Below are positions 1-64,000 of a DNA stretch of 64,000 bases, in pieces. The stretch is taken from the NCBI GenBank assembly GCA_027620495.1, contig JAQCEA010000001.1, positions 124,001 to 188,000 on the forward strand, in the 5' to 3' direction. Numbering within the stretch: position 1 is the stretch's first letter; every line of letters begins with the position of its first letter. Made by a program: the position numbers and the translations under genes. The notes beneath the pieces were generated by a model. That model had not been told where the DNA came from. It saw only the letters and a program-made list of their open reading frames with translations, and did no database searches. The stretch comes from Pseudomonadota bacterium (GTDB taxonomy: Bacteria; Pseudomonadota; Alphaproteobacteria; Puniceispirillales; Puniceispirillaceae).

Positions 1-1
1 T

Positions 2-973
2 GGCGGACATAAAAGCCGGATGCCGGACATACATCTCAGACTGATGCGCGACCTTGTTGAAATCCGCAACGCCGCATCTTCATCTGGCGTTGAAACCGCT
101 ACCCAGCTTGACAAGAAAATTGCGCAGATGGCGTCTATCTGCCGAATGTGGCGGCATGCGGATGGCCAATTTGCACGGTTTAACGGGGCCGGCATGATGG
201 CGATTGAAACGATCGAAGAAACGCTGGCACGCGCCGGACAGCGTGGAAAAGTTTTACAACAGGCTCCCTATAGCGGCTTTATCCGCTTTTCATCTGGCCG
301 ATCTACCGTCATCATGGATTCAGGATCACCGCAAACCAGCGCGGCCATAACCGGATACGGCACATTGGCGTTTGAATTTGCGGTTGGCCAAAATTTGCTG
401 GTGATTAATCCCGGGCAAACTGCCACCGATCCAAATTTGCACCGGTTGCTATGTTCGACAAAGGCCCATTCCACGCTCAGCATAGATGGACAGGATTCGT
501 CAAACCCCGGCGAAAATCGGCTTGCCAAATTATCAAATGTTGAAATTGGGCCAGCAGAAGGCGGCTTGCTGGCGGTGGCGACTCATGATGGCTATGAACC
601 ATCGCACGGCATCTTGCATCACCGTCATTTATTTTTGGCGACAGGCGGCGGTAATTTACGCGGTGCTGATATTTTGGAATATACTGGCGCGCCGGGTGAA
701 ATACCCCGCCTTGCCGTGGTGCGGTTTCATCTTCATCCCCGGGTGACTGCCGCGATGTTACGCAACCAGCGGGTTTTGCTGAAAATCCGCGGTAACCGGG
801 CGGGCTGGGTGTTTCGTTCAAATGCCGCCACTTCGCTGGATAATTCATTATTTTTTGATGGGACAAATCGGATGAATTGCCAACAAATTGTGGTGAATTT
901 GGCACTTGCAGATTTGCGCGCGGTTGGCAATGCAACGGTTAAATGGGCGTTCACGCGGTCGGACGCAGACTAG
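2..973 (+). CDS. Heparinase II/III family protein, C-terminal part (5' truncated by window edge)
   Basis: The reading frame is open from the window edge, so the ATG at 20 is probably internal and the real start lies upstream. About 323 residues are visible. They read like the C-terminal half of the heparinase II/III-like family: the stretch around PDIHLRLMRDL, then the FNGAG block, then a beta-rich region with MDSG and FEFAVGQ strands. Family members cleave uronic-acid polysaccharides, but those found beside purH in alphaproteobacteria are uncharacterised, so the substrate is unknown. In many alphaproteobacteria this gene directly precedes purH; here chrA sits between the two. Confidence 0.75.
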   Translation, partial: GGHKSRMPDIHLRLMRDLVEIRNAASSSGVETATQLDKKIAQMASICRMWRHADGQFARFNGAGMMAIETIEETLARAGQRGKVLQQAPYSGFIRFSSGRSTVIMDSGSPQTSAAITGYGTLAFEFAVGQNLLVINPGQTATDPNLHRLLCSTKAHSTLSIDGQDSSNPGENRLAKLSNVEIGPAEGGLLAVATHDGYEPSHGILHHRHLFLATGGGNLRGADILEYTGAPGEIPRLAVVRFHLHPRVTAAMLRNQRVLLKIRGNRAGWVFRSNAATSLDNSLFFDGTNRMNCQQIVVNLALADLRAVGNATVKWAFTRSDAD

Positions 974-1030
974 TGTTGGCCTGCCCCGCATGCTATGTGA
1001 CCAGAGTAGTGATCGGGGTGGTGGCAGCTT

Positions 1031-2401
1031 ATGAAACAGATACAAAGAAACGGCGCGGCCACACATCATCATACATCTGAGCCAAACGCAGCTGGGCCAG
1101 ACGCCCCGGTATCAATTGCCCCAGAATCAATTGCCCCAGAATCAATTGCTACGGTATCAATTGCCGAATCTAGCCGCGTATGGGCAAAAATCGGGCTGTT
1201 ATCTTTTGGCGGGCCAGCCGCACAAATTGCCCTTATGCACCGCGAAATTGTGGCACAAAGAGGCTGGCTCAGCGAACAGCAATTCACCAACGCGCTCAGC
1301 TTTTGTATGTTGTTGCCGGGGCCAGAAGCGATGCAGCTCGCGACCTATTCTGGCTGGCGGCTTCATGGGGTGCGCGGTGGGTTGCTGGCTGGCGGATTAT
1401 TTATTCTGCCGGGCGCGCTGGTAATGCTGGCACTTGCGATTGGCTATGTTTATTTTGGCACGATCGGCTGGGTCGAATCGTTGTTTACCGGACTCAAAGC
1501 TGGGATCGCTGTTATTGTTTTACAAGCCTTGATCAAGCTGGCGAAACGCGGGCTGACACATTTTATGGATTGGCTGATTGCTATCGCCGGATTTGTTGGC
1601 ATTTTCTTTGCCAATGTGCCATTTCCGCTGATCATTGCCAGTGCCGCGCTTTATGGATTTTTTGCAAGCCATCCATCAAATGACCAGCGGTCAGATATCC
1701 CCCTTCCCGATGCGCGCACCAGTTGTCTAACGCTGATGCAATGGATGGCATTATGGTGGGTTCCCATTTTTGTCATTGATCTACTTGTTGGCGATGACCA
1801 GCTGGCCGCCATTGGCTATTTTTTCAGCCAACTTGCTGTTGTCACATTTGGCGGGGCCTATGCGGTGCTCGCCTATATGGCTCAAGACGTGGTTGGCCAT
1901 CTCGGCTGGTTACAGCCCGGCACAATGATGGACGGTCTTGGCCTTGCCGAATCAACCCCGGGGCCACTTATTCTGGTGACCGAATTTGTTGGGTTTATCA
2001 CCGCCTTTCATACGGGCGGGCTGACCTATGGTATCGCCGGTGCGTTGGTGGCCCTGTGGACGACCTTTATACCTTGTTTTTTATGGATTTTTGTTGGCGC
2101 GCCCTATATTGAATGGTTGACGAATCAGCCGCGTCTGCGCGGCGCGTTGGCGGCTATTATGGCGGCGGTCGTTGGGGTTATTGCCAATTTATTTATTTGG
2201 TTTGTGCTGAACATCCTTTTTGCCGAAATAGCCACCGAACCATATGGACCCATTTCGATCCTTATGCCGGATGTTACGACCATCAACCTAGCGATCATCG
2301 CCATTGCCGTCATCTGCGGTGTTCTGACATTTTGGCGCCATGCGGGGCTGTTCACAATTTTAGCCAGCGCTGGCCTATTGGGGCTGATTTTTGGCGGGTG
2401 A
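1031..2401 (+). CDS. chrA: Chromate transporter ChrA family
   Basis: A 456-residue membrane protein with the two homologous CHR halves of a long-chain ChrA. The first half has the FGGPAAQIALMH motif (about residue 59) and GPEAMQLATYSGW; the second repeats this as FGGAYAVLAYM and ESTPGPLI. The family exports chromate, probably by proton-linked antiport across the inner membrane; the substrate here is inferred. The first 50 residues are polar and low-complexity, built from a tandem 15-bp repeat, and lie outside the CHR domain. The start at 1031 is kept because no later ATG precedes the first motif closely. It separates the heparinase-like gene from purH and looks like an insertion into a conserved gene pair. 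Confidence 0.88.
   Translation: MKQIQRNGAATHHHTSEPNAAGPDAPVSIAPESIAPESIATVSIAESSRVWAKIGLLSFGGPAAQIALMHREIVAQRGWLSEQQFTNALSFCMLLPGPEAMQLATYSGWRLHGVRGGLLAGGLFILPGALVMLALAIGYVYFGTIGWVESLFTGLKAGIAVIVLQALIKLAKRGLTHFMDWLIAIAGFVGIFFANVPFPLIIASAALYGFFASHPSNDQRSDIPLPDARTSCLTLMQWMALWWVPIFVIDLLVGDDQLAAIGYFFSQLAVVTFGGAYAVLAYMAQDVVGHLGWLQPGTMMDGLGLAESTPGPLILVTEFVGFITAFHTGGLTYGIAGALVALWTTFIPCFLWIFVGAPYIEWLTNQPRLRGALAAIMAAVVGVIANLFIWFVLNILFAEIATEPYGPISILMPDVTTINLAIIAIAVICGVLTFWRHAGLFTILASAGLLGLIFGG
1111..1170 (+). repeat. Four 15-bp tandem repeats in the 5' end of chrA
   Basis: Four consecutive 15-bp units begin with ATCAATTGC at 1111, 1126, 1141 and 1156. The first two are identical and the last two diverge in their final bases. 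In frame they encode SIAPE, SIAPE, SIATV and SIAES, an N-terminal tail of ChrA ahead of the first membrane domain. A unit length divisible by three means copy number can vary without a frameshift. Confidence 0.9.
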
Positions 2402-2407
2402 TTATGC

Positions 2408-2454
2408 CATTTCTGCGGGTCATGCCTGACAGCACCGGACCCGCGGCAGAAATG
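2408..2454 (+). terminator. Long imperfect stem-loop between chrA and purH
   Basis: CATTTCT plus GCGGGTC (2408-2421) pairs with GACCCGC (2438-2444) and AGAAATG (2448-2454), with a 3-nt bulge and a 16-nt loop. It starts 7 bp after the chrA stop. No T-run follows, so it may be a 3' mRNA protector, a weak terminator or a structure in the purH leader rather than a canonical intrinsic terminator. Confidence 0.45.
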
Positions 2455-2534
2455 ATCTGCAATTGCCTTTCTGGGGCATCTCAGCCATAAAGACGACAGT
2501 ACCGACAGACCAACAGATTCTGGATTTCACCTTT

Positions 2535-4118
2535 ATGACTTCACAAGATTTACACCCGATCCGCCGCGCCTTGCTATCGGTGTCTGATAAGACCGGCCTG
2601 ATTGACCTCGCCCATGCCCTGCAGGCCAGCCATGTTGAAATATTATCAACCGGCGGGACCGCGCGCACCCTTCGTGACGCCGGTTTAGATGTAATTGACG
2701 TGGCAGATGTGACCGGTTTTCCAGAAATTATGGGCGGGCGCGTTAAAACGCTTCACCCTAAAATTCATGGCGGTTTGTTGGCGCGGCGCGATCTTGACGA
2801 TCATCTCAACGCTATGACGCAAGAGAATATTGAGGGGATCGATCTTCTGGTGGTCAATCTTTATCCCTTTGAAGCAACCCTTGCCAGCACCGATGATCGT
2901 GACATTTTGGTCGAAAAAATTGATATTGGCGGGCCTGCCATGCTTCGGGCCGCGGCAAAAAACCATGATTTTTTAACCGTCTTATGCGACCCGGCTGATT
3001 ACTCTGAATTTACCCAGTCATTACAGCAATATGGCGGCACTAATTTTGCCATGCGCGAACGGCTTGCCGCCAAGACATTTGCCCGCACCGCCGCCTATGA
3101 CAGCGCGATTTCCGGGTGGATGGCCAACCGTCTTGACCACAGATTACCTGACATGACCTCGCTTGCTGGCAGCAAAACTGAATCCCTGCGCTATGGCGAA
3201 AACCCCCACCAACAAGCCGCCCTTTATAAAACTGGCACTCACCGCCCGGGGGTTACAACTGCCCACCAGTTACAAGGCAAACCGCTGTCATACAATAACA
3301 TCAATGATACGGACGCGGCGTTTGAACTCGTGGCCGAATTTGACGCCCCGACCATCGCCATCATCAAACATGCCAACCCTTGCGGCGTTGCCTCTGCCAG
3401 TAATTTGCGGGCGGCATGGGACATGGCATTTGCGGCTGACCCGGTCAGCGCATTTGGCGGGATTGTTGCGATGAACCGGCCGCTTGATACAGCAACGGCC
3501 AGCGCTGTTGTTGATTTATTTACCGAAGTTGTGATCGCCCCAGACGCCAGTGAAGATGCTGTAAAGATTATGTCGGCAAAGCCAAATTTACGTCTGCTGT
3601 TGACAGGTGATATGCCCGATCGAACTGATGCCTATGTCAAATTTAAATCCGTTGCTGGCGGGTTTTTAGCGCAAACGCGGGACGCAGGCATGATCACAAA
3701 ATCAGATTTGAAAATCGTGACGAAAACCGCGCCAACCGAGGCCCAGTTGGATGATTTGCTATTTGCATGGGCGGTCACCAAACATGTCAAATCCAATGCC
3801 ATTGTATTTGCCAAAGATAAAAGCACCGTTGGCATTGGCGCTGGTCAGATGAGCCGTGTTGATGCGGCGCGTATTGCCGTTCAAAAAGCCGCCGATACCG
3901 CCGCGCATCATGGGTGGGATGCACCACGTACCAGCGGCGCGGTTGCCGCGTCAGATGCGTTTTTCCCATTTGCTGATGGGCTAGAAGCCTTGGTCGCCGC
4001 TGGGGCCACCGCGGTTATTCAACCCGGCGGATCGATGCGCGATGATGAGGTCATTGCCGCCGCCAACGCCGCCGGGATCGCCATGGTATTTACCGGCATG
4101 CGGCATTTTAACCATTAA
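2535..4118 (+). CDS. purH: Bifunctional AICAR formyltransferase / IMP cyclohydrolase PurH
   Basis: Catalyses the last two steps of de novo IMP synthesis: formylation of AICAR by 10-formyl-THF, then ring closure. The N-terminal MGS-like cyclohydrolase domain has SVSDKTGL (15-22), STGGT (38-42) and [14 protein letters not shown]. The transformylase domain has RYGENPHQ (about 218), the catalytic KHANPCG (about 278), [15 protein letters not shown] and a C-terminal RHFNH. The frame opens at 2463, but homologues begin close to the [12 protein letters not shown] block, so ATG 2535 is chosen, giving 527 aa, the usual family length. I see no clear Shine-Dalgarno sequence at either start. Confidence 0.97.
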
Positions 4119-4142
4119 TGCGTGAATAGCGCTGGCAATTGG

Positions 4143-5261
4143 TCATGGTTTTTTTGGTCTGGCCTGCAGATGCTTTGAGGTCTCGACCTGTTTCCAGACC
4201 TTGCGCATCAGGCTGGGAAGCTGGCTAGGTTCTGGCACCTGCCACCAGCCGGTGTTGGTGCCTAATGATGACCTGTTTGTTTCGGCGTAGTAAATTGTCA
4301 TTTCCAACGCAAAATGCGTAAATATATGATGAACCGGTGCGGAAAGCTGGCGCCAATCTGCGGGAAATGGCGCGGCGCTGTCTGCGGCTTGAACATCGGC
4401 ATCCGACCAATCTGTTTGTGTCCAGCCAACTGACGGAAACGCCACCATCCCGCCAAGCAACCCCTGATCAGGCCGCCGTTCCAAAAACGCCTCACCATTT
4501 TGGTTAATGGCGACAAACGCCACACCACTGCGCGTTGGTTTTTGCTGTTTTGGGGCCTTAAATGGCAATTGTTCGGCCATATCATCTGCATAACCGCGAC
4601 AGGCATTGGCCAGCGGGCAGATGCCACATGCCGGTGCCTTTGGCGTACAAACCGCATTGGCAAAATCCATCAAGGCCTGCGGAAAATCTGATGGTCGGGC
4701 CGTTGGGCGGCATTGTTCATAGGCCGCAGCAATGTCCCTTTTTGCTTTTGGAAGCGGCGTTTTGATTGCAAAAAACCGGCTCATCACCCGTTCGATATTG
4801 CCATCGACGACAACACCGGGTTGACCATATCCCATCACCATAATCGCACTGGCGGTATAGGGGCCAATGCCCGGCAAGCCTAGAAGCGCCTTTTGATCTG
4901 CCGGGAATATGCCGCCATGTTCCGCCGCGATAATTTGTGCAGTTTTATGCAGATTGCGCGCCCGAGCATAATAGCCAAGTCCAGCCCAAGCGGCCAGCAC
5001 CTCGTCAACAGGTGCCGCGGCCAGCGCCTCAATAGTGGGCCACCGCCCGGTAAATTCTAGAAAATACGGAATGACGGTTTTAACAATTGTTTGCTGGAGC
5101 ATGATTTCCGATAACCAAAGATGATAGACCGGGGCCAATGCGGGCCAGCGATGCCGCCATGGCAGATCACGGCCATGCGTATCATACCAGTCAAATAGAT
5201 CATCACCGGGAAAGCTGGCATTTAATGGCGGCATGAGATCCGAACTCATCTGGCGTTTCAT
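4143..5261 (-). CDS. mutY: A/G-specific adenine DNA glycosylase MutY
   Basis: Base-excision repair enzyme that removes adenine mispaired with 8-oxoguanine. The HhH-GPD domain is complete: LPWR (33-36), SEIMLQQT with the catalytic Glu near 52, the hairpin LPGIGPYTA (129-137) and VDGNIERV with the catalytic Asp at 153. A 4Fe-4S site follows with canonical spacing (Cys205, 212, 215 and 221, C-X6-C-X2-C-X5-C). A degenerate NUDIX-like C-terminal domain that reads 8-oxoG completes the protein. The start may instead be ATG 5249, which sits about 10 nt after an AAGGA motif. It is divergent from the DUF721 gene, an arrangement common in alphaproteobacteria (mutY / DUF721-dsbA-smc). Confidence 0.96.
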   Translation of the reverse strand: MKRQMSSDLMPPLNASFPGDDLFDWYDTHGRDLPWRHRWPALAPVYHLWLSEIMLQQTIVKTVIPYFLEFTGRWPTIEALAAAPVDEVLAAWAGLGYYARARNLHKTAQIIAAEHGGIFPADQKALLGLPGIGPYTASAIMVMGYGQPGVVVDGNIERVMSRFFAIKTPLPKAKRDIAAAYEQCRPTARPSDFPQALMDFANAVCTPKAPACGICPLANACRGYADDMAEQLPFKAPKQQKPTRSGVAFVAINQNGEAFLERRPDQGLLGGMVAFPSVGWTQTDWSDADVQAADSAAPFPADWRQLSAPVHHIFTHFALEMTIYYAETNRSSLGTNTGWWQVPEPSQLPSLMRKVWKQVETSKHLQARPKKP

Positions 5262-5353
5262 CCTTTTGATTGGGCTGATCGGGCGGTGCTAGCGGTGGCG
5301 GTTGATGTCATGCTACTATGCCATCAGTTGAGGTCAAGCAAGGCAAGGGGCGT

Positions 5354-5929
5354 ATGAGCAAACCGCCAAAAACGCGCACAAATAAGATGAAGCGCCTGTC
5401 AACCATGATTGACCCTATGATTGCGCCAAGCGCCAAGGCACGCGGCTTTGCCACTGGACGAATTGTGTCGCACTGGCATGACATTGTTGGTGATATGTCA
5501 TCTTGGTGTCGCCCGGATGCGGTGTCCTTTCCGCGTGATAGCCATACAGATGGCACGCTTAGATTGCAAATCGCTTCGGGCCGCGGCCCACAGGCACAAG
5601 CCATGTCGGATGTCATTATTGATCGGGTCAATGCAAATTTTGGCTACCGCGCCATCAGCCGGATCAGTCTGGTTCAAACACTCTCATCGCCGGTGCAACC
5701 AGCCAGCCCAAAACCAGCCCCCCAGTTGAACCAAACCCAGCATGATATCTGGACACTTGATGATAAATTAAAAGACGTGAAATCGCCTGAATTGCGGGCC
5801 GCATTGAGACGGCTTGGCAGCCCGATTGATGGCCCAGTTGATGACCCAGTTGATGACCCAGTTGATGGCCCGGTTGACATAAAGACAACCAGCCGCCCCA
5901 ACAACCGATCAAAACACCCATCAGACTGA
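5354..5929 (+). CDS. DUF721 / DciA-like protein
   Basis: A 191-residue protein whose first 110 residues match the DUF721 pattern: a basic N-terminus, then a W-x-x-I/V-V-G block (HWHDIVGD), then a strand with L-x-I-A-S and a helix. DUF721 includes DciA, the helicase-interacting replication factor of bacteria that lack DnaC; that role is inferred here from the family. The start at 5354 is preferred over the upstream 5318 ATG because AAGGGG lies just upstream. The C-terminus is a low-complexity tail made from 12-bp tandem repeats followed by a basic end. It is followed by dsbA-like and smc genes, the usual alphaproteobacterial order. Confidence 0.75.
   Translation: MSKPPKTRTNKMKRLSTMIDPMIAPSAKARGFATGRIVSHWHDIVGDMSSWCRPDAVSFPRDSHTDGTLRLQIASGRGPQAQAMSDVIIDRVNANFGYRAISRISLVQTLSSPVQPASPKPAPQLNQTQHDIWTLDDKLKDVKSPELRAALRRLGSPIDGPVDDPVDDPVDGPVDIKTTSRPNNRSKHPSD
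5828..5875 (+). repeat. Four 12-bp tandem repeats in the DUF721 gene
   Basis: Units start at 5828, 5840, 5852 and 5864, each a variant of GATGRCCCRGTT. They encode DGPV, DDPV, DDPV and DGPV in the C-terminal tail. The repeat keeps frame, so length variation between strains is likely. Confidence 0.9.
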
Positions 5930-6088
5930 CATAGACACCAGCCCGCAATTGGCAATGGTGCCAACATTTATAATGGTAATCAGATAGGCAGTCATGATGG
6001 CAATCAAAACAACCGCGCGCACAAAAGATGCGGGCAAAAGACTGCGCGTCCATGGCAAAATAATAGCAGGCCAGAGCAGATACCGCAT
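5921..6088 (-). CDS. Possible 55-aa small membrane protein
   Basis: Too short for most gene callers. It starts at ATG 6088 with GGGG just upstream and ends at 5921, overlapping the DUF721 stop by 9 bp on the opposite strand. The product begins MRYLLWPAIILPW and has a convincing transmembrane segment (VRAVVLIAIMTAYLITIINV) followed by a short polar tail. It fills most of the otherwise empty stretch between the DUF721 and dsbA-like genes and would be divergent from dsbA. I do not recognise a family. The alternative is that this stretch is only the leader of the dsbA-like gene, since the plus-strand frame in front of dsbA is also open. Confidence 0.35.
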   Translation of the reverse strand: MRYLLWPAIILPWTRSLLPASFVRAVVLIAIMTAYLITIINVGTIANCGLVSMSV

Positions 6089-6122
6089 TGCCCCGGTTTT
6101 CCTGTTCGACTATGCTGACGCC

Positions 6123-6761
6123 ATGAAAACAAACACACATTCCATCACCAAACCGATCTCCCGGCGTCATTTGCTAGCAACTGGTCTTGCCGTCACCATG
6201 ATGCCAAGAGCGGCACTGGCCGAAACAGATATTATCGCGTATGTCAAAGCCCCACGTTTGCTTGGCCGAGATGACGCACCGATCAAGGTCATTGAGTTTT
6301 TCTCGATGACCTGTAGCCATTGTGCCAGCTTTCACACCAATACATTCCCAGAAGTCAAAACACGGCTGATTGATGAAGGTGTGGTGCGGTTTGAAATGCG
6401 GGCATTTCCACTTGACGGGCTAGCCTTGCGCGCCCATGCGATGGCACGCACGGTTTCGAGTGAGAAATATTACCCGCTGGTGAACATGCTATTAGAAAAA
6501 CAGGCAAGCTGGACAAGCGCCGCAGACCCAATAGACGCATTACGTAAATTAGGTCGCCTCGCTGGCATAAGCAGTGCCGAATTTGACGCCACAATGCGCA
6601 ACAGACCGCTTCTTGAAACTATTGTGCAAATGCGTCAAGACGCGCTCCGAGATTTTGATGTCAAAGCCACACCATCTTTTGTCATCAACAATAAAACCAC
6701 CATTTCAGGCAGCTTGTCATTTGAAGAATTTGCCGAAAAAATTAACGCCACTGTTACCTGA
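6123..6761 (+). CDS. DsbA-family thiol:disulfide protein with a Tat-like signal
   Basis: A periplasmic thioredoxin-fold oxidoreductase or isomerase. ATG 6123 gives 212 aa with a twin-arginine-like leader (SRRHLLATGLA, residues 13-23) and a likely cleavage site after ALA. The active site is C64-S-H-C67 in the context FFSMTCSHCASFH, with the cis-proline in ATPSF near 183. Closest in layout to alphaproteobacterial DsbA-like proteins encoded directly upstream of smc. The frame is open back to 5994, but the signal peptide favours the later start. Together with the DsbD-like protein at 16.8 kb and DsbB at 59.5 kb it suggests a complete envelope disulfide system. smc follows after 27 bp, probably in the same operon. 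Confidence 0.9.
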   Translation: MKTNTHSITKPISRRHLLATGLAVTMMPRAALAETDIIAYVKAPRLLGRDDAPIKVIEFFSMTCSHCASFHTNTFPEVKTRLIDEGVVRFEMRAFPLDGLALRAHAMARTVSSEKYYPLVNMLLEKQASWTSAADPIDALRKLGRLAGISSAEFDATMRNRPLLETIVQMRQDALRDFDVKATPSFVINNKTTISGSLSFEEFAEKINATVT

Positions 6762-6788
6762 TCCCAATTTTCTGCACGAGTTGATATT

Positions 6789-9700
6789 GTGATTTTTCGT
6801 AGCCTGAAAATGGCCGGTTTCAAATCTTTTGCCGAAGCCGCTGAAATCGACATTGAGAGCGGTCTGACCGGCATTGTCGGGCCAAATGGCTGTGGCAAAT
6901 CCAATATTGTCGAAGGGTTGCGGTGGGTGATGGGGGAAAGCTCTGCCCGGCAAATGCGTGGCGGCGAAATGGACGATGTCATTTTTGCTGGCACCGAACA
7001 GCGCCCAGCCCGAAATCTCGCAGAAATTACGCTTGAACTTGATAATCGCAAACGAAGCGCACCAGCTGAATTTAACAATAGTGACGACATTGAAATCACC
7101 CGCAAAATAGAGCGCGGCAAAGGCAGCAGCTATTATGTCAATGCCAAACCAGCCCGCGCCCGCGACATACAGTTGCTGTTTGCTGATGTTGCCAGTGGCG
7201 CGCGGTCATCCGGCATTGTCAGTCAGGGGCGAATCGGTGCGATTGTCGGGGCGAAACCAACCGATCGGCGGGCACTTCTTGAAGAAGCCGCGAATATTCG
7301 GGGCCTGCATGCTCGGCGGCACGAGGCCGAATTGCGATTACGTAGTGCTGAAAGCAACCTAGAACGGCTGGATGATGTCATTGCTGGCCTGATTGAGCAA
7401 CGCGAATCGCTGAAGAAACAGGCCCGGCAAGCCGCCCGTTACAAATCCGTTGCCGATCGCATCCGCAAGGCTGAAGCCCAATTGCTGTTGGCAAGCTGGA
7501 GCGTCGCCACCACCGAATTGACAGTGGCAGACACAGATTTAAAGCAAGCAAAATCGGCTGTTGAAGATCGCACGCAACTGGCCGCAAAAAGCGCCACCGC
7601 CCGTGCCGAAATCAGCGCATCACTGCCGCCGTTGCGGCAGGCAGAAGCCGAAAGAGCCGTGGCGTATCAGCGTCTTTCGATTGGCCGTGAGGAACTTGAC
7701 CGCGAAGAAGAGCGTCTCCAACAGGCGATACAACAACTCGCCGACCGGCAAGCCCAGCTGCGCGCGGATATCACCAGAGAGACCAGTCTTCGTGATGATG
7801 CCAACACCGCCATACAGCAATTAAATGATGAAGCCCGTCATCTTGCTGATGAAATTGCCGAGGCCACACCGCGACAGGCTGAAACAGCACAAAATCTAGA
7901 AGCGGCCCGTGCCAGTGCAACTATGGCTGATACGGCACTCGCCGATGCCAGTGCGGCATTGCGCGCCGCCGCAAACACGCGCGCGGCGCTTACCAATCGG
8001 CAAAATGATATCACCGCCAGACAGGCGGTGGCAAACGCATCACTCGCCAGTTTGGCAACCAATGAATTGGCCAAACAAGCCGAAGCCGCCGCCACCGAAC
8101 AAATTGCCGCCGAAGCAGATTTCCACGCGGTTAATAAAGCACTCGAAACAGCCGATACAGAATTGACCGCGGCCACGGCGGCGGCCGAAGCCACCGAAAC
8201 AGCACGCCGCGATAGCGCCGCACAAATCGCTAGACTGCAAGCCGAAATTGACGCGCTGCAATATCTGCTTGCCGATCAAGATGACGGCGAGTCACGCCCG
8301 GTGATTGACCAGCTGTCGGTGCGTGATGGTATGGAAACCGCACTGGCGGCGTATCTAGCCGATGAATTATCACTGCCGGTTGGTGGTGGGCGGCGCGGCT
8401 ATTGGCAATCAGCACCGCAAAAAACCGATCTCGAGCCGCCAGCTGGCACCACCGCCTTGGCCGATTATGTATCTGGTGTCCCGGCACTGACAACGGCACT
8501 AGCTGGTGTTGGTGTTATTGAGGATCCAACACAGGCCGAAACCCTGCAAGCACAACTGCGCCCCGGACAAGCCATCACCAGCAAGGATGGCAGCCTATGG
8601 CGTTGGGACGGGTTTGTACGGCTTGCTTCCAAGGCAAACAAGAGCGCCGAACGGATCCGTCAACGCCAACGTCTTGACCAATTGCAAAGCGAACTCACCG
8701 CCAGTTCCAAAAAAGCTGAAAAAGACCAGACCAACGCACAGCAGACGCAAGACACCCTTGCCCAATGTCAAACCAGATTACGTGATTGCCGGGCGGCCAG
8801 CCTTGCGGCTGAAAAGAAATACGGAGAAATGCGGCGGCAAGCCGAATCTGATGCGCTGAAAGCAGAAGCGGCACAAATTCGCGCGGCGGAACTCACCCAA
8901 ACATTGCATGATTTGGCAACCAGTCTGGCAGATTGTGAGGCAGAAATTGCCAGTTTGGGCGATGATGCGGCGCTGAGCGCAACCGAAACCAGCACACGCC
9001 AAACCGCCGAGACAGCACGCGAGGCATTAACCGCCGCCATGCAAGCCCAATCGCGCCTTGCTGAAACCATCAAAAATGCGGAAAGCCGCCGCCGCACCTG
9101 TGAACAAGAGGCAAATGCCTGGCAAGTTCGGCTTGATGGTGCCGCCGGACGGATTGCCGAACTGGAAAATCGGCTGGCCGACGGCGTGCAAGAACAACAA
9201 CGGCTTGATGATTTACCGGGTAGCATTGCCAAAAGACGCATGGAAATTGGCGACCAGCTAGAACAGGCTGAAAACGCCCGGCAAGAAGCAGCCGATGCCT
9301 TGCGGTTTGCCGAAAATAAACTGGCCAAAGCCGAAGCCCTGCAACGCGACGCAGACACAGCATTGGCCGAAGCGCGCGAAATCCAGATCCGTGCCGAGGG
9401 CCATCAGGAACGCTGTACCACCAGACTGGCCGACCTAAAAGCGCGTATCTTTGAAAAGCTCAATTGTGCCCCTGATGCGGTGGCTGGCATTGCGGACACG
9501 GATGATCCGGCAAGCCTGCCAGGCATTGATGTGCTGGAAGATCGCGTTCAAAAATTGATTCGCGAACGCGATAATATTGGCCCGGTTAATTTGCGCGCCG
9601 AAGCCGAAATGGAAGATGTCACAACACGCATTACCGATATGGAAACCGAACGCGATGATTTGCTGGCGGCAATCGCCAAATTACGCGCCGCGATATCTCA

Positions 9701-10208
9701 ATTAAACCGCGAAGGCCGCGAACGCCTGCTTAAAAGTTTTGCCGAGGTGAACCAGCATTTTAAAGCCCTGTTCAATAAATTATTCGGTGGCGGCACCGCC
9801 GAGTTGCAATTAACGGACGCAGATGACCCGTTGGAAGCCGGTCTGGAAATTCTAGCCAGCCCACCAGGCAAACGTCTGCAATCTCTATCTTTATTGTCTG
9901 GTGGCGAACAGGCGCTGACAGCGCTAGCCATTATCTTTGCGGTATTTTTGACCAACCCAGCACCGATTTGTGTGTTAGACGAGGTCGATGCGCCGCTTGA
10001 TGATTCAAATGTTGTCAGATTCTGTGATTTGCTTCGTGATATTTGCTCGCAAACAGATACCCGATTCCTTGTTATCACCCACCATCGCATGACAATGGCG
10101 CGTATGGACCGGTTATTTGGCATCACAATGGAACAGCGCGGCATTTCAAAACTGGTCTCAGTTGACCTGCAAACAGCCGAAAGAATTCGTGATATTGCCG
10201 TGGCTTAA
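6789..10208 (+). CDS. smc: Chromosome segregation protein SMC
   Basis: ATPase of the condensin complex that compacts and segregates the chromosome. 1139 aa, GTG start. Walker A GPNGCGKS is at 31-38. Long Ala/Glu/Gln-rich coiled coils flank a hinge at roughly 490-620. The C-terminal head carries the ABC signature LLSGGEQAL (about 1036) and Walker B VLDEVDAPLDD (about 1061). The length is typical for alphaproteobacterial SMC. ScpA and ScpB are not in the window. Confidence 0.98.
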   Translation: MIFRSLKMAGFKSFAEAAEIDIESGLTGIVGPNGCGKSNIVEGLRWVMGESSARQMRGGEMDDVIFAGTEQRPARNLAEITLELDNRKRSAPAEFNNSDDIEITRKIERGKGSSYYVNAKPARARDIQLLFADVASGARSSGIVSQGRIGAIVGAKPTDRRALLEEAANIRGLHARRHEAELRLRSAESNLERLDDVIAGLIEQRESLKKQARQAARYKSVADRIRKAEAQLLLASWSVATTELTVADTDLKQAKSAVEDRTQLAAKSATARAEISASLPPLRQAEAERAVAYQRLSIGREELDREEERLQQAIQQLADRQAQLRADITRETSLRDDANTAIQQLNDEARHLADEIAEATPRQAETAQNLEAARASATMADTALADASAALRAAANTRAALTNRQNDITARQAVANASLASLATNELAKQAEAAATEQIAAEADFHAVNKALETADTELTAATAAAEATETARRDSAAQIARLQAEIDALQYLLADQDDGESRPVIDQLSVRDGMETALAAYLADELSLPVGGGRRGYWQSAPQKTDLEPPAGTTALADYVSGVPALTTALAGVGVIEDPTQAETLQAQLRPGQAITSKDGSLWRWDGFVRLASKANKSAERIRQRQRLDQLQSELTASSKKAEKDQTNAQQTQDTLAQCQTRLRDCRAASLAAEKKYGEMRRQAESDALKAEAAQIRAAELTQTLHDLATSLADCEAEIASLGDDAALSATETSTRQTAETAREALTAAMQAQSRLAETIKNAESRRRTCEQEANAWQVRLDGAAGRIAELENRLADGVQEQQRLDDLPGSIAKRRMEIGDQLEQAENARQEAADALRFAENKLAKAEALQRDADTALAEAREIQIRAEGHQERCTTRLADLKARIFEKLNCAPDAVAGIADTDDPASLPGIDVLEDRVQKLIRERDNIGPVNLRAEAEMEDVTTRITDMETERDDLLAAIAKLRAAISQLNREGRERLLKSFAEVNQHFKALFNKLFGGGTAELQLTDADDPLEAGLEILASPPGKRLQSLSLLSGGEQALTALAIIFAVFLTNPAPICVLDEVDAPLDDSNVVRFCDLLRDICSQTDTRFLVITHHRMTMARMDRLFGITMEQRGISKLVSVDLQTAERIRDIAVA

Positions 10209-10531
10209 CCAAGTTTAGCGCGCGAATCAGACAGCTGTTTCAGCACCAAGCGATAATCCGCAGAAACCTGCGGCAAAAGAACTATCAGTGATCAGCCATT
10301 GAATGCTTGACAAAGGTCAATTCACCCCCCTATTTTGGGCGCGATTTAAGCCGGTTTGTCTTCGTTGCGATCAATCAATCGTTTCACCGCATGGCAAACC
10401 GTCCAAACGTGTAAAAGGTTAACAACGAGAATAGGTCCGCACATACCCACACAATCTTGCACCATACAGCCGATGACTAAAAAAACAGCCAGCGGCAACA
10501 AATTAAGGCGCTTGAGGACGGGATTAGCCAG
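10209..10531. other. 323-bp smc-atpI intergenic region
   Basis: Just after smc there is a small perfect stem, CCGCAG/CTGCGG (10258-10273), without a T-run. The atp promoter lies at 10307-10336, followed by a leader of about 190 nt before atpI. On the minus strand of that leader an open frame ends at 10346. Its last 50 codons read like a small hydrophobic protein, but the only starts are TTG 10498/10501 or a late ATG 10465 without a ribosome site. It is therefore noted here and not called as a gene. Confidence 0.6.
10307..10336 (+). promoter_or_regulatory. Sigma70-type promoter for the atp (F0) operon
   Basis: A consensus -35 TTGACA (10307-10312) is followed by an 18-nt spacer and -10 TATTTT (10331-10336). 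Transcription would begin near 10343, giving an untranslated leader of about 190 nt before atpI. It is among the best -35/-10 matches I noticed in the window. Confidence 0.65.
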
Positions 10532-10906
10532 ATGAATGACATCAATGATCAAAAAGACGGAAAACGTCTTGCCGATATTGAACGTCGTCTGGACCAGTTG
10601 CAGGCAGATCGGGAACAAAAAGACCGGCCATCGCAGTCGGCACTTCCCGAGGGCATGGCAGCGATTATGGGGCGGGTGGCAACAGAACTGGTTGCTGGTG
10701 TTGTTGTTGGCACTTTTATCGGATGGATGCTGGATCGATGGCTGGAAACATCGCCGCTGTTTTTGTTGGTGATGTTTTTCCTTGGTGCGATCGCCGGTAT
10801 GCTGAATGTGTGGCGTGTTTTTACCGGCCGCGGATTAGCAGCCGGCTATTTTGATGAGCATAAGGGCGCATCAGACTCAAAGCGTAAGGGAGACGACAGG
10901 ACATGA
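10532..10906 (+). CDS. atpI: F0F1 ATP synthase subunit I (AtpI/AtpZ-like)
   Basis: A 124-residue protein with a charged N-terminal helix (DIERRLDQLQADRE), then two transmembrane segments (VATELVAGVVVGTFIGWML and FLLVMFFLGAIAGMLNVW), then a polar tail. This is the AtpI layout of alphaproteobacteria; members help assemble the c-ring or transport Mg2+. First gene of atpI-B-E-F'-F. Its stop overlaps the atpB start by 4 bp, indicating translational coupling. Confidence 0.9.
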   Translation: MNDINDQKDGKRLADIERRLDQLQADREQKDRPSQSALPEGMAAIMGRVATELVAGVVVGTFIGWMLDRWLETSPLFLLVMFFLGAIAGMLNVWRVFTGRGLAAGYFDEHKGASDSKRKGDDRT

Positions 10907-11664
10907 GCGGTTCTCAGGGAATGCATTCACCGGTAGCCCAGTTCGAAATCAAACCATTGATTGAACTGTCCTTTGGTGGTTACGACCTGTCATTCACCAA
11001 TTCCAGCTTGTTTATGATGCTGGCGATCGGTGTCAGCGCGGCATTTCTGATCAGCGCTATGCGGCGCGGTGAACTTGTCCCAGGCCGGATGCAAGGCCTT
11101 GCTGAAATGATGTATGAATTTGTTGCCGAAATGGTGCGGAGCAATGTTGGCCATGAAGGCCGCCCATATTTCCCGTTCATCTTTACCCTGTTTGTATTCC
11201 TGCTTTTCGGAAACATGCTTGGGCTGATTCCATATTCGTACACCTTCACATCGCAAATTGTTGTGACATTTGCCATGGCGGCTTTTGTGTTCGTTGGTGT
11301 CACGCTGATTGCGCTGTTTAAGCATGGGTTGCATTTCTTCAGCTTCTTTGTGCCAGCCGGCGCACCAAAAGTGCTGATCCCCTTTTTGATTGTGATTGAG
11401 GTCATTTCTTATTTTGTGCGCCCGGTCAGCCTGTCGGTTCGACTGTTCGCAAATATGCTTGCTGGCCACACAATGTTGAAAGTGTTTGCTGGCCTCGCGG
11501 TAATGATTTCCGGGGCAGGTGGTTTGGCAATGGCGGGGTCGCTGTTGCCATTTGTGGCACTGATTGGCCTGACTGGTCTCGAAGTTTTGGTGGCCGCGTT
11601 GCAGGCCTATGTATTCACCATCTTAACCTGCATGTATTTGAATGACGCCTTGCATCTTCACTAG
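10903..11664 (+). CDS. atpB: ATP synthase F0 subunit a
   Basis: A 253-residue polytopic inner-membrane protein that forms the proton half-channels against the c-ring. The essential arginine sits in SLSVRLFANMLAGH (about residue 179). The C-terminal helix motif ALQAYVFTILTCMYLNDAL is typical of the family, and the start overlaps the end of atpI. The gap to atpE is 91 bp, the largest inside the operon. Confidence 0.98.
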   Translation: MSGSQGMHSPVAQFEIKPLIELSFGGYDLSFTNSSLFMMLAIGVSAAFLISAMRRGELVPGRMQGLAEMMYEFVAEMVRSNVGHEGRPYFPFIFTLFVFLLFGNMLGLIPYSYTFTSQIVVTFAMAAFVFVGVTLIALFKHGLHFFSFFVPAGAPKVLIPFLIVIEVISYFVRPVSLSVRLFANMLAGHTMLKVFAGLAVMISGAGGLAMAGSLLPFVALIGLTGLEVLVAALQAYVFTILTCMYLNDALHLH

Positions 11665-11755
11665 ACGCAACGGCAATTGGAATCCGCAAGGGGTGTAACC
11701 CTGCGTGGTGTAAATTGACTATCTAAGACCTATAACTCATGGAAGGACTATAAAT

Positions 11756-11983
11756 ATGGAAGTAGAAGCTGCAAAAATGATTGGTGCCGGTTTGGCCGTT
11801 ATCGCTCTTGCTGGTGTTGGTGTTGGTATTGGTAACATCTTCTCTGCTCTGGTAACATCAATCGCACGCAACCCAGCGGCACGCAGTGAAGTGTTTGGCA
11901 TCGGTATTCTTGGCTTTGCGCTGACCGAAGCTATCGCGCTTTTCGCACTGGTTGTTGCTCTGCTGCTTTTGTTCGCACTGTAA
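11756..11983 (+). CDS. atpE: ATP synthase F0 subunit c
   Basis: A 75-residue hairpin proteolipid of the rotating c-ring. Helix 1 has the glycine motif GVGVGIG (20-26), the polar loop is ARNPAA (37-42), and helix 2 carries the proton-binding glutamate Glu58 in [12 protein letters not shown] strong GGAAGGA ribosome site lies upstream, consistent with the high stoichiometry needed for subunit c. The binding site appears to be of the proton type; I did not see the extra polar Na+ ligands expected in sodium-type rings. Confidence 0.98.
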
Positions 11984-12069
11984 AAACAGCCGAACACTGC
12001 ACATTCCATGACTTGTTTGCCGGTTGCCATCATCACTTGATGGCCCGGCTAACGGGCAAGGGGATACAT

Positions 12070-12663
12070 ATGAAACCTATGAAGACATGCCAACATGCAG
12101 GCCTATTGATTGCAGGCCTTGCCATGCCGATGAGCGCACAGGCCGCTGGTGCGGGCTTGCCTCAGTTGGACATCAGCACATGGCCATCACAGCTGTTTTG
12201 GTTGGTTGTGCTGTTTACAGCTGGCTATACCCTCATGGCAAAATTTGTAACGCCGCGTATCGGCAGCGTTCTTGAAGAACGTCGGGCCAAGCTTGATGAA
12301 GACCTTGGCAAAGCGCGTTCCGCCAGTGAAGACGCCGCCCGCATCCGCGCAGAATATGAAGCCGACCTTGACGCCGCCCGGACAGCCGCGGCAGAAACAG
12401 CCAAGCAAGCGGCCGCTGAAGCCGCCAAGCAGGCTGAGGCAAGCGATGCAAAAATCGCCAAGAAGCTGGCTGAAAAAGTGGCAAAAGCTGAAGCCAAGCT
12501 TGCTACAGCACGTAGCGAGGCGATGGCCAATCTGAACAATGTTGCCGCCGAAGCCGCAATGGCAGCGGTAGCCCAGCTTGCCAATATACAGACCACCGCG
12601 GCACAAGCTGGCAAAACAGCAGACAAGCTGGCCACGCAAATGGCCAAGCAGGAGTCAAACTAA
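12070..12663 (+). CDS. atpF2: ATP synthase F0 subunit b'
   Basis: Peripheral-stalk subunit. ATG 12070 lies behind AAGGGG and gives 197 aa; the frame is open from 12013, but that extension lacks a ribosome site. The N-terminus looks like a cleavable leader ending AQAAGAG, as in many alphaproteobacterial b' subunits. It is followed by PQLDISTWPSQLFWLVVLF, the diagnostic b' membrane anchor, and a long Ala/Lys/Glu-rich stalk helix. The TAATG junction with the next gene overlaps by one base. Confidence 0.95.
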   Translation: MKPMKTCQHAGLLIAGLAMPMSAQAAGAGLPQLDISTWPSQLFWLVVLFTAGYTLMAKFVTPRIGSVLEERRAKLDEDLGKARSASEDAARIRAEYEADLDAARTAAAETAKQAAAEAAKQAEASDAKIAKKLAEKVAKAEAKLATARSEAMANLNNVAAEAAMAAVAQLANIQTTAAQAGKTADKLATQMAKQESN

Positions 12664-13151
12664 TGGAACATGGAATCGTTCTTGAATCGGTCTGGGTTGC
12701 CGTTGGTTTTGTTGTCTTTGTTGCGTTGGTATGGCGCAAAGTTGGCGCCGCGCTTGGCGGTATGCTTGATGAGAGATCTGCCAAAATACGGGCTGACCTT
12801 GACGAAGCACAGGCACTTCGTGACGAGGCGCTTGCTGAACTGAAAAACTATCAGCGTCTGCACCGTGAAGCTGCTGACGAAGCAAAAGCCATTGTCAAAG
12901 CTGCCGAAGCGACAGCCGTGCGTATCCGTGAAACAGCCGAAAAGAAAGCTGTTGCTGCGGTAAAACGCCGGGAACAGCAAGCTGATGCCAAAATCAAAGC
13001 GGCCGAAGCCAGCATGGTGGCTGAATTGCGCGATCGTGCGGCCAGCCTAGCCATTGCGACCGCCACTGAAATCATTTCGTCAAAGCTTGATGACAAGACC
13101 AGCCTTGCCCTTGTTGATAAAGCGACGGCTGAAATCGAAAAGCTGAATTAA
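12663..13151 (+). CDS. atpF: ATP synthase F0 subunit b
   Basis: A 162-residue second b-type subunit. It has one N-terminal transmembrane helix (LESVWVAVGFVVFVALVW) and a long amphipathic coiled coil that joins F0 to F1 with b'. Paired b/b' subunits occur in photosynthetic bacteria and alphaproteobacteria. It is the last gene of the F0 cluster; F1 genes (atpHAGDC) are not adjacent, which is normal for alphaproteobacteria. Confidence 0.95.
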   Translation: MEHGIVLESVWVAVGFVVFVALVWRKVGAALGGMLDERSAKIRADLDEAQALRDEALAELKNYQRLHREAADEAKAIVKAAEATAVRIRETAEKKAVAAVKRREQQADAKIKAAEASMVAELRDRAASLAIATATEIISSKLDDKTSLALVDKATAEIEKLN

Positions 13152-13168
13152 ATTGATTTTGGCCATAT

Positions 13169-13202
13169 GGCCAGAATAAAGATCCGGCCAGAATAAAGGT
13201 CC
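13169..13202 (+). repeat. Two 17-bp tandem repeats after atpF
   Basis: GGCCAGAATAAAGATCC (13169-13185) is followed at once by the same sequence with one change, AAGGTCC (13186-13202). They lie between the atpF stop and the convergent terminator palindrome. The function is unknown; slippage duplication is the simplest origin. Confidence 0.8.
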
Positions 13203-13222
13203 GAACAGATATATGTCTATCT

Positions 13223-13250
13223 AACGCCGATTCGCTAGCGAGTCGGCGTT
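13223..13250. terminator. 28-nt palindrome between convergent genes, probable bidirectional terminator
   Basis: AACGCCGA (13223-13230) pairs with TCGGCGTT (13243-13250), and the intervening 12 nt are themselves nearly self-complementary, so almost the whole element can pair. It lies between atpF (+) and the lipoprotein gene (-) and contains the stop codon of the latter. Neither side has a long T-run, so termination efficiency is uncertain. Confidence 0.6.
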
Positions 13251-13690
13251 AAACTTATCACAGCACGTCCGCCAGACGGTACGACCAATTCAAATTCAAC
13301 AACCGGTAATAACCGATCAAGATCGGCATTAAAGCCGTTTTTATAGCCAAAACTGTCATTAGACACCACTTGATCATCGGCATCTAAAATGGCTGTCATC
13401 ATCGGCACAACAACGATATCTGGCCCGGCATTTTCGGCCAGATTGCGGGTCAGTTTTAGACCAGCTTTCACTTCCACCAAAACATCACCATTCGCCTCGG
13501 CTGTACATTGTGCGCGCACACCATTTAGCCTGACGTCAACAATTTGCCAGTTTTCATCTGTTACGACAAATGCCCGCGCCCCCTCTGGCGGTGCGGTAAG
13601 CGGCGGACAGAAAACCATGTCATCATCTGATGAACATGAGCTGAAAAATACAAGACAGCCAAGCAAAGCTGATAGCGATAGATGTTTCAT
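13235..13690 (-). CDS. Putative lipoprotein of unknown function
   Basis: ATG 13690 gives 151 aa; the frame extends upstream to 13900 but that part overlaps ispH and is Cys-rich and implausible. The N-terminus is a lipoprotein signal (MKHLSLSALLGCLVFFSSC) with the likely lipidated Cys at 19, followed by a Ser/Asp linker. The mature part is about 130 residues of beta-rich sequence with two further cysteines. It includes a segment on wanted change of variables (ENWQIVDVRLNGVRAQC) reminiscent of fimbrial or secretion-linked outer-membrane lipoproteins. I do not recognise a named family. It is divergent from ispH and convergent with the atp operon; its stop lies inside the palindrome at 13223-13250. 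Confidence 0.75.
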   Translation of the reverse strand: MKHLSLSALLGCLVFFSSCSSDDDMVFCPPLTAPPEGARAFVVTDENWQIVDVRLNGVRAQCTAEANGDVLVEVKAGLKLTRNLAENAGPDIVVVPMMTAILDADDQVVSNDSFGYKNGFNADLDRLLPVVEFELVVPSGGRAVISLTPTR

Positions 13691-13762
13691 GGCGCGATGA
13701 TAGCGGTTTTTTTGCAGAACAGCAATTGACCTAAACACCCGAAACAGGCAACAACAGACACT

Positions 13763-14707
13763 ATGAAAAAAATGGTAAAACAACTGACATTGGCAGCACC
13801 GCGCGGATTTTGCGCGGGTGTCGATCGCGCGGTAAGAATCGTCGAGGTCGCACTCGAGAAATTTGGCAAGCCTGTCTATGTCCGGCACGAAATTGTACAT
13901 AACAAGACCGTTGTCGATGGATTAGCGGCACAAGGTGCCATTTTTGTAAAGGAGCTTGACGAGGTGCCGGAAGGTGCCCCGGTGGTGTTTTCCGCACATG
14001 GTGTATCACGTGCGGTTGTTGCCGCCGCTGATGCGCGCCGTATGATTGCTGTTGATGCCACCTGCCCGCTTGTCACCAAAGTGCATATCGAAACCCGGCG
14101 CCATGCCGATAATAACCGCCACTTGCTGTTAATCGGCCATGCCGGCCACCCCGAAGTCGAAGGCACCATGGGACAGGTCAACACCGACCAAGTTACCTTG
14201 ATCGAAACAGTAGATGACGCCCGCACAGTCCAACCACCAGAAAACAGCAATTTGGCATTTGCCACCCAGACGACATTATCGGTTGATGATACGGCTGAAA
14301 TCATTTCGGTTTTGCAATTTCGCTTTCCAGATATCACCGGCCCGCGGGGCGAGGATATTTGCTATGCCACCACCAACCGCCAAAAGGCTGTCAAAGATAT
14401 CGCCAGCAATGTTGATTTGATGCTTGTAATTGGCGCGTCAAATTCATCAAATTCACAGCGGCTTGTTGAAGTGGCAATACAGGCTGGCGCGGCGGATGCA
14501 ATGCTGATTGCCGATAAAGACGCCATTGCATGGGAACGGGCAGACAAAGCGGGTCATATCGGGCTGTCAGCCGGGGCATCTGCACCAGAAACTTTGGTAC
14601 AAGATGTCATTCAATCGCTTGCCGATCGTTATGATTTGACCGTCACCGAACATGGCCATATCCGCGAAACAGTGAATTTCAAGCTGCCATCGATTTTGAC
14701 GCAATGA
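13763..14707 (+). CDS. ispH: 4-hydroxy-3-methylbut-2-enyl diphosphate reductase IspH
   Basis: Last enzyme of the MEP isoprenoid pathway; reduces HMBPP to IPP and DMAPP with a 4Fe-4S cluster. 314 aa. The three cluster cysteines are in [11 protein letters not shown] (Cys17), [11 protein letters not shown] (about 100) and [10 protein letters not shown] (about 200), with the [10 protein letters not shown] substrate loop after the third. Followed by thrB and rnhA in tight succession, the standard alphaproteobacterial trio. It supplies isoprenoid units used by UbiA and CtaB, also encoded in this window. Confidence 0.98.
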
Positions 14708-14722
14708 TTTTGAGAGACCAGT

Positions 14723-15712
14723 ATGGCGGTTTACACCACAGTTGATGACACGGCGCTGAACAAATTTTTAACGGCCTATGATATTGGTGAGGTTTTGAGC
14801 TTTGCCGGCATTGCTGAAGGCGTTGAAAATTCAAATTATTTACTGCGGACAACCACAGCGCATTTTATCCTGACACTGTATGAAAAACGGGTAGATGCGG
14901 ATGATCTGCCATTTTTTATTGAACTGATGACGCATTTATCTGCCGCTGGCATGAATTGCCCACTACCGGTGGCGGCGCGTGACGGCCAGATTTTGCATGA
15001 ACTTGCCGGGCGGCCTTGTGCGTTATTTTCATTTCTTGATGGGACATTTTCACGCTTTCCAAACCGAACCAAATGCCACGCGCTTGGTGCCAGTCTGGCG
15101 GAACTTCATGTCAAAGCACAAGGCGTATCCCGTCAGCGTGCCAACGCCCTTGGCCCAGCATCATGGACGCCGCTTTTGCGCAGCATTGGGTCAGATGCCA
15201 ATATTCTGGCCGATGGCATGCACCAGACCATCACCAAACGCCTTGAACAGATTTTATCTGACTGGCCAAGCGATCTACCGCATGGGATCATTCATGCCGA
15301 TTTGTTTCCAAACAATGTTCTTTTTGTCGGCGACAAATTAACCGGCCTTATTGATTTTTATTTCGCCTGTGAAGACATACTCGCCTATGACATAGGTATC
15401 TGTCTGAATTCATGGTGTTTTGAGGCTGATGGCAGTTTTAATATGACCAAATCACGCGCCCTTATTCAGGGCTATGAATCTGTTCGCCGTTTGTCTGTTG
15501 GGGAAAAACAAGCTATCCCGGTATTGGCGGCTGGTTCTGCTATGCGGTTTTTTCTGACCCGTCTTTATGATTGGATTCATACGCCGAAAGACGCCCTCGT
15601 CAGCCCGAAAGACCCGATGGAATATTGGGCGATTTTACGGTTTCACCAGTCGGTTTCTGGTGTCTCAGCTTACGGTATTGACCTGTCATCTCTAGACGGA
15701 GAGATGCGGTGA
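14723..15712 (+). CDS. thrB: Homoserine kinase, ThrB type II (APH-like fold)
   Basis: Phosphorylates homoserine to O-phosphohomoserine, the substrate of ThrC (encoded at 20.9 kb). 329 aa with the aminoglycoside-phosphotransferase-like fold of proteobacterial type II homoserine kinases. Visible motifs are GVENSNYLL near residue 35 (nucleotide loop), the catalytic [15 protein letters not shown] (about 189-203) and the metal-binding [16 protein letters not shown]. The GTGA stop/start overlap with rnhA implies coupling. Confidence 0.95.
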
Positions 15713-16155
15713 CGGATCAAGACGATATTGTAACGATCCATACAGACGGGTCTTGCCTGTCAAACCCCGGGCCCGGCGGGTGGGCCGCAATTTTGCGCTG
15801 GCGTGACAATGAACGGGAAATTGTCGGGCATGAACAGGCCACCACCAACAACCGTATGGAACTAAAGGCGGCGATTATGGGGCTGAATGCTGTGACCCGC
15901 ACCATGCCAATCGCCTTGCACACAGATAGCCGCTATGTGATGAACGGGGTGCAAGATTGGATGCCACGTTGGAAAGCAAATGGCTGGAAAACAGCCAGCA
16001 AAAAACCAGTCGCGAATCAGGATTTATGGCAGCAGCTTGACGAGGCGGTCAGTCGGCACCGCATCACATGGCACTGGGTAAAGGGTCATGCTGGCGATGA
16101 ATTTAACGAACGCTGTGACCAATTGGCCCGCGGCGCTGCCGAATCAATCGCCTAG
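15709..16155 (+). CDS. rnhA: Ribonuclease HI
   Basis: Degrades the RNA strand of RNA-DNA hybrids. 148 aa, GTG start overlapping the thrB stop. All catalytic residues are present: Asp13 (HTDGSC), Glu51 (NNRMELKAA), Asp73 (HTDSRYV), His127 and Asp137 ([11 protein letters not shown]). The handle region with [10 protein letters not shown] is retained. Convergent with the peroxiredoxin gene, 18 bp away. Confidence 0.98.
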
Positions 16156-16173
16156 CAACAAATAGCTGTCGGC

Positions 16174-16668
16174 CTAAAGGCTTGCCAAAACATGCTCGGC
16201 GCTTGATACCTCAAATGCGCCCGGCTCTTCCATAAAGATGGATTGCACAACACCATGATCAATTACCATGGCACAACGGGCAGCCCGGCGCCCCATAATT
16301 GGCCCCATATCGCGTGTTAGCCCCAGCGCATCAGACATTTCTGTATGGAAATCGGCGATCATATCAATAATGCCAACAGCATCACCAGCCTCGGCCCACG
16401 CCCGCATCACATGCGCATCATTCACCGCCATACAGGCGATTTTATCAATTCCAGCGGCTTTGAATTTATCCGCATGTTTGACATAGCCGGGCAGATGCTT
16501 GGCCGAACAAGTCGGGGTGAATGCCCCCGGCACAACAAAAAGCACAACACGGCTATCTTTGAAATAGTCAGATGTGGAAAATGTGTCGATGCCGTCATCC
16601 AGTTTCATCTGGAAATTAACTTGCGGGATTGTTTGGCCAACGGCAATTGTCTCAATAGGCTGTGTCAT
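16174..16668 (-). CDS. Peroxiredoxin, Prx5 / AhpC-TSA redoxin type
   Basis: Thiol peroxidase that reduces hydroperoxides. ATG 16668 gives 164 aa, the usual Prx5 size; the frame extends further upstream with no support. The active site PGAFTPTCS places the peroxidatic Cys at 54 with Thr51. The family uses glutathione/glutaredoxin or thioredoxin as reductant; I see only one other conserved Cys (IACMAVND), so a 1-Cys or glutathione-dependent cycle is plausible. It sits next to the DsbD-like gene on the same strand. Confidence 0.93.
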   Translation of the reverse strand: MTQPIETIAVGQTIPQVNFQMKLDDGIDTFSTSDYFKDSRVVLFVVPGAFTPTCSAKHLPGYVKHADKFKAAGIDKIACMAVNDAHVMRAWAEAGDAVGIIDMIADFHTEMSDALGLTRDMGPIMGRRAARCAMVIDHGVVQSIFMEEPGAFEVSSAEHVLASL

Positions 16669-16756
16669 GACGCGCGGTCCTTTATCTTTCCTAAACAAAA
16701 TGCGTATCTGCACCGCCTTTTATACCGCCGCTTGTGTTGGTGCAAGCCTGTTGATT

Positions 16757-18892
16757 TTAGCGCTTTGACATCGCCTTATTAATCGCGGCCAGCACCGATT
16801 CATCAGTCAATAATTCACCAAGTTGAATGCCGTTTGTGGCATTCGGCCCATAGACGATATTAAAAGGGATACCATAGCGCTGATAAGATGCCAGAAACGC
16901 GGCAATATCGTCGCTAGGGCGGGTCCAGTCAGCCCGCAACAGCACTAATTTGCCAGAACTGACCAAATCCCGAATAAAAGGGGCCACCGGGGGTTGTTCG
17001 ATCACCAAGGATTTATTTGCCTGACAGGTAATGCACCATGCCGCGGTGACATCGACAAAGACGGTTTGACCAGCATCAACTAGCGGTCCAACCATACCGG
17101 GCTGCCATGTCTGCCATAGCGTATCCATATCATGCGCTGGCTCACCGGTGGCGGCCGCCCCATCAGAGGCGGTAAAAATGGCTGGCGGGCAAACCAAAAG
17201 CCAGACTAGAATTGCCGCGCCAGCAAATGACATCGGACGCGCCCAGATTCTGCCTTGCCCGGCCAACCCAGACACGATCATGATGATGCCGACCAAAATC
17301 GCACCAGTGATCATGGGGCCAGCTATGACAAATAAAATGGATGCAAGCCACAGTGCGGTACCAACAAGCAACAAAGCAAGGCCGCGTTTTAACCAGATCA
17401 TCCATGGCCCCGGTCGCGGCAAAGCACTGATCAAGCCGGGGGCCAGCGTGATCACAACCCATGGGGCTGCTAATCCAATGCCAAGGGCGATAAAAATACC
17501 AAATAATGCCGCTATCGACCCGGTCAGCGCAAAGCCAACAGCAACCCCGACAAATGGTGCCGAACAAGGGGTTGCCAAAATGGTGGCCAGCATGCCGGTC
17601 AGAAAGTCACCAACAAGCATGCGCCGCGGTGACGCTATAGCGCTGGGGGGTGCACTCCAGCGTTGGGCAAAACCGGGTACTGGCAAAATCAGCCGATCAA
17701 GCATAGCCAGGACAAATACACCAATCAGCAACATCATCACCGACAAAAATACCGGGCTTTGAAATTGAATCCCCCAACCAATCTGCGCCCCAGCCAGCCG
17801 CATCGCCGCCAACACCGCGGCCAATATCACAAAACTGGTGACGATCCCGGCGGCGGCGGATAAAAACCTTGCCCGGATCAGTGATTTTTGCTGTCCGGCG
17901 GCATCCAGCACTGACCCGATCTTTATTGCCAGCACTGGCAACACGCATGGCATCAAATTCAAAATTAAACCGCCAAGCAAGGCCAGCACAAAAATCATCC
18001 ACCCGGGCTTGCTGGTGGCCAGTTCTGGGGCAACAGCGTCAACCGTAAAACGCTGTTCAATAAATCTATTGCCAGCCACAATGGTGGCGGTGATGTCGCG
18101 CCCGGCAAGATCAGGCACTGACGGTGCTTCAATAGCAATGATTGCATCCGCCCCATCTATATGAGGCCGTTTAAAGGCAACGCCTTCAATGCCCTCAATA
18201 AAAATATCATCAATGGAAACTGGTGCGGAAAACCGCATATACAGCGCATCTGCCGCTTGCCATAAATGATCAGGCACCAGTGACGCATTGCCGCCTTGCC
18301 GCGGCACCAATGCCGCCGCCTGTGCAATCGCACGGGCATCAACCGACGGGGATGCAGGCCCTGCTGGCATTGTCATTTTGACAACCCCGCTTAGCGGCAC
18401 ACATATATCTGCGCAAACAAGGGCGTCGATCTGACCGCTTAGCTGTAACGTGCCACCAGCGGCAAAGCCAGACACATCCAATGGCAGAATAACAATGTTG
18501 TCATAGCCGTAATTATCGAACCCAAAAGCGTTGAACCGTTTTGGCACCGGCCATTTTATGCGGCTTTCTAGCGGATCACCATCTGCCAACAGATCAATGG
18601 TCGGCGGCAGACCGGCCTCACCCGGCGTGCGCCAGTAAATTTTCCACTTTGGTGCCAGCCGAAATTCTAGACCAAGTGGCAAATGGTCGAGATCACCGCG
18701 GGCCGTCACCGCTGAAATCAACCGTGCTTCACCAATGGATGGATCACCAATCCAATTGCTGTAGACGCCAGAGGCGGCGGCCGGCAGGCAGGCGGCAAAG
18801 AACAAGGAAAAAAACAATGCAAGCCGCGCAGTTAAGCTTGGCAATTTGGCGGCAATAAAAAGACTGGCAGATTCGCGGCATCTTGCCATCAT
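16757..18892 (-). CDS. DsbD/ScsB-like thiol:disulfide interchange protein
   Basis: Carries reducing power from cytosolic thioredoxin to the periplasm. ATG 18892 gives 711 aa with a signal peptide (ARLALFFSLFFAACLPAAASG). An N-terminal periplasmic beta domain (about 40-270) contains paired cysteines (ALVCADICVPLSG). A CcdA/DsbD membrane domain starts with LNLMPCVLPVLAIKIGSVLDA and has a second Cys in ATPCSAPFVGVAVGF. A C-terminal thioredoxin-like domain has TAAWCITCQANKSLV (about 615-630). The length and domain order fit the DsbD/ScsB group. The frame runs to 19009, but that would overlap the divergent yqgE gene. Confidence 0.92.
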   Translation of the reverse strand: MMARCRESASLFIAAKLPSLTARLALFFSLFFAACLPAAASGVYSNWIGDPSIGEARLISAVTARGDLDHLPLGLEFRLAPKWKIYWRTPGEAGLPPTIDLLADGDPLESRIKWPVPKRFNAFGFDNYGYDNIVILPLDVSGFAAGGTLQLSGQIDALVCADICVPLSGVVKMTMPAGPASPSVDARAIAQAAALVPRQGGNASLVPDHLWQAADALYMRFSAPVSIDDIFIEGIEGVAFKRPHIDGADAIIAIEAPSVPDLAGRDITATIVAGNRFIEQRFTVDAVAPELATSKPGWMIFVLALLGGLILNLMPCVLPVLAIKIGSVLDAAGQQKSLIRARFLSAAAGIVTSFVILAAVLAAMRLAGAQIGWGIQFQSPVFLSVMMLLIGVFVLAMLDRLILPVPGFAQRWSAPPSAIASPRRMLVGDFLTGMLATILATPCSAPFVGVAVGFALTGSIAALFGIFIALGIGLAAPWVVITLAPGLISALPRPGPWMIWLKRGLALLLVGTALWLASILFVIAGPMITGAILVGIIMIVSGLAGQGRIWARPMSFAGAAILVWLLVCPPAIFTASDGAAATGEPAHDMDTLWQTWQPGMVGPLVDAGQTVFVDVTAAWCITCQANKSLVIEQPPVAPFIRDLVSSGKLVLLRADWTRPSDDIAAFLASYQRYGIPFNIVYGPNATNGIQLGELLTDESVLAAINKAMSKR

Positions 18893-18975
18893 GAATGCGC
18901 TCCAAGATGTATGGCAGACAGGTCTGACATCACGTTTTGCTTTACCTAAACTATGATTGCTGTCTAGTGTAAATA

Positions 18976-19596
18976 ATGGTGTTACGAAAAGATACAAGCG
19001 GCGCCGCAAAATCTTTTGATAGCGCCGGCATGGCCCGCCAAAGCGGCAGTTTGCAAGGCCATTTGCTGATTGCGCACCCGCAAATAGATGATGGACGGTT
19101 TGCCAGAGCGGTGATCTTCATGTGCCAGCATGATGATCAATCTGCAATGGGCGTTGTCATCAACCACCGTGCCGCCCGCATGAATCTTGGCAAGCTATAT
19201 GAAACGCTTGATATTGGCGCCCCGCGCTTTTGTGCTGACCAACCGGTTCATATCGGCGGGCCGGTTGAAAGCGACCGCGGTTTTGTTCTGCATACACAAG
19301 ATCATATGCTGCCAGAAAGCCTGTCGGTGACGCATGACATCGGGCTGACTTCGAGTATTGAAATTTTGCGGGACATTACCAACGGCATTGGCCCGGCCCA
19401 TTCGATTGTATCGCTGGGATGCGCTGGCTGGCATGCCGGGCAGTTGGAAAGTGAATTAGCGGCGAATGTATGGCTATCGATGCCAGCGACCAGCGATTTG
19501 GTATTTCGTGATGGCACGCACGACATCTGGAAAGACGCCTATAGCATGTTAGGGGTCGACCCCGCACATTTTGTAAGCGACATTGGACGGGCCTAG
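18976..19596 (+). CDS. yqgE: YqgE/AlgH family protein (DUF179)
   Basis: 206 aa of the UPF0301 family, a conserved cytosolic fold without an established biochemical role. The block GSLQGHLLIAHPQIDDGRF, then VIFMCQHDDQSAMGVVINH, then HIGGPVESDRGFVLH is diagnostic. ATG 19030 (19 residues in) is an equally good start, since homologues begin shortly before the SGxLxGxLLIA segment. Convergent with the M16 peptidase gene, overlapping by 4 bp. Confidence 0.92.
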   Translation: MVLRKDTSGAAKSFDSAGMARQSGSLQGHLLIAHPQIDDGRFARAVIFMCQHDDQSAMGVVINHRAARMNLGKLYETLDIGAPRFCADQPVHIGGPVESDRGFVLHTQDHMLPESLSVTHDIGLTSSIEILRDITNGIGPAHSIVSLGCAGWHAGQLESELAANVWLSMPATSDLVFRDGTHDIWKDAYSMLGVDPAHFVSDIGRA

Positions 19597-20855
19597 GCGG
19601 TCAGCCGGGCGGCCAAATCATCATTATCCATCAGTTTTGTTGGTGGGCCAACACAGGCCAGTGCCGGGCGATTATCGCTGATTAACTGCGCCGCCATATC
19701 GCGCACGGCATTTTCATCAACATCATCAATAGCGGCTAATAACATGGCGTCATCTTGTGGCGCGCCAAACAACATAATTTGACGTGCCAGAGCATCGCCG
19801 CAATTCGACACAGATTCGCGGCTCATTAAAAGGCTGGCGCGCAGTTGTGCTTTGGCCCGGGCCACTTCATCCGGGTGGACTGACTGGGCGATACTGGCCA
19901 GTTCATCTGCCGCTACCGTCAGCATTTCATTTGCCTGACTGGCTGATGTGCCAGCATAGACCGAAAACACCCCACTATCGGAATAGAGCGATGCAAAGGA
20001 AAAAATCGAATAGCACAAGCCACGTTGTTCACGCACCTGCTGAAACAGCCGCGAAGACATGCCGCCGCCATATAAGGTCGATAACGCCATCAGGGCAAAT
20101 CTATCAGGCGCGGTGGCGGCTTTGGTAGGCAACCCAAAAACAATATGCGATTGTTCCAGATCCCGCGTAGCGATCTGGCGGCCTGCAGTCCAAATGGGCG
20201 GCAAGCGTTTTGCCGTCTCCGCATCTGATAGCGAACCAAGGCTGGCATCTATTCGCGCAACAATATCGTCATGGCGAATGGCACCAGATGCTACAACGAG
20301 CATCTGCCCAGCCCCATAAAACCGGTTCATAAAGCCATTCAGGTCAGCCCGCTGGAAATGTGACACACTGTCAACCGTACCCAAAATAGGGCGGCCAAGG
20401 CTGTGATTGTCATGGCAAGCCGTGGCAAACAGATCAAAAACAAGATCATCTGGCGTATCAAGAGATTGACCTATTTCCTGAATGATGACACCGCGTTCAC
20501 GCTCTATTTCAACATCGGGCAATGTCGATTGAGTCAAAATGTCGGTAAGAATATCAACGCCAAGATCGATATTTTCAGGCAAAAGCCGCAAATAATAGGC
20601 CGTTTCTTCACGGCTTGTATGTGCATTCATAAAGCCGCCAACATTTTCAACTTCGGTTGCGATGGCTTGTGCGTCACGCCGCTTGGTGCCTTTAAACGCC
20701 ATATGTTCAAGCATATGCGCAATGCCCTGCTCTTTTTCTGTTTCATCACGCGCACCAGCATTGACCCAGATCCCAATAGATACTGTTATCGCATGCGGCA
20801 TTTCGCGTGTCGCCACACGCAGGCCGTTTGGCAGATTGCTAAGGCGTGCTGTCAT
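19593..20855 (-). CDS. M16 family zinc metallopeptidase (mitochondrial processing peptidase-like)
   Basis: 420 aa. The inverted zinc motif H-M-L-E-H is at 47-51 and the third ligand Glu127 is in VIIQEIGQ, exactly 76 residues after the second His. The downstream GGGMSSRLFQQVREQRGLCYS is the substrate-positioning R/Y element of processing-peptidase-like M16B enzymes. As a single-chain homodimeric member it likely degrades peptides; the substrate is unknown. Its start overlaps the thrC stop by 4 bp; thrC-M16 is a conserved alphaproteobacterial pair. Confidence 0.95.
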   Translation of the reverse strand: MTARLSNLPNGLRVATREMPHAITVSIGIWVNAGARDETEKEQGIAHMLEHMAFKGTKRRDAQAIATEVENVGGFMNAHTSREETAYYLRLLPENIDLGVDILTDILTQSTLPDVEIERERGVIIQEIGQSLDTPDDLVFDLFATACHDNHSLGRPILGTVDSVSHFQRADLNGFMNRFYGAGQMLVVASGAIRHDDIVARIDASLGSLSDAETAKRLPPIWTAGRQIATRDLEQSHIVFGLPTKAATAPDRFALMALSTLYGGGMSSRLFQQVREQRGLCYSIFSFASLYSDSGVFSVYAGTSASQANEMLTVAADELASIAQSVHPDEVARAKAQLRASLLMSRESVSNCGDALARQIMLFGAPQDDAMLLAAIDDVDENAVRDMAAQLISDNRPALACVGPPTKLMDNDDLAARLTA

Positions 20856-22261
20856 GCGCCCCGCTTCATATCTAAGACAAGTGATTTAACCGCTTCCACC
20901 GTTGCCGCCACATGCTGTTGCCGTTCGGGGCGGTTCATCAAATCGGTCAGATGCGGTGGCAATTTCGGGGCAACACCGGTTGCTTTTGTGACCGCCGCGT
21001 CAAATTTTGCCGGGTGCGCACAGGCCAGCGAGACAATAGGCACATCAACAGAAACCGTGCCATCTGCATGGGCTTGACGTGCGGCATACACACCAACCGC
21101 GCTATGCGGGTCAATTGTCATATTATTCTGTTTGGCGGTGGCGGCAATTTCGGCAATGGTGCCGTCATCATCAAGGCGATAGGCGGAAAATAACGCTTTG
21201 GCCCGGGCCAGTACCGACTCAGCGACATGAAACTGCCCAGTTTCGGCAAATTGTTTCATAACATCGGCAGTTGCCCCGCCATCACGATCCAAAAGTTCAA
21301 ATAGCAACCGTTCAAAATTACTCGAAACCTGAATATCCATCGATGGGCTGAGTGACGGCACCACCGATTCACGCACCATTGCACCGCTGGCAAAAAAGCG
21401 CGGTAAAATATCATTCTGGTTAGAGGCAATGATCAAACGTTCAACAGGCAGCCCCATCTGCACGGCAACATAGCCAGCAAACACATTGCCAAAATTTCCA
21501 GTTGGCACAGAAAATGCCACCTTTTTGGCTGGCGCACCAAGACGCAACGCGGCGGCGAAATAATACACAACCTGCGGCATTAGCCGTGCCCAGTTGATCG
21601 AATTGATCGCCGATAAATTGACCTGATCGCGAAATTCAAGGTCATTAAAAAGGGCTTTGACAATGGCCTGACAATCATCAAAATCACCAGCCACAGACAC
21701 CGCATGGGCGCCATCAGCAATCACCGATGTCATTTGACGTTGCTGAACAGGTGACACGCGGCCTTCAGGAAACAGAATAAAAACATCAACCGCGGCACGG
21801 CCTTTAAATGCCTCAAGTGCCGCCGATCCGGTATCGCCACTTGTTGCACCGACAATAACCGCATGTTGCTGTTTCTTTTGCAACGCCCGGTCAAAGGCAC
21901 GTGCCAGAAACTGCATCGCATAATCTTTAAAAGCAATGGTCGGGCCATGGAACAATTCTAGGACATGCAGATGGTCCTGCAGATGGACAAGCGGCGCGAT
22001 ATCAGGATGGTCAAAATCTGCATAGGCGTCACGTGCCATTACGGTTAATTCAGCTTCATCAACCTCACCAACACAAAATGGTGCCATGATCCGCCCGGCA
22101 AGCTCTGCATATGACAAGCCTTGCATGGCCGCGATATCTTGATGGCTGAATTTTGGCCAGTCTTCAGGCAAATACAAGCCGCCATCGCGCGCCAAACCAC
22201 TCAGCAACGCGTCTTCATATCCAAGCGGCCCATCCTGACCACGTGTGCTGTAATAATGCAT
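20852..22261 (-). CDS. thrC: Threonine synthase
   Basis: PLP enzyme converting O-phosphohomoserine to threonine. ATG 22261 gives 469 aa behind a good GAGGGG ribosome site; the longer frame to 22354 would run into surf1. PLP lysine is Lys112 in FHGPTIAFKDYAMQF, the phosphate loop is in GATSGDTGSAAL, and the C-terminal Ser/Thr region is FSVPTGNFGNVFAGY. The N-terminal STRG and GLYLPE motifs mark the long proteobacterial/fungal type. It works downstream of ThrB at 14.7 kb. Confidence 0.97.
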   Translation of the reverse strand: MHYYSTRGQDGPLGYEDALLSGLARDGGLYLPEDWPKFSHQDIAAMQGLSYAELAGRIMAPFCVGEVDEAELTVMARDAYADFDHPDIAPLVHLQDHLHVLELFHGPTIAFKDYAMQFLARAFDRALQKKQQHAVIVGATSGDTGSAALEAFKGRAAVDVFILFPEGRVSPVQQRQMTSVIADGAHAVSVAGDFDDCQAIVKALFNDLEFRDQVNLSAINSINWARLMPQVVYYFAAALRLGAPAKKVAFSVPTGNFGNVFAGYVAVQMGLPVERLIIASNQNDILPRFFASGAMVRESVVPSLSPSMDIQVSSNFERLLFELLDRDGGATADVMKQFAETGQFHVAESVLARAKALFSAYRLDDDGTIAEIAATAKQNNMTIDPHSAVGVYAARQAHADGTVSVDVPIVSLACAHPAKFDAAVTKATGVAPKLPPHLTDLMNRPERQQHVAATVEAVKSLVLDMKRGA

Positions 22262-22265
22262 GGAT

Positions 22266-23000
22266 TTACCCCTCGGCCTTGCCACCAAACCACAACCGGC
22301 CAGCCTGATAATGGAACGCGCCATAAACACCCACCAGCGCCAGTGCGATACCATACCATGTCATCGCATAACTAAGGTGCGCATTCCGCAAATTCAATTC
22401 GGTTTTTGCACCAATTGGCAATGTCATAACTTCTGAAGTGCGCAACGCATCGGCATAATAGCTCTGGATAACCGGGGCTGGGACACCGACATAATCAACA
22501 ATCTGTGATGGCACCAATGTAAACCAAAAGCCAGCATCTGGATCATTTTCTGGAACAAAATAGCCTTTGCTGGCGGGCAGTCTTAAAATTGCATCCACCG
22601 TCACCTGCCCCGTAACCAGAGAAAATTCACGGGTCGATCGGTCGCGGTAAGATTCAGAAACCCAGCCCCGATTGATCAAGATTGTCCGGCCATCAGCAAG
22701 TAAAAACGGCGTGACAACATGAAAGCCTGCATTGCCTTCATAGGTGCGGCCGGTTAGATAAATTTCCTGATCGTGGCGAAATTCACCGACCAGCGCCAAT
22801 CTGGTAAATGCATGTTCGGGCGTCACGCTATCTGCTGATGGTGGGCTGACAGCTGGTGCCACTATACGTGCCTCAAACTGATCAACCAGATCGTTTTTCC
22901 ATTGCAGCCGCTGTAATTGCCAGCTTCCCAACAGAATCAGGGTCACCAAAGCGGGTACCGTCACCACGGTCAGCCAAAATAGCGGTCGAAATTGAATCAT
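22266..23000 (-). CDS. SURF1 family cytochrome oxidase biogenesis protein
   Basis: ATG 23000 gives 244 aa. Two transmembrane helices (FWLTVVTVPALVTLILLGSW at the N-terminus, YAMTWYGIALALVGVYG at the C-terminus) flank a periplasmic beta domain with GSWQLQRLQWK, GRTYEGNAGFHVVTPF and INRGWV, all SURF1 hallmarks. It supports heme a insertion into subunit I. It follows ctaE after a strong stem-loop (23033-23069), and its stop is 4 bp from the thrC start, so thrC is coupled to it. Confidence 0.92.
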   Translation of the reverse strand: MIQFRPLFWLTVVTVPALVTLILLGSWQLQRLQWKNDLVDQFEARIVAPAVSPPSADSVTPEHAFTRLALVGEFRHDQEIYLTGRTYEGNAGFHVVTPFLLADGRTILINRGWVSESYRDRSTREFSLVTGQVTVDAILRLPASKGYFVPENDPDAGFWFTLVPSQIVDYVGVPAPVIQSYYADALRTSEVMTLPIGAKTELNLRNAHLSYAMTWYGIALALVGVYGAFHYQAGRLWFGGKAEG

Positions 23001-23032
23001 TATCTCACAATCATGGCCCGCGCCATGCCAAA

Positions 23033-23069
23033 CGGGGTGCCACGGCATAGATTGCGCCGTGACACCCCG
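23033..23069 (-). terminator. 14-bp stem-loop between ctaE and surf1
   Basis: On the minus strand CGGGGTGTCACGGC pairs along its full length with GCCGTGGCACCCCG (one G-U pair, 9-nt loop), then TTT. It is among the strongest hairpins I found in the window. Its position 30 bp after the ctaE stop suggests a partial terminator or RNA-stabilising end for the cta operon, limiting read-through to surf1-thrC-M16. Confidence 0.6.
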
Positions 23070-23098
23070 GTATCATTTTAACCTATGATAGCGGCAGA

Positions 23099-23884
23099 TC
23101 AACCGCCCCACCAATAGACCGCAGCAAACAGGAACAGCCACACCACGTCAACAAAGTGCCAGTACCATGCCGCCGCTTCAAAGCCAAAATGCTGGGTCGG
23201 GGTGAAATGTCCCGCACGACCACGCATCCAACAAACAGCCAAAAACAATGTGCCAACCAAAACGTGGAAACCGTGAAATCCGGTGGCCATATAAAAGACC
23301 GATGGATAAACGCCATCGGTAAAGCCAAATGGTGCATGGCTATATTCCAAAGCCTGCAAGCCGGTAAACAGCATGCCAAGCAAAATTGTGATGCCAAGAC
23401 CGGTCATAAAATCTTTGCGGTTGCCATGTTGCAGCGCATGGTGCGCCCAAGTCACTGTACAGCCTGACAACAGCAGAACCAATGTATTGATCAACGGCAA
23501 ATCAAACGGGTCAAAGGTTGTGATGCCTTCAGGCGGCCACACCCCATCATTAGGATACAGCGCCCGGTCAAAAAATGCCCAGAAGAACGCCACGAAAAAC
23601 ATCACTTCTGACGCAATAAACAGCATCATCCCATAACGCATACCGATTTGAACAATCGATGTATGGTGTCCTTGATACTCTGCCTCGCGAATAATATCAC
23701 GCCACCACATAAACATGGTTGCCAGTACCAGCGCAAAACCCAGTCCAAGAACAGCCGAGCCATAGGCCACTTCATGCATATACATGACGCCACCAACAGC
23801 GGCGGTAAAGGCCGCGGCCGATCCAACAGCCGGCCATGGGCTAGCTTCAACTAGGTGAAAGGGGTGTTTATTTGCACCGCTCAT
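23099..23884 (-). CDS. ctaE: Cytochrome c oxidase subunit III
   Basis: A 261-residue, seven-helix subunit of aa3-type oxidase. KHPFHLVEASPWP at the start, EVMFFVAFFWAFFDRAL with the conserved acidic residues in the middle, and HFVDVVWLFLFAAVYWWG at the end are canonical. A strong GAGGAG ribosome site precedes ATG 23884. Last core oxidase gene of the run ctaC-D-B-(47 aa)-G-E. Confidence 0.98.
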   Translation of the reverse strand: MSGANKHPFHLVEASPWPAVGSAAAFTAAVGGVMYMHEVAYGSAVLGLGFALVLATMFMWWRDIIREAEYQGHHTSIVQIGMRYGMMLFIASEVMFFVAFFWAFFDRALYPNDGVWPPEGITTFDPFDLPLINTLVLLLSGCTVTWAHHALQHGNRKDFMTGLGITILLGMLFTGLQALEYSHAPFGFTDGVYPSVFYMATGFHGFHVLVGTLFLAVCWMRGRAGHFTPTQHFGFEAAAWYWHFVDVVWLFLFAAVYWWGG

Positions 23885-23938
23885 TTTAGTCTCCTCACAA
23901 TCTGGCCAGTCTATTACAAGCTGGCCACCTCTCCACGA

Positions 23939-24502
23939 TTACTTATTTTCCACCAACGCTGGAAAGAATGTATAGGACAAAGTGATGTCCTTTACATCAA
24001 CAACATTTTTATCAGCCACAATTTCTGGGTCGATAAAAAACCTTACGGGCATGTCAACCGATTCGCCGGGCTGTAGGGTTTGCTCTTGAAAACAAAAACA
24101 ATCGATCTTCATAAAATAAGCACCAGCCTTTGCCGGTGTCACATTAAATGTTGATGTACCAATCGACGTGGCCGAACCAATATTTGTTGCGCGGTAATTG
24201 ATTACCACTTCTTCGCCCGGGTTGACCGTGACATGCGGGTCAACAGGCACAAATTTCCAATCCAGCGCCCGGTTCACATTCGCATCAAACCGGACCGTGA
24301 CCGGATGTCCAGCCACAATATGCGTGGCGGCATCATTGGTCGCTTGCGTGGTGCCACCATATCCGGTTACCTGACAAAATAATTTATACAGCGGCACAGA
24401 TGCATAAGCCATGCCCACCATCAACCCCACAACACCAGCCAAAATGACCAGCGTGCGGCGGTTACCAGAAAATCGCATCGATGTCATTTGGCCTGCGGTC
24501 AT
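23939..24502 (-). CDS. ctaG: Cytochrome c oxidase assembly protein CtaG (Cox11)
   Basis: Copper chaperone that delivers CuB to subunit I. 187 aa with one N-terminal transmembrane helix (LVILAGVVGLMVGMAYASVPLY), a periplasmic Ig-like domain, the copper motif C135-F-C137 in KIDCFCFQEQTL and a further Cys43 in YKLFCQVTGYGG. The start overlaps the stop of the 47-aa ORF (ATGA). Ordered between ctaB and ctaE as in Rhodobacter/Paracoccus-type operons. Confidence 0.97.
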   Translation of the reverse strand: MTAGQMTSMRFSGNRRTLVILAGVVGLMVGMAYASVPLYKLFCQVTGYGGTTQATNDAATHIVAGHPVTVRFDANVNRALDWKFVPVDPHVTVNPGEEVVINYRATNIGSATSIGTSTFNVTPAKAGAYFMKIDCFCFQEQTLQPGESVDMPVRFFIDPEIVADKNVVDVKDITLSYTFFPALVENK

Positions 24503-24642
24503 GATGCCCCGCCGATTTTCACCAAGGTTAACACGTAAAACAACACCACCAGCCCGGCAATAATACCCAAAAGAACCAAATTACGGCCCTTGCGCATGCG
24601 TTGCATTTCGGTGGCTGTTTTTGGCTGGCTGCGTGGTTCCAT
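24499..24642 (-). CDS. Small membrane protein between ctaB and ctaG (CoxF-like)
   Basis: A 47-residue ORF too short for usual calling. It begins at ATG 24642, overlapping the ctaB stop (TAATG), and ends in an ATGA overlap with the ctaG start, so it is translationally locked into the operon on both sides. The product is MEPRSQPKTATEMQRMRKGR followed by one transmembrane segment (NLVLLGIIAGLVVLFYVLTL) and a short tail. A basic cytosolic N-terminus plus a single helix matches small CoxF-type proteins reported at this site in other alphaproteobacterial operons. A role in oxidase assembly or structure is inferred from position only. Confidence 0.8.
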   Translation of the reverse strand: MEPRSQPKTATEMQRMRKGRNLVLLGIIAGLVVLFYVLTLVKIGGAS

Positions 24643-25565
24643 TACACACCCACCCAACCGGCAACAAACCGATCAACGACCAGCCCTAAAAACACCAAAA
24701 ACAGATATATTATCGAATAGCCAAACAGCTGCATGGCGGTCTTATCGGTGCCATCGTGCCATAATTTTACGCTCAGCCCGACAAACAGCGCCCCCGCCAA
24801 ACCAGCGATGATGCCATAGCTTAAAGACGCCATACCAATAAAGGCAGGCACCACTGCAAGCGGGGCCATTAACACGGCGTAAATGACGATTTGGCGGCGT
24901 GTTTCAGCCGCCCCAGCGACCACCGGCAACATCGGGATATTGGCTCGTGTGTAGTCATCATTTTTGACCAATGCCAGCGCCCAGAAATGCGGCGGCGTCC
25001 ACATGAAAATAATCGCAAAAAGCAAAATTGGCTCAATCGACAAGGTGCCGGTGACCGTCGTCCAGCCAATCATTGGTGGAAATGCACCGGCGGCACCGCC
25101 GATCACAATATTTTGCGGCGTACGGCGTTTCAGCCAGACTGTATAGACCACAGCGTAAAAGAAAATCGTAAAGGCCAGCAGCCCGGCCGCCAACCAATTT
25201 GTCGACAAGCCAAGCAAAAGCACCGAAATCGCGGACACCACAAGCCCCAGCGTCAGCGCTTCTGCCGGTGCCATAAACCCAGCTGGAATCGGCCGGGTTT
25301 TTGTGCGTTTCATCACCGCATCGATATCCCGGTCATACCATTGGTTGATCGCACCTGACGCCCCTGCCCCAGCCGCAATCGCAAAAAGCGCAATCGCAAA
25401 AACCAACGGATGCAGGCTTCCCGGCGCAACATACATGCCAGCAAATCCAGTGAACACCACCAGACTCATGACGCGCGGCTTTAACAATGACCAAAAATGG
25501 CCCACCGATGGTTCGAATAACACATCGGTGGCACCAGCCATTTGTTGTTGCGATGAAAGCGCCAT
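24642..25565 (-). CDS. ctaB: Protoheme IX farnesyltransferase (heme O synthase)
   Basis: UbiA-superfamily membrane enzyme that adds farnesyl to heme b, giving heme O for the aa3 oxidase. 307 aa from ATG 25565 (a GTG lies 3 bp upstream). The prenyl-diphosphate motif is N74-x3-D78-x3-D82 in NQWYDRDIDAVMKRT; the second loop is visible near the WTPPHFWALAL segment. About nine transmembrane helices. ctaA (heme A synthase) is not in the window. Confidence 0.97.
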   Translation of the reverse strand: MALSSQQQMAGATDVLFEPSVGHFWSLLKPRVMSLVVFTGFAGMYVAPGSLHPLVFAIALFAIAAGAGASGAINQWYDRDIDAVMKRTKTRPIPAGFMAPAEALTLGLVVSAISVLLLGLSTNWLAAGLLAFTIFFYAVVYTVWLKRRTPQNIVIGGAAGAFPPMIGWTTVTGTLSIEPILLFAIIFMWTPPHFWALALVKNDDYTRANIPMLPVVAGAAETRRQIVIYAVLMAPLAVVPAFIGMASLSYGIIAGLAGALFVGLSVKLWHDGTDKTAMQLFGYSIIYLFLVFLGLVVDRFVAGWVGV

Positions 25566-25594
25566 CACATTGCCCTTTTCAACAGCGCGCTGCC

Positions 25595-27199
<1,605 letters not shown>

Positions 27200-28090
27200 T
27201 TAATCAGCTGATGCCAGTTTCATGGCTTCGTCTGTCACAACAGGCATATCCATGGCGAATTCCTGCTTGGCCTTATCCAGCCATAAAGCGTATTCAGCCT
27301 TCGATACCGCCTTAATTTCAATTGGCATATAGGCATGGTTTGTGCCGCAAATCTGGTTACATTGGCCGTAATAGGTCTGCGCGCCAACCGGCACATCAAT
27401 CCATGCTTCATTGGTCCGGCCGATAAAGGCATAAATTTGCACTGCCAGTGACGGCACAAAGAATGAATGCATCACATCATTGCCAGTAACCAGCAATTTG
27501 ACGCGGGTGCCTTCTGGAACAACAAGCGGGTTATCAACGCTCAGCAACCGAATCTGACCAGCCTTTAAATCGGCTTCATCGACAAGGTAGCTGTCGAAAC
27601 TGATGGCTTCGTCGGGGTAAGTGTAATTCCAATACCACTGATTGCCGGTAACCTTAATGACCATATCTGTATCGGCGGTCCGATCGGTGTAATAAAGAAG
27701 GCGGAATGATGGCACCGCGATCCCGACCAGAATAAGCACCGGGATCACTGTCCATAAAATTTCGATGACCGTGTTATGCGATGTCTTCGACGCTTTTGGA
27801 TTTTGCGACGCACGGAACCGCACCCCGACATAAATCAGCAATGCCAGAACAAATAATGAAATGGCTGTAATCACTACCAGCAATAGATTGTGCAAATCGG
27901 TCGCCATTTCGGCAATCGAGCCAGCTGGCGGCTGCAGGTTAAGTTGCCATGGCTGTGGGGCGGCGGAGTGCGCTGACGTCGCGATCATCACCCCGGACAA
28001 ACCGGCAAGCGCAGAAATTACAAATGGGCTGGCTGAACCAGCTGTCGTGACCCGCGCAATCATTATGCGGATTTGAGCCGAAATTGGCAT
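27200..28090 (-). CDS. ctaC: Cytochrome c oxidase subunit II
   Basis: Carries the CuA site and receives electrons from cytochrome c. ATG 28090 is chosen because GGGAGAGG lies just upstream; this gives 296 aa with a leader ending near SAHSAAPQPW. Two transmembrane helices follow (LLLVVITAISLFVLALLIYV and ILWTVIPVLILVGIAV), then the cupredoxin domain with NQWYWNYTYP and the CuA ligands in GQCNQICGTNHAYM (about 243-254). No C-terminal cytochrome c domain is present. First gene of the cta operon. Confidence 0.98.
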   Translation of the reverse strand: MPISAQIRIMIARVTTAGSASPFVISALAGLSGVMIATSAHSAAPQPWQLNLQPPAGSIAEMATDLHNLLLVVITAISLFVLALLIYVGVRFRASQNPKASKTSHNTVIEILWTVIPVLILVGIAVPSFRLLYYTDRTADTDMVIKVTGNQWYWNYTYPDEAISFDSYLVDEADLKAGQIRLLSVDNPLVVPEGTRVKLLVTGNDVMHSFFVPSLAVQIYAFIGRTNEAWIDVPVGAQTYYGQCNQICGTNHAYMPIEIKAVSKAEYALWLDKAKQEFAMDMPVVTDEAMKLASAD

Positions 28091-28423
28091 GGATACCTCT
28101 CCCAAAAACGTGATCCATAACAAAAGATCAGACGCGATGCCGGTGCCAGAAAAAATTCACCAGGCAAGCTTTGCCATGTTTAGACTGTTTCGCACGAATA
28201 GAAAACCCCCGTGCGGCAGCCTGTCGCTATAATTTTTGACTTTTTTTCGGTTTTTATTGCGATGCCATAAGGCATGCCAACCATCAAACCCAAGAAAGGC
28301 ACTAAGAAATCCGCGGCAATGGCTTGAATTTTCCGTTGAAACCACCCATCTTGATGGCAGCTATGTAACCAAAACATGTGACCATGTGTAAACCATCAAT
28401 GCACTGTTATAAAAGGATAATTC
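28091..28423. other. 333-bp divergent region between ctaC and tldD
   Basis: This should hold the cta operon promoter (-) and the tldD promoter (+). I cannot assign a confident -35/-10 pair to either. Visible features are an A/T-tract around 28231-28258, a short palindrome ATGCC/GGCAT at 28262-28275, and a direct repeat of CATGTG near 28374-28388. AAGGAT before 28424 is the tldD ribosome site. Confidence 0.5.
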
Positions 28424-29863
28424 ATGGATCTTCTTCACCAGACTGACCGTATCTTCTTTGAAAAAACCGGGCTGGATTTGGGGCGCACCCAGAAAATCGT
28501 CAGCGATGCGTTAGCGGCAGGTGACGATGGCGAATTATTCCTTGAAATGCGGCATTCTGAAATGCTGATGTTTGATGATGGCCGCCTGAAAACCGCCAGC
28601 TATGACCAATCGAGTGGCTTTGGTCTGCGCGCTGTTGCGGGTGACGCACATGGCTATGCCCATGCTGGCGAATTATCCGAATCAGCCCTGAAACGCGCCG
28701 TCGATAGTGTGTCGGCCGTGACCAAAGGGTATCATGGGCAAGCGGCACTGGGCACGTCCGCTGGCGGCAATGCGCCGCTTTACAGCGATGATAACCCGCT
28801 TAATCACACGTCATTCGAAACAAAAATCAGACTTTTACAGGAAATTGACAGCTATGCACGGTCTGCTGATAGCCGCGTCAAACAGGTCAATGCCAGCCTT
28901 GCCGGGTCGTGGCAAGCGGTGCAGATTATTCGCGGCGATGGTATCCGCATGGCTGATATACGCCCGTTGGTGCGAATGAATGTTTGGGTTGCGGTCGAGG
29001 AAAACGGACGCATGGAATCGGGCAGCAGCGGGGCTGGCGGCCGGGTCATGCTTGACCAATGGTTGACACCGGACGCATGGCAGCGCCAGGTTGATGAAGC
29101 CCTGCGCATTGCCGTGCTAAATCTCGACTCGGTACCAACACCCGCTGGCGAGATGGAAGTTGTGCTTGGTGCCGGATGGCCCGGCGTAATGCTTCATGAA
29201 GCAGTTGGCCATGGTCTCGAGGGCGATTTTAACCGCAAAGGAACGTCAGTATTTAGCGGCAAGGTCGGCGAACAGGTGGCGGCAAAAGGTGTTACTGTTA
29301 TTGATGACGGCACCATGGCAGATCGGCGCGGGTCAATCACTATTGATGATGAAGGCACGGCCAGCCGCCGCAATGTGTTGATCGAAGATGGAATTTTAAA
29401 AGGCTATATGCAAGACCGCCAGAACGCCCGGCTGATGGGGGTGGATGCAACCGGCAATGGGCGCCGCGAATCCTATGCCCATGCCCCGATGCCGCGCATG
29501 ACCAACACATTTATGGATAATGGCAAAGATGATCCGGCTGAAATTGTAAGCTCGATCAAAAAGGGGATTTATGCGGTGAATTTTGGTGGCGGGCAGGTTG
29601 ATATCACCTCGGGCAAATTTGTCTTTGCCGCGGCCGAGGCCTATCTTGTCGAAAATGGCAAAATTGGCGCCCCGGTAAAAGGCGCAACACTAATCGGCAA
29701 CGGCCCTGACGCGATGTCCAAAATCACCATGATCGGGAATGATACCAAGCTTGATAGCGGCATTGGCACCTGCGGCAAAGCTGGGCAGAGCGTGCCAGTT
29801 GGCGTTGGGCAACCGACGGTAAAAATGGGCGGCATCACCGTTGGCGGTACCGAAGCCGCCTAA
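28424..29863 (+). CDS. tldD: Metalloprotease TldD
   Basis: 479 aa, the metal-bearing subunit of the TldD/TldE heterodimeric protease, which unfolds and trims peptides (microcin B17, CcdA antitoxin and other RiPPs in model bacteria). The zinc motif HEAVGH is near residue 258 in MLHEAVGHGLEGDFN, and the C-terminal domain has the GIGTCGKAGQSVPVGVGQP segment. Its partner TldE/PmbA is encoded at 36.3 kb rather than adjacent. No RiPP precursor is evident nearby. Convergent with the MFS gene. Confidence 0.97.
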   Translation: MDLLHQTDRIFFEKTGLDLGRTQKIVSDALAAGDDGELFLEMRHSEMLMFDDGRLKTASYDQSSGFGLRAVAGDAHGYAHAGELSESALKRAVDSVSAVTKGYHGQAALGTSAGGNAPLYSDDNPLNHTSFETKIRLLQEIDSYARSADSRVKQVNASLAGSWQAVQIIRGDGIRMADIRPLVRMNVWVAVEENGRMESGSSGAGGRVMLDQWLTPDAWQRQVDEALRIAVLNLDSVPTPAGEMEVVLGAGWPGVMLHEAVGHGLEGDFNRKGTSVFSGKVGEQVAAKGVTVIDDGTMADRRGSITIDDEGTASRRNVLIEDGILKGYMQDRQNARLMGVDATGNGRRESYAHAPMPRMTNTFMDNGKDDPAEIVSSIKKGIYAVNFGGGQVDITSGKFVFAAAEAYLVENGKIGAPVKGATLIGNGPDAMSKITMIGNDTKLDSGIGTCGKAGQSVPVGVGQPTVKMGGITVGGTEAA

Positions 29864-29875
29864 ATGGATGTTGGT

Positions 29876-31063
29876 TTATACCGATACCGGTCGTTGGCGC
29901 AGATGAAACGCAACGGCAAGTAGTATCAATGTAATCGCCGCCCCAAAGCCAAATGAATAATGCACCCCGCCTAGATGGTATAGCGGGCCTGCCAGTACCA
30001 GACCGCCCACTTGGCCAAGCGAGCCAAACCCCTGCACCATGCCAAGCGCACCGCCCATCGTGGTTTTGCCAGCCGCATTGCTTGCCGCGGCAGACAGCGC
30101 CGGGTTGCTAAAGCCAAATCCAAAACAAACCGCCGTGGTCACGATCAGCATTTGCACCAGCGGATAGCCATTGCCAATCAACAACCCCACCGCCATTACC
30201 GCTGTTAAAATTTGCCCCACGACCAACAGGCTGGCACCAAACCCCACCGTGCCAACCTCGCCAAACCGGCGCACTGCACTATTAATTAATCCGCCCTGTA
30301 CCAAAATGATACATACGCCAATATAGGTAAACAGCCATCCGGTTTGACGGGCGTCAAAGTCCAGATAATCACGAAGCAACAGCACAAATGAAGCCTCTAC
30401 CTGTGCAAATGACAAATTCAGGCAAAAGAAGGCAAGCGCATAGAGCGCGAGGGGGCTGCGCATGATTGTGGCAAGCCGATTGACCAGCGGTTGCTTTGCC
30501 GATGACGCCACCTGCCGGTGAGCGGCGCTTTCTTCAATACGAACAGACAGTGCCAGCGCCAAGAATGAGAATCCAGCCGCCAGTAAAAATGGTGCCTGAT
30601 GAAGCGGCCCGCTGCCAACACCGCTCAGCAAACCACCAAGGGCCGGGCCAGCAACAAAGCCAGTGCCAATAGCAGCGCCAAACAAACCCATGTAACGCGC
30701 CCGTTGATGAGACGCCACCCGATCGGCGATAATGGCCTGAATCACGCCGGTATTCCCAGCCGCCAGCCCTGCCAAAATCCGCGCCGCAAACATCTGGATA
30801 ATATCATCAGAAAAGGCAAACCACAGATGCGCCAGCGCATTGACTAACAAACTGGCAATCAATACCGGACGCCTGCCAATATGATCGGACAGACGCCCCA
30901 AAAGCGGATTAGACAAAAACATTGCCATGGCAAAAGACGCCAATAGCAAGGTCATAACCGTTGCCGAAAGCCCCAAGGTTTCAATCACTGTGTATGGCAG
31001 AACCGGGATCAACGCGCCGATTCCCACAAAATTTATAAAGACAACAAGAAGCAGGGTGGGCAT
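29876..31063 (-). CDS. Major facilitator superfamily transporter (TetA/drug-proton antiporter-like)
   Basis: 395 aa, twelve predicted helices. The loop 2-3 motif A GRLSDHIGRRPVLI is clear, and the motif C-like GAAIGTGFVAGPALGG in helix 5 is typical of antiporters of the DHA1 group to which TetA belongs. The substrate is unknown and no linked regulator of the TetR/MarR type is present, so it should not be called a tetracycline pump. Stands alone between tldD (convergent) and gshA (97 bp upstream). Confidence 0.88.
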   Translation of the reverse strand: MPTLLLVVFINFVGIGALIPVLPYTVIETLGLSATVMTLLLASFAMAMFLSNPLLGRLSDHIGRRPVLIASLLVNALAHLWFAFSDDIIQMFAARILAGLAAGNTGVIQAIIADRVASHQRARYMGLFGAAIGTGFVAGPALGGLLSGVGSGPLHQAPFLLAAGFSFLALALSVRIEESAAHRQVASSAKQPLVNRLATIMRSPLALYALAFFCLNLSFAQVEASFVLLLRDYLDFDARQTGWLFTYIGVCIILVQGGLINSAVRRFGEVGTVGFGASLLVVGQILTAVMAVGLLIGNGYPLVQMLIVTTAVCFGFGFSNPALSAAASNAAGKTTMGGALGMVQGFGSLGQVGGLVLAGPLYHLGGVHYSFGFGAAITLILLAVAFHLRQRPVSV

Positions 31064-31160
31064 TGATCACTCTTTCGACAGTGCCGGGCATGCCCAGCCA
31101 ACAGACCATTTCGCCCATGGGCTGTTTAACCCGAACAGCATGATAGTTGGCAAGGCCCGG

Positions 31161-32525
31161 TTAATATTGGTTTGCGGTAAAGACCTGATCAATGTCGCCG
31201 TCCCATTCCTGACGGTATAAATCAAGCATCACCTCGGCTGGGGTTTTGCGTGTTTCAATAATGGTTTTTAGCAGTTGTAAAAATCCGGTTTCATCATTGC
31301 CGCCATCATCGCAAATACCGCGGCGGCGCAACCCAGCGGTGGCGATTTCAACGAGTCGGGCCGCCAGATGATAGACATCCGCATCAGCTAATTGCCCATT
31401 CAGCCCATTTGTCGCCACCGATAACCGCGCATTCATCACATCATCAGGCGTAATATGGGCGCTTAACGCCTCGGCCTGTGCCAATGCCTCGTCATCATAT
31501 AAAATCCCGACCCACAATGCGGGCAGGGCGCAAATATTGGCCCATGGGCCACTATCAGCCCCGCGCATTTCGATAAATTGCTTTAGGCGCACCTCGGGGA
31601 ATGCGGTGGTGATATGGTCTTCAAAATCAGCCATAATTGGTGGCATGCCTTCAAAACCAGCCAAACGCGATGCCAGATAATCGCAGAAAGACTGCCCAGC
31701 CACATCAATATAATCTTCGCCGCGATGCAGAAAATACATCGGCACATCAAGGATATAGTCAATCCATTGTTCATAGCCAAAGGCGGGGTCGAACACACAA
31801 GCTGGCACACCGCATCTGGCATGATCTGTATCGGTCCAGGCTTCGGCGCGGGTCGATAACAGGCCAGATGGCTTGCCGTCACGAAAAGGGGAATTGGCAA
31901 ATAGCGCCGTTGCCACTGGTTGCAGGGCAAGCGAGGTGCGGAATTTTCGGCGCATATCGACCTCGTCAGCATAGTCAAGATTGACCTGTACCGTGCATGA
32001 CCGCAACATCATATCAAGACCAAACCGCCCAACCTTTGGCATATAGTTGCGCATGATTTTATAGCGGCCCTTTGGCATCCATGGAATGTCGTCACGCCCC
32101 CATTTTGGTTGATACCCAATACCAAGCATGCCCAGCCCAAGCGCCGTGGTCACGGCCCGCATATGTTTGAGATGCCGCCCGGTTTCAGCGCATGTCTGAT
32201 GCAGATTGACAAGCGGCGCCCCAGATAATTCAAGCTGGCCGCCCGGCTCCAGCGTCACCGATCCGCCCTCACCATCTTTCAGACCAATGATATGGCCTTT
32301 TTCCATAATCGGCCGAGCTTTGTCGCCAATATGGGCGCATAATGATTGAAGCAGCGCGCCAACACCATCAGCACCCTCATAAGCAACTGGGCTGAAATCA
32401 GCGCGATGAAACAGAATTTTTTCGTGTTCGGTACCAATGCGCCACGCCGATTTTGGCTTGGCTCCAGCCGCCACCCAATCGACAAGCTGGCTGGTATCAG
32501 TGATCACTGTACTGTTATCGGCCAT
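31161..32525 (-). CDS. gshA: Glutamate-cysteine ligase, plant/alphaproteobacterial type
   Basis: First step of glutathione synthesis. 454 aa from ATG 32525, which is 9 nt after AGGAG (ATG 32531 is only 3 nt away). The ATP/Glu-site motif WRIGTEHEKI, then LEPGGQLELSGAPL and MLRSCTVQVNLDYADE are characteristic of the plant-like class II enzyme rather than E. coli GshA. rsmE lies just upstream on the same strand, a common pairing. ChaC (58 kb) would degrade the product. Confidence 0.95.
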   Translation of the reverse strand: MADNSTVITDTSQLVDWVAAGAKPKSAWRIGTEHEKILFHRADFSPVAYEGADGVGALLQSLCAHIGDKARPIMEKGHIIGLKDGEGGSVTLEPGGQLELSGAPLVNLHQTCAETGRHLKHMRAVTTALGLGMLGIGYQPKWGRDDIPWMPKGRYKIMRNYMPKVGRFGLDMMLRSCTVQVNLDYADEVDMRRKFRTSLALQPVATALFANSPFRDGKPSGLLSTRAEAWTDTDHARCGVPACVFDPAFGYEQWIDYILDVPMYFLHRGEDYIDVAGQSFCDYLASRLAGFEGMPPIMADFEDHITTAFPEVRLKQFIEMRGADSGPWANICALPALWVGILYDDEALAQAEALSAHITPDDVMNARLSVATNGLNGQLADADVYHLAARLVEIATAGLRRRGICDDGGNDETGFLQLLKTIIETRKTPAEVMLDLYRQEWDGDIDQVFTANQY

Positions 32526-32570
32526 AAGCATCCGCTCCTGATCATGTGCCTGCGATCATGCCCAGCTTCC

Positions 32571-33338
32571 CTAGCTGGACATTTTGCCATTCCAATCGCC
32601 GCAGATGGATTGGTAACAAGAAAGCGCCGCGATGGCTGCTGTATCCGCCCGCAATATGCGCGCGCCAAGAGAAATTTTCAAACAATTCTTGCGGCCATCC
32701 AGCTGTTTGCGTTCGGATGGGGAAAACCCGCCTTCTGGGCCAATCAGAATGGCTGCTTTATCATGGGCCGGGGCGGCCTGTAATGCCGCCGCAATATTAT
32801 TCGCCGGGCTGCCTGCAGATGATTCATCACACCAGATCAGCAACCGGTCATCTTCCATCTGATCAAGCACAGAAAACAACCCAGCAAATTCACGGATTGC
32901 GGCGATGTCCATGCGCTCTGTCTGTTCAGCCGCCTCAATCGCATTTGCAGCTAATCTTTCATCCTTGACCCGGCTGATTTGGCAATAATCAGTGCGCACT
33001 GGCCAGATGCAACTCACCCCCAATTCGCTTGCCTTTTGCGCCATAAAATCAAGTCTGGCTTTCTTCACCGGGGCAAATAGCAACCACAAATCAAGACAAT
33101 TGATTTGGGGCTTTATCTGCATTGCAATATCAACGCTGCATTGTTTCTTGCTAATTTCGGCGATATGCCCGGCCCATTCCCCATCATGGCCATTAAACAT
33201 GGTCAGCGGCGCACCAACGGCAAGCCGCATCACATTGACCAGATAATGGCGGTGGGCATCCGGCAAGGTTACGCGCTGCTGCGCTGCCAGCGGCATATCG
33301 ACAAATAACCGTGTCTTGGCGTTAAACTCTGTCATCAT
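32571..33338 (-). CDS. rsmE: 16S rRNA (uracil1498-N3)-methyltransferase RsmE
   Basis: SPOUT methyltransferase that modifies U1498 in the decoding centre. 255 aa from ATG 33338 (33335 is equivalent); the long upstream extension to 33434 is not supported. The PUA-like N-terminus has RLFVD and HRHYLVNVMRL; the knot region has ILIGPEGGFSPSERK and SLGARILRADTAAIAAL. Divergent from ubiA. Confidence 0.96.
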   Translation of the reverse strand: MMTEFNAKTRLFVDMPLAAQQRVTLPDAHRHYLVNVMRLAVGAPLTMFNGHDGEWAGHIAEISKKQCSVDIAMQIKPQINCLDLWLLFAPVKKARLDFMAQKASELGVSCIWPVRTDYCQISRVKDERLAANAIEAAEQTERMDIAAIREFAGLFSVLDQMEDDRLLIWCDESSAGSPANNIAAALQAAPAHDKAAILIGPEGGFSPSERKQLDGRKNCLKISLGARILRADTAAIAALSCYQSICGDWNGKMSS

Positions 33339-33493
33339 CTGGTTGTAAGCCCGATACCAAAACAAGACAAGACGCCATGCATAGGCCAGCGCATAAGCCA
33401 CGGATGAAATAAAGACGCTGGTACATAGAAGCACATCTGCGTGGATGCAAATCTATTTGGCTTTTTGCGTAAGCTTGGGTATCTCTAGCACCT

Positions 33494-34423
33494 ATGCCGC
33501 GACCAGATCACCAACACCAACCGCACAGCGACATGCCAGCCACCGGCTGGTGGCGCATTTTGCCATTTTGGTTGCATGACTATATCTATCTTGGTCGTTT
33601 TGACCGGCCAATTGGCTGGTGGCTGTTATTGTTGCCGGGCTGGTGGGTTATTCCCATTGGCGCCCCGTCAATCATCAGCATGTGGTGGCTTATGGCCTTG
33701 TTTCTGGCTGGGTCGATCATCACCCGGGCCGCTGGCTGTATCATCAATGATTTATGGGACCGGCGGCTTGACCAGCAAGTTGAAAGAACCCAGCAAAGAC
33801 CGCTGGCTTCGGGGGCTGTTTCATTGCGTGCCGCATTTATATTTTTGGGCATCCTAGGGGCCATCGGCATTGGCATTTTATGGCAATTGCCAGATATCGC
33901 CATTTATGTTGGGCTGGCCGCCGCGCCGCTTGTCATTGTTTATCCGTTGGCCAAACGCGTTACTTGGTTTCCACAATTTGTTCTTGGTCTGACATTTTCT
34001 TGGGGTGTCCCGCTTGGCTGGGCGGCCAGCACCGGATCACTGCCAGATCTATCAATTTTATCGATCTATGCCGGCTGTGTGGCGTGGGTATTTGGATATG
34101 ATACAATTTACGCGGTACAGGATATGGCTGATGATGCGGCGATTGGCATCAAATCTTCGGCTTTGGCCTTTGCTCAGCATTTAAAAATTGCTGTTGGCGT
34201 GGCATACGCTCTGGCTTTATTGTTGCTGTCGCTGGGGCTTTATCTACAGCTTGGCATTGGATTTTGGCTTGGCGGTCTCAGCCTGATGGGTGTGCATCTT
34301 GCCTACCAAATTCACCGTCTTGATGGCACCAATGCGGCGATTGCATTGCACCTGTTCCGGTCAAATCGTGACGCTGGTTTAATATTGACAGCAACAATGG
34401 TCATTACGCGTCTTATTGGCTGA
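33494..34423 (+). CDS. ubiA: 4-hydroxybenzoate octaprenyltransferase UbiA
   Basis: Membrane prenyltransferase that attaches the polyprenyl tail to 4-hydroxybenzoate in ubiquinone synthesis. 309 aa, eight to nine helices. The first Asp-rich motif is NDLWDRRLD (about 85-93) and the second is YDTIYAVQDMADD (about 200-212). RPLASG follows the first motif as usual. Ubiquinone produced here is finished by Coq7 (60 kb) and feeds the respiratory chain. Confidence 0.96.
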   Translation: MPRPDHQHQPHSDMPATGWWRILPFWLHDYIYLGRFDRPIGWWLLLLPGWWVIPIGAPSIISMWWLMALFLAGSIITRAAGCIINDLWDRRLDQQVERTQQRPLASGAVSLRAAFIFLGILGAIGIGILWQLPDIAIYVGLAAAPLVIVYPLAKRVTWFPQFVLGLTFSWGVPLGWAASTGSLPDLSILSIYAGCVAWVFGYDTIYAVQDMADDAAIGIKSSALAFAQHLKIAVGVAYALALLLLSLGLYLQLGIGFWLGGLSLMGVHLAYQIHRLDGTNAAIALHLFRSNRDAGLILTATMVITRLIG

Positions 34424-34440
34424 CCACCCACGGCCCTTTG

Positions 34441-35271
34441 TTACAAAAACGCATCAATACCGCTAACGCTTACCGATACGGCGTGCCACGGCGGGGTTTT
34501 AGCAAACAAAGCATATTTTTTGAGGCCAGCAATGACCGCATCGCGGGCGGATTTGTCGTGCTGGATATCAGCAATAAATTCGGCATGTGAACGCGAATCA
34601 TCACAACCGGTGAGTTGGCGGACACGCGCCGCGGCATCTGCCTGAGACACCGCTGGAAACCGCCGCCCAACCGCCGCTATGGCTGGCAGGGCTGCCGGTA
34701 TGCCGTCGGCATAATCCAGCACCCCAGATCGTGCCGAATAGCCATAGACCGGCTGGTCCGGCACCAGCAAATCATGCACAACATCCTGCATCATCACATA
34801 ATCATAGGCGACGCCAATGCCCTCGGTTCTGTGCATCTGTTCCAACTGTTCTGCGTCAAGCCATGCCACATTCAAGCTGACAATACAGCCAGCACAAGGA
34901 AATGCGGTACATGGCACTGCCGCATAAAAGCCAAGCATCGCCGCATGCACAATATCACAATCAAACAATCTAGCTGGCGTGACTGGAATGATGGCGGCAT
35001 CGCCGAATTTGCGGCGCAATTGAACAGGCGCACGATTTGATCCAACCGACAACACCGCAACGCGGCCATCAAAAATCCATTGATGGCGGTCAATCATGTT
35101 CTGATCAAGATTATAAAGCACACGATTGGCAAGCAGATACCCCTCGGATGGTGCGCTATAGGGATATAATCTGGCACGATCAATATCGGATAACATCGTC
35201 AGATACGTGTCGCCATGCGCCAGCGGCACAAAATCAGCAAGCAGATTATCGGGCAAGGCTGACGCTTTCAT
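34441..35271 (-). CDS. Unknown protein with a GGCT-like (gamma-glutamylcyclotransferase-fold) core
   Basis: ATG 35271 gives 276 aa; the longer frame starts only at TTG 35280. The first 26 bp overlap the end of argC on the same strand, so the two are cotranscribed. I do not recognise a named family. The middle (about 70-165) follows the GGCT/AIG2 pattern: VAVLSVGSNRAP (in place of YGSN), TPARLFDCDIV, FYAAVPCTAFPCAGCIVSLNV, then DAEQLEQMHRTEGIG with a Glu in the position of the catalytic acid, then VAYDYVMM. The outer parts are not assignable. A role in gamma-glutamyl or related peptide metabolism is inference only. Confident it is a real gene, not its function. Confidence 0.7.
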   Translation of the reverse strand: MKASALPDNLLADFVPLAHGDTYLTMLSDIDRARLYPYSAPSEGYLLANRVLYNLDQNMIDRHQWIFDGRVAVLSVGSNRAPVQLRRKFGDAAIIPVTPARLFDCDIVHAAMLGFYAAVPCTAFPCAGCIVSLNVAWLDAEQLEQMHRTEGIGVAYDYVMMQDVVHDLLVPDQPVYGYSARSGVLDYADGIPAALPAIAAVGRRFPAVSQADAAARVRQLTGCDDSRSHAEFIADIQHDKSARDAVIAGLKKYALFAKTPPWHAVSVSVSGIDAFL

Positions 35272-36193
35272 CAATGCCAAGCGCGATATTCATATTCTGC
35301 ACAGCCGCCCCAGAGGCACCTTTGCCAAGATTATCAAGCCGCGCAACCAGCCAAAATTGTTGGAACTTTGCATCAGAAAACACAAAAATTTCCATCGAAT
35401 CCCGATCAGCCAGCGCATCAGCCGCCAGCATATTTGGCGTATTTGTATCATTGGCACAGGTCGCCCCCATGCACACCAGCGTCCCCCATGCATACCAATC
35501 TGCATAAAGTTGATAGAGTTGGTCAGCCCGTACCACGCCTGAAAACTGATCAGCATGAAGCGGCAGATGCACCAACATACCAGCATAAAAATCGCCAACC
35601 GAAGGCATAAAAATAGGCGGTGTTTTCAGGCCGGCATAATATGTCATTTCGGCAAGGTGCTTGTGTGACAGATTGGTGCCATAACTAAAGTGCGGTGCCA
35701 ATTCGCCATTATCGTGGACGCCAATCATTGATTTGCCGCCGCCGCTATACCCGCTAACAGCAGGCACGCTTAAATGGCTGTCAGCAGGCAACAGGCCACT
35801 CTCGATCAATGGCTTGGCCAATGCCAGAAACCCGGTTGGATAGCAGCCCGGGTTGGCAATGCGCGATGCCGCGGCGATCATGCCGCGCTGGGTGGCGGTT
35901 AATTCGGGAAATCCATAGACCCAAGAATCGTCTACCCTATGCGCTGTGGATGCATCAATGAACCGGATCGATGCATCACCATCTGCCAAGGCAACAGCCT
36001 CTCGGGCCGCCTCGTCGGGCAGACATAAAATAGTAATGTCGCTGTCCTGCATCAATTGCAGGCGGGCTTCGGGGTCTTTGCGCTGTGCCTCATCAATATG
36101 AAGCATTTCGACATGCGGGTGGGCCTGCAACCGCGCGGCCACTTTCAGGCCAGTTGTGCCCGCCTCACCATCAATAAATATCCGAAAACTCAT
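35246..36193 (-). CDS. argC: N-acetyl-gamma-glutamyl-phosphate reductase, type 2
   Basis: NADPH-dependent third step of arginine synthesis. 315 aa, the short type 2 form (IFIDGEAGTTGLKVAARL at the nucleotide-binding start). Catalytic Cys is near 115 in NPGCYPTGFLALAKPL, followed by SGYSGGGKSM and HKHLAEM. No other arg gene is nearby. Its 3' end overlaps the GGCT-like gene; it is divergent from pmbA. Confidence 0.95.
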   Translation of the reverse strand: MSFRIFIDGEAGTTGLKVAARLQAHPHVEMLHIDEAQRKDPEARLQLMQDSDITILCLPDEAAREAVALADGDASIRFIDASTAHRVDDSWVYGFPELTATQRGMIAAASRIANPGCYPTGFLALAKPLIESGLLPADSHLSVPAVSGYSGGGKSMIGVHDNGELAPHFSYGTNLSHKHLAEMTYYAGLKTPPIFMPSVGDFYAGMLVHLPLHADQFSGVVRADQLYQLYADWYAWGTLVCMGATCANDTNTPNMLAADALADRDSMEIFVFSDAKFQQFWLVARLDNLGKGASGAAVQNMNIALGIDESVSLAR

Positions 36194-36268
36194 GCCGCAG
36201 TAATAAACCTATTCTCTGCTGACGACAAGCAGTTGAAATATCGGCCTATGCAGATTATGTGATTAGTC

Positions 36269-37606
36269 ATGAAACAGACATATCAAACTATTATTGCAGA
36301 ACTTCTTGACGCGGCAAAATCTGCTGGGGCAAGCGGCGCTGATGCGATGCTCGCCCGCGGCCAAAGCACCAGTGTCAGCGTACGCCATGGCAAAGTTGAA
36401 TCATCTGAACGGTCAGAAGATTTTGACATCGGCTTGCGGGTCTTTGTGGGCCAGCAAACAGCGTCCATTTCCACTAGCCAACTTGATGCAGACAATATCA
36501 AGGAACTGGCGGCACGCGCCGTGGCAATGGCCAAACTGGCACCAGAAGACCCGTATGTAAAATTGGCCAGTGCGGATCAATTGGCACAGCATATACCGGT
36601 GCTTGATATTTTTGATCCGGGGCAACCAGATGCCGATCGCTTGCTAGAACGCGCCAGCGAGGCTGAAGCGGCGGCTTTATCCGTTGATGGCATAACAAAT
36701 TCAGATGGCGGCAATGCCGGTCATGGCGTTGTTGATGTGTTGATCGCCACCAGCAATGGGTTTTCGGCTGGCTATCAGCGGTCATCTCATGGTGTATCCG
36801 CGGTTGTCATTGCCGAAAAAAATGGTCAGATGGAACGCGATTATGACTATAGTTCAGCCGTTTTCGAAACCGATCTTGATACGGCAGAGGCCGTTGGCAA
36901 GAGCGCCGCAAAACGTACGCTTGAACGGCTTGGTGCTAGCAAGGCAAAAACCGGAAAATTTCCAGTTATTTATGACCGGCGGGTCGCGGCATCACTTGTC
37001 AGCACGGTGGCCAGCGCCATCAACGGCGCGTCCGTTGCCCGTGGAACAAGCTTTCTAAAAGACCAACTCGGCAAGAAAATTGCGGCTGATGGTTTGCATT
37101 TTATCGATGATCCATTGCGTCCACGCGGGATGGGATCACGCCCGTTCGATGCCGAGGGTTGCCCAGTACAAACGCGCAAGATGGTTGAAGATGGCGTGTT
37201 GCAAGGCTGGTTTCTTGATTTGTCATCAGCGGCCAAGCTCGGCCTTTCAAGCATGGGCAATGCCAAACGTTCGCTTGGCAGTGCGCCCAACCCGGGAAGC
37301 AGTAATTTTTATCTGGAAAATGGCACAATCGACCGTGATGTTTTGATTGCTGATATCGAAGAGGGATTTTTGGTCACCGAACTGATGGGCAGTTCGGTTG
37401 ATATGATCACAGGTGATTACAGCCGGGGGGCTGGCGGCTTTTGGATATCAAAAGGCAAGATTGCCCAACCGATCAGCGAAGCCACAATCGCCGGTAACTT
37501 AAAAGATATGCTGATGAATATCACCCTTGCCAACGATATCGATATGCGGGATAGTACCGCCGCGCCCTCGTTGCGAATTGATGGCATGACGGTGGCCGGA
37601 TCATGA
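36269..37606 (+). CDS. pmbA: TldE/PmbA protease subunit
   Basis: 445 aa, the non-metal partner of TldD. It aligns in layout to TldD (SVRHGKVESSERSEDFDIGLRVFVGQQ near the N-terminus, GSAPNPGSSNFYLENG and SVDMITGDYSRGAGGFWI in the C-terminal domain) but has no HExxxH, as expected. Followed directly by the phosphatase gene with an ATGA overlap. Confidence 0.96.
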   Translation: MKQTYQTIIAELLDAAKSAGASGADAMLARGQSTSVSVRHGKVESSERSEDFDIGLRVFVGQQTASISTSQLDADNIKELAARAVAMAKLAPEDPYVKLASADQLAQHIPVLDIFDPGQPDADRLLERASEAEAAALSVDGITNSDGGNAGHGVVDVLIATSNGFSAGYQRSSHGVSAVVIAEKNGQMERDYDYSSAVFETDLDTAEAVGKSAAKRTLERLGASKAKTGKFPVIYDRRVAASLVSTVASAINGASVARGTSFLKDQLGKKIAADGLHFIDDPLRPRGMGSRPFDAEGCPVQTRKMVEDGVLQGWFLDLSSAAKLGLSSMGNAKRSLGSAPNPGSSNFYLENGTIDRDVLIADIEEGFLVTELMGSSVDMITGDYSRGAGGFWISKGKIAQPISEATIAGNLKDMLMNITLANDIDMRDSTAAPSLRIDGMTVAGS

Positions 37607-38262
37607 GCTGGCGCGCCCCAACCGGCCAACGTCGTGGGGCGATTGACTGGATCGAATTGATTTTCAAGGATCATGGGTTTCTGCGGATTGCTTGGCATAA
37701 TCAGCATCAGATTGCCGATGGTGTATGGCGTAGCAATCAACCCGGCCCCGGCCGCATTGCCACACTTGCCGACCAAGGTATCAAAACCATCATCAATCTT
37801 CGCGGGCCACGTGATGACGGCGGCTGGCAATTAGAGGCCGAAGCCTGTCGCAAGGCAGGCATCACACTGTTTGACTTTACCGCCAGATCACGCGCCGCCC
37901 CCAGCAAATCGATGCTGCATGATGCCAAATCCCTATTTGCCGAAATCAACAAGCCTGTTTTGATGCATTGCAAATCCGGTGCAGACCGTGCCGGCCTGAT
38001 GTCGGCCTTATATCTTTTGATTGTAGAAAACCAACCAGCCAGCATCGCCATTCGCCAATTGGCGTGGAAATATGGCCATGTCAAAGCGGCAAAAACTGGG
38101 CTTTTAGACGCTTTTTTTGCCGCTTATTTGCCCTATGAAAAAGATGGCATGGCCTTTTATGACTGGGTCGATCAAATTTATGACCCCGCCGCATTGACCG
38201 CGCAATTTCAGGCCCAAGGCTGGGCCGTCCGCTTAACCGACACTATTTTGCGGCGTGAGTGA
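37603..38262 (+). CDS. Cys-based (dual-specificity/tyrosine-type) phosphatase
   Basis: 219 aa. The P-loop HCKSGADRAG (His122, Cys123, Arg129) fits CX5R, with an upstream IKTIINLRGP strand and a candidate general-acid Asp in LFDFTARS. This is the bacterial family that in some species dephosphorylates phosphatidylglycerol phosphate, lipid A or proteins. It is coupled to pmbA and converges with msbA, overlapping by 20 bp. With the lipid A/Kdo genes next door, an envelope lipid substrate is possible but unproven. It has no signal peptide, so it acts in the cytosol or at the inner membrane face. Confidence 0.85.
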   Translation: MSWRAPTGQRRGAIDWIELIFKDHGFLRIAWHNQHQIADGVWRSNQPGPGRIATLADQGIKTIINLRGPRDDGGWQLEAEACRKAGITLFDFTARSRAAPSKSMLHDAKSLFAEINKPVLMHCKSGADRAGLMSALYLLIVENQPASIAIRQLAWKYGHVKAAKTGLLDAFFAAYLPYEKDGMAFYDWVDQIYDPAALTAQFQAQGWAVRLTDTILRRE

Positions 38263-40027
38263 TATCATCGGCGAAAAATTGCAACTGACACAGGCGCGCA
38301 TACAGGCCCTTTTTGGCAAGCAGGCTGTCATGCGTGCCAGTCTCACTAATTCGCCCATGTTCCATCACCACAATCAGATCCGCCTCTCTTACAGTGGCCA
38401 GACGATGCGCCACAACGAGCGTGGTACGGCCAGTCTGTAGCCGTGTTAAGGCCTCTTGAACCTGTCGTTCAGATTCTGAATCAAGCGCGGCTGTGGCTTC
38501 GTCAAGAAGCAGGATGGGGGCATCTTTCAGCAAGGCCCGAGCAATTGAAATACGCTGGCGTTGCCCGCCTGATAATCTGTTGCCCATGGCCCCAACCGGC
38601 GCATTATACCCGCCCGGCAATGCCATAATGAAATCATGCGCCGCCGCACCTTTGGCGGCTGTTTCAATCTCATCTTGACTGGCACCAGCTTTGCCAAATC
38701 CAATATTCGCGGCCACCGTATCATCAAATAAGATAGCGTCTTGGCTGACCAATGCCATGGCGCGGCGCAAGCTATCTATGGTGACATCACTGATGATCTG
38801 TTGATCAATTAAAATGTGCCCGGATGTAACGTCAAAAAACCGCGGCAGTAGATTTATGATGGTGCTTTTGCCCGCCCCGCTTGGCCCGACAAGCGCCACT
38901 GTCTGACCGGGCTTTACGCTGAAATTGATATTTTTTAGCGCCGCTCCAGCATCATCGCCATAAGAAAACCCAACAGCGTCAAAAGTGATTTGGCCAGCTT
39001 TGATGTTCAATGGCATCGCCCCGGTACGGTCTTTGACCCGCCGTGGTGTATCAAGCAAGGTGAAAATCCGTTCAGCCGCGGCAAGGCCTTCATTGGTAAC
39101 GGCATTTAACGTGCCGATAGCGCGCACCGGCTGCACCAGCAAAATGAGCGTGGTGATAAAGGCAATCACATCACCAACCTGCATGTCGCCGCGTGCCACA
39201 CGCCAACTTGCCAAGGCTACAACGCCGCCAACCGCAACGCCGCCAACAATTTCAAGAATTGGATCAATTTTTGCGCGTCCAGTCAGCAACCCAACAAGTC
39301 GCTGATACAAACCGTCAAACGCCACACGCGTTCGGCCTATTTCCTGTTCTTCAAGCTGATAGGCCTTGACCATGCGGGTGCCTTGCAGTGTCTCTGCCAG
39401 CAGTGACGTCACATCTTCCATATGTGTTTGCAAATTGCCAGATGCTTTGCGTTGCCGATTGCCGATCCGGATGATCGGCTGCATCGCCAACGGATAGACC
39501 GCCAGCACAACAAATGCCATCAACCAGTCCAGCCAGAACATCGCGCCAACCAACACAATTACCGTCAGGCTATCACGCACCAGATTATTGGCCAGCCGGA
39601 CAAATGCTTCACGCACCAAATTCAAATCATTCATGATGCGCGACATAAACACGCCAGCTGGTTCACCGCTGATGGTCTGCAAATCAGCCTCAATCAGATT
39701 TTTGGCCATGTCTTTTTGCAAATCGGTAGATACGCGCAATGCCAGTGCGTTGACCATCACTGTCTGGGCAAATAGTGCCAGACCTTTTACCAGCGCAAAC
39801 ACAAAAATGACTGGCGGTGCCAGCCAGATAATTTCCGCCGCGCGCCCATCGGCCAGCGCATTAAAAATATATTTGGTCAATAATGGATAGGCTGACGCTG
39901 TGCCCGCCACCAATGCCATCAACAATAACGCCCCAATCAAACGCGGCAAATACGGTACCACCCAGCCCTGCCAAATGCGGCGCATAATGATCTTGTTCGA
40001 CAGCGATTGTGGTGGGGTGTCGTGCAT
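38243..40027 (-). CDS. msbA: MsbA-like lipid A/phospholipid flippase ABC transporter
   Basis: 594 aa half-transporter from ATG 40027 (the apparent upstream start is TTG). Six transmembrane helices fill the first 320 residues. The nucleotide-binding domain has Walker A GPSGAGKST (about 378), signature LSGGQRQRISIARALL (about 483) and Walker B ILLLDEATAALD (about 505), plus the H-loop VVAHRLAT. MsbA flips core-lipid A across the inner membrane; assignment is supported by waaA, lpxK and lpxL-like genes downstream. A more general multidrug exporter cannot be excluded from sequence alone. Confidence 0.85.
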   Translation of the reverse strand: MHDTPPQSLSNKIIMRRIWQGWVVPYLPRLIGALLLMALVAGTASAYPLLTKYIFNALADGRAAEIIWLAPPVIFVFALVKGLALFAQTVMVNALALRVSTDLQKDMAKNLIEADLQTISGEPAGVFMSRIMNDLNLVREAFVRLANNLVRDSLTVIVLVGAMFWLDWLMAFVVLAVYPLAMQPIIRIGNRQRKASGNLQTHMEDVTSLLAETLQGTRMVKAYQLEEQEIGRTRVAFDGLYQRLVGLLTGRAKIDPILEIVGGVAVGGVVALASWRVARGDMQVGDVIAFITTLILLVQPVRAIGTLNAVTNEGLAAAERIFTLLDTPRRVKDRTGAMPLNIKAGQITFDAVGFSYGDDAGAALKNINFSVKPGQTVALVGPSGAGKSTIINLLPRFFDVTSGHILIDQQIISDVTIDSLRRAMALVSQDAILFDDTVAANIGFGKAGASQDEIETAAKGAAAHDFIMALPGGYNAPVGAMGNRLSGGQRQRISIARALLKDAPILLLDEATAALDSESERQVQEALTRLQTGRTTLVVAHRLATVREADLIVVMEHGRISETGTHDSLLAKKGLYARLCQLQFFADDITHAAK

Positions 40028-40088
40028 CGGCAAAACTATCCTTACTCGTCAATTTCCAGCCTGCTACCCAGCTTTGTTAAAACTGAAA

Positions 40089-41153
40089 TCACATGGCCGT
40101 TTTTATTGAAACCGACTGTGATGATGCCAAGTCTAGCATATTCAACGTCGCCGTACATACATCTGCCGCGGTAATTGTTTTGATTTGTCCGGGCTTGCCA
40201 ATCATCGGTTCATCAACGACCACAGCATGCAAGTTTGGCGTATAGTCAAGTGGCCGGCTTTGCGCATAAATGCCAAGCGCTGGCTTGCCGCACGCCGCCG
40301 CTAGATTTAACAACCCGGAATCATTCCCAACAAATCCACCAGCGCGCGCCAATAAAGCAATGCCGACATCAAGTTTTGTAATGGCATTGACAACTTGAAT
40401 ATGTGGCGGCAGGTGATGCATGATTGTTTCTACCAAGGGCTGTTCTGATGGCGCCCCCATCAAACAGCAAATCAGATGCGGACGTTTTGTTGCCAGTGAT
40501 GTGATCAGTTCGGCAAATTTTTCCAGCGGCCAACACCGGTCCTCATCCATTGCGCCTATGCCTAGGATCAGCATATCCGGGGCCGCGGTGATGTTATGCG
40601 CTGAGATAAATTCATCCGCCGCTTTATTGGCCGCGGGCGTAATATGAAGCCGCCAAACAGGATCAATGGGAAAATCATTGCTTGCTGCATAGATACGCAT
40701 TTTGGCGATCGGATGCATTTTGCGCGCCGATTTTTCAAGAAACTTTCCTTTATTCAACCAAAAGCGTTGACGCCCAATGCCATAACCCCATCTTGACGTC
40801 ATCCCGGCAAAAAAGGCGGCGATGGCGTAGCGTGGACTATGATGCAAAATCAGCGCCCGGCACGCGCCGGTTGATTTAAAATCAGCCACCAATTGCCAAA
40901 ACCCACGCCAGCCATCATGGCGGCCGCGCTTGCCACGTTGTGACCGATCAATCGGCAAAATATCAATCAACCCATCGGTCTCGGCAAATAAAACTGGTGC
41001 TTGTACTGTTGGCTTGGTTGCCAATATGACGTGATTTTTCTTGCAAAGATGATCAATCCACGGCTTGTGCCAGATCATGTCACCGATACCGACAAGCGGC
41101 TGGATGATCAGCAACTTTTCGCGTGAAGACTGTGGTGAGATCAAGTCAGACAT
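40089..41153 (-). CDS. Glycosyltransferase family 9 (heptosyltransferase-like)
   Basis: 354 aa GT-B enzyme. LLIIQPLVGIGDMIWHKPWIDHL at the N-terminus and FVGNDSGLLNLAAACGKPALGIYA near residue 285 are GT9 features; the acceptor-binding D of the family's first motif is present as GIGD. GT9 members add heptose or related sugars to the LPS core from ADP-heptose or other donors; the sugar here is unknown. Same strand as msbA, 61 bp upstream of its start. Confidence 0.85.
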   Translation of the reverse strand: MSDLISPQSSREKLLIIQPLVGIGDMIWHKPWIDHLCKKNHVILATKPTVQAPVLFAETDGLIDILPIDRSQRGKRGRHDGWRGFWQLVADFKSTGACRALILHHSPRYAIAAFFAGMTSRWGYGIGRQRFWLNKGKFLEKSARKMHPIAKMRIYAASNDFPIDPVWRLHITPAANKAADEFISAHNITAAPDMLILGIGAMDEDRCWPLEKFAELITSLATKRPHLICCLMGAPSEQPLVETIMHHLPPHIQVVNAITKLDVGIALLARAGGFVGNDSGLLNLAAACGKPALGIYAQSRPLDYTPNLHAVVVDEPMIGKPGQIKTITAADVCTATLNMLDLASSQSVSIKTAM

Positions 41154-41196
41154 ATATTTCTACTCCAATGATCCCTGTCACTTAACCCATTTCACT

Positions 41197-41222
41197 GATC
41201 GGTTTTAAAGATCGGTTTTAAA
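41197..41222 (+). repeat. Two 13-bp tandem repeats
   Basis: GATCGGTTTTAAA occurs at 41197-41209 and 41210-41222, followed by the first six bases of a third copy. The position just upstream of the GT9 gene start region would allow a role in its promoter, but no factor is known. Confidence 0.85.
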
Positions 41223-41418
41223 GATCGGCATTGCCAGCCATAAATACTGGCATGATGGCAACCCGATTGCCATGGGACCAGCGCCCCAATCTAGCGACAT
41301 TCTATTGATCATTCAAACGATCAATCTTGATGGTGTGGCATCTTCAGCTTCTGCGGCAATTTGGCACCTCTTTTCTATTTATGTATTTTGGCCTAGAACA
41401 AAAACAAAGCGGGGCATC

Positions 41419-41450
41419 GTCCTTTTTGGGCATTGTCCTTTTTGGGCATC
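41419..41450 (+). repeat. Two 16-bp tandem repeats upstream of the DUF374 gene
   Basis: GTCCTTTTTGGGCATT (41419-41434) is repeated at 41435-41450 with one final-base change. It ends 27 bp before the DUF374 ATG, so it would be in the 5' leader or core promoter of the acyltransferase-waaA-lpxK-lpxL run. Confidence 0.85.
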
Positions 41451-41477
41451 GGCCGCATGGGAAAGCGCACATAGTCA

Positions 41478-42155
41478 ATGATCAAACAACTCATACGATC
41501 GCCAATAGGCAACGCATTGGTCGGCTGGACAGCCGGGGCCATCATTGCCATGTTGATGGTTACGGTGAGATGGCGCGCCCATAATGACCAAAATATAAAA
41601 GCTATCTTGCGCCAAAATGATGGCGTTGTTTTGGTATTCTGGCATGAACGGTTGCTTGCCATGCCATGGCTGTGGCCGTCCGCCTTTCCCCTCTTTGCGT
41701 TACAATCGCCGCATGCTGATGGCCGGATGATGTCACATGCCATTGGTTGTTTTGGTGTGAAAACCGTCTGGGGCAGTTCAAACCGCAGCCCTTTATCCGG
41801 ATTGCGTGGGTTGAAACGTGTTCTTGATGCGGGGCGTTCGGTTGCCATCACCCCGGATGGCCCGCGTGGCCCGGCACGCATTCTGGCGGCTGGCCCGGTA
41901 TCAATTGCGCAAATGGCTGGCAAACCGATTGTGCCAATGTGTTGGTCGGTGGACCGATATTGGCGAGCCAGCGGATGGGACCGATTGATTATTCCCAAAC
42001 CTTTTGCCCGGGGCCAATTTGTAATGGGCCAACCAATCCCTATCGAAAAGCTTGATAAAGCCGGGCTAGAAGATGCGCGCAAAGCCATTGAAGCCGCCAT
42101 GAACGAACAAGCCGATATGATTGACATTGCCGTTAGTGGGCGCACAGTCGGGTGA
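41478..42155 (+). CDS. DUF374 lysophospholipid acyltransferase-family protein
   Basis: 225 aa. VFWHERLLAMPWLW and SPHADGRMMSHAI are DUF374 signatures; ITPDGPRGPARI is the substrate-binding loop of PlsC-like acyltransferases. The WHERL His is analogous to the HX4D base, though the acidic partner is not obvious. An N-terminal hydrophobic stretch anchors it. In alphaproteobacteria this gene commonly precedes waaA, implying a role in Kdo-lipid A or phospholipid acylation; the exact acceptor is unknown. Confidence 0.88.
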   Translation: MIKQLIRSPIGNALVGWTAGAIIAMLMVTVRWRAHNDQNIKAILRQNDGVVLVFWHERLLAMPWLWPSAFPLFALQSPHADGRMMSHAIGCFGVKTVWGSSNRSPLSGLRGLKRVLDAGRSVAITPDGPRGPARILAAGPVSIAQMAGKPIVPMCWSVDRYWRASGWDRLIIPKPFARGQFVMGQPIPIEKLDKAGLEDARKAIEAAMNEQADMIDIAVSGRTVG

Positions 42156-43441
42156 TGACTTTATTTGTCTATAATGTGATATGGCGTCTAATCCGCCCGT
42201 TTATCGCGCTTATATTGTGGCATCGCACCCGCAATGGCAAAGAACTTGCCAGCAGGCGGATTGAGCGCTATGGGCGCACCGACACAAAGGTCAATCGATT
42301 GTCGCCCCATTCTGGTCGGCGCATCTGGCTGCATGGTGTCAGCGTTGGAGAAACGGTGGCGGCGTTGCGGCTGGCCCGGGCGCTTGCCGATCATTTGCCT
42401 GATGATGAATTTTTAATCACCACCAATACCATCACCGGCCGAGGTGTGGTTGAGGCCGCCATGGCAGACCAACCCGGCTTGCCGGTGCGCCATGTGATGC
42501 AGCCACTGGACCATCCAGATTTTGTCGATCAGTTTCTCGCCAATTGGTGTCCGGTTGCGGCTATTTTCATGGAATCTGATTTTTGGCCAAATCTGGTTCT
42601 GCGATCAAAACAATTCGGCATTCCGGTGATTTTTGCGTCATCACAATTATCAAGCAAAGCCGCGGCAAAATGGATGAAGCGCCCGGCATTTGCCAAACAG
42701 CTATTTGCCGCCGCTGATCTGATTTTACCTGTCGACCCGCAACAGGCTGACCAGTTTCGCCAGTTAATTGGCACCGCAAAACATACGCAACAGATACAGG
42801 TGGTTGGATCGCTAAAATTACCAGACATACAACCCCCCAACCCAGATCTGCAGCAAATCTTGCAAAAAGCCGCTGCCAACCGCCGGGTGTTTCTTGCCGC
42901 GTCAACACATCACGGCGAGGATCAGATCATTATTGATGCCGCCAGAATGCTTGGGGCGGGATGGCTGACGATCATTGCCCCGCGCCATCCTCACCGCGGC
43001 GACAGCATTGCCGCGCTTGCCGGGCAGGCACCGCAACGAAGTCACGGCGCGATGCCTGATCAAAACACAACGATCTTTATCATGGATAGCCTTGGTGAAA
43101 TGGGGACATTATTCAGCCTTGCCAATTACGTCTTTCTTGGTGGCTCATTGGTGCCAGCTGGCGGACATAACCCGCTAGAACCCGCCGCCTTTGGCTTGCC
43201 AATTTTCACCGGGCCGCATATTTTCAAAAATAGCGCAGAATTTAACGGGCTTGCCGCCGCCGATGCGGTGTTTGACGTCCGTGATGCCGAAACCATCACC
43301 GCGCAAATTCATCAGCTGGAAAAAGACCCAAAGCGCCGCGCCAAACTTGCCAAAGCCGCCAAAAATTATGTTACGCTAGCGCATCAACGGGTCAACGTCG
43401 CGGCACGCGCCATTGATCTTGTTCTAAGTAAAGATAAATGA
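42155..43441 (+). CDS. waaA: 3-deoxy-D-manno-octulosonic acid transferase
   Basis: Transfers Kdo from CMP-Kdo to lipid IVA. 428 aa from ATG 42155, which overlaps the upstream stop (TGATG); a GTG is 3 bp earlier. N-terminal membrane-associated helix, then RIWLHGVSVGETVAALRLARAL with the catalytic Glu, then VFLAASTHHGEDQ and FLGGSLVPAGGHNPLEPAAF in the C-terminal Rossmann domain. Followed by lpxK. The number of Kdo units transferred cannot be read from the sequence. Confidence 0.96.
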   Translation: MTLFVYNVIWRLIRPFIALILWHRTRNGKELASRRIERYGRTDTKVNRLSPHSGRRIWLHGVSVGETVAALRLARALADHLPDDEFLITTNTITGRGVVEAAMADQPGLPVRHVMQPLDHPDFVDQFLANWCPVAAIFMESDFWPNLVLRSKQFGIPVIFASSQLSSKAAAKWMKRPAFAKQLFAAADLILPVDPQQADQFRQLIGTAKHTQQIQVVGSLKLPDIQPPNPDLQQILQKAAANRRVFLAASTHHGEDQIIIDAARMLGAGWLTIIAPRHPHRGDSIAALAGQAPQRSHGAMPDQNTTIFIMDSLGEMGTLFSLANYVFLGGSLVPAGGHNPLEPAAFGLPIFTGPHIFKNSAEFNGLAAADAVFDVRDAETITAQIHQLEKDPKRRAKLAKAAKNYVTLAHQRVNVAARAIDLVLSKDK

Positions 43442-43475
43442 CCTATATTCACCAAAAAAAGTGATCGCGCGAACC

Positions 43476-44468
43476 ATGATTAAAACCCCGGAATTTTGGA
43501 ATCATCGCGGCATCGTGTCGATCTTATTATGGCCATTATCGCTCATCTGGGCTTTGGCCAGTGCCATACGCAATCATTTTGCCAGACAAAGCACAGCCGC
43601 CTTGCCAGTGATTTGTATTGGTAATGTCACCGCTGGCGGAACTGGCAAAACCCCTGTCACAGCATTTTTATATGATGGGTTGCGCGAGGCTGGCTATCGC
43701 CCGGCCATTTTGATCCGTGGCTATGGGGCGGCGGTGAACGCCCCTTTGTGGGTTGATCCATCTCAACACAGCATTGATGATTGTGGTGACGAAGCGCTGA
43801 TGCTTGCTGAAGGCCGCGATGTTCTGGTGGCCCCGGACCGGGTTGCTGGCGCGCATGTCATCAGCTTGCGCGGGATTCATGATGTGATTTTGATGGATGA
43901 TGGTATGCAAAACCCCTTCATCAGCAAAACATTATCTATTGGCATTTTTGATGGCAGCGTTGGCATCGGCAATGGTTTTTTGATCCCCGCCGGGCCCTTG
44001 CGGGTATCGCTGGCATCTGGCGTAAAACGGATGGATATTGCCCTGATCAATGGCGATGATGACACCAATATAGCCGCGAAACTACCCTCCAGCCTGACGC
44101 GGTTTCATGCCAGTTTATTGCCCGATCAAACCACCATTGACGCACTTAGCGACACACCAATATTGGCCTTTGCCGGTATTGGACAGCCAAAAAGATTCTT
44201 TGCCACGCTTCGTAAAGCTGGCTGTAATCTTGTACATTATCTGGCCTTTGCCGATCATCACCCCTATAGCGAGACTGATTTAGTCAGGTTGCAAGAAGAC
44301 GCCATGCGTCTAGGGGCGCAATTGGTGACAACCCAAAAAGACTGGGTGCGCTTGCCAGCCGAATGGCGCGAACGCACTGTCGTCTTACCAGTGGCCCTAT
44401 CGATTGACGATGGCGGGGCGTTACGCGCAGATGTTGAGGCGGCTATCAGCGCGCACCAAAATAGCTAA
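43476..44468 (+). CDS. lpxK: Tetraacyldisaccharide 4'-kinase LpxK
   Basis: Phosphorylates the 4' position of the lipid A precursor. 330 aa from ATG 43476; the earlier GTG 43461 is less likely because homologues start with the KTPEFWNHRG block. An N-terminal membrane helix precedes the P-loop AGGTGKTP (about 53-60); ILIRGYGA, DEALMLA and the catalytic ILMDDGMQNP follow. Its stop overlaps the next start (TAATG). Confidence 0.95.
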   Translation: MIKTPEFWNHRGIVSILLWPLSLIWALASAIRNHFARQSTAALPVICIGNVTAGGTGKTPVTAFLYDGLREAGYRPAILIRGYGAAVNAPLWVDPSQHSIDDCGDEALMLAEGRDVLVAPDRVAGAHVISLRGIHDVILMDDGMQNPFISKTLSIGIFDGSVGIGNGFLIPAGPLRVSLASGVKRMDIALINGDDDTNIAAKLPSSLTRFHASLLPDQTTIDALSDTPILAFAGIGQPKRFFATLRKAGCNLVHYLAFADHHPYSETDLVRLQEDAMRLGAQLVTTQKDWVRLPAEWRERTVVLPVALSIDDGGALRADVEAAISAHQNS

Positions 44469-45364
44469 TGGCAGATCCGATCACAAAAATCATAGGACGG
44501 TATTTTCGCCGGATTTTTATCTGGCCGATAGAAGCTGGCTTTGTATTTCTGCTGTTTTTTGCCGCCCGTCTATTGCCGGTCGCAATCGCCAGTGCTGTTT
44601 TGGGGTATTTTTTGGGATTTGTTGGCCCCTTAACCCCATGGCAAAGCCGGGCACGGCGCAATCTCTCACTTGCGCTTCCGCATGTTGATCATCAGGCACA
44701 AACCGCCATTTTGAAACATATGTGGAATAATCTTGGCCGCGTGTTGGGTGAATATCCGCATATCGGCAGGCTTGCGACAACCAAGCGCGTTGAATTTGTC
44801 GGGCTTGACCATTTGCATGCATTGCACGGCGGCGGGTTTTTGATCGGGGCGCATATCGGCAATTGGGAAGTTGGCCCATTGGCGGCGCTGTCTGTTGGTA
44901 AAAAGGTGGCGGCGATTTATCGCCCGTTGAACAACCCACTTTTGGCTGGCTTGCTGGAACGCCGACAACAACATTATGGCGGTGATATTTATCGCAAAGG
45001 ACGCGAGGCGGCACTTGGTATGGTGACAGCCATCCGCAAAAAACAGGTCATGTGCCTATTGGTCGATCAACAATTGCGTGAGGGCATGGCGGTGCCATTT
45101 TTCGGGCATCCTGCAAACACCTCAATCAGCCATATTAAAATTGCCATTAAGAAACATGTGCCGATCATGTTTATGCGCACCGAACGGCTGGATGGATGCC
45201 GGTTCCGGGTGACGATATCAGCCCCGCTTAAACTGCCAAAAGATACTTCAGACGATGCCGTCCTTGGTGTGGCAACCGCCATCAATCAAGAACTTGCAAC
45301 ATGGATCGCCGCCCAGCCAGACCAATGGTTCTGGCCGCACCGCCGCTGGGGCAAAGAGATCTGA
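44468..45364 (+). CDS. Lipid A biosynthesis acyltransferase, LpxL/HtrB-like
   Basis: 298 aa. N-terminal membrane helix (FVFLLFFAARLLPVAIA), catalytic HX4E motif His129-Glu134 in AHIGNWEVGPLAA, then VDQQLREGMAVPFFGHPA and FWPHRRWG, all LpxL/LpxM family marks. Secondary acylation of Kdo-lipid A fits its place at the end of the DUF374-waaA-lpxK run; which position it acylates is not predictable. Convergent with xseA. Confidence 0.9.
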   Translation: MADPITKIIGRYFRRIFIWPIEAGFVFLLFFAARLLPVAIASAVLGYFLGFVGPLTPWQSRARRNLSLALPHVDHQAQTAILKHMWNNLGRVLGEYPHIGRLATTKRVEFVGLDHLHALHGGGFLIGAHIGNWEVGPLAALSVGKKVAAIYRPLNNPLLAGLLERRQQHYGGDIYRKGREAALGMVTAIRKKQVMCLLVDQQLREGMAVPFFGHPANTSISHIKIAIKKHVPIMFMRTERLDGCRFRVTISAPLKLPKDTSDDAVLGVATAINQELATWIAAQPDQWFWPHRRWGKEI

Positions 45365-45416
45365 TCAGAAATCATCTTTTTGCTTTCAAACAGGCTATGA
45401 TCAGGCTCTGTTAGGT

Positions 45417-46847
45417 TCAGAACAAATCTTTCTGGCGCTGGTCTTGCCGCGGTGCGGGCTTGGATTTTGGACGCGGGCTTGTCGAGGCGGCATCTGAATC
45501 GAATGTTGCGTGACGCTGACCATCAGCAAAGCGGATCACGGCATTGGCATGTTCTGGCAGTTCTGCCGATCGTTTGACTGGCACCCCGCGCTGATCGGTT
45601 ACCAAAGCAAATCCACGGTCCAATACCCGTTCAAATGAATTTGCATCCAGCAACCGGCCGACATTTGCCACAGCTTGCTGGCGGCGTTCGAAATCAATCG
45701 CCATTGATTTTGTCAGGCGCAAGTTTAATTCTGACAGGCGGCCTTTGGCTTCGGCCAGCTGGCGTTCTGGTGGATACAAACGCCCGGCGGCATTTGACAA
45801 CCTTAACGCGCGTGCCGATAGCCATTGTTCCAATCCATTGGCCAGACCGCTCACCGCATAATCCAGCATTTGTCCACGCCGGGCAATCAATTCACCCGGG
45901 TCACTTAACGCCCGATCTGCCATTTTTAACAGCTGTGATGCGTTGTTGATTTTGTTGGCCGTGGCGCGGGTCAGGCGGGCATCCAGTTCGGCCATTAATG
46001 CGACCAATTCAGATTTTACTGGCACCGCCATTTCGGCCGCCGCTGTTGGCGTTGGGGCGCGTAAATCAGCGGCAAAATCAATCAGAGTGGTGTCAGTTTC
46101 ATGGCCAATTGCGGAAATGACCGGAATCTGGCAAGCGGCAACGGCGCGCACGACCTCTTCTTCATTAAACGCCCATAGATCTTCCAGCGCGCCACCACCA
46201 CGCGCCACAATCAACAGATCGGGACGAGGCAAGGGGCCATCTTTTGGCATGCTGTCAAATCCATTAATAGCCGCCGCCACCTGTGGGGCGGCAGATGGGC
46301 CCTGTACCAATGTACCCCAGACCAAAACCCGCACCCCAAACCGATCACTCAACCGATGCAGAATATCGCGGATCACCGCACCTGTTGGGCTTGTCACAAC
46401 GCCAATCACACTTGGCATGTTGGGAATTTTTTTCTTGCGATCTGCGTCAAACAAGCCTTCAGCCGCCAATTGCCTACGGCGTTCTTGGAGCTGTTTCAAC
46501 AGCGCACCTTCGCCCGCAATTTCCATTTGCGATACAACAATTTGATATCTTGACTGTCCGGCAAAGGTCGTCAAACGGCCAGATGCAATCACCTCTAGCC
46601 CTTCTTCTGGTTGCACTGCCAAATTACCGGCAACAGTTTTCCAGCAAACAGCGGCAAGCGTCGACCAGTTATCTTTCAAGGTAAAATAAAGATGCCCAGA
46701 TGCCGCCCGGGTTGGCCGGGAAATTTCTGCCCGCACCCGCACAAATTCAAACGCCCCCTCAACAGTGGCTTTGATCGCGTTTGATAATTCGCTGATGGTG
46801 AAATACGGTGTGTTCTCACCGATGTTTTGTGGCTGGCCCTCTTCCAT
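45417..46847 (-). CDS. xseA: Exodeoxyribonuclease VII large subunit
   Basis: Single-strand exonuclease used in mismatch repair and recombination. 476 aa: an OB-fold at the N-terminus (VRVRAEISRPTRAASGHLYFTLKD), a catalytic core with VTSPTGAVIRDI and RGGGALEDLWAFNEE, ISAIGHETDTTLIDFAAD, then a long coiled coil and a basic, disordered tail. xseB is not seen. Divergent from purD with a 55-bp gap. Confidence 0.97.
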   Translation of the reverse strand: MEEGQPQNIGENTPYFTISELSNAIKATVEGAFEFVRVRAEISRPTRAASGHLYFTLKDNWSTLAAVCWKTVAGNLAVQPEEGLEVIASGRLTTFAGQSRYQIVVSQMEIAGEGALLKQLQERRRQLAAEGLFDADRKKKIPNMPSVIGVVTSPTGAVIRDILHRLSDRFGVRVLVWGTLVQGPSAAPQVAAAINGFDSMPKDGPLPRPDLLIVARGGGALEDLWAFNEEEVVRAVAACQIPVISAIGHETDTTLIDFAADLRAPTPTAAAEMAVPVKSELVALMAELDARLTRATANKINNASQLLKMADRALSDPGELIARRGQMLDYAVSGLANGLEQWLSARALRLSNAAGRLYPPERQLAEAKGRLSELNLRLTKSMAIDFERRQQAVANVGRLLDANSFERVLDRGFALVTDQRGVPVKRSAELPEHANAVIRFADGQRHATFDSDAASTSPRPKSKPAPRQDQRQKDLF

Positions 46848-46902
46848 AACCGCTTCATACTATGGCATATTGGCGACGCCGCAACACCAAAGGATAGCAA
46901 AT

Positions 46903-48159
46903 ATGAAGATTTTACTTATCGGCAGCGGAGGCCGTGAACATGCGCTGGCTTGGTCGATCGCAGACTCGCCGCTGACCCAGCAATTGGTGATTGCCCCCGG
47001 CAATCCGGGCATGGCGCCTTATGGAAAGCTGGTTGACATTGCGGCCGATGATATTGATGAGATTTGCAATTACGCCACAAACATGCCAGCTGATCTGGTG
47101 GTTGTTGGGCCTGAAGTGCCACTTGTTCTAGGGTTGGTTGACAAGCTGAACGAACGAAACATCCCTGCCTTTGGTCCAACCGCCACAGCCGCCAAGCTGG
47201 AAGGGTCCAAGGAATTTGCCCGGGCATTTTGTCAACGCCATGACATACCACAGCCAGCGTTTTATCCGGTGGATAATTACGCCGCCGCCTGCCAGCATAT
47301 TGATGCGCTTGGCAGTTGCGTGATCAAAGCTGACGGGCTTGCCGCTGGCAAAGGCGTGATTGTTGCCGACACCGCCGCACAAGCAAAGGACGCCGCCAAA
47401 CAGATGCTTGACGGCCAATTCGGCGCGGCTAGCGCGCGCCTTGTGATTGAACAAAGAATCAGCGGGCCAGAGGCATCACTCTTTGCGCTTCTTGACGGCG
47501 AAAATGCGATTTTGATGGCAACCGCGCAAGACCATAAACGCGCTTTTGACGGCAACACTGGGCCAAATACAGGCGGTATGGGGGCGATTTCGCCAGCACC
47601 AAGGCTGAACCCTGAGCTTGAAATTGAGGTGATGGAACGGATCGTCAAACCAGTTGCACGCGGCATGCATAGCGAAGGCACGCCCTATCGCGGCATTTTA
47701 TATGTTGGGCTGATGTTAACCGACAGCGGGCCACAGGTCATCGAATTTAACTGCCGATTTGGCGATCCTGAAGCACAGGTGATTTTGCCCCGGCTAAGAA
47801 CTGATATTGTCAGTGCGATGCTTGCCACCATCAATAACAGTCTGGGACATTTTGACATGCGGTGGGACAGTCGCCACGCGGTAACCGTGGTGATGGCCAA
47901 TCAAGGCTATCCCGGGGCCTACAAAAAAGGCAGTGTCATTAAAAATATCGAGGCGGCTGATAATCAAACTGACCAATTGGTGTTTCACGCCGGTACAGCC
48001 AATGATGCAGACGGGCAGTTAACCGCCGTTGGCGGACGGGTTTTAGCGGTAACCGGGCTTGGCGATAGTCAAGATGCCGCCCGTGCCACCGCCTATGAAG
48101 CTGTTGCAAAAATCGACTGGCCAGAGGGGTTTTATCGCCGCGACATTGCCAGCAAGTAG
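46903..48159 (+). CDS. purD: Phosphoribosylamine-glycine ligase
   Basis: Second step of purine synthesis, joining glycine to phosphoribosylamine. 418 aa from ATG 46903 with AAGGA 9 nt upstream; the frame extends to 46765 but into the xseA start. ATP-grasp motifs: LLIGSGGREHALAW, KADGLAAGKGV, GNTGPNTGGMGAISPAP and FNCRFGDPEAQ. Works in the same pathway as purH (2.5 kb). Confidence 0.97.
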   Translation: MKILLIGSGGREHALAWSIADSPLTQQLVIAPGNPGMAPYGKLVDIAADDIDEICNYATNMPADLVVVGPEVPLVLGLVDKLNERNIPAFGPTATAAKLEGSKEFARAFCQRHDIPQPAFYPVDNYAAACQHIDALGSCVIKADGLAAGKGVIVADTAAQAKDAAKQMLDGQFGAASARLVIEQRISGPEASLFALLDGENAILMATAQDHKRAFDGNTGPNTGGMGAISPAPRLNPELEIEVMERIVKPVARGMHSEGTPYRGILYVGLMLTDSGPQVIEFNCRFGDPEAQVILPRLRTDIVSAMLATINNSLGHFDMRWDSRHAVTVVMANQGYPGAYKKGSVIKNIEAADNQTDQLVFHAGTANDADGQLTAVGGRVLAVTGLGDSQDAARATAYEAVAKIDWPEGFYRRDIASK

Positions 48160-48174
48160 CGCTATTGCTGTCTA

Positions 48175-48624
48175 TCAGCGACGCGCGGCAAAAAAATCGG
48201 TCAATAATTGCTGTGCCGCGGCCGCCTGAATACCGCCATAAATATCTGGCTTGTGATGACATGTTGGCGAGTCAAAAAACCGAACGCCCGATTCAACAGC
48301 GCCGCCCTTTTCATCGGTTGCGGCAAAATACAGCCGCCTTATTCGTGCATGCGCAATCGCCCCAGCGCACATCGCACATGGTTCAAGCGACACCCATAAA
48401 TCACACCCATCAAGACGGCTGTTGCCAGTGATGCTCATGGCCGCCTGAAGCGCCAGCAATTCAGCATGGCTTGTGGCATTGGCATCGCGTTTCATGCGGT
48501 TTTCAGCTACCGTAATAATCTGCCCATTGGCATCTATAACCGCCGCTGCCACAGGCACCTCGCCAGCCGCCGCCGCACGCTTGGCGGCGTCAATTACAAC
48601 ATGCATATGGCCTGATGATTTCAT
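48175..48624 (-). CDS. tadA: tRNA-specific adenosine deaminase TadA
   Basis: Deaminates A34 to inosine in tRNA-Arg(ACG). 149 aa from ATG 48624; the ATG at 48606 is an alternative. Zinc site H53-A-E55 (SHAELLAL) and P82-C83-A-M-C86 (EPCAMCAGAI), with GEVPVAAAVID and the C-terminal FFAARR typical. Divergent from rluB, the usual alphaproteobacterial arrangement. Confidence 0.96.
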   Translation of the reverse strand: MKSSGHMHVVIDAAKRAAAAGEVPVAAAVIDANGQIITVAENRMKRDANATSHAELLALQAAMSITGNSRLDGCDLWVSLEPCAMCAGAIAHARIRRLYFAATDEKGGAVESGVRFFDSPTCHHKPDIYGGIQAAAAQQLLTDFFAARR

Positions 48625-48708
48625 CTTCTTGTGGTCGCATAAAACCAACAAAACTCCAAATGCATTTGTAATTTGCCTATTTACCTGTTTCCGTTTACAT
48701 CGTGACAG

Positions 48709-49572
48709 ATGAACCAAAAACCCAGCTTTACCCTTGATACGGATACGCGGCCAGAACGCATCGCCAAACGGATTGCGCGAGCTGGCATTTGTTCACGCCG
48801 TGATGCCGAGGCCCGCATTCGTGATGGGCGGGTTGCGGTGAATGGTGAAATTATCGACAGCCCGGCATTAAATGTTTCCCCAAGTGACATTGTCAGCGTT
48901 GATAACAAACAGCTTCCTGAACGCGAGCCAGCGCGGCTGTGGCGCTATTATAAACCGTGCGGCTTGGTGGTCAGCGCGCGTGATGAAAAAAATCGGGAAA
49001 CCATTTTTGATAAATTGCCGCCCCATTTGCCGCGGGTGATGACAGTTGGCCGTCTTGATCTTGATTCTGAAGGGCTTTTATTGCTGACCAATGATGGTGA
49101 TCTTGCCCGTCATCTTGAATTGCCATCGACTGGCTGGAGCCGCAAATATCGTGTGCGGGTCCAAGGCCATATCAATGAAGAACAACTTGCCAGTCTTGCC
49201 AAAGGGGTGACCATTGACGGCATCACCTATGGTCAGGTAATCGCCAAACTAGACCGGCAGATGGCCAGCAATGCTTGGCTTACCATGGCTATCCGCGAAG
49301 GCAAAAACCGCGAAATCCGACGCATCATGGAACATCTTGGCCATCAGGTCAGCCGCTTGATCCGGGTTTCGTACGGGCCGTTTCAACTTGGCGACCTAGG
49401 TGATGGCGAGGTTGAAGAAATTCGCCCGCGTATCGTTGCTGAGCAGCTTGGCCTAGCACCGCCGGGACCGAATGATGACCGGGCGACTCTGACGGCAAGC
49501 AAAAGAGGAGAACATGCGAATCATAGCCGGAAGCCGCCGCGGCGCAAAATTAACAAAATTAGACGCCACTAA
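48709..49572 (+). CDS. rluB: 23S rRNA pseudouridine synthase, RluB/RsuA family
   Basis: 287 aa. N-terminal S4 domain (IAKRIARAGICSRRDAEARIRDGRVAVNG), catalytic Asp in GRLDLDSEGLLLLTNDGDLA (about 114-133), REGKNREIRRIMEHLG binding loop, and a basic C-terminal tail. The RluB group modifies U2605 of 23S rRNA. The tail reads 59 bp into rsmD, an unusually long overlap for this strand. Confidence 0.92.
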   Translation: MNQKPSFTLDTDTRPERIAKRIARAGICSRRDAEARIRDGRVAVNGEIIDSPALNVSPSDIVSVDNKQLPEREPARLWRYYKPCGLVVSARDEKNRETIFDKLPPHLPRVMTVGRLDLDSEGLLLLTNDGDLARHLELPSTGWSRKYRVRVQGHINEEQLASLAKGVTIDGITYGQVIAKLDRQMASNAWLTMAIREGKNREIRRIMEHLGHQVSRLIRVSYGPFQLGDLGDGEVEEIRPRIVAEQLGLAPPGPNDDRATLTASKRGEHANHSRKPPRRKINKIRRH

Positions 49573-50083
49573 CACCCGGCCGACCGCCGATCGGGTACGC
49601 GAGTCACTTTTTAATATTCTTGATGGCGGACGATTTGGCCGAGCCTTGCATGGGGCGGTGGTCATAGACGCCTTTGCTGGCACCGGCGCACTTGGGCTTG
49701 AGGCCTTGTCACGTGGCGCGGCTTCAGCCTGTTTTATTGAACAGTCCGCGGATGCGCTGTTGGTTTTGCGGGCAAATATAAAGAAACTTGATATGCATCG
49801 CCATAGCCAGGTCATCGCCGGCGACGCCACCAGCCTGTTGCATTGGCCACATGCACCCGCCACCATATTATTTGCTGATGCCCCCTATCATACAGGCGGC
49901 GGACAAAAAACCGCCATCACCCTGCAATCATTAGGCGGGTTGGCGGCAGATGCCATTGTTATATTGGAAACACATAAATCTGAAGCCATAGATCACGGCC
50001 AGCTTGCTGCCGCATTTTTTGCCCATGATGAAACCCGCATTTATGGCAAAGCCGCGTTGCATTTTTATCGGGCCAGCAGCTGA
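49514..50083 (+). CDS. rsmD: 16S rRNA (guanine966-N2)-methyltransferase RsmD
   Basis: 189 aa SAM-dependent methyltransferase. RIIAGSRRGAKL and RPTADRVRESLFNIL at the N-terminus, VIDAFAGTGALGLEALSRGA as SAM motif I. The catalytic [DN]PPY motif appears as DAPYHTG, a Pro-to-Ala change worth checking. An AGAGGAG ribosome site supports ATG 49514 despite the overlap with rluB. Convergent with mutL. Confidence 0.92.
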   Translation: MRIIAGSRRGAKLTKLDATNTRPTADRVRESLFNILDGGRFGRALHGAVVIDAFAGTGALGLEALSRGAASACFIEQSADALLVLRANIKKLDMHRHSQVIAGDATSLLHWPHAPATILFADAPYHTGGGQKTAITLQSLGGLAADAIVILETHKSEAIDHGQLAAAFFAHDETRIYGKAALHFYRASS

Positions 50084-50106
50084 GCAACCGCCATGCTGGA
50101 AACGGC

Positions 50107-51966
50107 CTAGCGGCGACCGAATAATTTTTCAATATCAGCCAGCGATAGCTTGACCCATGTCGGGCGGCCATGATTGCACTGGCCAGAACGCGGCGTGGCT
50201 TCCATATCGCGCAAAAGCCTATTCATTTCGGCGGCATTTAAGGCGCGCCCAGCCCGCACCGACCCATGACAGGACACGGTTGCCAAAATATGATTGATCC
50301 GGTCATCCAAACTGTGACTATCCCCAAGTTCAACCAGCTCTTCAGCGATGTCTTTCACCAATTGAATGACATCCGGCGTGCCAAGCAAAGCTGGTGTCGC
50401 CCGCACAACGACAGCCCCCTCGCCAAAGCCATCTATCACAAGCCCCATTTTTGCCAGCCAGTCAGATGCCTCTATAAGAGCCGCGCAATAATGGTCTGGC
50501 AAAGCAACGACTTCTGGCAGTAACAGCTGTTGTGATGTCACCCCATGCCCGGCGATATCTGCTTTCATCTGTTCCATAACCAAACGTTCATGCGCCGCGT
50601 GCTGGTCAATTATGGTGATACCATCATGGGTTTCTGCCACAATATAGGTTTTGTGGAGCTGGGCACGGGCCGCGCCTAACTGGTCATGACGATAGGTTTC
50701 ATCATCTATTTGAGGCGCCAAAACCGGGGCGGCTGGTGGGGCTTGACCTGCAAGCAGATTCTGATCTGGCCGGGGGTGTTGAAACGCCGCCGCGGCATGT
50801 CTGATATCGCTAGGCACATGCGGCGGGGCGGCAACGTAACGCGCTGCATTGCCAGCTGATAGATAGCTTATCGGCCTATTGCCCGGCGCGGCCACATCAC
50901 TTGTTGACTCTGGATGAGCGGCAAATTTGCGTAAAGCTGCAGCGCCATTATCGGCGGTGGCCATCATGCTGGCATCACACATTTTTGCCGACAATGCCCC
51001 CACCAGCAAACTGCGCACCGCGGCGGCATCTTTAAAACGCACTTCAGCTTTTGCCGGATGCACATTTACATCCAGATCGGTACTCGGCAGGGTGATAAAC
51101 AGCACCGCCATCGGATGTCTGCCCCGCGGCAATGTATCGCCGTATCCGGCTCTAATCGCGCCAAGCAAACTGCGATCATGCACCGGACGGCCATTTACAA
51201 ATAGAAACATATGCGCTGTTGTTGGGCGGTTCATTGTTGGCAAACCAGCAAATCCGGTCAGGCGAATTTGATCACGCACCGCATCCAAAATCGCCGCTTC
51301 ATCTGCAAATGTTCGGCCCATAATGCTGCCGATACGTTGTTGCTGGCCAGCCTGATCCGGCATCGCGGGCGGTAAATCAAGCACCACCCGATCATCCGCG
51401 GTAACATGAAACCCGACCTGCGGCCACGCCATCGCCAGCCGTTTGATCACATCCAAACACTGACCCTGTTCGGTGCGTTCGGTTTTTAAAAATTTCAAAC
51501 GCGCTGGCACCGCCTTGAAAAGCTGCGTTACCGAAATCACACTGCCACCGGCCAATGCCGCTGGGTCTGGCCCATGCTGAACCCCGGCATCAACAACCAA
51601 CTGCCAACCATGCGGCGCCCCAGCCGTTGTTGAGGTGATGCTGAGACGGGCCACCGCGCCAATTGACGGCAATGCCTCGCCGCGAAATCCCAAGCTACGA
51701 ATATCAATCAGGCTGTCATCAGGCAGTTTTGACGTGGCATGGCGGCGGATCGCAAGCTGCATGTCATCAGCACCCATACCGCGGCCATTATCACGCACCG
51801 TGATTTCGTCAATGCCACCTGATTTTAGCGTGATCGCCAGCTTTGTTGCACCGGCATCGAGCGCATTTTCGACAAGTTCTTTGACCGCACTTGCCGGTCG
51901 TTCGACCACTTCACCGGCGGCGATCTGGTTAATCAACCGGTCGGGAAGTTGCCGTATTTTATCCAT
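50107..51966 (-). CDS. mutL: DNA mismatch repair protein MutL
   Basis: 619 aa GHKL ATPase that couples mismatch recognition to strand removal. N-terminal motifs: VVERPASAVKELVENALDAG, DNGRGMG, RHATSKL, GFRGEALPSIGAV and VNGRP. A Pro-rich linker (about 340-430) leads to the dimerisation domain with DQHAAHERL and CHGSVRAGRAL. I do not see a DQHA(X)2E(X)4E endonuclease motif in full form: DQHAAHERLVMEQ is present and matches, so latent nicking activity is plausible. Confidence 0.97.
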   Translation of the reverse strand: MDKIRQLPDRLINQIAAGEVVERPASAVKELVENALDAGATKLAITLKSGGIDEITVRDNGRGMGADDMQLAIRRHATSKLPDDSLIDIRSLGFRGEALPSIGAVARLSITSTTAGAPHGWQLVVDAGVQHGPDPAALAGGSVISVTQLFKAVPARLKFLKTERTEQGQCLDVIKRLAMAWPQVGFHVTADDRVVLDLPPAMPDQAGQQQRIGSIMGRTFADEAAILDAVRDQIRLTGFAGLPTMNRPTTAHMFLFVNGRPVHDRSLLGAIRAGYGDTLPRGRHPMAVLFITLPSTDLDVNVHPAKAEVRFKDAAAVRSLLVGALSAKMCDASMMATADNGAAALRKFAAHPESTSDVAAPGNRPISYLSAGNAARYVAAPPHVPSDIRHAAAAFQHPRPDQNLLAGQAPPAAPVLAPQIDDETYRHDQLGAARAQLHKTYIVAETHDGITIIDQHAAHERLVMEQMKADIAGHGVTSQQLLLPEVVALPDHYCAALIEASDWLAKMGLVIDGFGEGAVVVRATPALLGTPDVIQLVKDIAEELVELGDSHSLDDRINHILATVSCHGSVRAGRALNAAEMNRLLRDMEATPRSGQCNHGRPTWVKLSLADIEKLFGRR

Positions 51967-51977
51967 CGATTGTCTCG

Positions 51978-52499
51978 CTATTGAACCGCCACTGGTTCAT
52001 CATTTGTCGGATCTGTTGCCAAGGTGGCCTCGTCTGTTGGCAGGCGGCCTTCTTGGCGGGCTTGGCGCAAACGTGCATCCTCTGCCATCTTATCCAGCAC
52101 CGGGCCAATATCTGGCAGGCCACCAAACAGCTGTTGAAGCGGCAGACGGTTTTCTAGCTGAATGCCATAGGTTTCAGCATCAACTTTGGCACGAATATCA
52201 TCAGGCACATTGGAAAAATCAAAGAGCTGTTCAAAATCACCTGATGCGCTGTTACCAACAGCCAACATGGCTTCAGCACTGGTTTCAGCATCGATGCCAG
52301 TGGCCTTTTTATCCTTGGCAATGATATCTTCAGGCCGGTCGGTAAAGCCGGGCGGCAAGGACAATGGTGGCCGTACCACCACTTCAAATTCATCCGGCGA
52401 TGATTTTTCACTTCCCACCACGCGGCGAAAATCTGAACACCCGGCCAGCCCGATCAGCAACGCCATTGTGATGCCAGCGGTCATTATATGCTTGCTCAT
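51978..52499 (-). CDS. DUF3035 lipoprotein
   Basis: 173 aa. Lipoprotein signal with lipobox LAGC (Cys21). The mature part has PDEFEVVVRPPLSLPPGF, the DUF3035 hallmark, then a Gln/Leu-rich acidic region. Function unknown; the family is confined largely to alphaproteobacteria and sits beside lspA, whose product would process its signal. The start overlaps the lspA stop (ATGA). Confidence 0.9.
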   Translation of the reverse strand: MSKHIMTAGITMALLIGLAGCSDFRRVVGSEKSSPDEFEVVVRPPLSLPPGFTDRPEDIIAKDKKATGIDAETSAEAMLAVGNSASGDFEQLFDFSNVPDDIRAKVDAETYGIQLENRLPLQQLFGGLPDIGPVLDKMAEDARLRQARQEGRLPTDEATLATDPTNDEPVAVQ

Positions 52500-53005
52500 A
52501 TCCGACTTGTCTCCTGTTCACGCAAAATACTGTAGCCCCACAGCACCGCGCCTATGGTTATCGCCGCATCAGCCAGATTAAACGCTGGCCAATGTAGGCC
52601 AGCATAATGCAGGTCTATAAAATCAACAACCTTGCCAAAACGCAACCGGTCAATAGCATTACCAATAGCCCCGCCAGCAATACATGCCGCCGCCAGCCGC
52701 TGAACACGGTATAGACGCGGCACCATCCAAAACAGCCATGCCGATACCGCAACAGCCAGACTGGTCAGACCGATCGGCACCAAGACCCCGCCACCAGCTA
52801 ACATACCAAAACTCATCCCCCGGTTCCACACCGGTACAAGATTTAATATGGCCAGAATTTCAATGCGGCGTGGCGGATCAAAAATTAACTCTAGCATGAT
52901 TTGCTTGGTTACCTGATCGGCCACCATTATCAGCAAAAATATGGCACAAAACCAAAGACGCATGGGACGTACCACTGGCGCTTTGTGGTCGTTATTTTCG
53001 GTCAT
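52496..53005 (-). CDS. lspA: Lipoprotein signal peptidase (signal peptidase II)
   Basis: Inner-membrane aspartyl protease that cleaves lipoprotein signal peptides. 169 aa, four helices. Catalytic Asp119 (GGAIGNAIDRLRFGKVVDF) and Asp146 (FNLADAAITIG) are both present, plus the DQVTK motif at 30-34. Part of the minus-strand run ribF-ileS-lspA-DUF3035-mutL. Confidence 0.97.
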   Translation of the reverse strand: MTENNDHKAPVVRPMRLWFCAIFLLIMVADQVTKQIMLELIFDPPRRIEILAILNLVPVWNRGMSFGMLAGGGVLVPIGLTSLAVAVSAWLFWMVPRLYRVQRLAAACIAGGAIGNAIDRLRFGKVVDFIDLHYAGLHWPAFNLADAAITIGAVLWGYSILREQETSRI

Positions 53006-53034
53006 GGCACATCTTTCGTTCCGGCGCTGTTCTA

Positions 53035-55830
53035 TCAGGCAAGCGTTGCAACCACATCTTCACAACGGTTGCAGATACCATCATCCGCAGTCACTTCGGG
53101 CATGACTTTCCAGCATCGCCCGCATTTACCGCCTGTCGCAACGGCAAATTCCACGGCCACATCAGCCACCGTGTCAAGCCGGAAAGCATCGGCTGGCGGC
53201 GTATCTGTCACAATGGTTGCCGCCGAGGTAATAAACAGGCTGGCCACATCCTTTCCATCAAACGCCGATTGCATGGCCGGGGTGACATAAACCAGCGGTG
53301 CTGCCTGAAGTGATGCGCCAATCGCCCCGTCATTTCGCGCCTTTTCCAGCGCGCTCATAACCACCTGACGCACCTGACGAATGGTTGACCATTTTGCGTC
53401 AACATCCACATTACGCCAGTTGGCAGGCACCGCATCATATTGTCTTAAATGCACAGAATTTTCCGGGTCACCAACATAGGCCTGCCACGCCTCTTCGGCG
53501 GTAAAACAAATGATCGGGGCCAACCACGCTGTTAACCGGTTGAATAATTCATGCATTACTGTCCGGCAGGCCCGCCGACCTGTAGACGCCGGCAGGTCGC
53601 AATACAGCATATCTTTCCTGATTTCAAAATAGAATGCCGACAGATCGCTGTTACAAAACTGATGCAACTCGGTAAAAATGCCATGAAAATCATAGGTTTC
53701 GGTCATGCGGCGGATACGATCATCCAAAGTGGCAATCCGGTGCAATACCCATTTTTCAAGATCGGGCATATCATCGTAACCCACCTGTTCAGCCTGATCA
53801 TAGCCATCGAGCGCACCCAATAAATAGCGCAAGGTGTTACGGAACCGCCGATAGGTATCGGTCATGCGTTTGATGATTTCCGGGCCGATCCGCAGATCAT
53901 TATAATAATCTGAACTCACCACCCAGAGACGCAAAATATCAGCGCCATTTTGTTCCATCACAGCTTGCGGGGTAACGACATTACCAAGCGATTTGGACAT
54001 TTTGCGGCCATGTTCATCAAGCACAAAGCCATGCGTCAACACGCCCTTATAAGGCGCGCGACCACGGGTCGCACAAGATTGCAATAATGAAGAATGAAAC
54101 CAGCCACGATGCTGATCAGACCCTTCAAGATATAAATCAGCCGGGCTGTCTAGGTCTTCCCGGTCTTCCAGAACAAAAGCATGGGTCGACCCGCTATCGA
54201 ACCATACATCCAAAATATCAGTCACTTGTTCATAATCATCAGCGTTATAGTCATCACCCAAAAAGCGGCTGGCGTCAGACAGGAACCAGCAATCAGCCCC
54301 TTCAGCGCGCATTGCCTCGACAATACGGGCATGCACAGCCGGATCACGCAACGGGTCGCCAGTTTGTTTATTAACAAAAATGGTCAGCGGCACACCCCAT
54401 GCACGCTGGCGGCTCAGACACCAGTCTGGTCGCTGGGCAATCATTGAGGTCAGACGCTTTTGTCCAGCCGCCGGGTAAAATGCTGTTTTTGCCAATTCAC
54501 CAAGCGCTATATCGCGCAGCCCATGTGATTCCATCGACACAAACCATTGCGCCGTGTTGCGATAAATCACCGGTGCCTTTGACCGCCAAGAATGCGGATA
54601 GGAATGAACCAATTTGCCAATGCCAATGACACCGCCATGCGCGGCCATCATATCGGCAATTTTGGCATTATCGCGCAGCGCATGCATGCCGCCATAAAGA
54701 GGAAGATGCGGCAAAATATACCCGTCTTCTCCAACGGTTTCTGGCACGGCGATGCCATGTTTGAGATGCGCCAATTCATAATCTTCTACACCATGGCCCG
54801 GGGCAATATGCACAAAGCCGGTACCTTGTTCCGTGGTGACATGGCTACCAGCCAGCAATGGCACGTCAAAATCATATCCATCTGCGGCCATCGGATGGGC
54901 CGCAATGGTGCCGGCCAATTCATGTCCGGCCACTGTCGCACGAACGGTCATGGCCTCAATGCCAAGCGCATCCGCCACCGAATCGCATAATTCATCAGCA
55001 AGACATAAAACGTCACCTTTGCGCACAAGCACATCATCTTTGACCGCTGTCACCTCGATAATGCGGTAGGCGATATCATCACCATAGGCAATGGCGCGGT
55101 TGCCCGGCATCGTCCAAGGCGTTGTTGTCCAGATCACAATGCTGGCACCGCGCAAGGTGTCCAACGCGCTTGTTTGCACTGGAAACCGTGCATAAATTGT
55201 GACCGAGGTATGGTCTTCATATTCGATTTCCGCCTCGGCGAGTGCGGTTTTTTCAACCGGTGACCACATCACCGGTTTGGCACCCCGATACAAGCTGCCA
55301 TCCATCAGAATTTTGCCAAGCTCTTCGGCAATCTTTGCTTCGGCCTCATAGGCCATTGTGGTGTAGGGCGACTGCCAGTCACCAAGCACCCCAAGCCGTT
55401 GAAATTCAGCCGACTGAACCGCCAGCCAATGCGCGGCAAAATCGCGGCATTCCTGACGGAATTCGGCTGTTGGCACCGCGTCTTTGTCTTTGCCTTTTTT
55501 GCGATATTGTTCTTCGATCTTCCATTCGATGGGCAAACCGTGACAATCCCATCCGGGCACATAATTGGCATCTTTGCCCAACATAGATTGTGACCGGTTG
55601 ACAACATCTTTCAAAATTTTGTTCAGAGCATGGCCAATATGCAGCTGTCCGTTGGCATAGGGCGGGCCGTCATGAAGTATGAATTTCGGCGCCCCCTGCC
55701 GCGTTTCACGAAGCTTGCGATAAAGGTCAACCTGTTGCCAGCTTTCTAGAATTTCCGGTTCCTTTTTGGGCAATCCTGCCCGCATGGGAAAATCTGTACG
55801 CGGCAAAAATACAGTGTCTTTATAATTCAT
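53035..55830 (-). CDS. ileS: Isoleucyl-tRNA synthetase
   Basis: 931 aa class I synthetase. HIGH motif in PPYANGQLHIGHALNKILK (about 56-74), editing CP1 domain (about 190-410), KMSKS in GRKMSKSLGNVV (about 608) and a C-terminal zinc finger (CGRCWKVMPEV then CNRCEDV). The eubacterial, mupirocin-sensitive type is suggested by the length and C-terminal finger. lspA follows 29 bp later. Confidence 0.98.
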   Translation of the reverse strand: MNYKDTVFLPRTDFPMRAGLPKKEPEILESWQQVDLYRKLRETRQGAPKFILHDGPPYANGQLHIGHALNKILKDVVNRSQSMLGKDANYVPGWDCHGLPIEWKIEEQYRKKGKDKDAVPTAEFRQECRDFAAHWLAVQSAEFQRLGVLGDWQSPYTTMAYEAEAKIAEELGKILMDGSLYRGAKPVMWSPVEKTALAEAEIEYEDHTSVTIYARFPVQTSALDTLRGASIVIWTTTPWTMPGNRAIAYGDDIAYRIIEVTAVKDDVLVRKGDVLCLADELCDSVADALGIEAMTVRATVAGHELAGTIAAHPMAADGYDFDVPLLAGSHVTTEQGTGFVHIAPGHGVEDYELAHLKHGIAVPETVGEDGYILPHLPLYGGMHALRDNAKIADMMAAHGGVIGIGKLVHSYPHSWRSKAPVIYRNTAQWFVSMESHGLRDIALGELAKTAFYPAAGQKRLTSMIAQRPDWCLSRQRAWGVPLTIFVNKQTGDPLRDPAVHARIVEAMRAEGADCWFLSDASRFLGDDYNADDYEQVTDILDVWFDSGSTHAFVLEDREDLDSPADLYLEGSDQHRGWFHSSLLQSCATRGRAPYKGVLTHGFVLDEHGRKMSKSLGNVVTPQAVMEQNGADILRLWVVSSDYYNDLRIGPEIIKRMTDTYRRFRNTLRYLLGALDGYDQAEQVGYDDMPDLEKWVLHRIATLDDRIRRMTETYDFHGIFTELHQFCNSDLSAFYFEIRKDMLYCDLPASTGRRACRTVMHELFNRLTAWLAPIICFTAEEAWQAYVGDPENSVHLRQYDAVPANWRNVDVDAKWSTIRQVRQVVMSALEKARNDGAIGASLQAAPLVYVTPAMQSAFDGKDVASLFITSAATIVTDTPPADAFRLDTVADVAVEFAVATGGKCGRCWKVMPEVTADDGICNRCEDVVATLA

Positions 55831-55914
55831 GGCTGGCTCAATCTTTTAACGGGCTATTTTCGGACTTTGTCTTGGTATCTGTTGGTATCTGTTCAAATTA
55901 TCATATGACCGGGG

Positions 55915-56904
55915 CTAGCCAGACTGACGCAGATGCAAATCTGACAGGATGCGCCGAGCGTGATCGGCATCGGTTGAAATTTGCGCCAGCAATTCATCTA
56001 TGCCAGCAAATCTCTGTTCTGGGCGCAGGAATGCTTTTAGCCGCACCAGCAATCGCTGTCCATAAAGGTCGCAATCACTGTCGAATAAATGCGCTTCGCA
56101 CAGCACATCCTTTTTTTCAAATGTGGGCCGAATACCAATATTGGCAACGCCACCAGCCCGTCTTTGCGGCGCGGCCTTGCCATCATCAATGTCAATTTCA
56201 ACAGCATACACACCAAAGGCTGGTTGCTGGAGGGTTTCAAGCGCAATATTGGCCGTAGGAAACCCAATTTTGCGGCCACGCTGGTCACCTTTGATCACCG
56301 TGCCTGTCACCGCCCAGTCTCGCCCAAGCATAGCGGCGGCGGCGGCCGGATCGCCAGCTTGCAACGCCGCGCGGATGCGGCTTGATGAAATCACCACGCT
56401 ATTTTCATCCTGCAATAGCGGCACGCTGAACGCCGCAATGCCAACCGAAGCGCCATAATCATTTATCGTGTCAATTTGACCGCCACGCCCCCGGCCAAAG
56501 GCGAAATCGGCCCCGGCATAAAGCTGTTTCACGCCAAGGGCAGGCAGAACTGATGACAAAAAATCTTCAGCATCAGTCCGGCGCAACGATTCATCAAACG
56601 ACACATGAATGATCCGGTCCACCTGAAGATTGGACAATAGCCGGTCTTTCTCGGCGCGGTCAGCCAGATGAAACGGGGCATCTTCCTGTCTAAAAAACTC
56701 TCGTGGATGGGGGTCAAAGGTAATAATGGCCGGCACCAACCCATCGCGCTTGGCCGCTTCACAGGCCGCCGCCACAACCTGTTGATGACCACGATGCACA
56801 CCATCAAAATTGCCAATAGCAGCCGCAAGTGGTGGCCCACCCAAGGGGGCGTCACCTATCTGCCAACCGATCACTTCGGCCATTTTTCTATCATTCTTTA
56901 CCAT
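55915..56904 (-). CDS. ribF: Bifunctional riboflavin kinase / FMN adenylyltransferase RibF
   Basis: Makes FMN and FAD. 329 aa: N-terminal nucleotidyltransferase with AIGNFDGVHRGHQQVV and TFDPHPREFF, C-terminal kinase with GDQRGRKIGFPTANI and a Glu in the FGVYAVEIDIDD-like region. ATG 56883 (seven codons in) is an alternative start; neither has a clear ribosome site. Upstream of ileS, as in many proteobacteria. Confidence 0.95.
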   Translation of the reverse strand: MVKNDRKMAEVIGWQIGDAPLGGPPLAAAIGNFDGVHRGHQQVVAAACEAAKRDGLVPAIITFDPHPREFFRQEDAPFHLADRAEKDRLLSNLQVDRIIHVSFDESLRRTDAEDFLSSVLPALGVKQLYAGADFAFGRGRGGQIDTINDYGASVGIAAFSVPLLQDENSVVISSSRIRAALQAGDPAAAAAMLGRDWAVTGTVIKGDQRGRKIGFPTANIALETLQQPAFGVYAVEIDIDDGKAAPQRRAGGVANIGIRPTFEKKDVLCEAHLFDSDCDLYGQRLLVRLKAFLRPEQRFAGIDELLAQISTDADHARRILSDLHLRQSG

Positions 56905-57138
56905 CGGGCGGCACTATATCGCTGAACGACCAAAAATATCAATCTTTGTTCGCATGAATTACAAGAAACCACGCGAGTGGTCCGGCTTTATCACGCCAAA
57001 TAGTCAAACAGAAGGATTGCACAACGCAGTGCGCATTTGATAGGTTTAACGGGCGTTTAAAAAACCCCAATCACCCGTTGCCTGTCTGGTCAAAAAAACA
57101 GACCAACCCGTGATGCAGATAACAGATTGATCATTATT

Positions 57139-57996
57139 ATGGACAACCAATTCATAAATCTGACTTTACTTGATGAACAGAATTTTGATGTGTTGCTTGG
57201 GTTTTCAACACAGCTCTTGGCGGGCATTTTAACATTAATCATCGGGTTTTGGCTGGCAGGCCGTGCTGGCAGACTGACCGTCGAGTCATTAAATAAGATT
57301 GAACGTCTCGATAATACCGTTGTGCCTTTGCTGGGGGCGCTGGTGCGCTATGCCGGCATGACGCTGACGCTGGTTGTGGCGCTTGGCAAATTTGGTGTTG
57401 AAACCACCTCGATCATCGCCCTGCTTGGTGCAGCTGGCTTGGCCATTGGTTTGGCGTTGCAAGGCACGTTATCAAATGTGGCGGCAGGCCTGATGCTGGT
57501 GTTTTTGCGTCCCTTTAAAATTGGCGATTGGATTGAGGCCGCTGGCATGTCCGGATCGGTGCGTGAAATCGGGCTATTTACAACGGTGATCGACACTTTT
57601 GACAATGTATTTATCAGCGTTCCGAATTCATCAATCTGGTCATCTAGCATTGTCAATCATTCGCGTTATGGCACCCGGCGGCTTGACCTTGATATTGGCA
57701 TTGACCATGCCAGCGATCTAGACAAAGCCGAAGCCGCGATGATGTCGCTGGCATCTGATCCGCGGGTGCTAAAAGACCCAGCACCCCGATTTATTGTGGT
57801 TGGATTTGACGAGCGTGCCGTTACCATCAGGTTGCGGGTGCATGCCACCTATGCCGATTTTTTTGATCTTGGCTATGATCTAAATCGCCGGTTAAAACAG
57901 GCGCTGGATGATCACAAAATCATCATCCCCTATCCAAAACGCATTATTCATCATAATGACGCTGTTGAAGACCGTGGCGATATCCGCATCACATGA
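57139..57996 (+). CDS. mscS: Small-conductance mechanosensitive channel MscS
   Basis: 285 aa from ATG 57139 (a TTG at 57127 is less likely). Three N-terminal helices, with the pore helix in the Gly/Ala-rich AAGLAIGLALQGTLSNVAAGLML (split here for brevity: about 97-119), then the beta domain (FKIGDWIEAAGMSG) and alpha/beta vestibule ending FPYPKR-like IIPYPKRI. Releases solutes on osmotic downshock. Overlaps chaC by 4 bp. Confidence 0.93.
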   Translation: MDNQFINLTLLDEQNFDVLLGFSTQLLAGILTLIIGFWLAGRAGRLTVESLNKIERLDNTVVPLLGALVRYAGMTLTLVVALGKFGVETTSIIALLGAAGLAIGLALQGTLSNVAAGLMLVFLRPFKIGDWIEAAGMSGSVREIGLFTTVIDTFDNVFISVPNSSIWSSSIVNHSRYGTRRLDLDIGIDHASDLDKAEAAMMSLASDPRVLKDPAPRFIVVGFDERAVTIRLRVHATYADFFDLGYDLNRRLKQALDDHKIIIPYPKRIIHHNDAVEDRGDIRIT

Positions 57997-58697
57997 CGGC
58001 ACCATCTGATAGTCCAAAACCGGAAAATCCAGGCATCACCCGCGAAACGTTACAAAATTGGCGTGTGGCATCACTTGCGCGCGAACGCGATGGTGCCGAG
58101 GCAAGCATTGCCACCGAAGACCAGTTGCTTGAATCACGCCGTCTGGTGATTGCCGATAACACTGATGTTTCAGATTTCTGGGTGTTTGGCTATGGCAGTC
58201 TGATTTACAACCCGATCATTGATCATCGCCAACGCGCCCTTGCATCAATATATGGCTATCATCGACGATTCTGTTTATGGACCAAGATTGGCCGCGGTTC
58301 ACCTGACTGCCCCGGTTTGGTGTTATCACTTGATCGGGGCGGGTCTTGCAAGGGCGTTGCCTTTCAATTGAACCCGCAAAACGCCATTGCCGAGCTGGAT
58401 TTATTGTGGCGCCGTGAAATGATGACATTGGCCTATCAGCCACGGTTATTATCCGTGCATACCAATATTGGCCTGAAACGCGGTCTTGCCTTTGTTGCCA
58501 ATCCTGCACGCCCAGCCTATGCGCCCCCCATGCCATTTGAGGCGACTGTAGAGGTTGTCGCGAATGCCGCTGGTTTTAATGGGCCGTGCCGGGATTATCT
58601 TTATGACACGGTGAAAGGCATGCAGGCTTGCGGCATTCGAGACCATCAATTGGAAAAACTCGCCGCCGCAGTGCAGCAGAGGCTTGCTTCACGCTGA
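57993..58697 (+). CDS. chaC: ChaC-type gamma-glutamylcyclotransferase
   Basis: Cleaves glutathione to 5-oxoproline and Cys-Gly. 234 aa. The substrate loop VFGYGSLIYNP (about 64-74) and the family block GVAFQLNP then LDLLWRREMMTLAYQPR, with the catalytic Glu near 142, are clear. Its ATGA overlap with mscS suggests cotranscription, which might link glutathione and K+ homeostasis under osmotic stress; that link is inference. Confidence 0.92.
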   Translation: MTAPSDSPKPENPGITRETLQNWRVASLARERDGAEASIATEDQLLESRRLVIADNTDVSDFWVFGYGSLIYNPIIDHRQRALASIYGYHRRFCLWTKIGRGSPDCPGLVLSLDRGGSCKGVAFQLNPQNAIAELDLLWRREMMTLAYQPRLLSVHTNIGLKRGLAFVANPARPAYAPPMPFEATVEVVANAAGFNGPCRDYLYDTVKGMQACGIRDHQLEKLAAAVQQRLASR

Positions 58698-58730
58698 TAT
58701 TTTGGGTAGAGACTGTTGGTGTTGGGCTAT

Positions 58731-58816
58731 GCGGCTGTGGCGGAATGGTAGACGCGGCGGATTCAAAATCCGCTTCTGGTGACAGAGTGGGGGTTCAAGT
58801 CCCTTCAGCCGTACCA
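58731..58816 (+). tRNA. tRNA-Leu (anticodon CAA)
   Basis: Acceptor stem GCGGCTG (58731-58737) pairs with CAGCCGT before A and an encoded CCA (58814-58816). The anticodon arm GCGGA-TTCAAAA-TCCGC places CAA at 58764-58766. The long class II variable arm (TCTGGTGACAGA) and the T-arm GGGTTCAAGTCCC are as expected for leucine. 86 nt. It reads UUG codons. Confidence 0.97.
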
Positions 58817-58900
58817 CCCAACCTTTTTGTGATTGGCAGTAATGCCACGCCTGCCTCTGGTCACATTTTGGCGACCGCCATCGAAAACCGGTGATGTGAT

Positions 58901-59479
58901 ATGAAGTTGTGGCAAGTTATCAAACAACAATATGATTTTGTCATTCGTACAGCTGGCACGCCGCTGGCGACAAGATTGATGCTGTTATATTCAGCACTCG
59001 AATCGATTATAATTCCGATTCCGGTCGACCCACTTTTGGTGGCGGTGGTGCTGGCAAAGTCAAATGAATGGCGGCGAATTGCATTTGCCTGCACCGTTGC
59101 GTCGGTGATTGGCGGGGCCGGTGGCTGGGCGCTGGGGGCATATTTAGGTTTGCACATCCACGCGCTGATCGACAGCCTGCCGGTGGCACTGGCAGCACCT
59201 TCGGCCTTCGCCGCGGTTGAAGCTGGCTTTGCTGAGTTCGGTTTGGTGCTGGTATTTCTTGGCGCTTTTTCGCCGCTACCCTATAAAGTGATCGCGGTGA
59301 GTGCTGGCATTGGCGGCTTTGGCTTGTTGCCGTTTTTGGTGATGTCATTTATTGGCCGCGGGCTGCGATTTGGCGTTGTTGCCGCGATTGCACGTCATCA
59401 TGGCGACGCGAAAAAACTGATTAGCCTTGTTTCACTGCTTGTGGCGTTATTTGCGGGGGCAATATGGCTGACAAAATAA
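58901..59479 (+). CDS. DedA/YqaA family membrane protein
   Basis: 192 aa, about five helices. SALESIIIPIPVDPLLV and FLGAFSPLPYKVIAVSAGIGGF, with a re-entrant-loop proline, match the YqaA branch of the SNARE-associated/DedA (VTT) superfamily. Some members flip lipids such as C55-P; the function here is not known. Its 3' end overlaps dsbB by 16 bp. Confidence 0.88.
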   Translation: MKLWQVIKQQYDFVIRTAGTPLATRLMLLYSALESIIIPIPVDPLLVAVVLAKSNEWRRIAFACTVASVIGGAGGWALGAYLGLHIHALIDSLPVALAAPSAFAAVEAGFAEFGLVLVFLGAFSPLPYKVIAVSAGIGGFGLLPFLVMSFIGRGLRFGVVAAIARHHGDAKKLISLVSLLVALFAGAIWLTK

Positions 59480-59973
59480 AACCGTTTTTGCCGCCCATCA
59501 CCGCTGGTCAGGGCATTTTGATATGCGGCGGCATATCAGCCAGCCTTTATGCTGGTGCGTTATGGTTTCAATATGTTGGCGGGTTGATGCCTTGCAGCCT
59601 ATGTTTGTGGCAACGCTGGCCGCATATCATCATCGTTATGCTGGCGGCGGCGGTGCTATTTGTGCGGATGCCACGTCTTGTGCTGGCAGCCATCGCCGTA
59701 ACCGCCGCGACCAGTGTTATTCTGGCGGCCTATCATGCTGGGGTTGAATGGCAATTTTGGTCAGGCCCGACAGGCTGTACCGCCAGTTTGACCAACAGCG
59801 GTGATCTGACCAGCCTGACAGATAGTCTTTTGGCAACACCTGTCGTTCGATGCGATGAGGTGGCATGGTCATTTCTGGGCTTATCAATGGCCGGTTGGAA
59901 TGGCCTGTTCAGCCTTGACATATGTTTGATTGCACTTATCTGCTTATTACAGGGAAAGAAGGTAGCATCATGA
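59464..59973 (+). CDS. dsbB: Disulfide bond formation protein B
   Basis: Reoxidises DsbA and passes electrons to ubiquinone. 169 aa, four helices. First redox pair C44-S-L-C47 in MPCSLCLWQRWPH; second pair Cys105 (GPTGC) and Cys130 (VVRCDE). Probable partner of the DsbA-like protein at 6.1 kb, with quinone supplied by UbiA and Coq7. Its stop overlaps the coq7 start (ATGA). Confidence 0.95.
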   Translation: MADKIKPFLPPITAGQGILICGGISASLYAGALWFQYVGGLMPCSLCLWQRWPHIIIVMLAAAVLFVRMPRLVLAAIAVTAATSVILAAYHAGVEWQFWSGPTGCTASLTNSGDLTSLTDSLLATPVVRCDEVAWSFLGLSMAGWNGLFSLDICLIALICLLQGKKVAS

Positions 59974-60503
59974 CATCACGTAACCCGACCACTTCACGCC
60001 GCGACATTGAGAGATTTTTGCGTGTTGACCATGCTGGTGAGCGGGCGGCGCAACAAATTTACAAAGGCCAGCTTGCGGTCTTGGCCAATCATGAAATGGC
60101 CGATGAAATCCGCCATATGATGGATCAGGAAGTTGAACATCTCGAAACATTTGACAGCCTGTTGAACGAACGAAAAGTGCGGCCATCATTGCTCGACCCA
60201 TTATGGGGCGCGGCTGGGTTTACGCTTGGCGTTGTGACCGCCGCGATGGGGCCAAAAGCCGCCATGGCCTGTACCATCGCCGTCGAAGAAGTGATTGGCG
60301 AACATTATCAAAAACAAGCTGATATTTTGGGGGAAGATGAACGTGATCTACACGCCATTGTTGAACGGTTTCGTGATGAAGAACTAGAACATCGCGATAT
60401 CGCCGTTGACCATGAGGGGCGCGAGGCACGACATTATGATTTGTTGCGTAGCGTAATTCAGCGCGGCTGTCGTACCGCGATCAAAATCGCAGAAAAAATC
60501 TAG
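59970..60503 (+). CDS. coq7: Demethoxyubiquinone hydroxylase Coq7
   Basis: Diiron monooxygenase that hydroxylates demethoxyubiquinone at C6. 177 aa from ATG 59970 (the frame is open to 59922 inside dsbB). Carboxylate-bridge residues are visible in RVDHAGERAAQ (Glu24), DQEVEHLETF (Glu54, His57), AVEEVIGEHY and RDEELEHRDIAVDH. Used here instead of the flavin enzyme UbiF. Convergent with the HNH gene, overlapping by 4 bp. Confidence 0.96.
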   Translation: MTSRNPTTSRRDIERFLRVDHAGERAAQQIYKGQLAVLANHEMADEIRHMMDQEVEHLETFDSLLNERKVRPSLLDPLWGAAGFTLGVVTAAMGPKAAMACTIAVEEVIGEHYQKQADILGEDERDLHAIVERFRDEELEHRDIAVDHEGREARHYDLLRSVIQRGCRTAIKIAEKI

Positions 60504-61075
60504 GCAGGTTCGTCATCATCCTGCTGTAATTCAGTGTCCCAATACAGGTAATCACGCCAGGATTCATGCAGATAATTTGGCGGAAAGGCCCGCCCATTTT
60601 CCTGTAATTGCCAAACATTTGGCGCAACCGGCATGGCCAATGGATGCATCCCCGATTGGCCGGGCATTTTATTGGCTTTACGCAAATTACATGGCCCGCA
60701 AGCAGCCACCACATTTGTCCATGAGGTGCGCCCGCCGCGTGATTTTGGAATGACATGGTCAAAGGTCAACTCAGACGCAACAAAGCCATTGCCGCAATAT
60801 TGGCAGGAAAACCGGTCACGTAAAAACACATTAAAGCGGGTAAATGCTGGGTTACGCGTTTGCGGTACATATTCTTTGAGCGCAATCACCGATGGCAAAT
60901 TCATTTTCAGGCTGGGCGATGAAATTTGCTGGTCATATTCGGAAATGATTGTCACCCGATCCGACCAGACAGCTTTCACCGTGTCCTGCCATGACCATAG
61001 TGAAAGCGGAAAATAATTAAGCGGCCGAAAATCTGCGTTAAGAGCCAATGCCGGCGCAAATCCCCCTGCGTTCAT
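60500..61075 (-). CDS. HNH endonuclease-family protein
   Basis: 191 aa from ATG 61075, which follows an AGGGAG ribosome site; the longer frame to 61153 is not supported. The HNH domain has zinc cysteines C91-Q-Y-C94 and C126-G-P-C129 with the D-H (106-107) of TFDHVIPKSRGG and N-rich WTNVVAACGPCN. The N-terminus NADFRPLNYFPLSLWSWQD is the conserved lead-in of a widespread, single-copy alphaproteobacterial family, so this is probably a housekeeping nuclease and not a mobile homing enzyme. Confidence 0.9.
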   Translation of the reverse strand: MNAGGFAPALALNADFRPLNYFPLSLWSWQDTVKAVWSDRVTIISEYDQQISSPSLKMNLPSVIALKEYVPQTRNPAFTRFNVFLRDRFSCQYCGNGFVASELTFDHVIPKSRGGRTSWTNVVAACGPCNLRKANKMPGQSGMHPLAMPVAPNVWQLQENGRAFPPNYLHESWRDYLYWDTELQQDDDEPA

Positions 61076-61240
61076 CACACACTCCCTTGCCAGATCAAAC
61101 GCGTCTGATGACAAAAGCAAAACACGCTCTGGCAACAAATACAACCCCAACAAATCAATATATTGTGGCGCGACAGTTTGTCGCCTCTATATGTCGTAGG
61201 CCTAAAAATGCCAGCGGCAGTCAGCGCCAGTCAGCGCCAA

Positions 61241-61897
61241 TCAATCGGTGATATGTGACGCCAAAAATGCAATTGAGGCCGATAGACCATCCGGGTCGAT
61301 TCCATGGCCAAGACCGGGCCTCTCGACACTATCAACAACAACACCAAGCGGTTGCAAAATCCGCACCGCCTCGCCCATTAAAGCGCATGGCACGACCTGA
61401 TCAGCACTCCCATGCACCAATTGCACTGGCGGATAGGGGGTGTTTGGCGTCGCTGATAAATCTTCATGTCGTAATAACGCGCCGGAAAAACTGATGATCG
61501 CGGCCGGGGCTGGTTGCAATCGCAAGCCGCAATGCAGCGCCATCATGCCGCCTTGTGAAAACCCGGCCAGAACAAGTGCAGATTCGGTCAAACCAAAGGC
61601 TGACAATAGCCCATTAATGGCCGTCTTTATAACTGGCGTGGCATAATCTGGGCCATTGACCCGGTCTTCAATATCAAACCATTCGCGGCCAGCCGGGTTC
61701 ATTTTGCAGGGATCTGGCCCGTTCGGTACAAAAAACGCCATACCCGGAAACCGGATCGAATAGGGCCGTGCCAAATCGGCAAGGTCATTGCCATCGGCCC
61801 CCCAGCCATGAAGCAACGTCATCACCTGTGTCGGGGCGCCGCCATGTGCTGGCGGGATATAGGGGCCGGTCAGGCCACCAAATTCACGAAGTTCCAT
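61241..61897 (-). CDS. Alpha/beta-hydrolase, carboxylesterase/phospholipase type
   Basis: 218 aa from ATG 61897, five nt after GAGG (ATG 61900 is adjacent). Nucleophile Ser114 in GFSQGG, oxyanion loop in HGWGADGNDL, Asp in HGSADQVVPC and His in GLGHGID, so the triad is complete. Same group as the small YpfH/EstB-like esterases. Substrate unknown. Divergent from gluQRS. Confidence 0.9.
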   Translation of the reverse strand: MELREFGGLTGPYIPPAHGGAPTQVMTLLHGWGADGNDLADLARPYSIRFPGMAFFVPNGPDPCKMNPAGREWFDIEDRVNGPDYATPVIKTAINGLLSAFGLTESALVLAGFSQGGMMALHCGLRLQPAPAAIISFSGALLRHEDLSATPNTPYPPVQLVHGSADQVVPCALMGEAVRILQPLGVVVDSVERPGLGHGIDPDGLSASIAFLASHITD

Positions 61898-62039
61898 CAT
61901 TCCCTCTTTTTTGTACCTGCGCACCGCCAAAATTTTTGAACGCAGACCCCATCTTCACGCGGGCTGTCTGGTTATATTGACGAAAGTGTTGCAAAGCGAT
62001 AGGTCTGAGGCAAGAAAAACAGCCGGATGTCCGTTGGTA

Positions 62040-62903
62040 ATGGCACCGTTTCACACCAGATTTGCGCCCAGCCCCACCGGGCCTTTGCATCGTGGGCATA
62101 TTTATGCCGCACAGGTTGCCCATCATTTTGCCAGATATAGTGGCGGCAAATTTACCCTGCGCATTGATGATATTGACCATACAAGATGCCGCGATCAATT
62201 TGTAAACGGCATTTATGATGATTTGCGCTGGCTTGGGCTGACATGGGACGGGTCGGTACCATTTCAAACCAAGCGGCTGGCGGCCTATCAGGCGGCGTTA
62301 AAAACATTGCAAAAGCTCGATCTTGTCTATCCTTGTTTTCTCAGCCGCAAAGAATTGGCAGATATTTTGACCGCGCCGCATGGCCATCCTGCCCCTGCCA
62401 GCATCCGCGATACAGATAAACTATTGCCACATAACGAACAGCAACGCCGCGCCGCTACTGGCACTGCGGCCGCTTGGCGCTTGCGGATGGATAAAGCACA
62501 ACAAAGCGCCGCCACGCGGCTTAGCTGGCATGATTACCTCACCGGGTCCCATCGCATCACCCCAGAAATTTTTGGCGATGCTGTGATTGCCCGCGGCGAT
62601 ATTGGCGTATCCTATCATTTGGCGGTGGTTGTGGATGATGCGCTTGATCACATATCACTGGTCACCCGCGGTATCGATCTAGCGCCCTCTACGCATCTGC
62701 ACAGATTGTTGCAGGCATTGCTGGGGTTGCCAGCACCTGACTATCTGCATCATGAACTGGTATGTGACGCGGCTGGCAAACGACTAGCCAAACGAGATGA
62801 TGCTGAAAGCATCGCACAATTGCGCGATAAGGGTTTAGATCAAAATGATCTGCTTGCCACACTGCCAGCCTTGCCAGCCTTGCCACGGTCAGCCTTGTCA
62901 TAA
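62040..62903 (+). CDS. gluQ: Glutamyl-Q tRNA(Asp) synthetase GluQRS
   Basis: Adds glutamate to queuosine in tRNA-Asp. 287 aa; the frame is open to 61911 but homologues begin at the HTRFAPSPTGPLHRGH segment, so ATG 62040 is used. HIGH-like HRGH is at 17-20 and the KMSKS-like KRLAKRDDAE near 250. The anticodon-binding domain is absent as expected. The zinc site seems lost: YPCFLSRKE keeps one Cys where the family has CxC, and I see no third or fourth ligand. Confidence 0.92.
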   Translation: MAPFHTRFAPSPTGPLHRGHIYAAQVAHHFARYSGGKFTLRIDDIDHTRCRDQFVNGIYDDLRWLGLTWDGSVPFQTKRLAAYQAALKTLQKLDLVYPCFLSRKELADILTAPHGHPAPASIRDTDKLLPHNEQQRRAATGTAAAWRLRMDKAQQSAATRLSWHDYLTGSHRITPEIFGDAVIARGDIGVSYHLAVVVDDALDHISLVTRGIDLAPSTHLHRLLQALLGLPAPDYLHHELVCDAAGKRLAKRDDAESIAQLRDKGLDQNDLLATLPALPALPRSALS

Positions 62904-62919
62904 TTTCCAATAAGGAAAT
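62903..62919 (+). terminator. Short stem-loop after gluQRS
   Basis: ATTTCC (62903-62908) pairs with GGAAAT (62914-62919) around a 5-nt loop, directly at the gluQRS stop. AT-rich and without a T-run, so weak evidence for termination. Confidence 0.25.
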
Positions 62920-62990
62920 ATATCAATATCCATCAAGCGCGCATGAACTATTATTTTCTAAAATTTTATAATTTTTGTTTATATCCGGGG

Positions 62991-63021
62991 TTGACTTAGA
63001 TTATTGCAAAGCTCATATAGA
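62991..63021 (+). promoter_or_regulatory. Candidate promoter of the sRNA
   Basis: TTGACT (62991-62996), then about 19 nt, then TATAGA (63016-63021; CATATA at 63014 with 17 nt is the alternative reading). The 50 bp upstream are strongly AT-rich (TTTTCTAAAATTTTATAAT), resembling an UP element. Transcription would start near 63027. Confidence 0.5.
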
Positions 63022-63026
63022 GTTTA

Positions 63027-63093
63027 CACCAAACGTTTGTTTGTGTGTTTCCTCCCTAGACTCGGTCGTGAGCATGCTCACGACCTTTTTTTT
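63027..63093 (+). ncRNA. Candidate trans-acting small RNA with CCUCCC loop
   Basis: A predicted transcript of about 65 nt runs from the promoter above to the strong terminator at 63064-63093. It starts with the palindrome CAAACGTTTG (63030-63039), then a single-stranded U/G-rich stretch carrying TTTCCTCCCTAG (63048-63059). CCUCCC is complementary to Shine-Dalgarno sequences and resembles the CCUCCUCCC loop motif of alphaproteobacterial 'cuckoo'/alpha-r sRNAs. No ORF fits. Neither the 5' end nor expression can be shown from sequence alone. Confidence 0.5.
63064..63093 (+). terminator. Strong rho-independent terminator
   Basis: GGTCGTGAGC (63064-63073) pairs perfectly with GCTCACGACC (63076-63085), followed by eight T. 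The most canonical intrinsic terminator I found in the window; it ends the candidate sRNA, not gluQRS, which stops 160 bp earlier. Confidence 0.9.
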
Positions 63094-63120
63094 GCCTTTC
63101 ATAAAACACGAAATGAGAAT

Positions 63121-63147
63121 TAATTATTTCTATATTGGAAATAATTA
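63121..63147. repeat. AT-rich perfect inverted repeat
   Basis: TAATTATTTC (63121-63130) and GAAATAATTA (63138-63147) are exact complements around a 7-nt centre. It lies 51 bp beyond the end of the minus-strand MFS gene and 28 bp after the sRNA terminator. It may be an operator or a hairpin at the MFS mRNA end; no T-run supports termination. Confidence 0.6.
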
Positions 63148-63197
63148 AACATGTTAGAATGGAAGATTGCTGCAATTTTTATCAAGACCGCGCCAAG

Positions 63198-64000
63198 TTA
63201 TGACGTGCGCAATGAAATATGCCGTTGATAAAACCCCAGCCAACCCAAACCGCAAGCCAAAATGGCGATCAGCACGCAACCAGCCAAAATAAGTACATCC
63301 CAGCCAAACTGGCTGTGTAAACCGCCAGCGGTCAAAGATGCCATGGCGACCAATGACGTTGTCGCCAGATCAGCCACACCCTGAACGCGGCCACGTTCTT
63401 CGGCTGTTGCCACGCTGGCAACCAATGTACTGCCGCCGATATAAAGGAAATTCCACCCTAGGCCGAGCAGAAACAAAGCCACAAAATAATGCGAGAATTG
63501 ATCGCCAGCCAAAGCGGTGATCATCGCCACGATATAGGCCAGCAGGCCAGCCAACAGAATTTTGATGATGCCGAATCGTTGGATCAAATTTCCAGTAAAA
63601 AATGACGGCGCAAACATCGCCACCACATGCCATTGGATGATCGTTGCATTGGCCGATGTGCCAAGCTGTGCCACATTTACCACCTGCAATGGCGTTGCTG
63701 TCATCAAATAGCTCATCAAGGCATATCCGATAGCCGCGCAGATCATACCCACAACAAATACCGGGTTGCGGATAAATATACCGATGGGCCGCCCGCCTGT
63801 TCGGGTAAGGGTGGGTTTTGGAATTTTCACCCCGGCTAATGCCAGCAGCGAAATGAGCTGCACCGCAGATACCGAGAAATAACAGCCGGCATAGAGGTAA
63901 TCCGGCACCCACTCAACCATATTGCGGGCGATTTCCGGACCAAATAACGCCGCCATCAGCCCACCCGCCAAAACATAGGATATCGCCTTTGGCCGTTCTT
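63198..64000 (-). CDS. Major facilitator superfamily transporter, C-terminal part (truncated by window edge)
   Basis: The frame is open to the window end; the apparent start at 63971 is only a TTG inside the protein, and upstream codons (ending ERPKAISYVLAGG) continue the family sequence. About 267 residues covering roughly seven helices are visible: a helix with AGGLMAALFGPEIARN, a cytosolic loop with TGGRPIGIFIRNPVF and a second half ending LGFYQRH. The GRPKA...GGLxAAxxGP pattern is common in a group of uncharacterised proteobacterial MFS proteins. Substrate unknown. Confidence 0.85.
   Translation of the reverse strand, partial: ERPKAISYVLAGGLMAALFGPEIARNMVEWVPDYLYAGCYFSVSAVQLISLLALAGVKIPKPTLTRTGGRPIGIFIRNPVFVVGMICAAIGYALMSYLMTATPLQVVNVAQLGTSANATIIQWHVVAMFAPSFFTGNLIQRFGIIKILLAGLLAYIVAMITALAGDQFSHYFVALFLLGLGWNFLYIGGSTLVASVATAEERGRVQGVADLATTSLVAMASLTAGGLHSQFGWDVLILAGCVLIAILACGLGWLGFYQRHISLRTS

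Follow-up and report, generated by a model that had tools for sequence, protein, structure and literature searches.

A predicted small RNA of the suhB/MmgR/SisA family downstream of gluQRS in a SAR116-type bacterium

The suhB RNA was described with a predicted promoter and terminator, a helix near its 5' end and a conserved unpaired sequence (Corbino et al. 2005, PMC1273637). Genomes usually carry the RNA in several copies (PMC1273637; PMC12559287). In Caulobacter crescentus, SisA is thought to act through a 10-mer. Regulation was confirmed there for 8 of the 10 SisA targets that were tested, TonB-receptor mRNAs are among the targets, and a sponge RNA, CrfA, pairs with the 10-mer with the help of Hfq (PMC12559287). 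According to a review, MmgR is the sole alphaR8 RNA of Sinorhizobium meliloti and limits polyhydroxybutyrate (PHB) granules, and AbcR1/2 (alphaR15) are Hfq-binding, CU-rich anti-Shine-Dalgarno RNAs named for ABC-transporter mRNAs (PMC7143759).

The window analyzed here is a 64-kb stretch of DNA from a marine SAR116-type bacterium. An earlier note on this DNA had proposed a CCUCCC-containing small RNA with its own promoter and terminator in a gene-free stretch. We found this 294-bp gap, between the ends of gluQRS and of a convergent MFS gene, and all the named sequence parts in place (Table 1). Both the promoter and the terminator are predicted in the sequence and conserved in orthologues. CCTCCC, at 63051-63056, occurs a single time in the window on both strands, compared with a mean of 18.2 occurrences in dinucleotide shuffles. 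Since an order-2 background expects only 2.6, this scarcity is not special in itself, and a special avoidance of CCTCCC was dropped as an idea.

Table 1. Features of the gluQRS-MFS interval and its neighbors (window coordinates)
Feature	Position	Strand	Basis
gluQRS-like gene (tRNA-synt_1c, PF00749), upstream neighbor	62040..62903	+	Sequence, Pfam; homologue adjoins the RNA in 22/37 loci
-35 element TTGACT	62991..62996	+	TTGAC-N17-NNATAT in 19/22 orthologues; identity 0.99
-10 element TCATAT, 17 nt after TTGAC	63013..63018	+	ATAT at 63015-63018 conserved in 19/22 orthologues
Predicted alphaR8/suhB (MmgR, SisA) small RNA	63026..63093 (both ends inferred)	+	Rfam RF00519, fold, covariation
5' hairpin, 9 pairs	63026..63048	+	Fold; 5' hairpin of at least 4 bp in 22/22 orthologues
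UUUCCUCCCU, alphaR8 10-mer, predicted anti-Shine-Dalgarno seed	63048..63057	+	Exact sequence; present in 22/22 orthologues
Intrinsic terminator: 9-bp stem, 4-nt loop (hairpin GGTCGTGAGCATGCTCACGACC, 63064-63085), then eight T	63064..63093	+	Stem of at least 7 bp in 22/22 orthologues
MFS transporter gene (PF07690), convergent downstream neighbor	63198..63998, continues past the window	-	Homologue in 20/37 loci

Among 4227 Rfam families, cut-offs were reached in the window by tRNA and RF00519 (suhB) alone. The RF00519 match lies at 63026-63100, covers the whole model (1-77 of 77) and scores 42.1 bits with a cut-off of 41 (E 2.8e-5); it is also the match that Rfam retains for its clan at this RNA. 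The margin of the window copy over the cut-off is only 1.1 bits. Because the score is barely above the cut-off, SAR116 members lie at the margin of what the current Rfam model covers. Rfam describes RF00519 as mmgR; it is the family called alphaR8, to which MmgR of S. meliloti and SisA-D of Caulobacter belong. All the alphaR8 traits of SisA-D are present at the locus: the 10-mer UUUCCUCCCU, a weak hairpin before it and a terminator after it. As the sequence and structure tests show, the predicted RNA belongs to the long-known alphaproteobacterial family suhB/MmgR/SisA, and the family itself is not new. A sub-threshold match to the IMES-4 model was seen on the opposite (-) strand at 63038-63106 (20.3 bits, cut-off 48). 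The IMES-4 consensus contains GGGAGGAAA, so we guess that this model may describe the reverse strand of such an RNA.

The window RNA resembles suhB RF00519 in its full-length model match, its predicted promoter and terminator, its helix near the 5' end, its unpaired conserved sequence and its several copies, but its predicted 5' hairpin has 9 pairs, compared with 4 in the Rfam consensus line. With SisA-D, it shares the identical 10-mer below a weak hairpin, the terminator, sibling copies and an Hfq gene encoded in the same genome. The sisA gene adjoins an FGase gene, whereas the window RNA adjoins gluQRS and the MFS gene (PMC12559287). MmgR is of the same alphaR8 family and has an anti-Shine-Dalgarno seed, but it is said to have three predicted stem-loops, compared with two predicted hairpins here (PMC7143759). 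Unlike MmgR, the window RNA has several relatives in its own genome; leader pairing does not support a direct role for it at phasins. AbcR1/2 are likewise anti-Shine-Dalgarno RNAs and have partial homology to RF00519; they differ in having three stem-loops, two anti-Shine-Dalgarno motifs and 114-120 nt, compared with two hairpins and a single motif in an RNA of about 68 nt here (PMC7143759).

Related loci were fetched with the Rfam model, giving 37 loci from 30 genomes, the window's own genome included. A gluQRS homologue adjoins the RNA in 22 of the 37, and these 22 form our orthologue set. The other 15 are 7 matches elsewhere in the own genome (L002-L008) and 8 loci of relatives. In the fold of the window RNA (-23.6 kcal/mol, z = -5.2), a single-stranded middle separates the 5' hairpin from the terminator, and none of 200 shuffles was equally stable. 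In this fold, UUUCCUCCCU is unpaired except for its first U, which agrees with the earlier proposal that CCUCCC lies exposed and could pair with Shine-Dalgarno sites. CCUCCC is likewise left unpaired in 19 of the 22 orthologues when each is folded by itself. Both hairpins and the 10-mer are conserved in all 22. The consensus structure of the orthologues has 13 pairs, 9 of which show two-sided changes, and both helices covary. The covarying stem and the conserved CCUCCC that the earlier note named as support were thus both found. Two-sided compensatory changes were seen in 34 cells, compared with a mean of 8.8 in shuffles. Pairing cells made up 97.2% of the total; shuffles gave 85.7%, and sliding gave 55.6% at most, in a test that favors the structure since it was derived from the same alignment.

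The predicted promoter spans 62991-63018. In the earlier reading, it consisted of TTGACT and TATAGA. TTGACT is conserved and was kept, while TATAGA, placed 19 nt from TTGACT, was replaced by TCATAT because relatives keep ATAT at 17-nt spacing (TTGAC-N17-NNATAT in 19 of the 22 orthologues). A scan with an E. coli-type consensus reported no promoter at the locus. GTCA was observed within 14 bp 5' of TTGAC in 15 of the 22 orthologues, mostly as the inverted repeat GTCA-N7-TGAC, which might form an operator at the -35 box. No GTCA precedes TTGAC in this way in the window copy (region 62978-62995).

Conservation was followed in 10-bp bins among 11 sequences of the same genus. Identity is 0.91-0.99 in the promoter boxes and 0.81-1.0 in the RNA, compared with 0.56-0.68 over 62880-62959. 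The first part of the interval that had been proposed for the RNA gene, 62940-62959, is weakly conserved (mean identity 0.58-0.60), and conservation climbs from 0.79 at 62960 to 0.99 at the -35 box (bin 62990-62999). The sequence TTTCCTCCCTARACTYGGYCGYRRG is present in 20 stretches of named genome records, 6 of them Candidatus Puniceispirillum or SAR116 records; 17 of the stretches are near gluQRS and the other 3 lie within 1.3 kb of the MFS gene. Taken as read from the sequence, the locus is in all probability a genuine gene for a small regulatory RNA, and it is well conserved. Among the same-genus sequences, conservation also remains at about 0.85 for some 50 bp past the terminator (63100-63149). 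In the window, these 50 bp contain an AT-rich inverted repeat, TTAATTATTTC-N7-GAAATAATTAA.

RF00519 scores rise to 46.8 for copies beside gluQRS in relatives and to 47.9 for any copy. The cut-off was passed in 10 of 41 genomes, the own genome included; the 31 others, several of which are incomplete, have no match above it. At E<=1, a level at which chance matches occur, 30 of the 41 genomes match, as do 12 of 14 control genomes, one of them above the cut-off. An order-specific model, R1, was built from the 22 orthologues beside gluQRS, and it matched at E<=0.1 in 32 of the 41 genomes, the own genome included. No R1 match at this level was found among the part of the first-look candidates that was scored in G001, G007, G023, G031, G027, G030, G033, G036 and G039. 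The last five make up family f4, in which neither RF00519 nor R1 found an alphaR8 RNA and in which 3 of the 5 genomes are at least 93% complete. Here the RNA may have been lost, may have diverged, or may have been missed since R1 scored part of the candidates. A thin search of the literature on marine and SAR116 small RNAs found no account of an alphaR8 RNA for this clade.

The own genome holds about five further alphaR8-like copies. R1 scores are 82.6 bits for the window copy, 40.6 for a copy on contig C28, 38.7 and 36.3 for two on C22, 35.2 for one on C11, and 21.3 for a degenerate copy on C22. The C11 copy (L003:1444-1514) and the two better C22 copies (L061:14-84 and 7354-7424) are 94.5-98.8% alike over 76-110 bp. 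The degenerate copy, the fourth of this set (L061, about 10060-10110), has no T-run and lies about 0.7 kb from an integrase-like gene. The C22 copies sit among small DUF1330, DUF3303, DUF3764 and HxlR genes, and the C22 and C11 copies look as if they had spread with a mobile or duplicating block. The C28 copy (L002:1501-1568) is directly upstream of a TauD-family gene on the same strand.

In most species, the alphaR8 gene is reported to adjoin an FGase gene (PMC12559287). An FGase linkage of the window RNA was considered and rejected because this adjacency is absent: the FGase gene of the own genome is on contig C7 and the RNA on C34; in G003, G020 and G025, each a single contig, 170 kb or more separates the FGase genes from the RNA at gluQRS. 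Four FGase regions (G000, G003, G014 and G025) were searched with R1, and no match was found at E<=1. A weak Rfam match of 19.6 bits, some 0.8 kb away from the G014 FGase gene, was not confirmed by R1 and was set aside. The missing adjacency does not count against membership, since the text on the suhB RNA reports that no specific neighbors were found (PMC1273637).

We are confident that the locus as a whole is best explained as a gene for an alphaR8 trans-acting small RNA of about 68 nt that would mask Shine-Dalgarno sites of mRNAs. A sigma-70-type promoter is predicted to make the RNA, whose 5' hairpin and terminator hairpin would frame the single-stranded UUUCCUCCCU. By analogy with the family, the RNA would act with Hfq, its 10-mer would pair with Shine-Dalgarno regions of the GGGAGGA type in several mRNAs, and the pairing would block ribosome entry and lower these mRNAs. 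Such Hfq-assisted masking, for which SisA is the model, is the likely mechanism. The likeliest targets would be nutrient-uptake genes, namely those for periplasmic substrate-binding proteins of the TRAP and ABC types, and possibly hfq itself.

Candidate targets were collected from the own genome, in which GGGAGGA lies 4-10 nt before ATG at 18 sites, compared with 3 for the reversed pattern. A start filter required a length of at least 60 aa and fewer than 45 open upstream codons; it dropped 7 of 19 distinct rows, and 1 passing row was removed as the reverse strand of an alphaR8 copy. Substrate-binding proteins account for 5 of the 11 remaining start-like genes, compared with 2 of 27 for the control pattern AAGGAGA, for which the filter dropped 7 of 34 rows (one-sided Fisher p 0.014). 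When only Pfam matches at E<=1e-4 are counted, the proportions are 3/11 and 2/27, and the difference is not significant (p 0.13). By Pfam, L043 and L054 are DctP proteins of the TRAP type and L060 is a LivK-like Peripla_BP_6 protein. L046 and L057 look like proteins that bind sulfonate or taurine; their SsuA_fam matches (E 7e-20 and 4e-20) score below the cut-off that NCBI sets, and L046 also aligns with a structurally solved taurine-binding protein (E 7.6e-8). The remaining genes encode Hfq (L052), TauD-like, PanB-like, histone-deacetylase-like and DUF3303 proteins and one unknown. One of these predicted GGGAGGA target sites thus belongs to L053, a TauD-family gene other than the one beside the C28 copy. 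Pairing of the seed region with the 11 candidate leaders ranges from -14.4 to -19.5 kcal/mol, and it is -16 kcal/mol or lower in 8 of the 11, compared with 5 of the 27 control leaders.

In relatives, all sites were fetched for G003, G016 and G020, and 7 of 57 for G025, of which 2 rows passed; the start filter dropped 32 of 80 rows. Substrate-binding proteins make up 18 to 20 of the 48 left, where 18 sums the counts of Pfam families among the 25 of 46 families listed, without SBP_bac_8 and with some members checked singly, and 20 adds L083 and L127. By eye, the same GGGAGGA leader is found in close homologues from another genus (L054/L154, L060/L092 and L046/L127). Three relatives of one genus in which no alphaR8 RNA was detected (G027, G030 and G033; R1 scored 116 of 381-410 first-look candidates in each, and RF00519 scored all) were examined as well. 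Of their sites, 30 of 35 were fetched and 17 of 28 rows dropped; 5 of the 11 start-like sites precede substrate-binding proteins, three distinct genes in all. Ten of the 11 were scanned, the one left out being an orthologue of a scanned MaoC-like protein. The same share without a detected RNA suggests that the substrate-binding link does not depend on the RNA, and this makes the target choice only a lead. Substrate-binding genes use this Shine-Dalgarno type anyway; the RNA may exploit it and need not have shaped it. These data point weakly to substrate-binding proteins and hfq as the target set.

Other origins and roles of the RNA were weighed. The earlier note had suggested a free-standing relative of the CCUCCUCCC (cuckoo) RNAs. 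Cuckoo RNAs are defined by the CCUCCUCCC motif and by deriving from or adjoining a DUF1127 gene. CCUCCC does lie in a single-stranded stretch of the window RNA, and a similar action on Shine-Dalgarno sites is conceivable, so that a shared way of working is possible. Membership was nevertheless rejected on both features: CCTCCTCCC is absent from both strands of the window, and the note's statement that no DUF1127 gene is present holds for the whole genome (no PF06568 match at E<=0.001). With an end-to-end match to RF00519 instead, we give this reading almost no credence. Barely more probable is that the RNA has no promoter of its own and comes from the 3' UTR of gluQRS, or serves that gene as a read-through terminator; a 3' UTR origin had been raised in the earlier note against its own proposal. 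The RNA starts about 122 nt past the stop of gluQRS, in the same orientation, and that gene adjoins it in most of the fetched loci. However, the promoter pattern is conserved in the orthologues, the other copies in the own genome lie in different gene contexts, and identity over the promoter boxes far exceeds that at the gluQRS end and in the DNA up to 62959. Since conservation within the interval is highest over the promoter boxes and the RNA, a gluQRS origin is very unlikely.

A role chiefly in regulating PHB granules through phasins, like that of MmgR in S. meliloti, is somewhat less improbable and still unlikely. The genome has PhaC and two Phasin_2 matches, one above and one below the Pfam cut-off. 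The two phasin leaders, however, carry CAGGAGA and AAGGAGA sites with seed pairing of -12.1 and -9.2 kcal/mol, weaker than in any of the 11 candidates, so a direct MmgR-like phasin role is not favored. The review also states that no direct mRNA target of MmgR was known (PMC7143759).

The preferred reading, an alphaR8 RNA that would mask Shine-Dalgarno sites, explains the finding by a described family, with the promoter and the family assignment corrected. SAR116 are widespread ocean bacteria, and a conserved small RNA with testable targets is gained for them. Annotators could use the gluQRS neighborhood as a marker, and the Rfam model, whose cut-off is missed by 31 of the 41 genomes while 32 match R1, could be broadened with SAR116 sequences. 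If the targets are nutrient-uptake genes, the RNA would tune uptake to nutrient state. A more specific picture remains doubtful: that the RNA has a fixed home between gluQRS and the MFS gene in the SAR116 order, with GTCA before TTGAC in most orthologues, and turns down many TRAP, tripartite-tricarboxylate and ABC substrate-binding proteins together with Hfq. If this were true, the alphaR8 family would converge on the role of AbcR, and regulation through the site at hfq would close a feedback loop.
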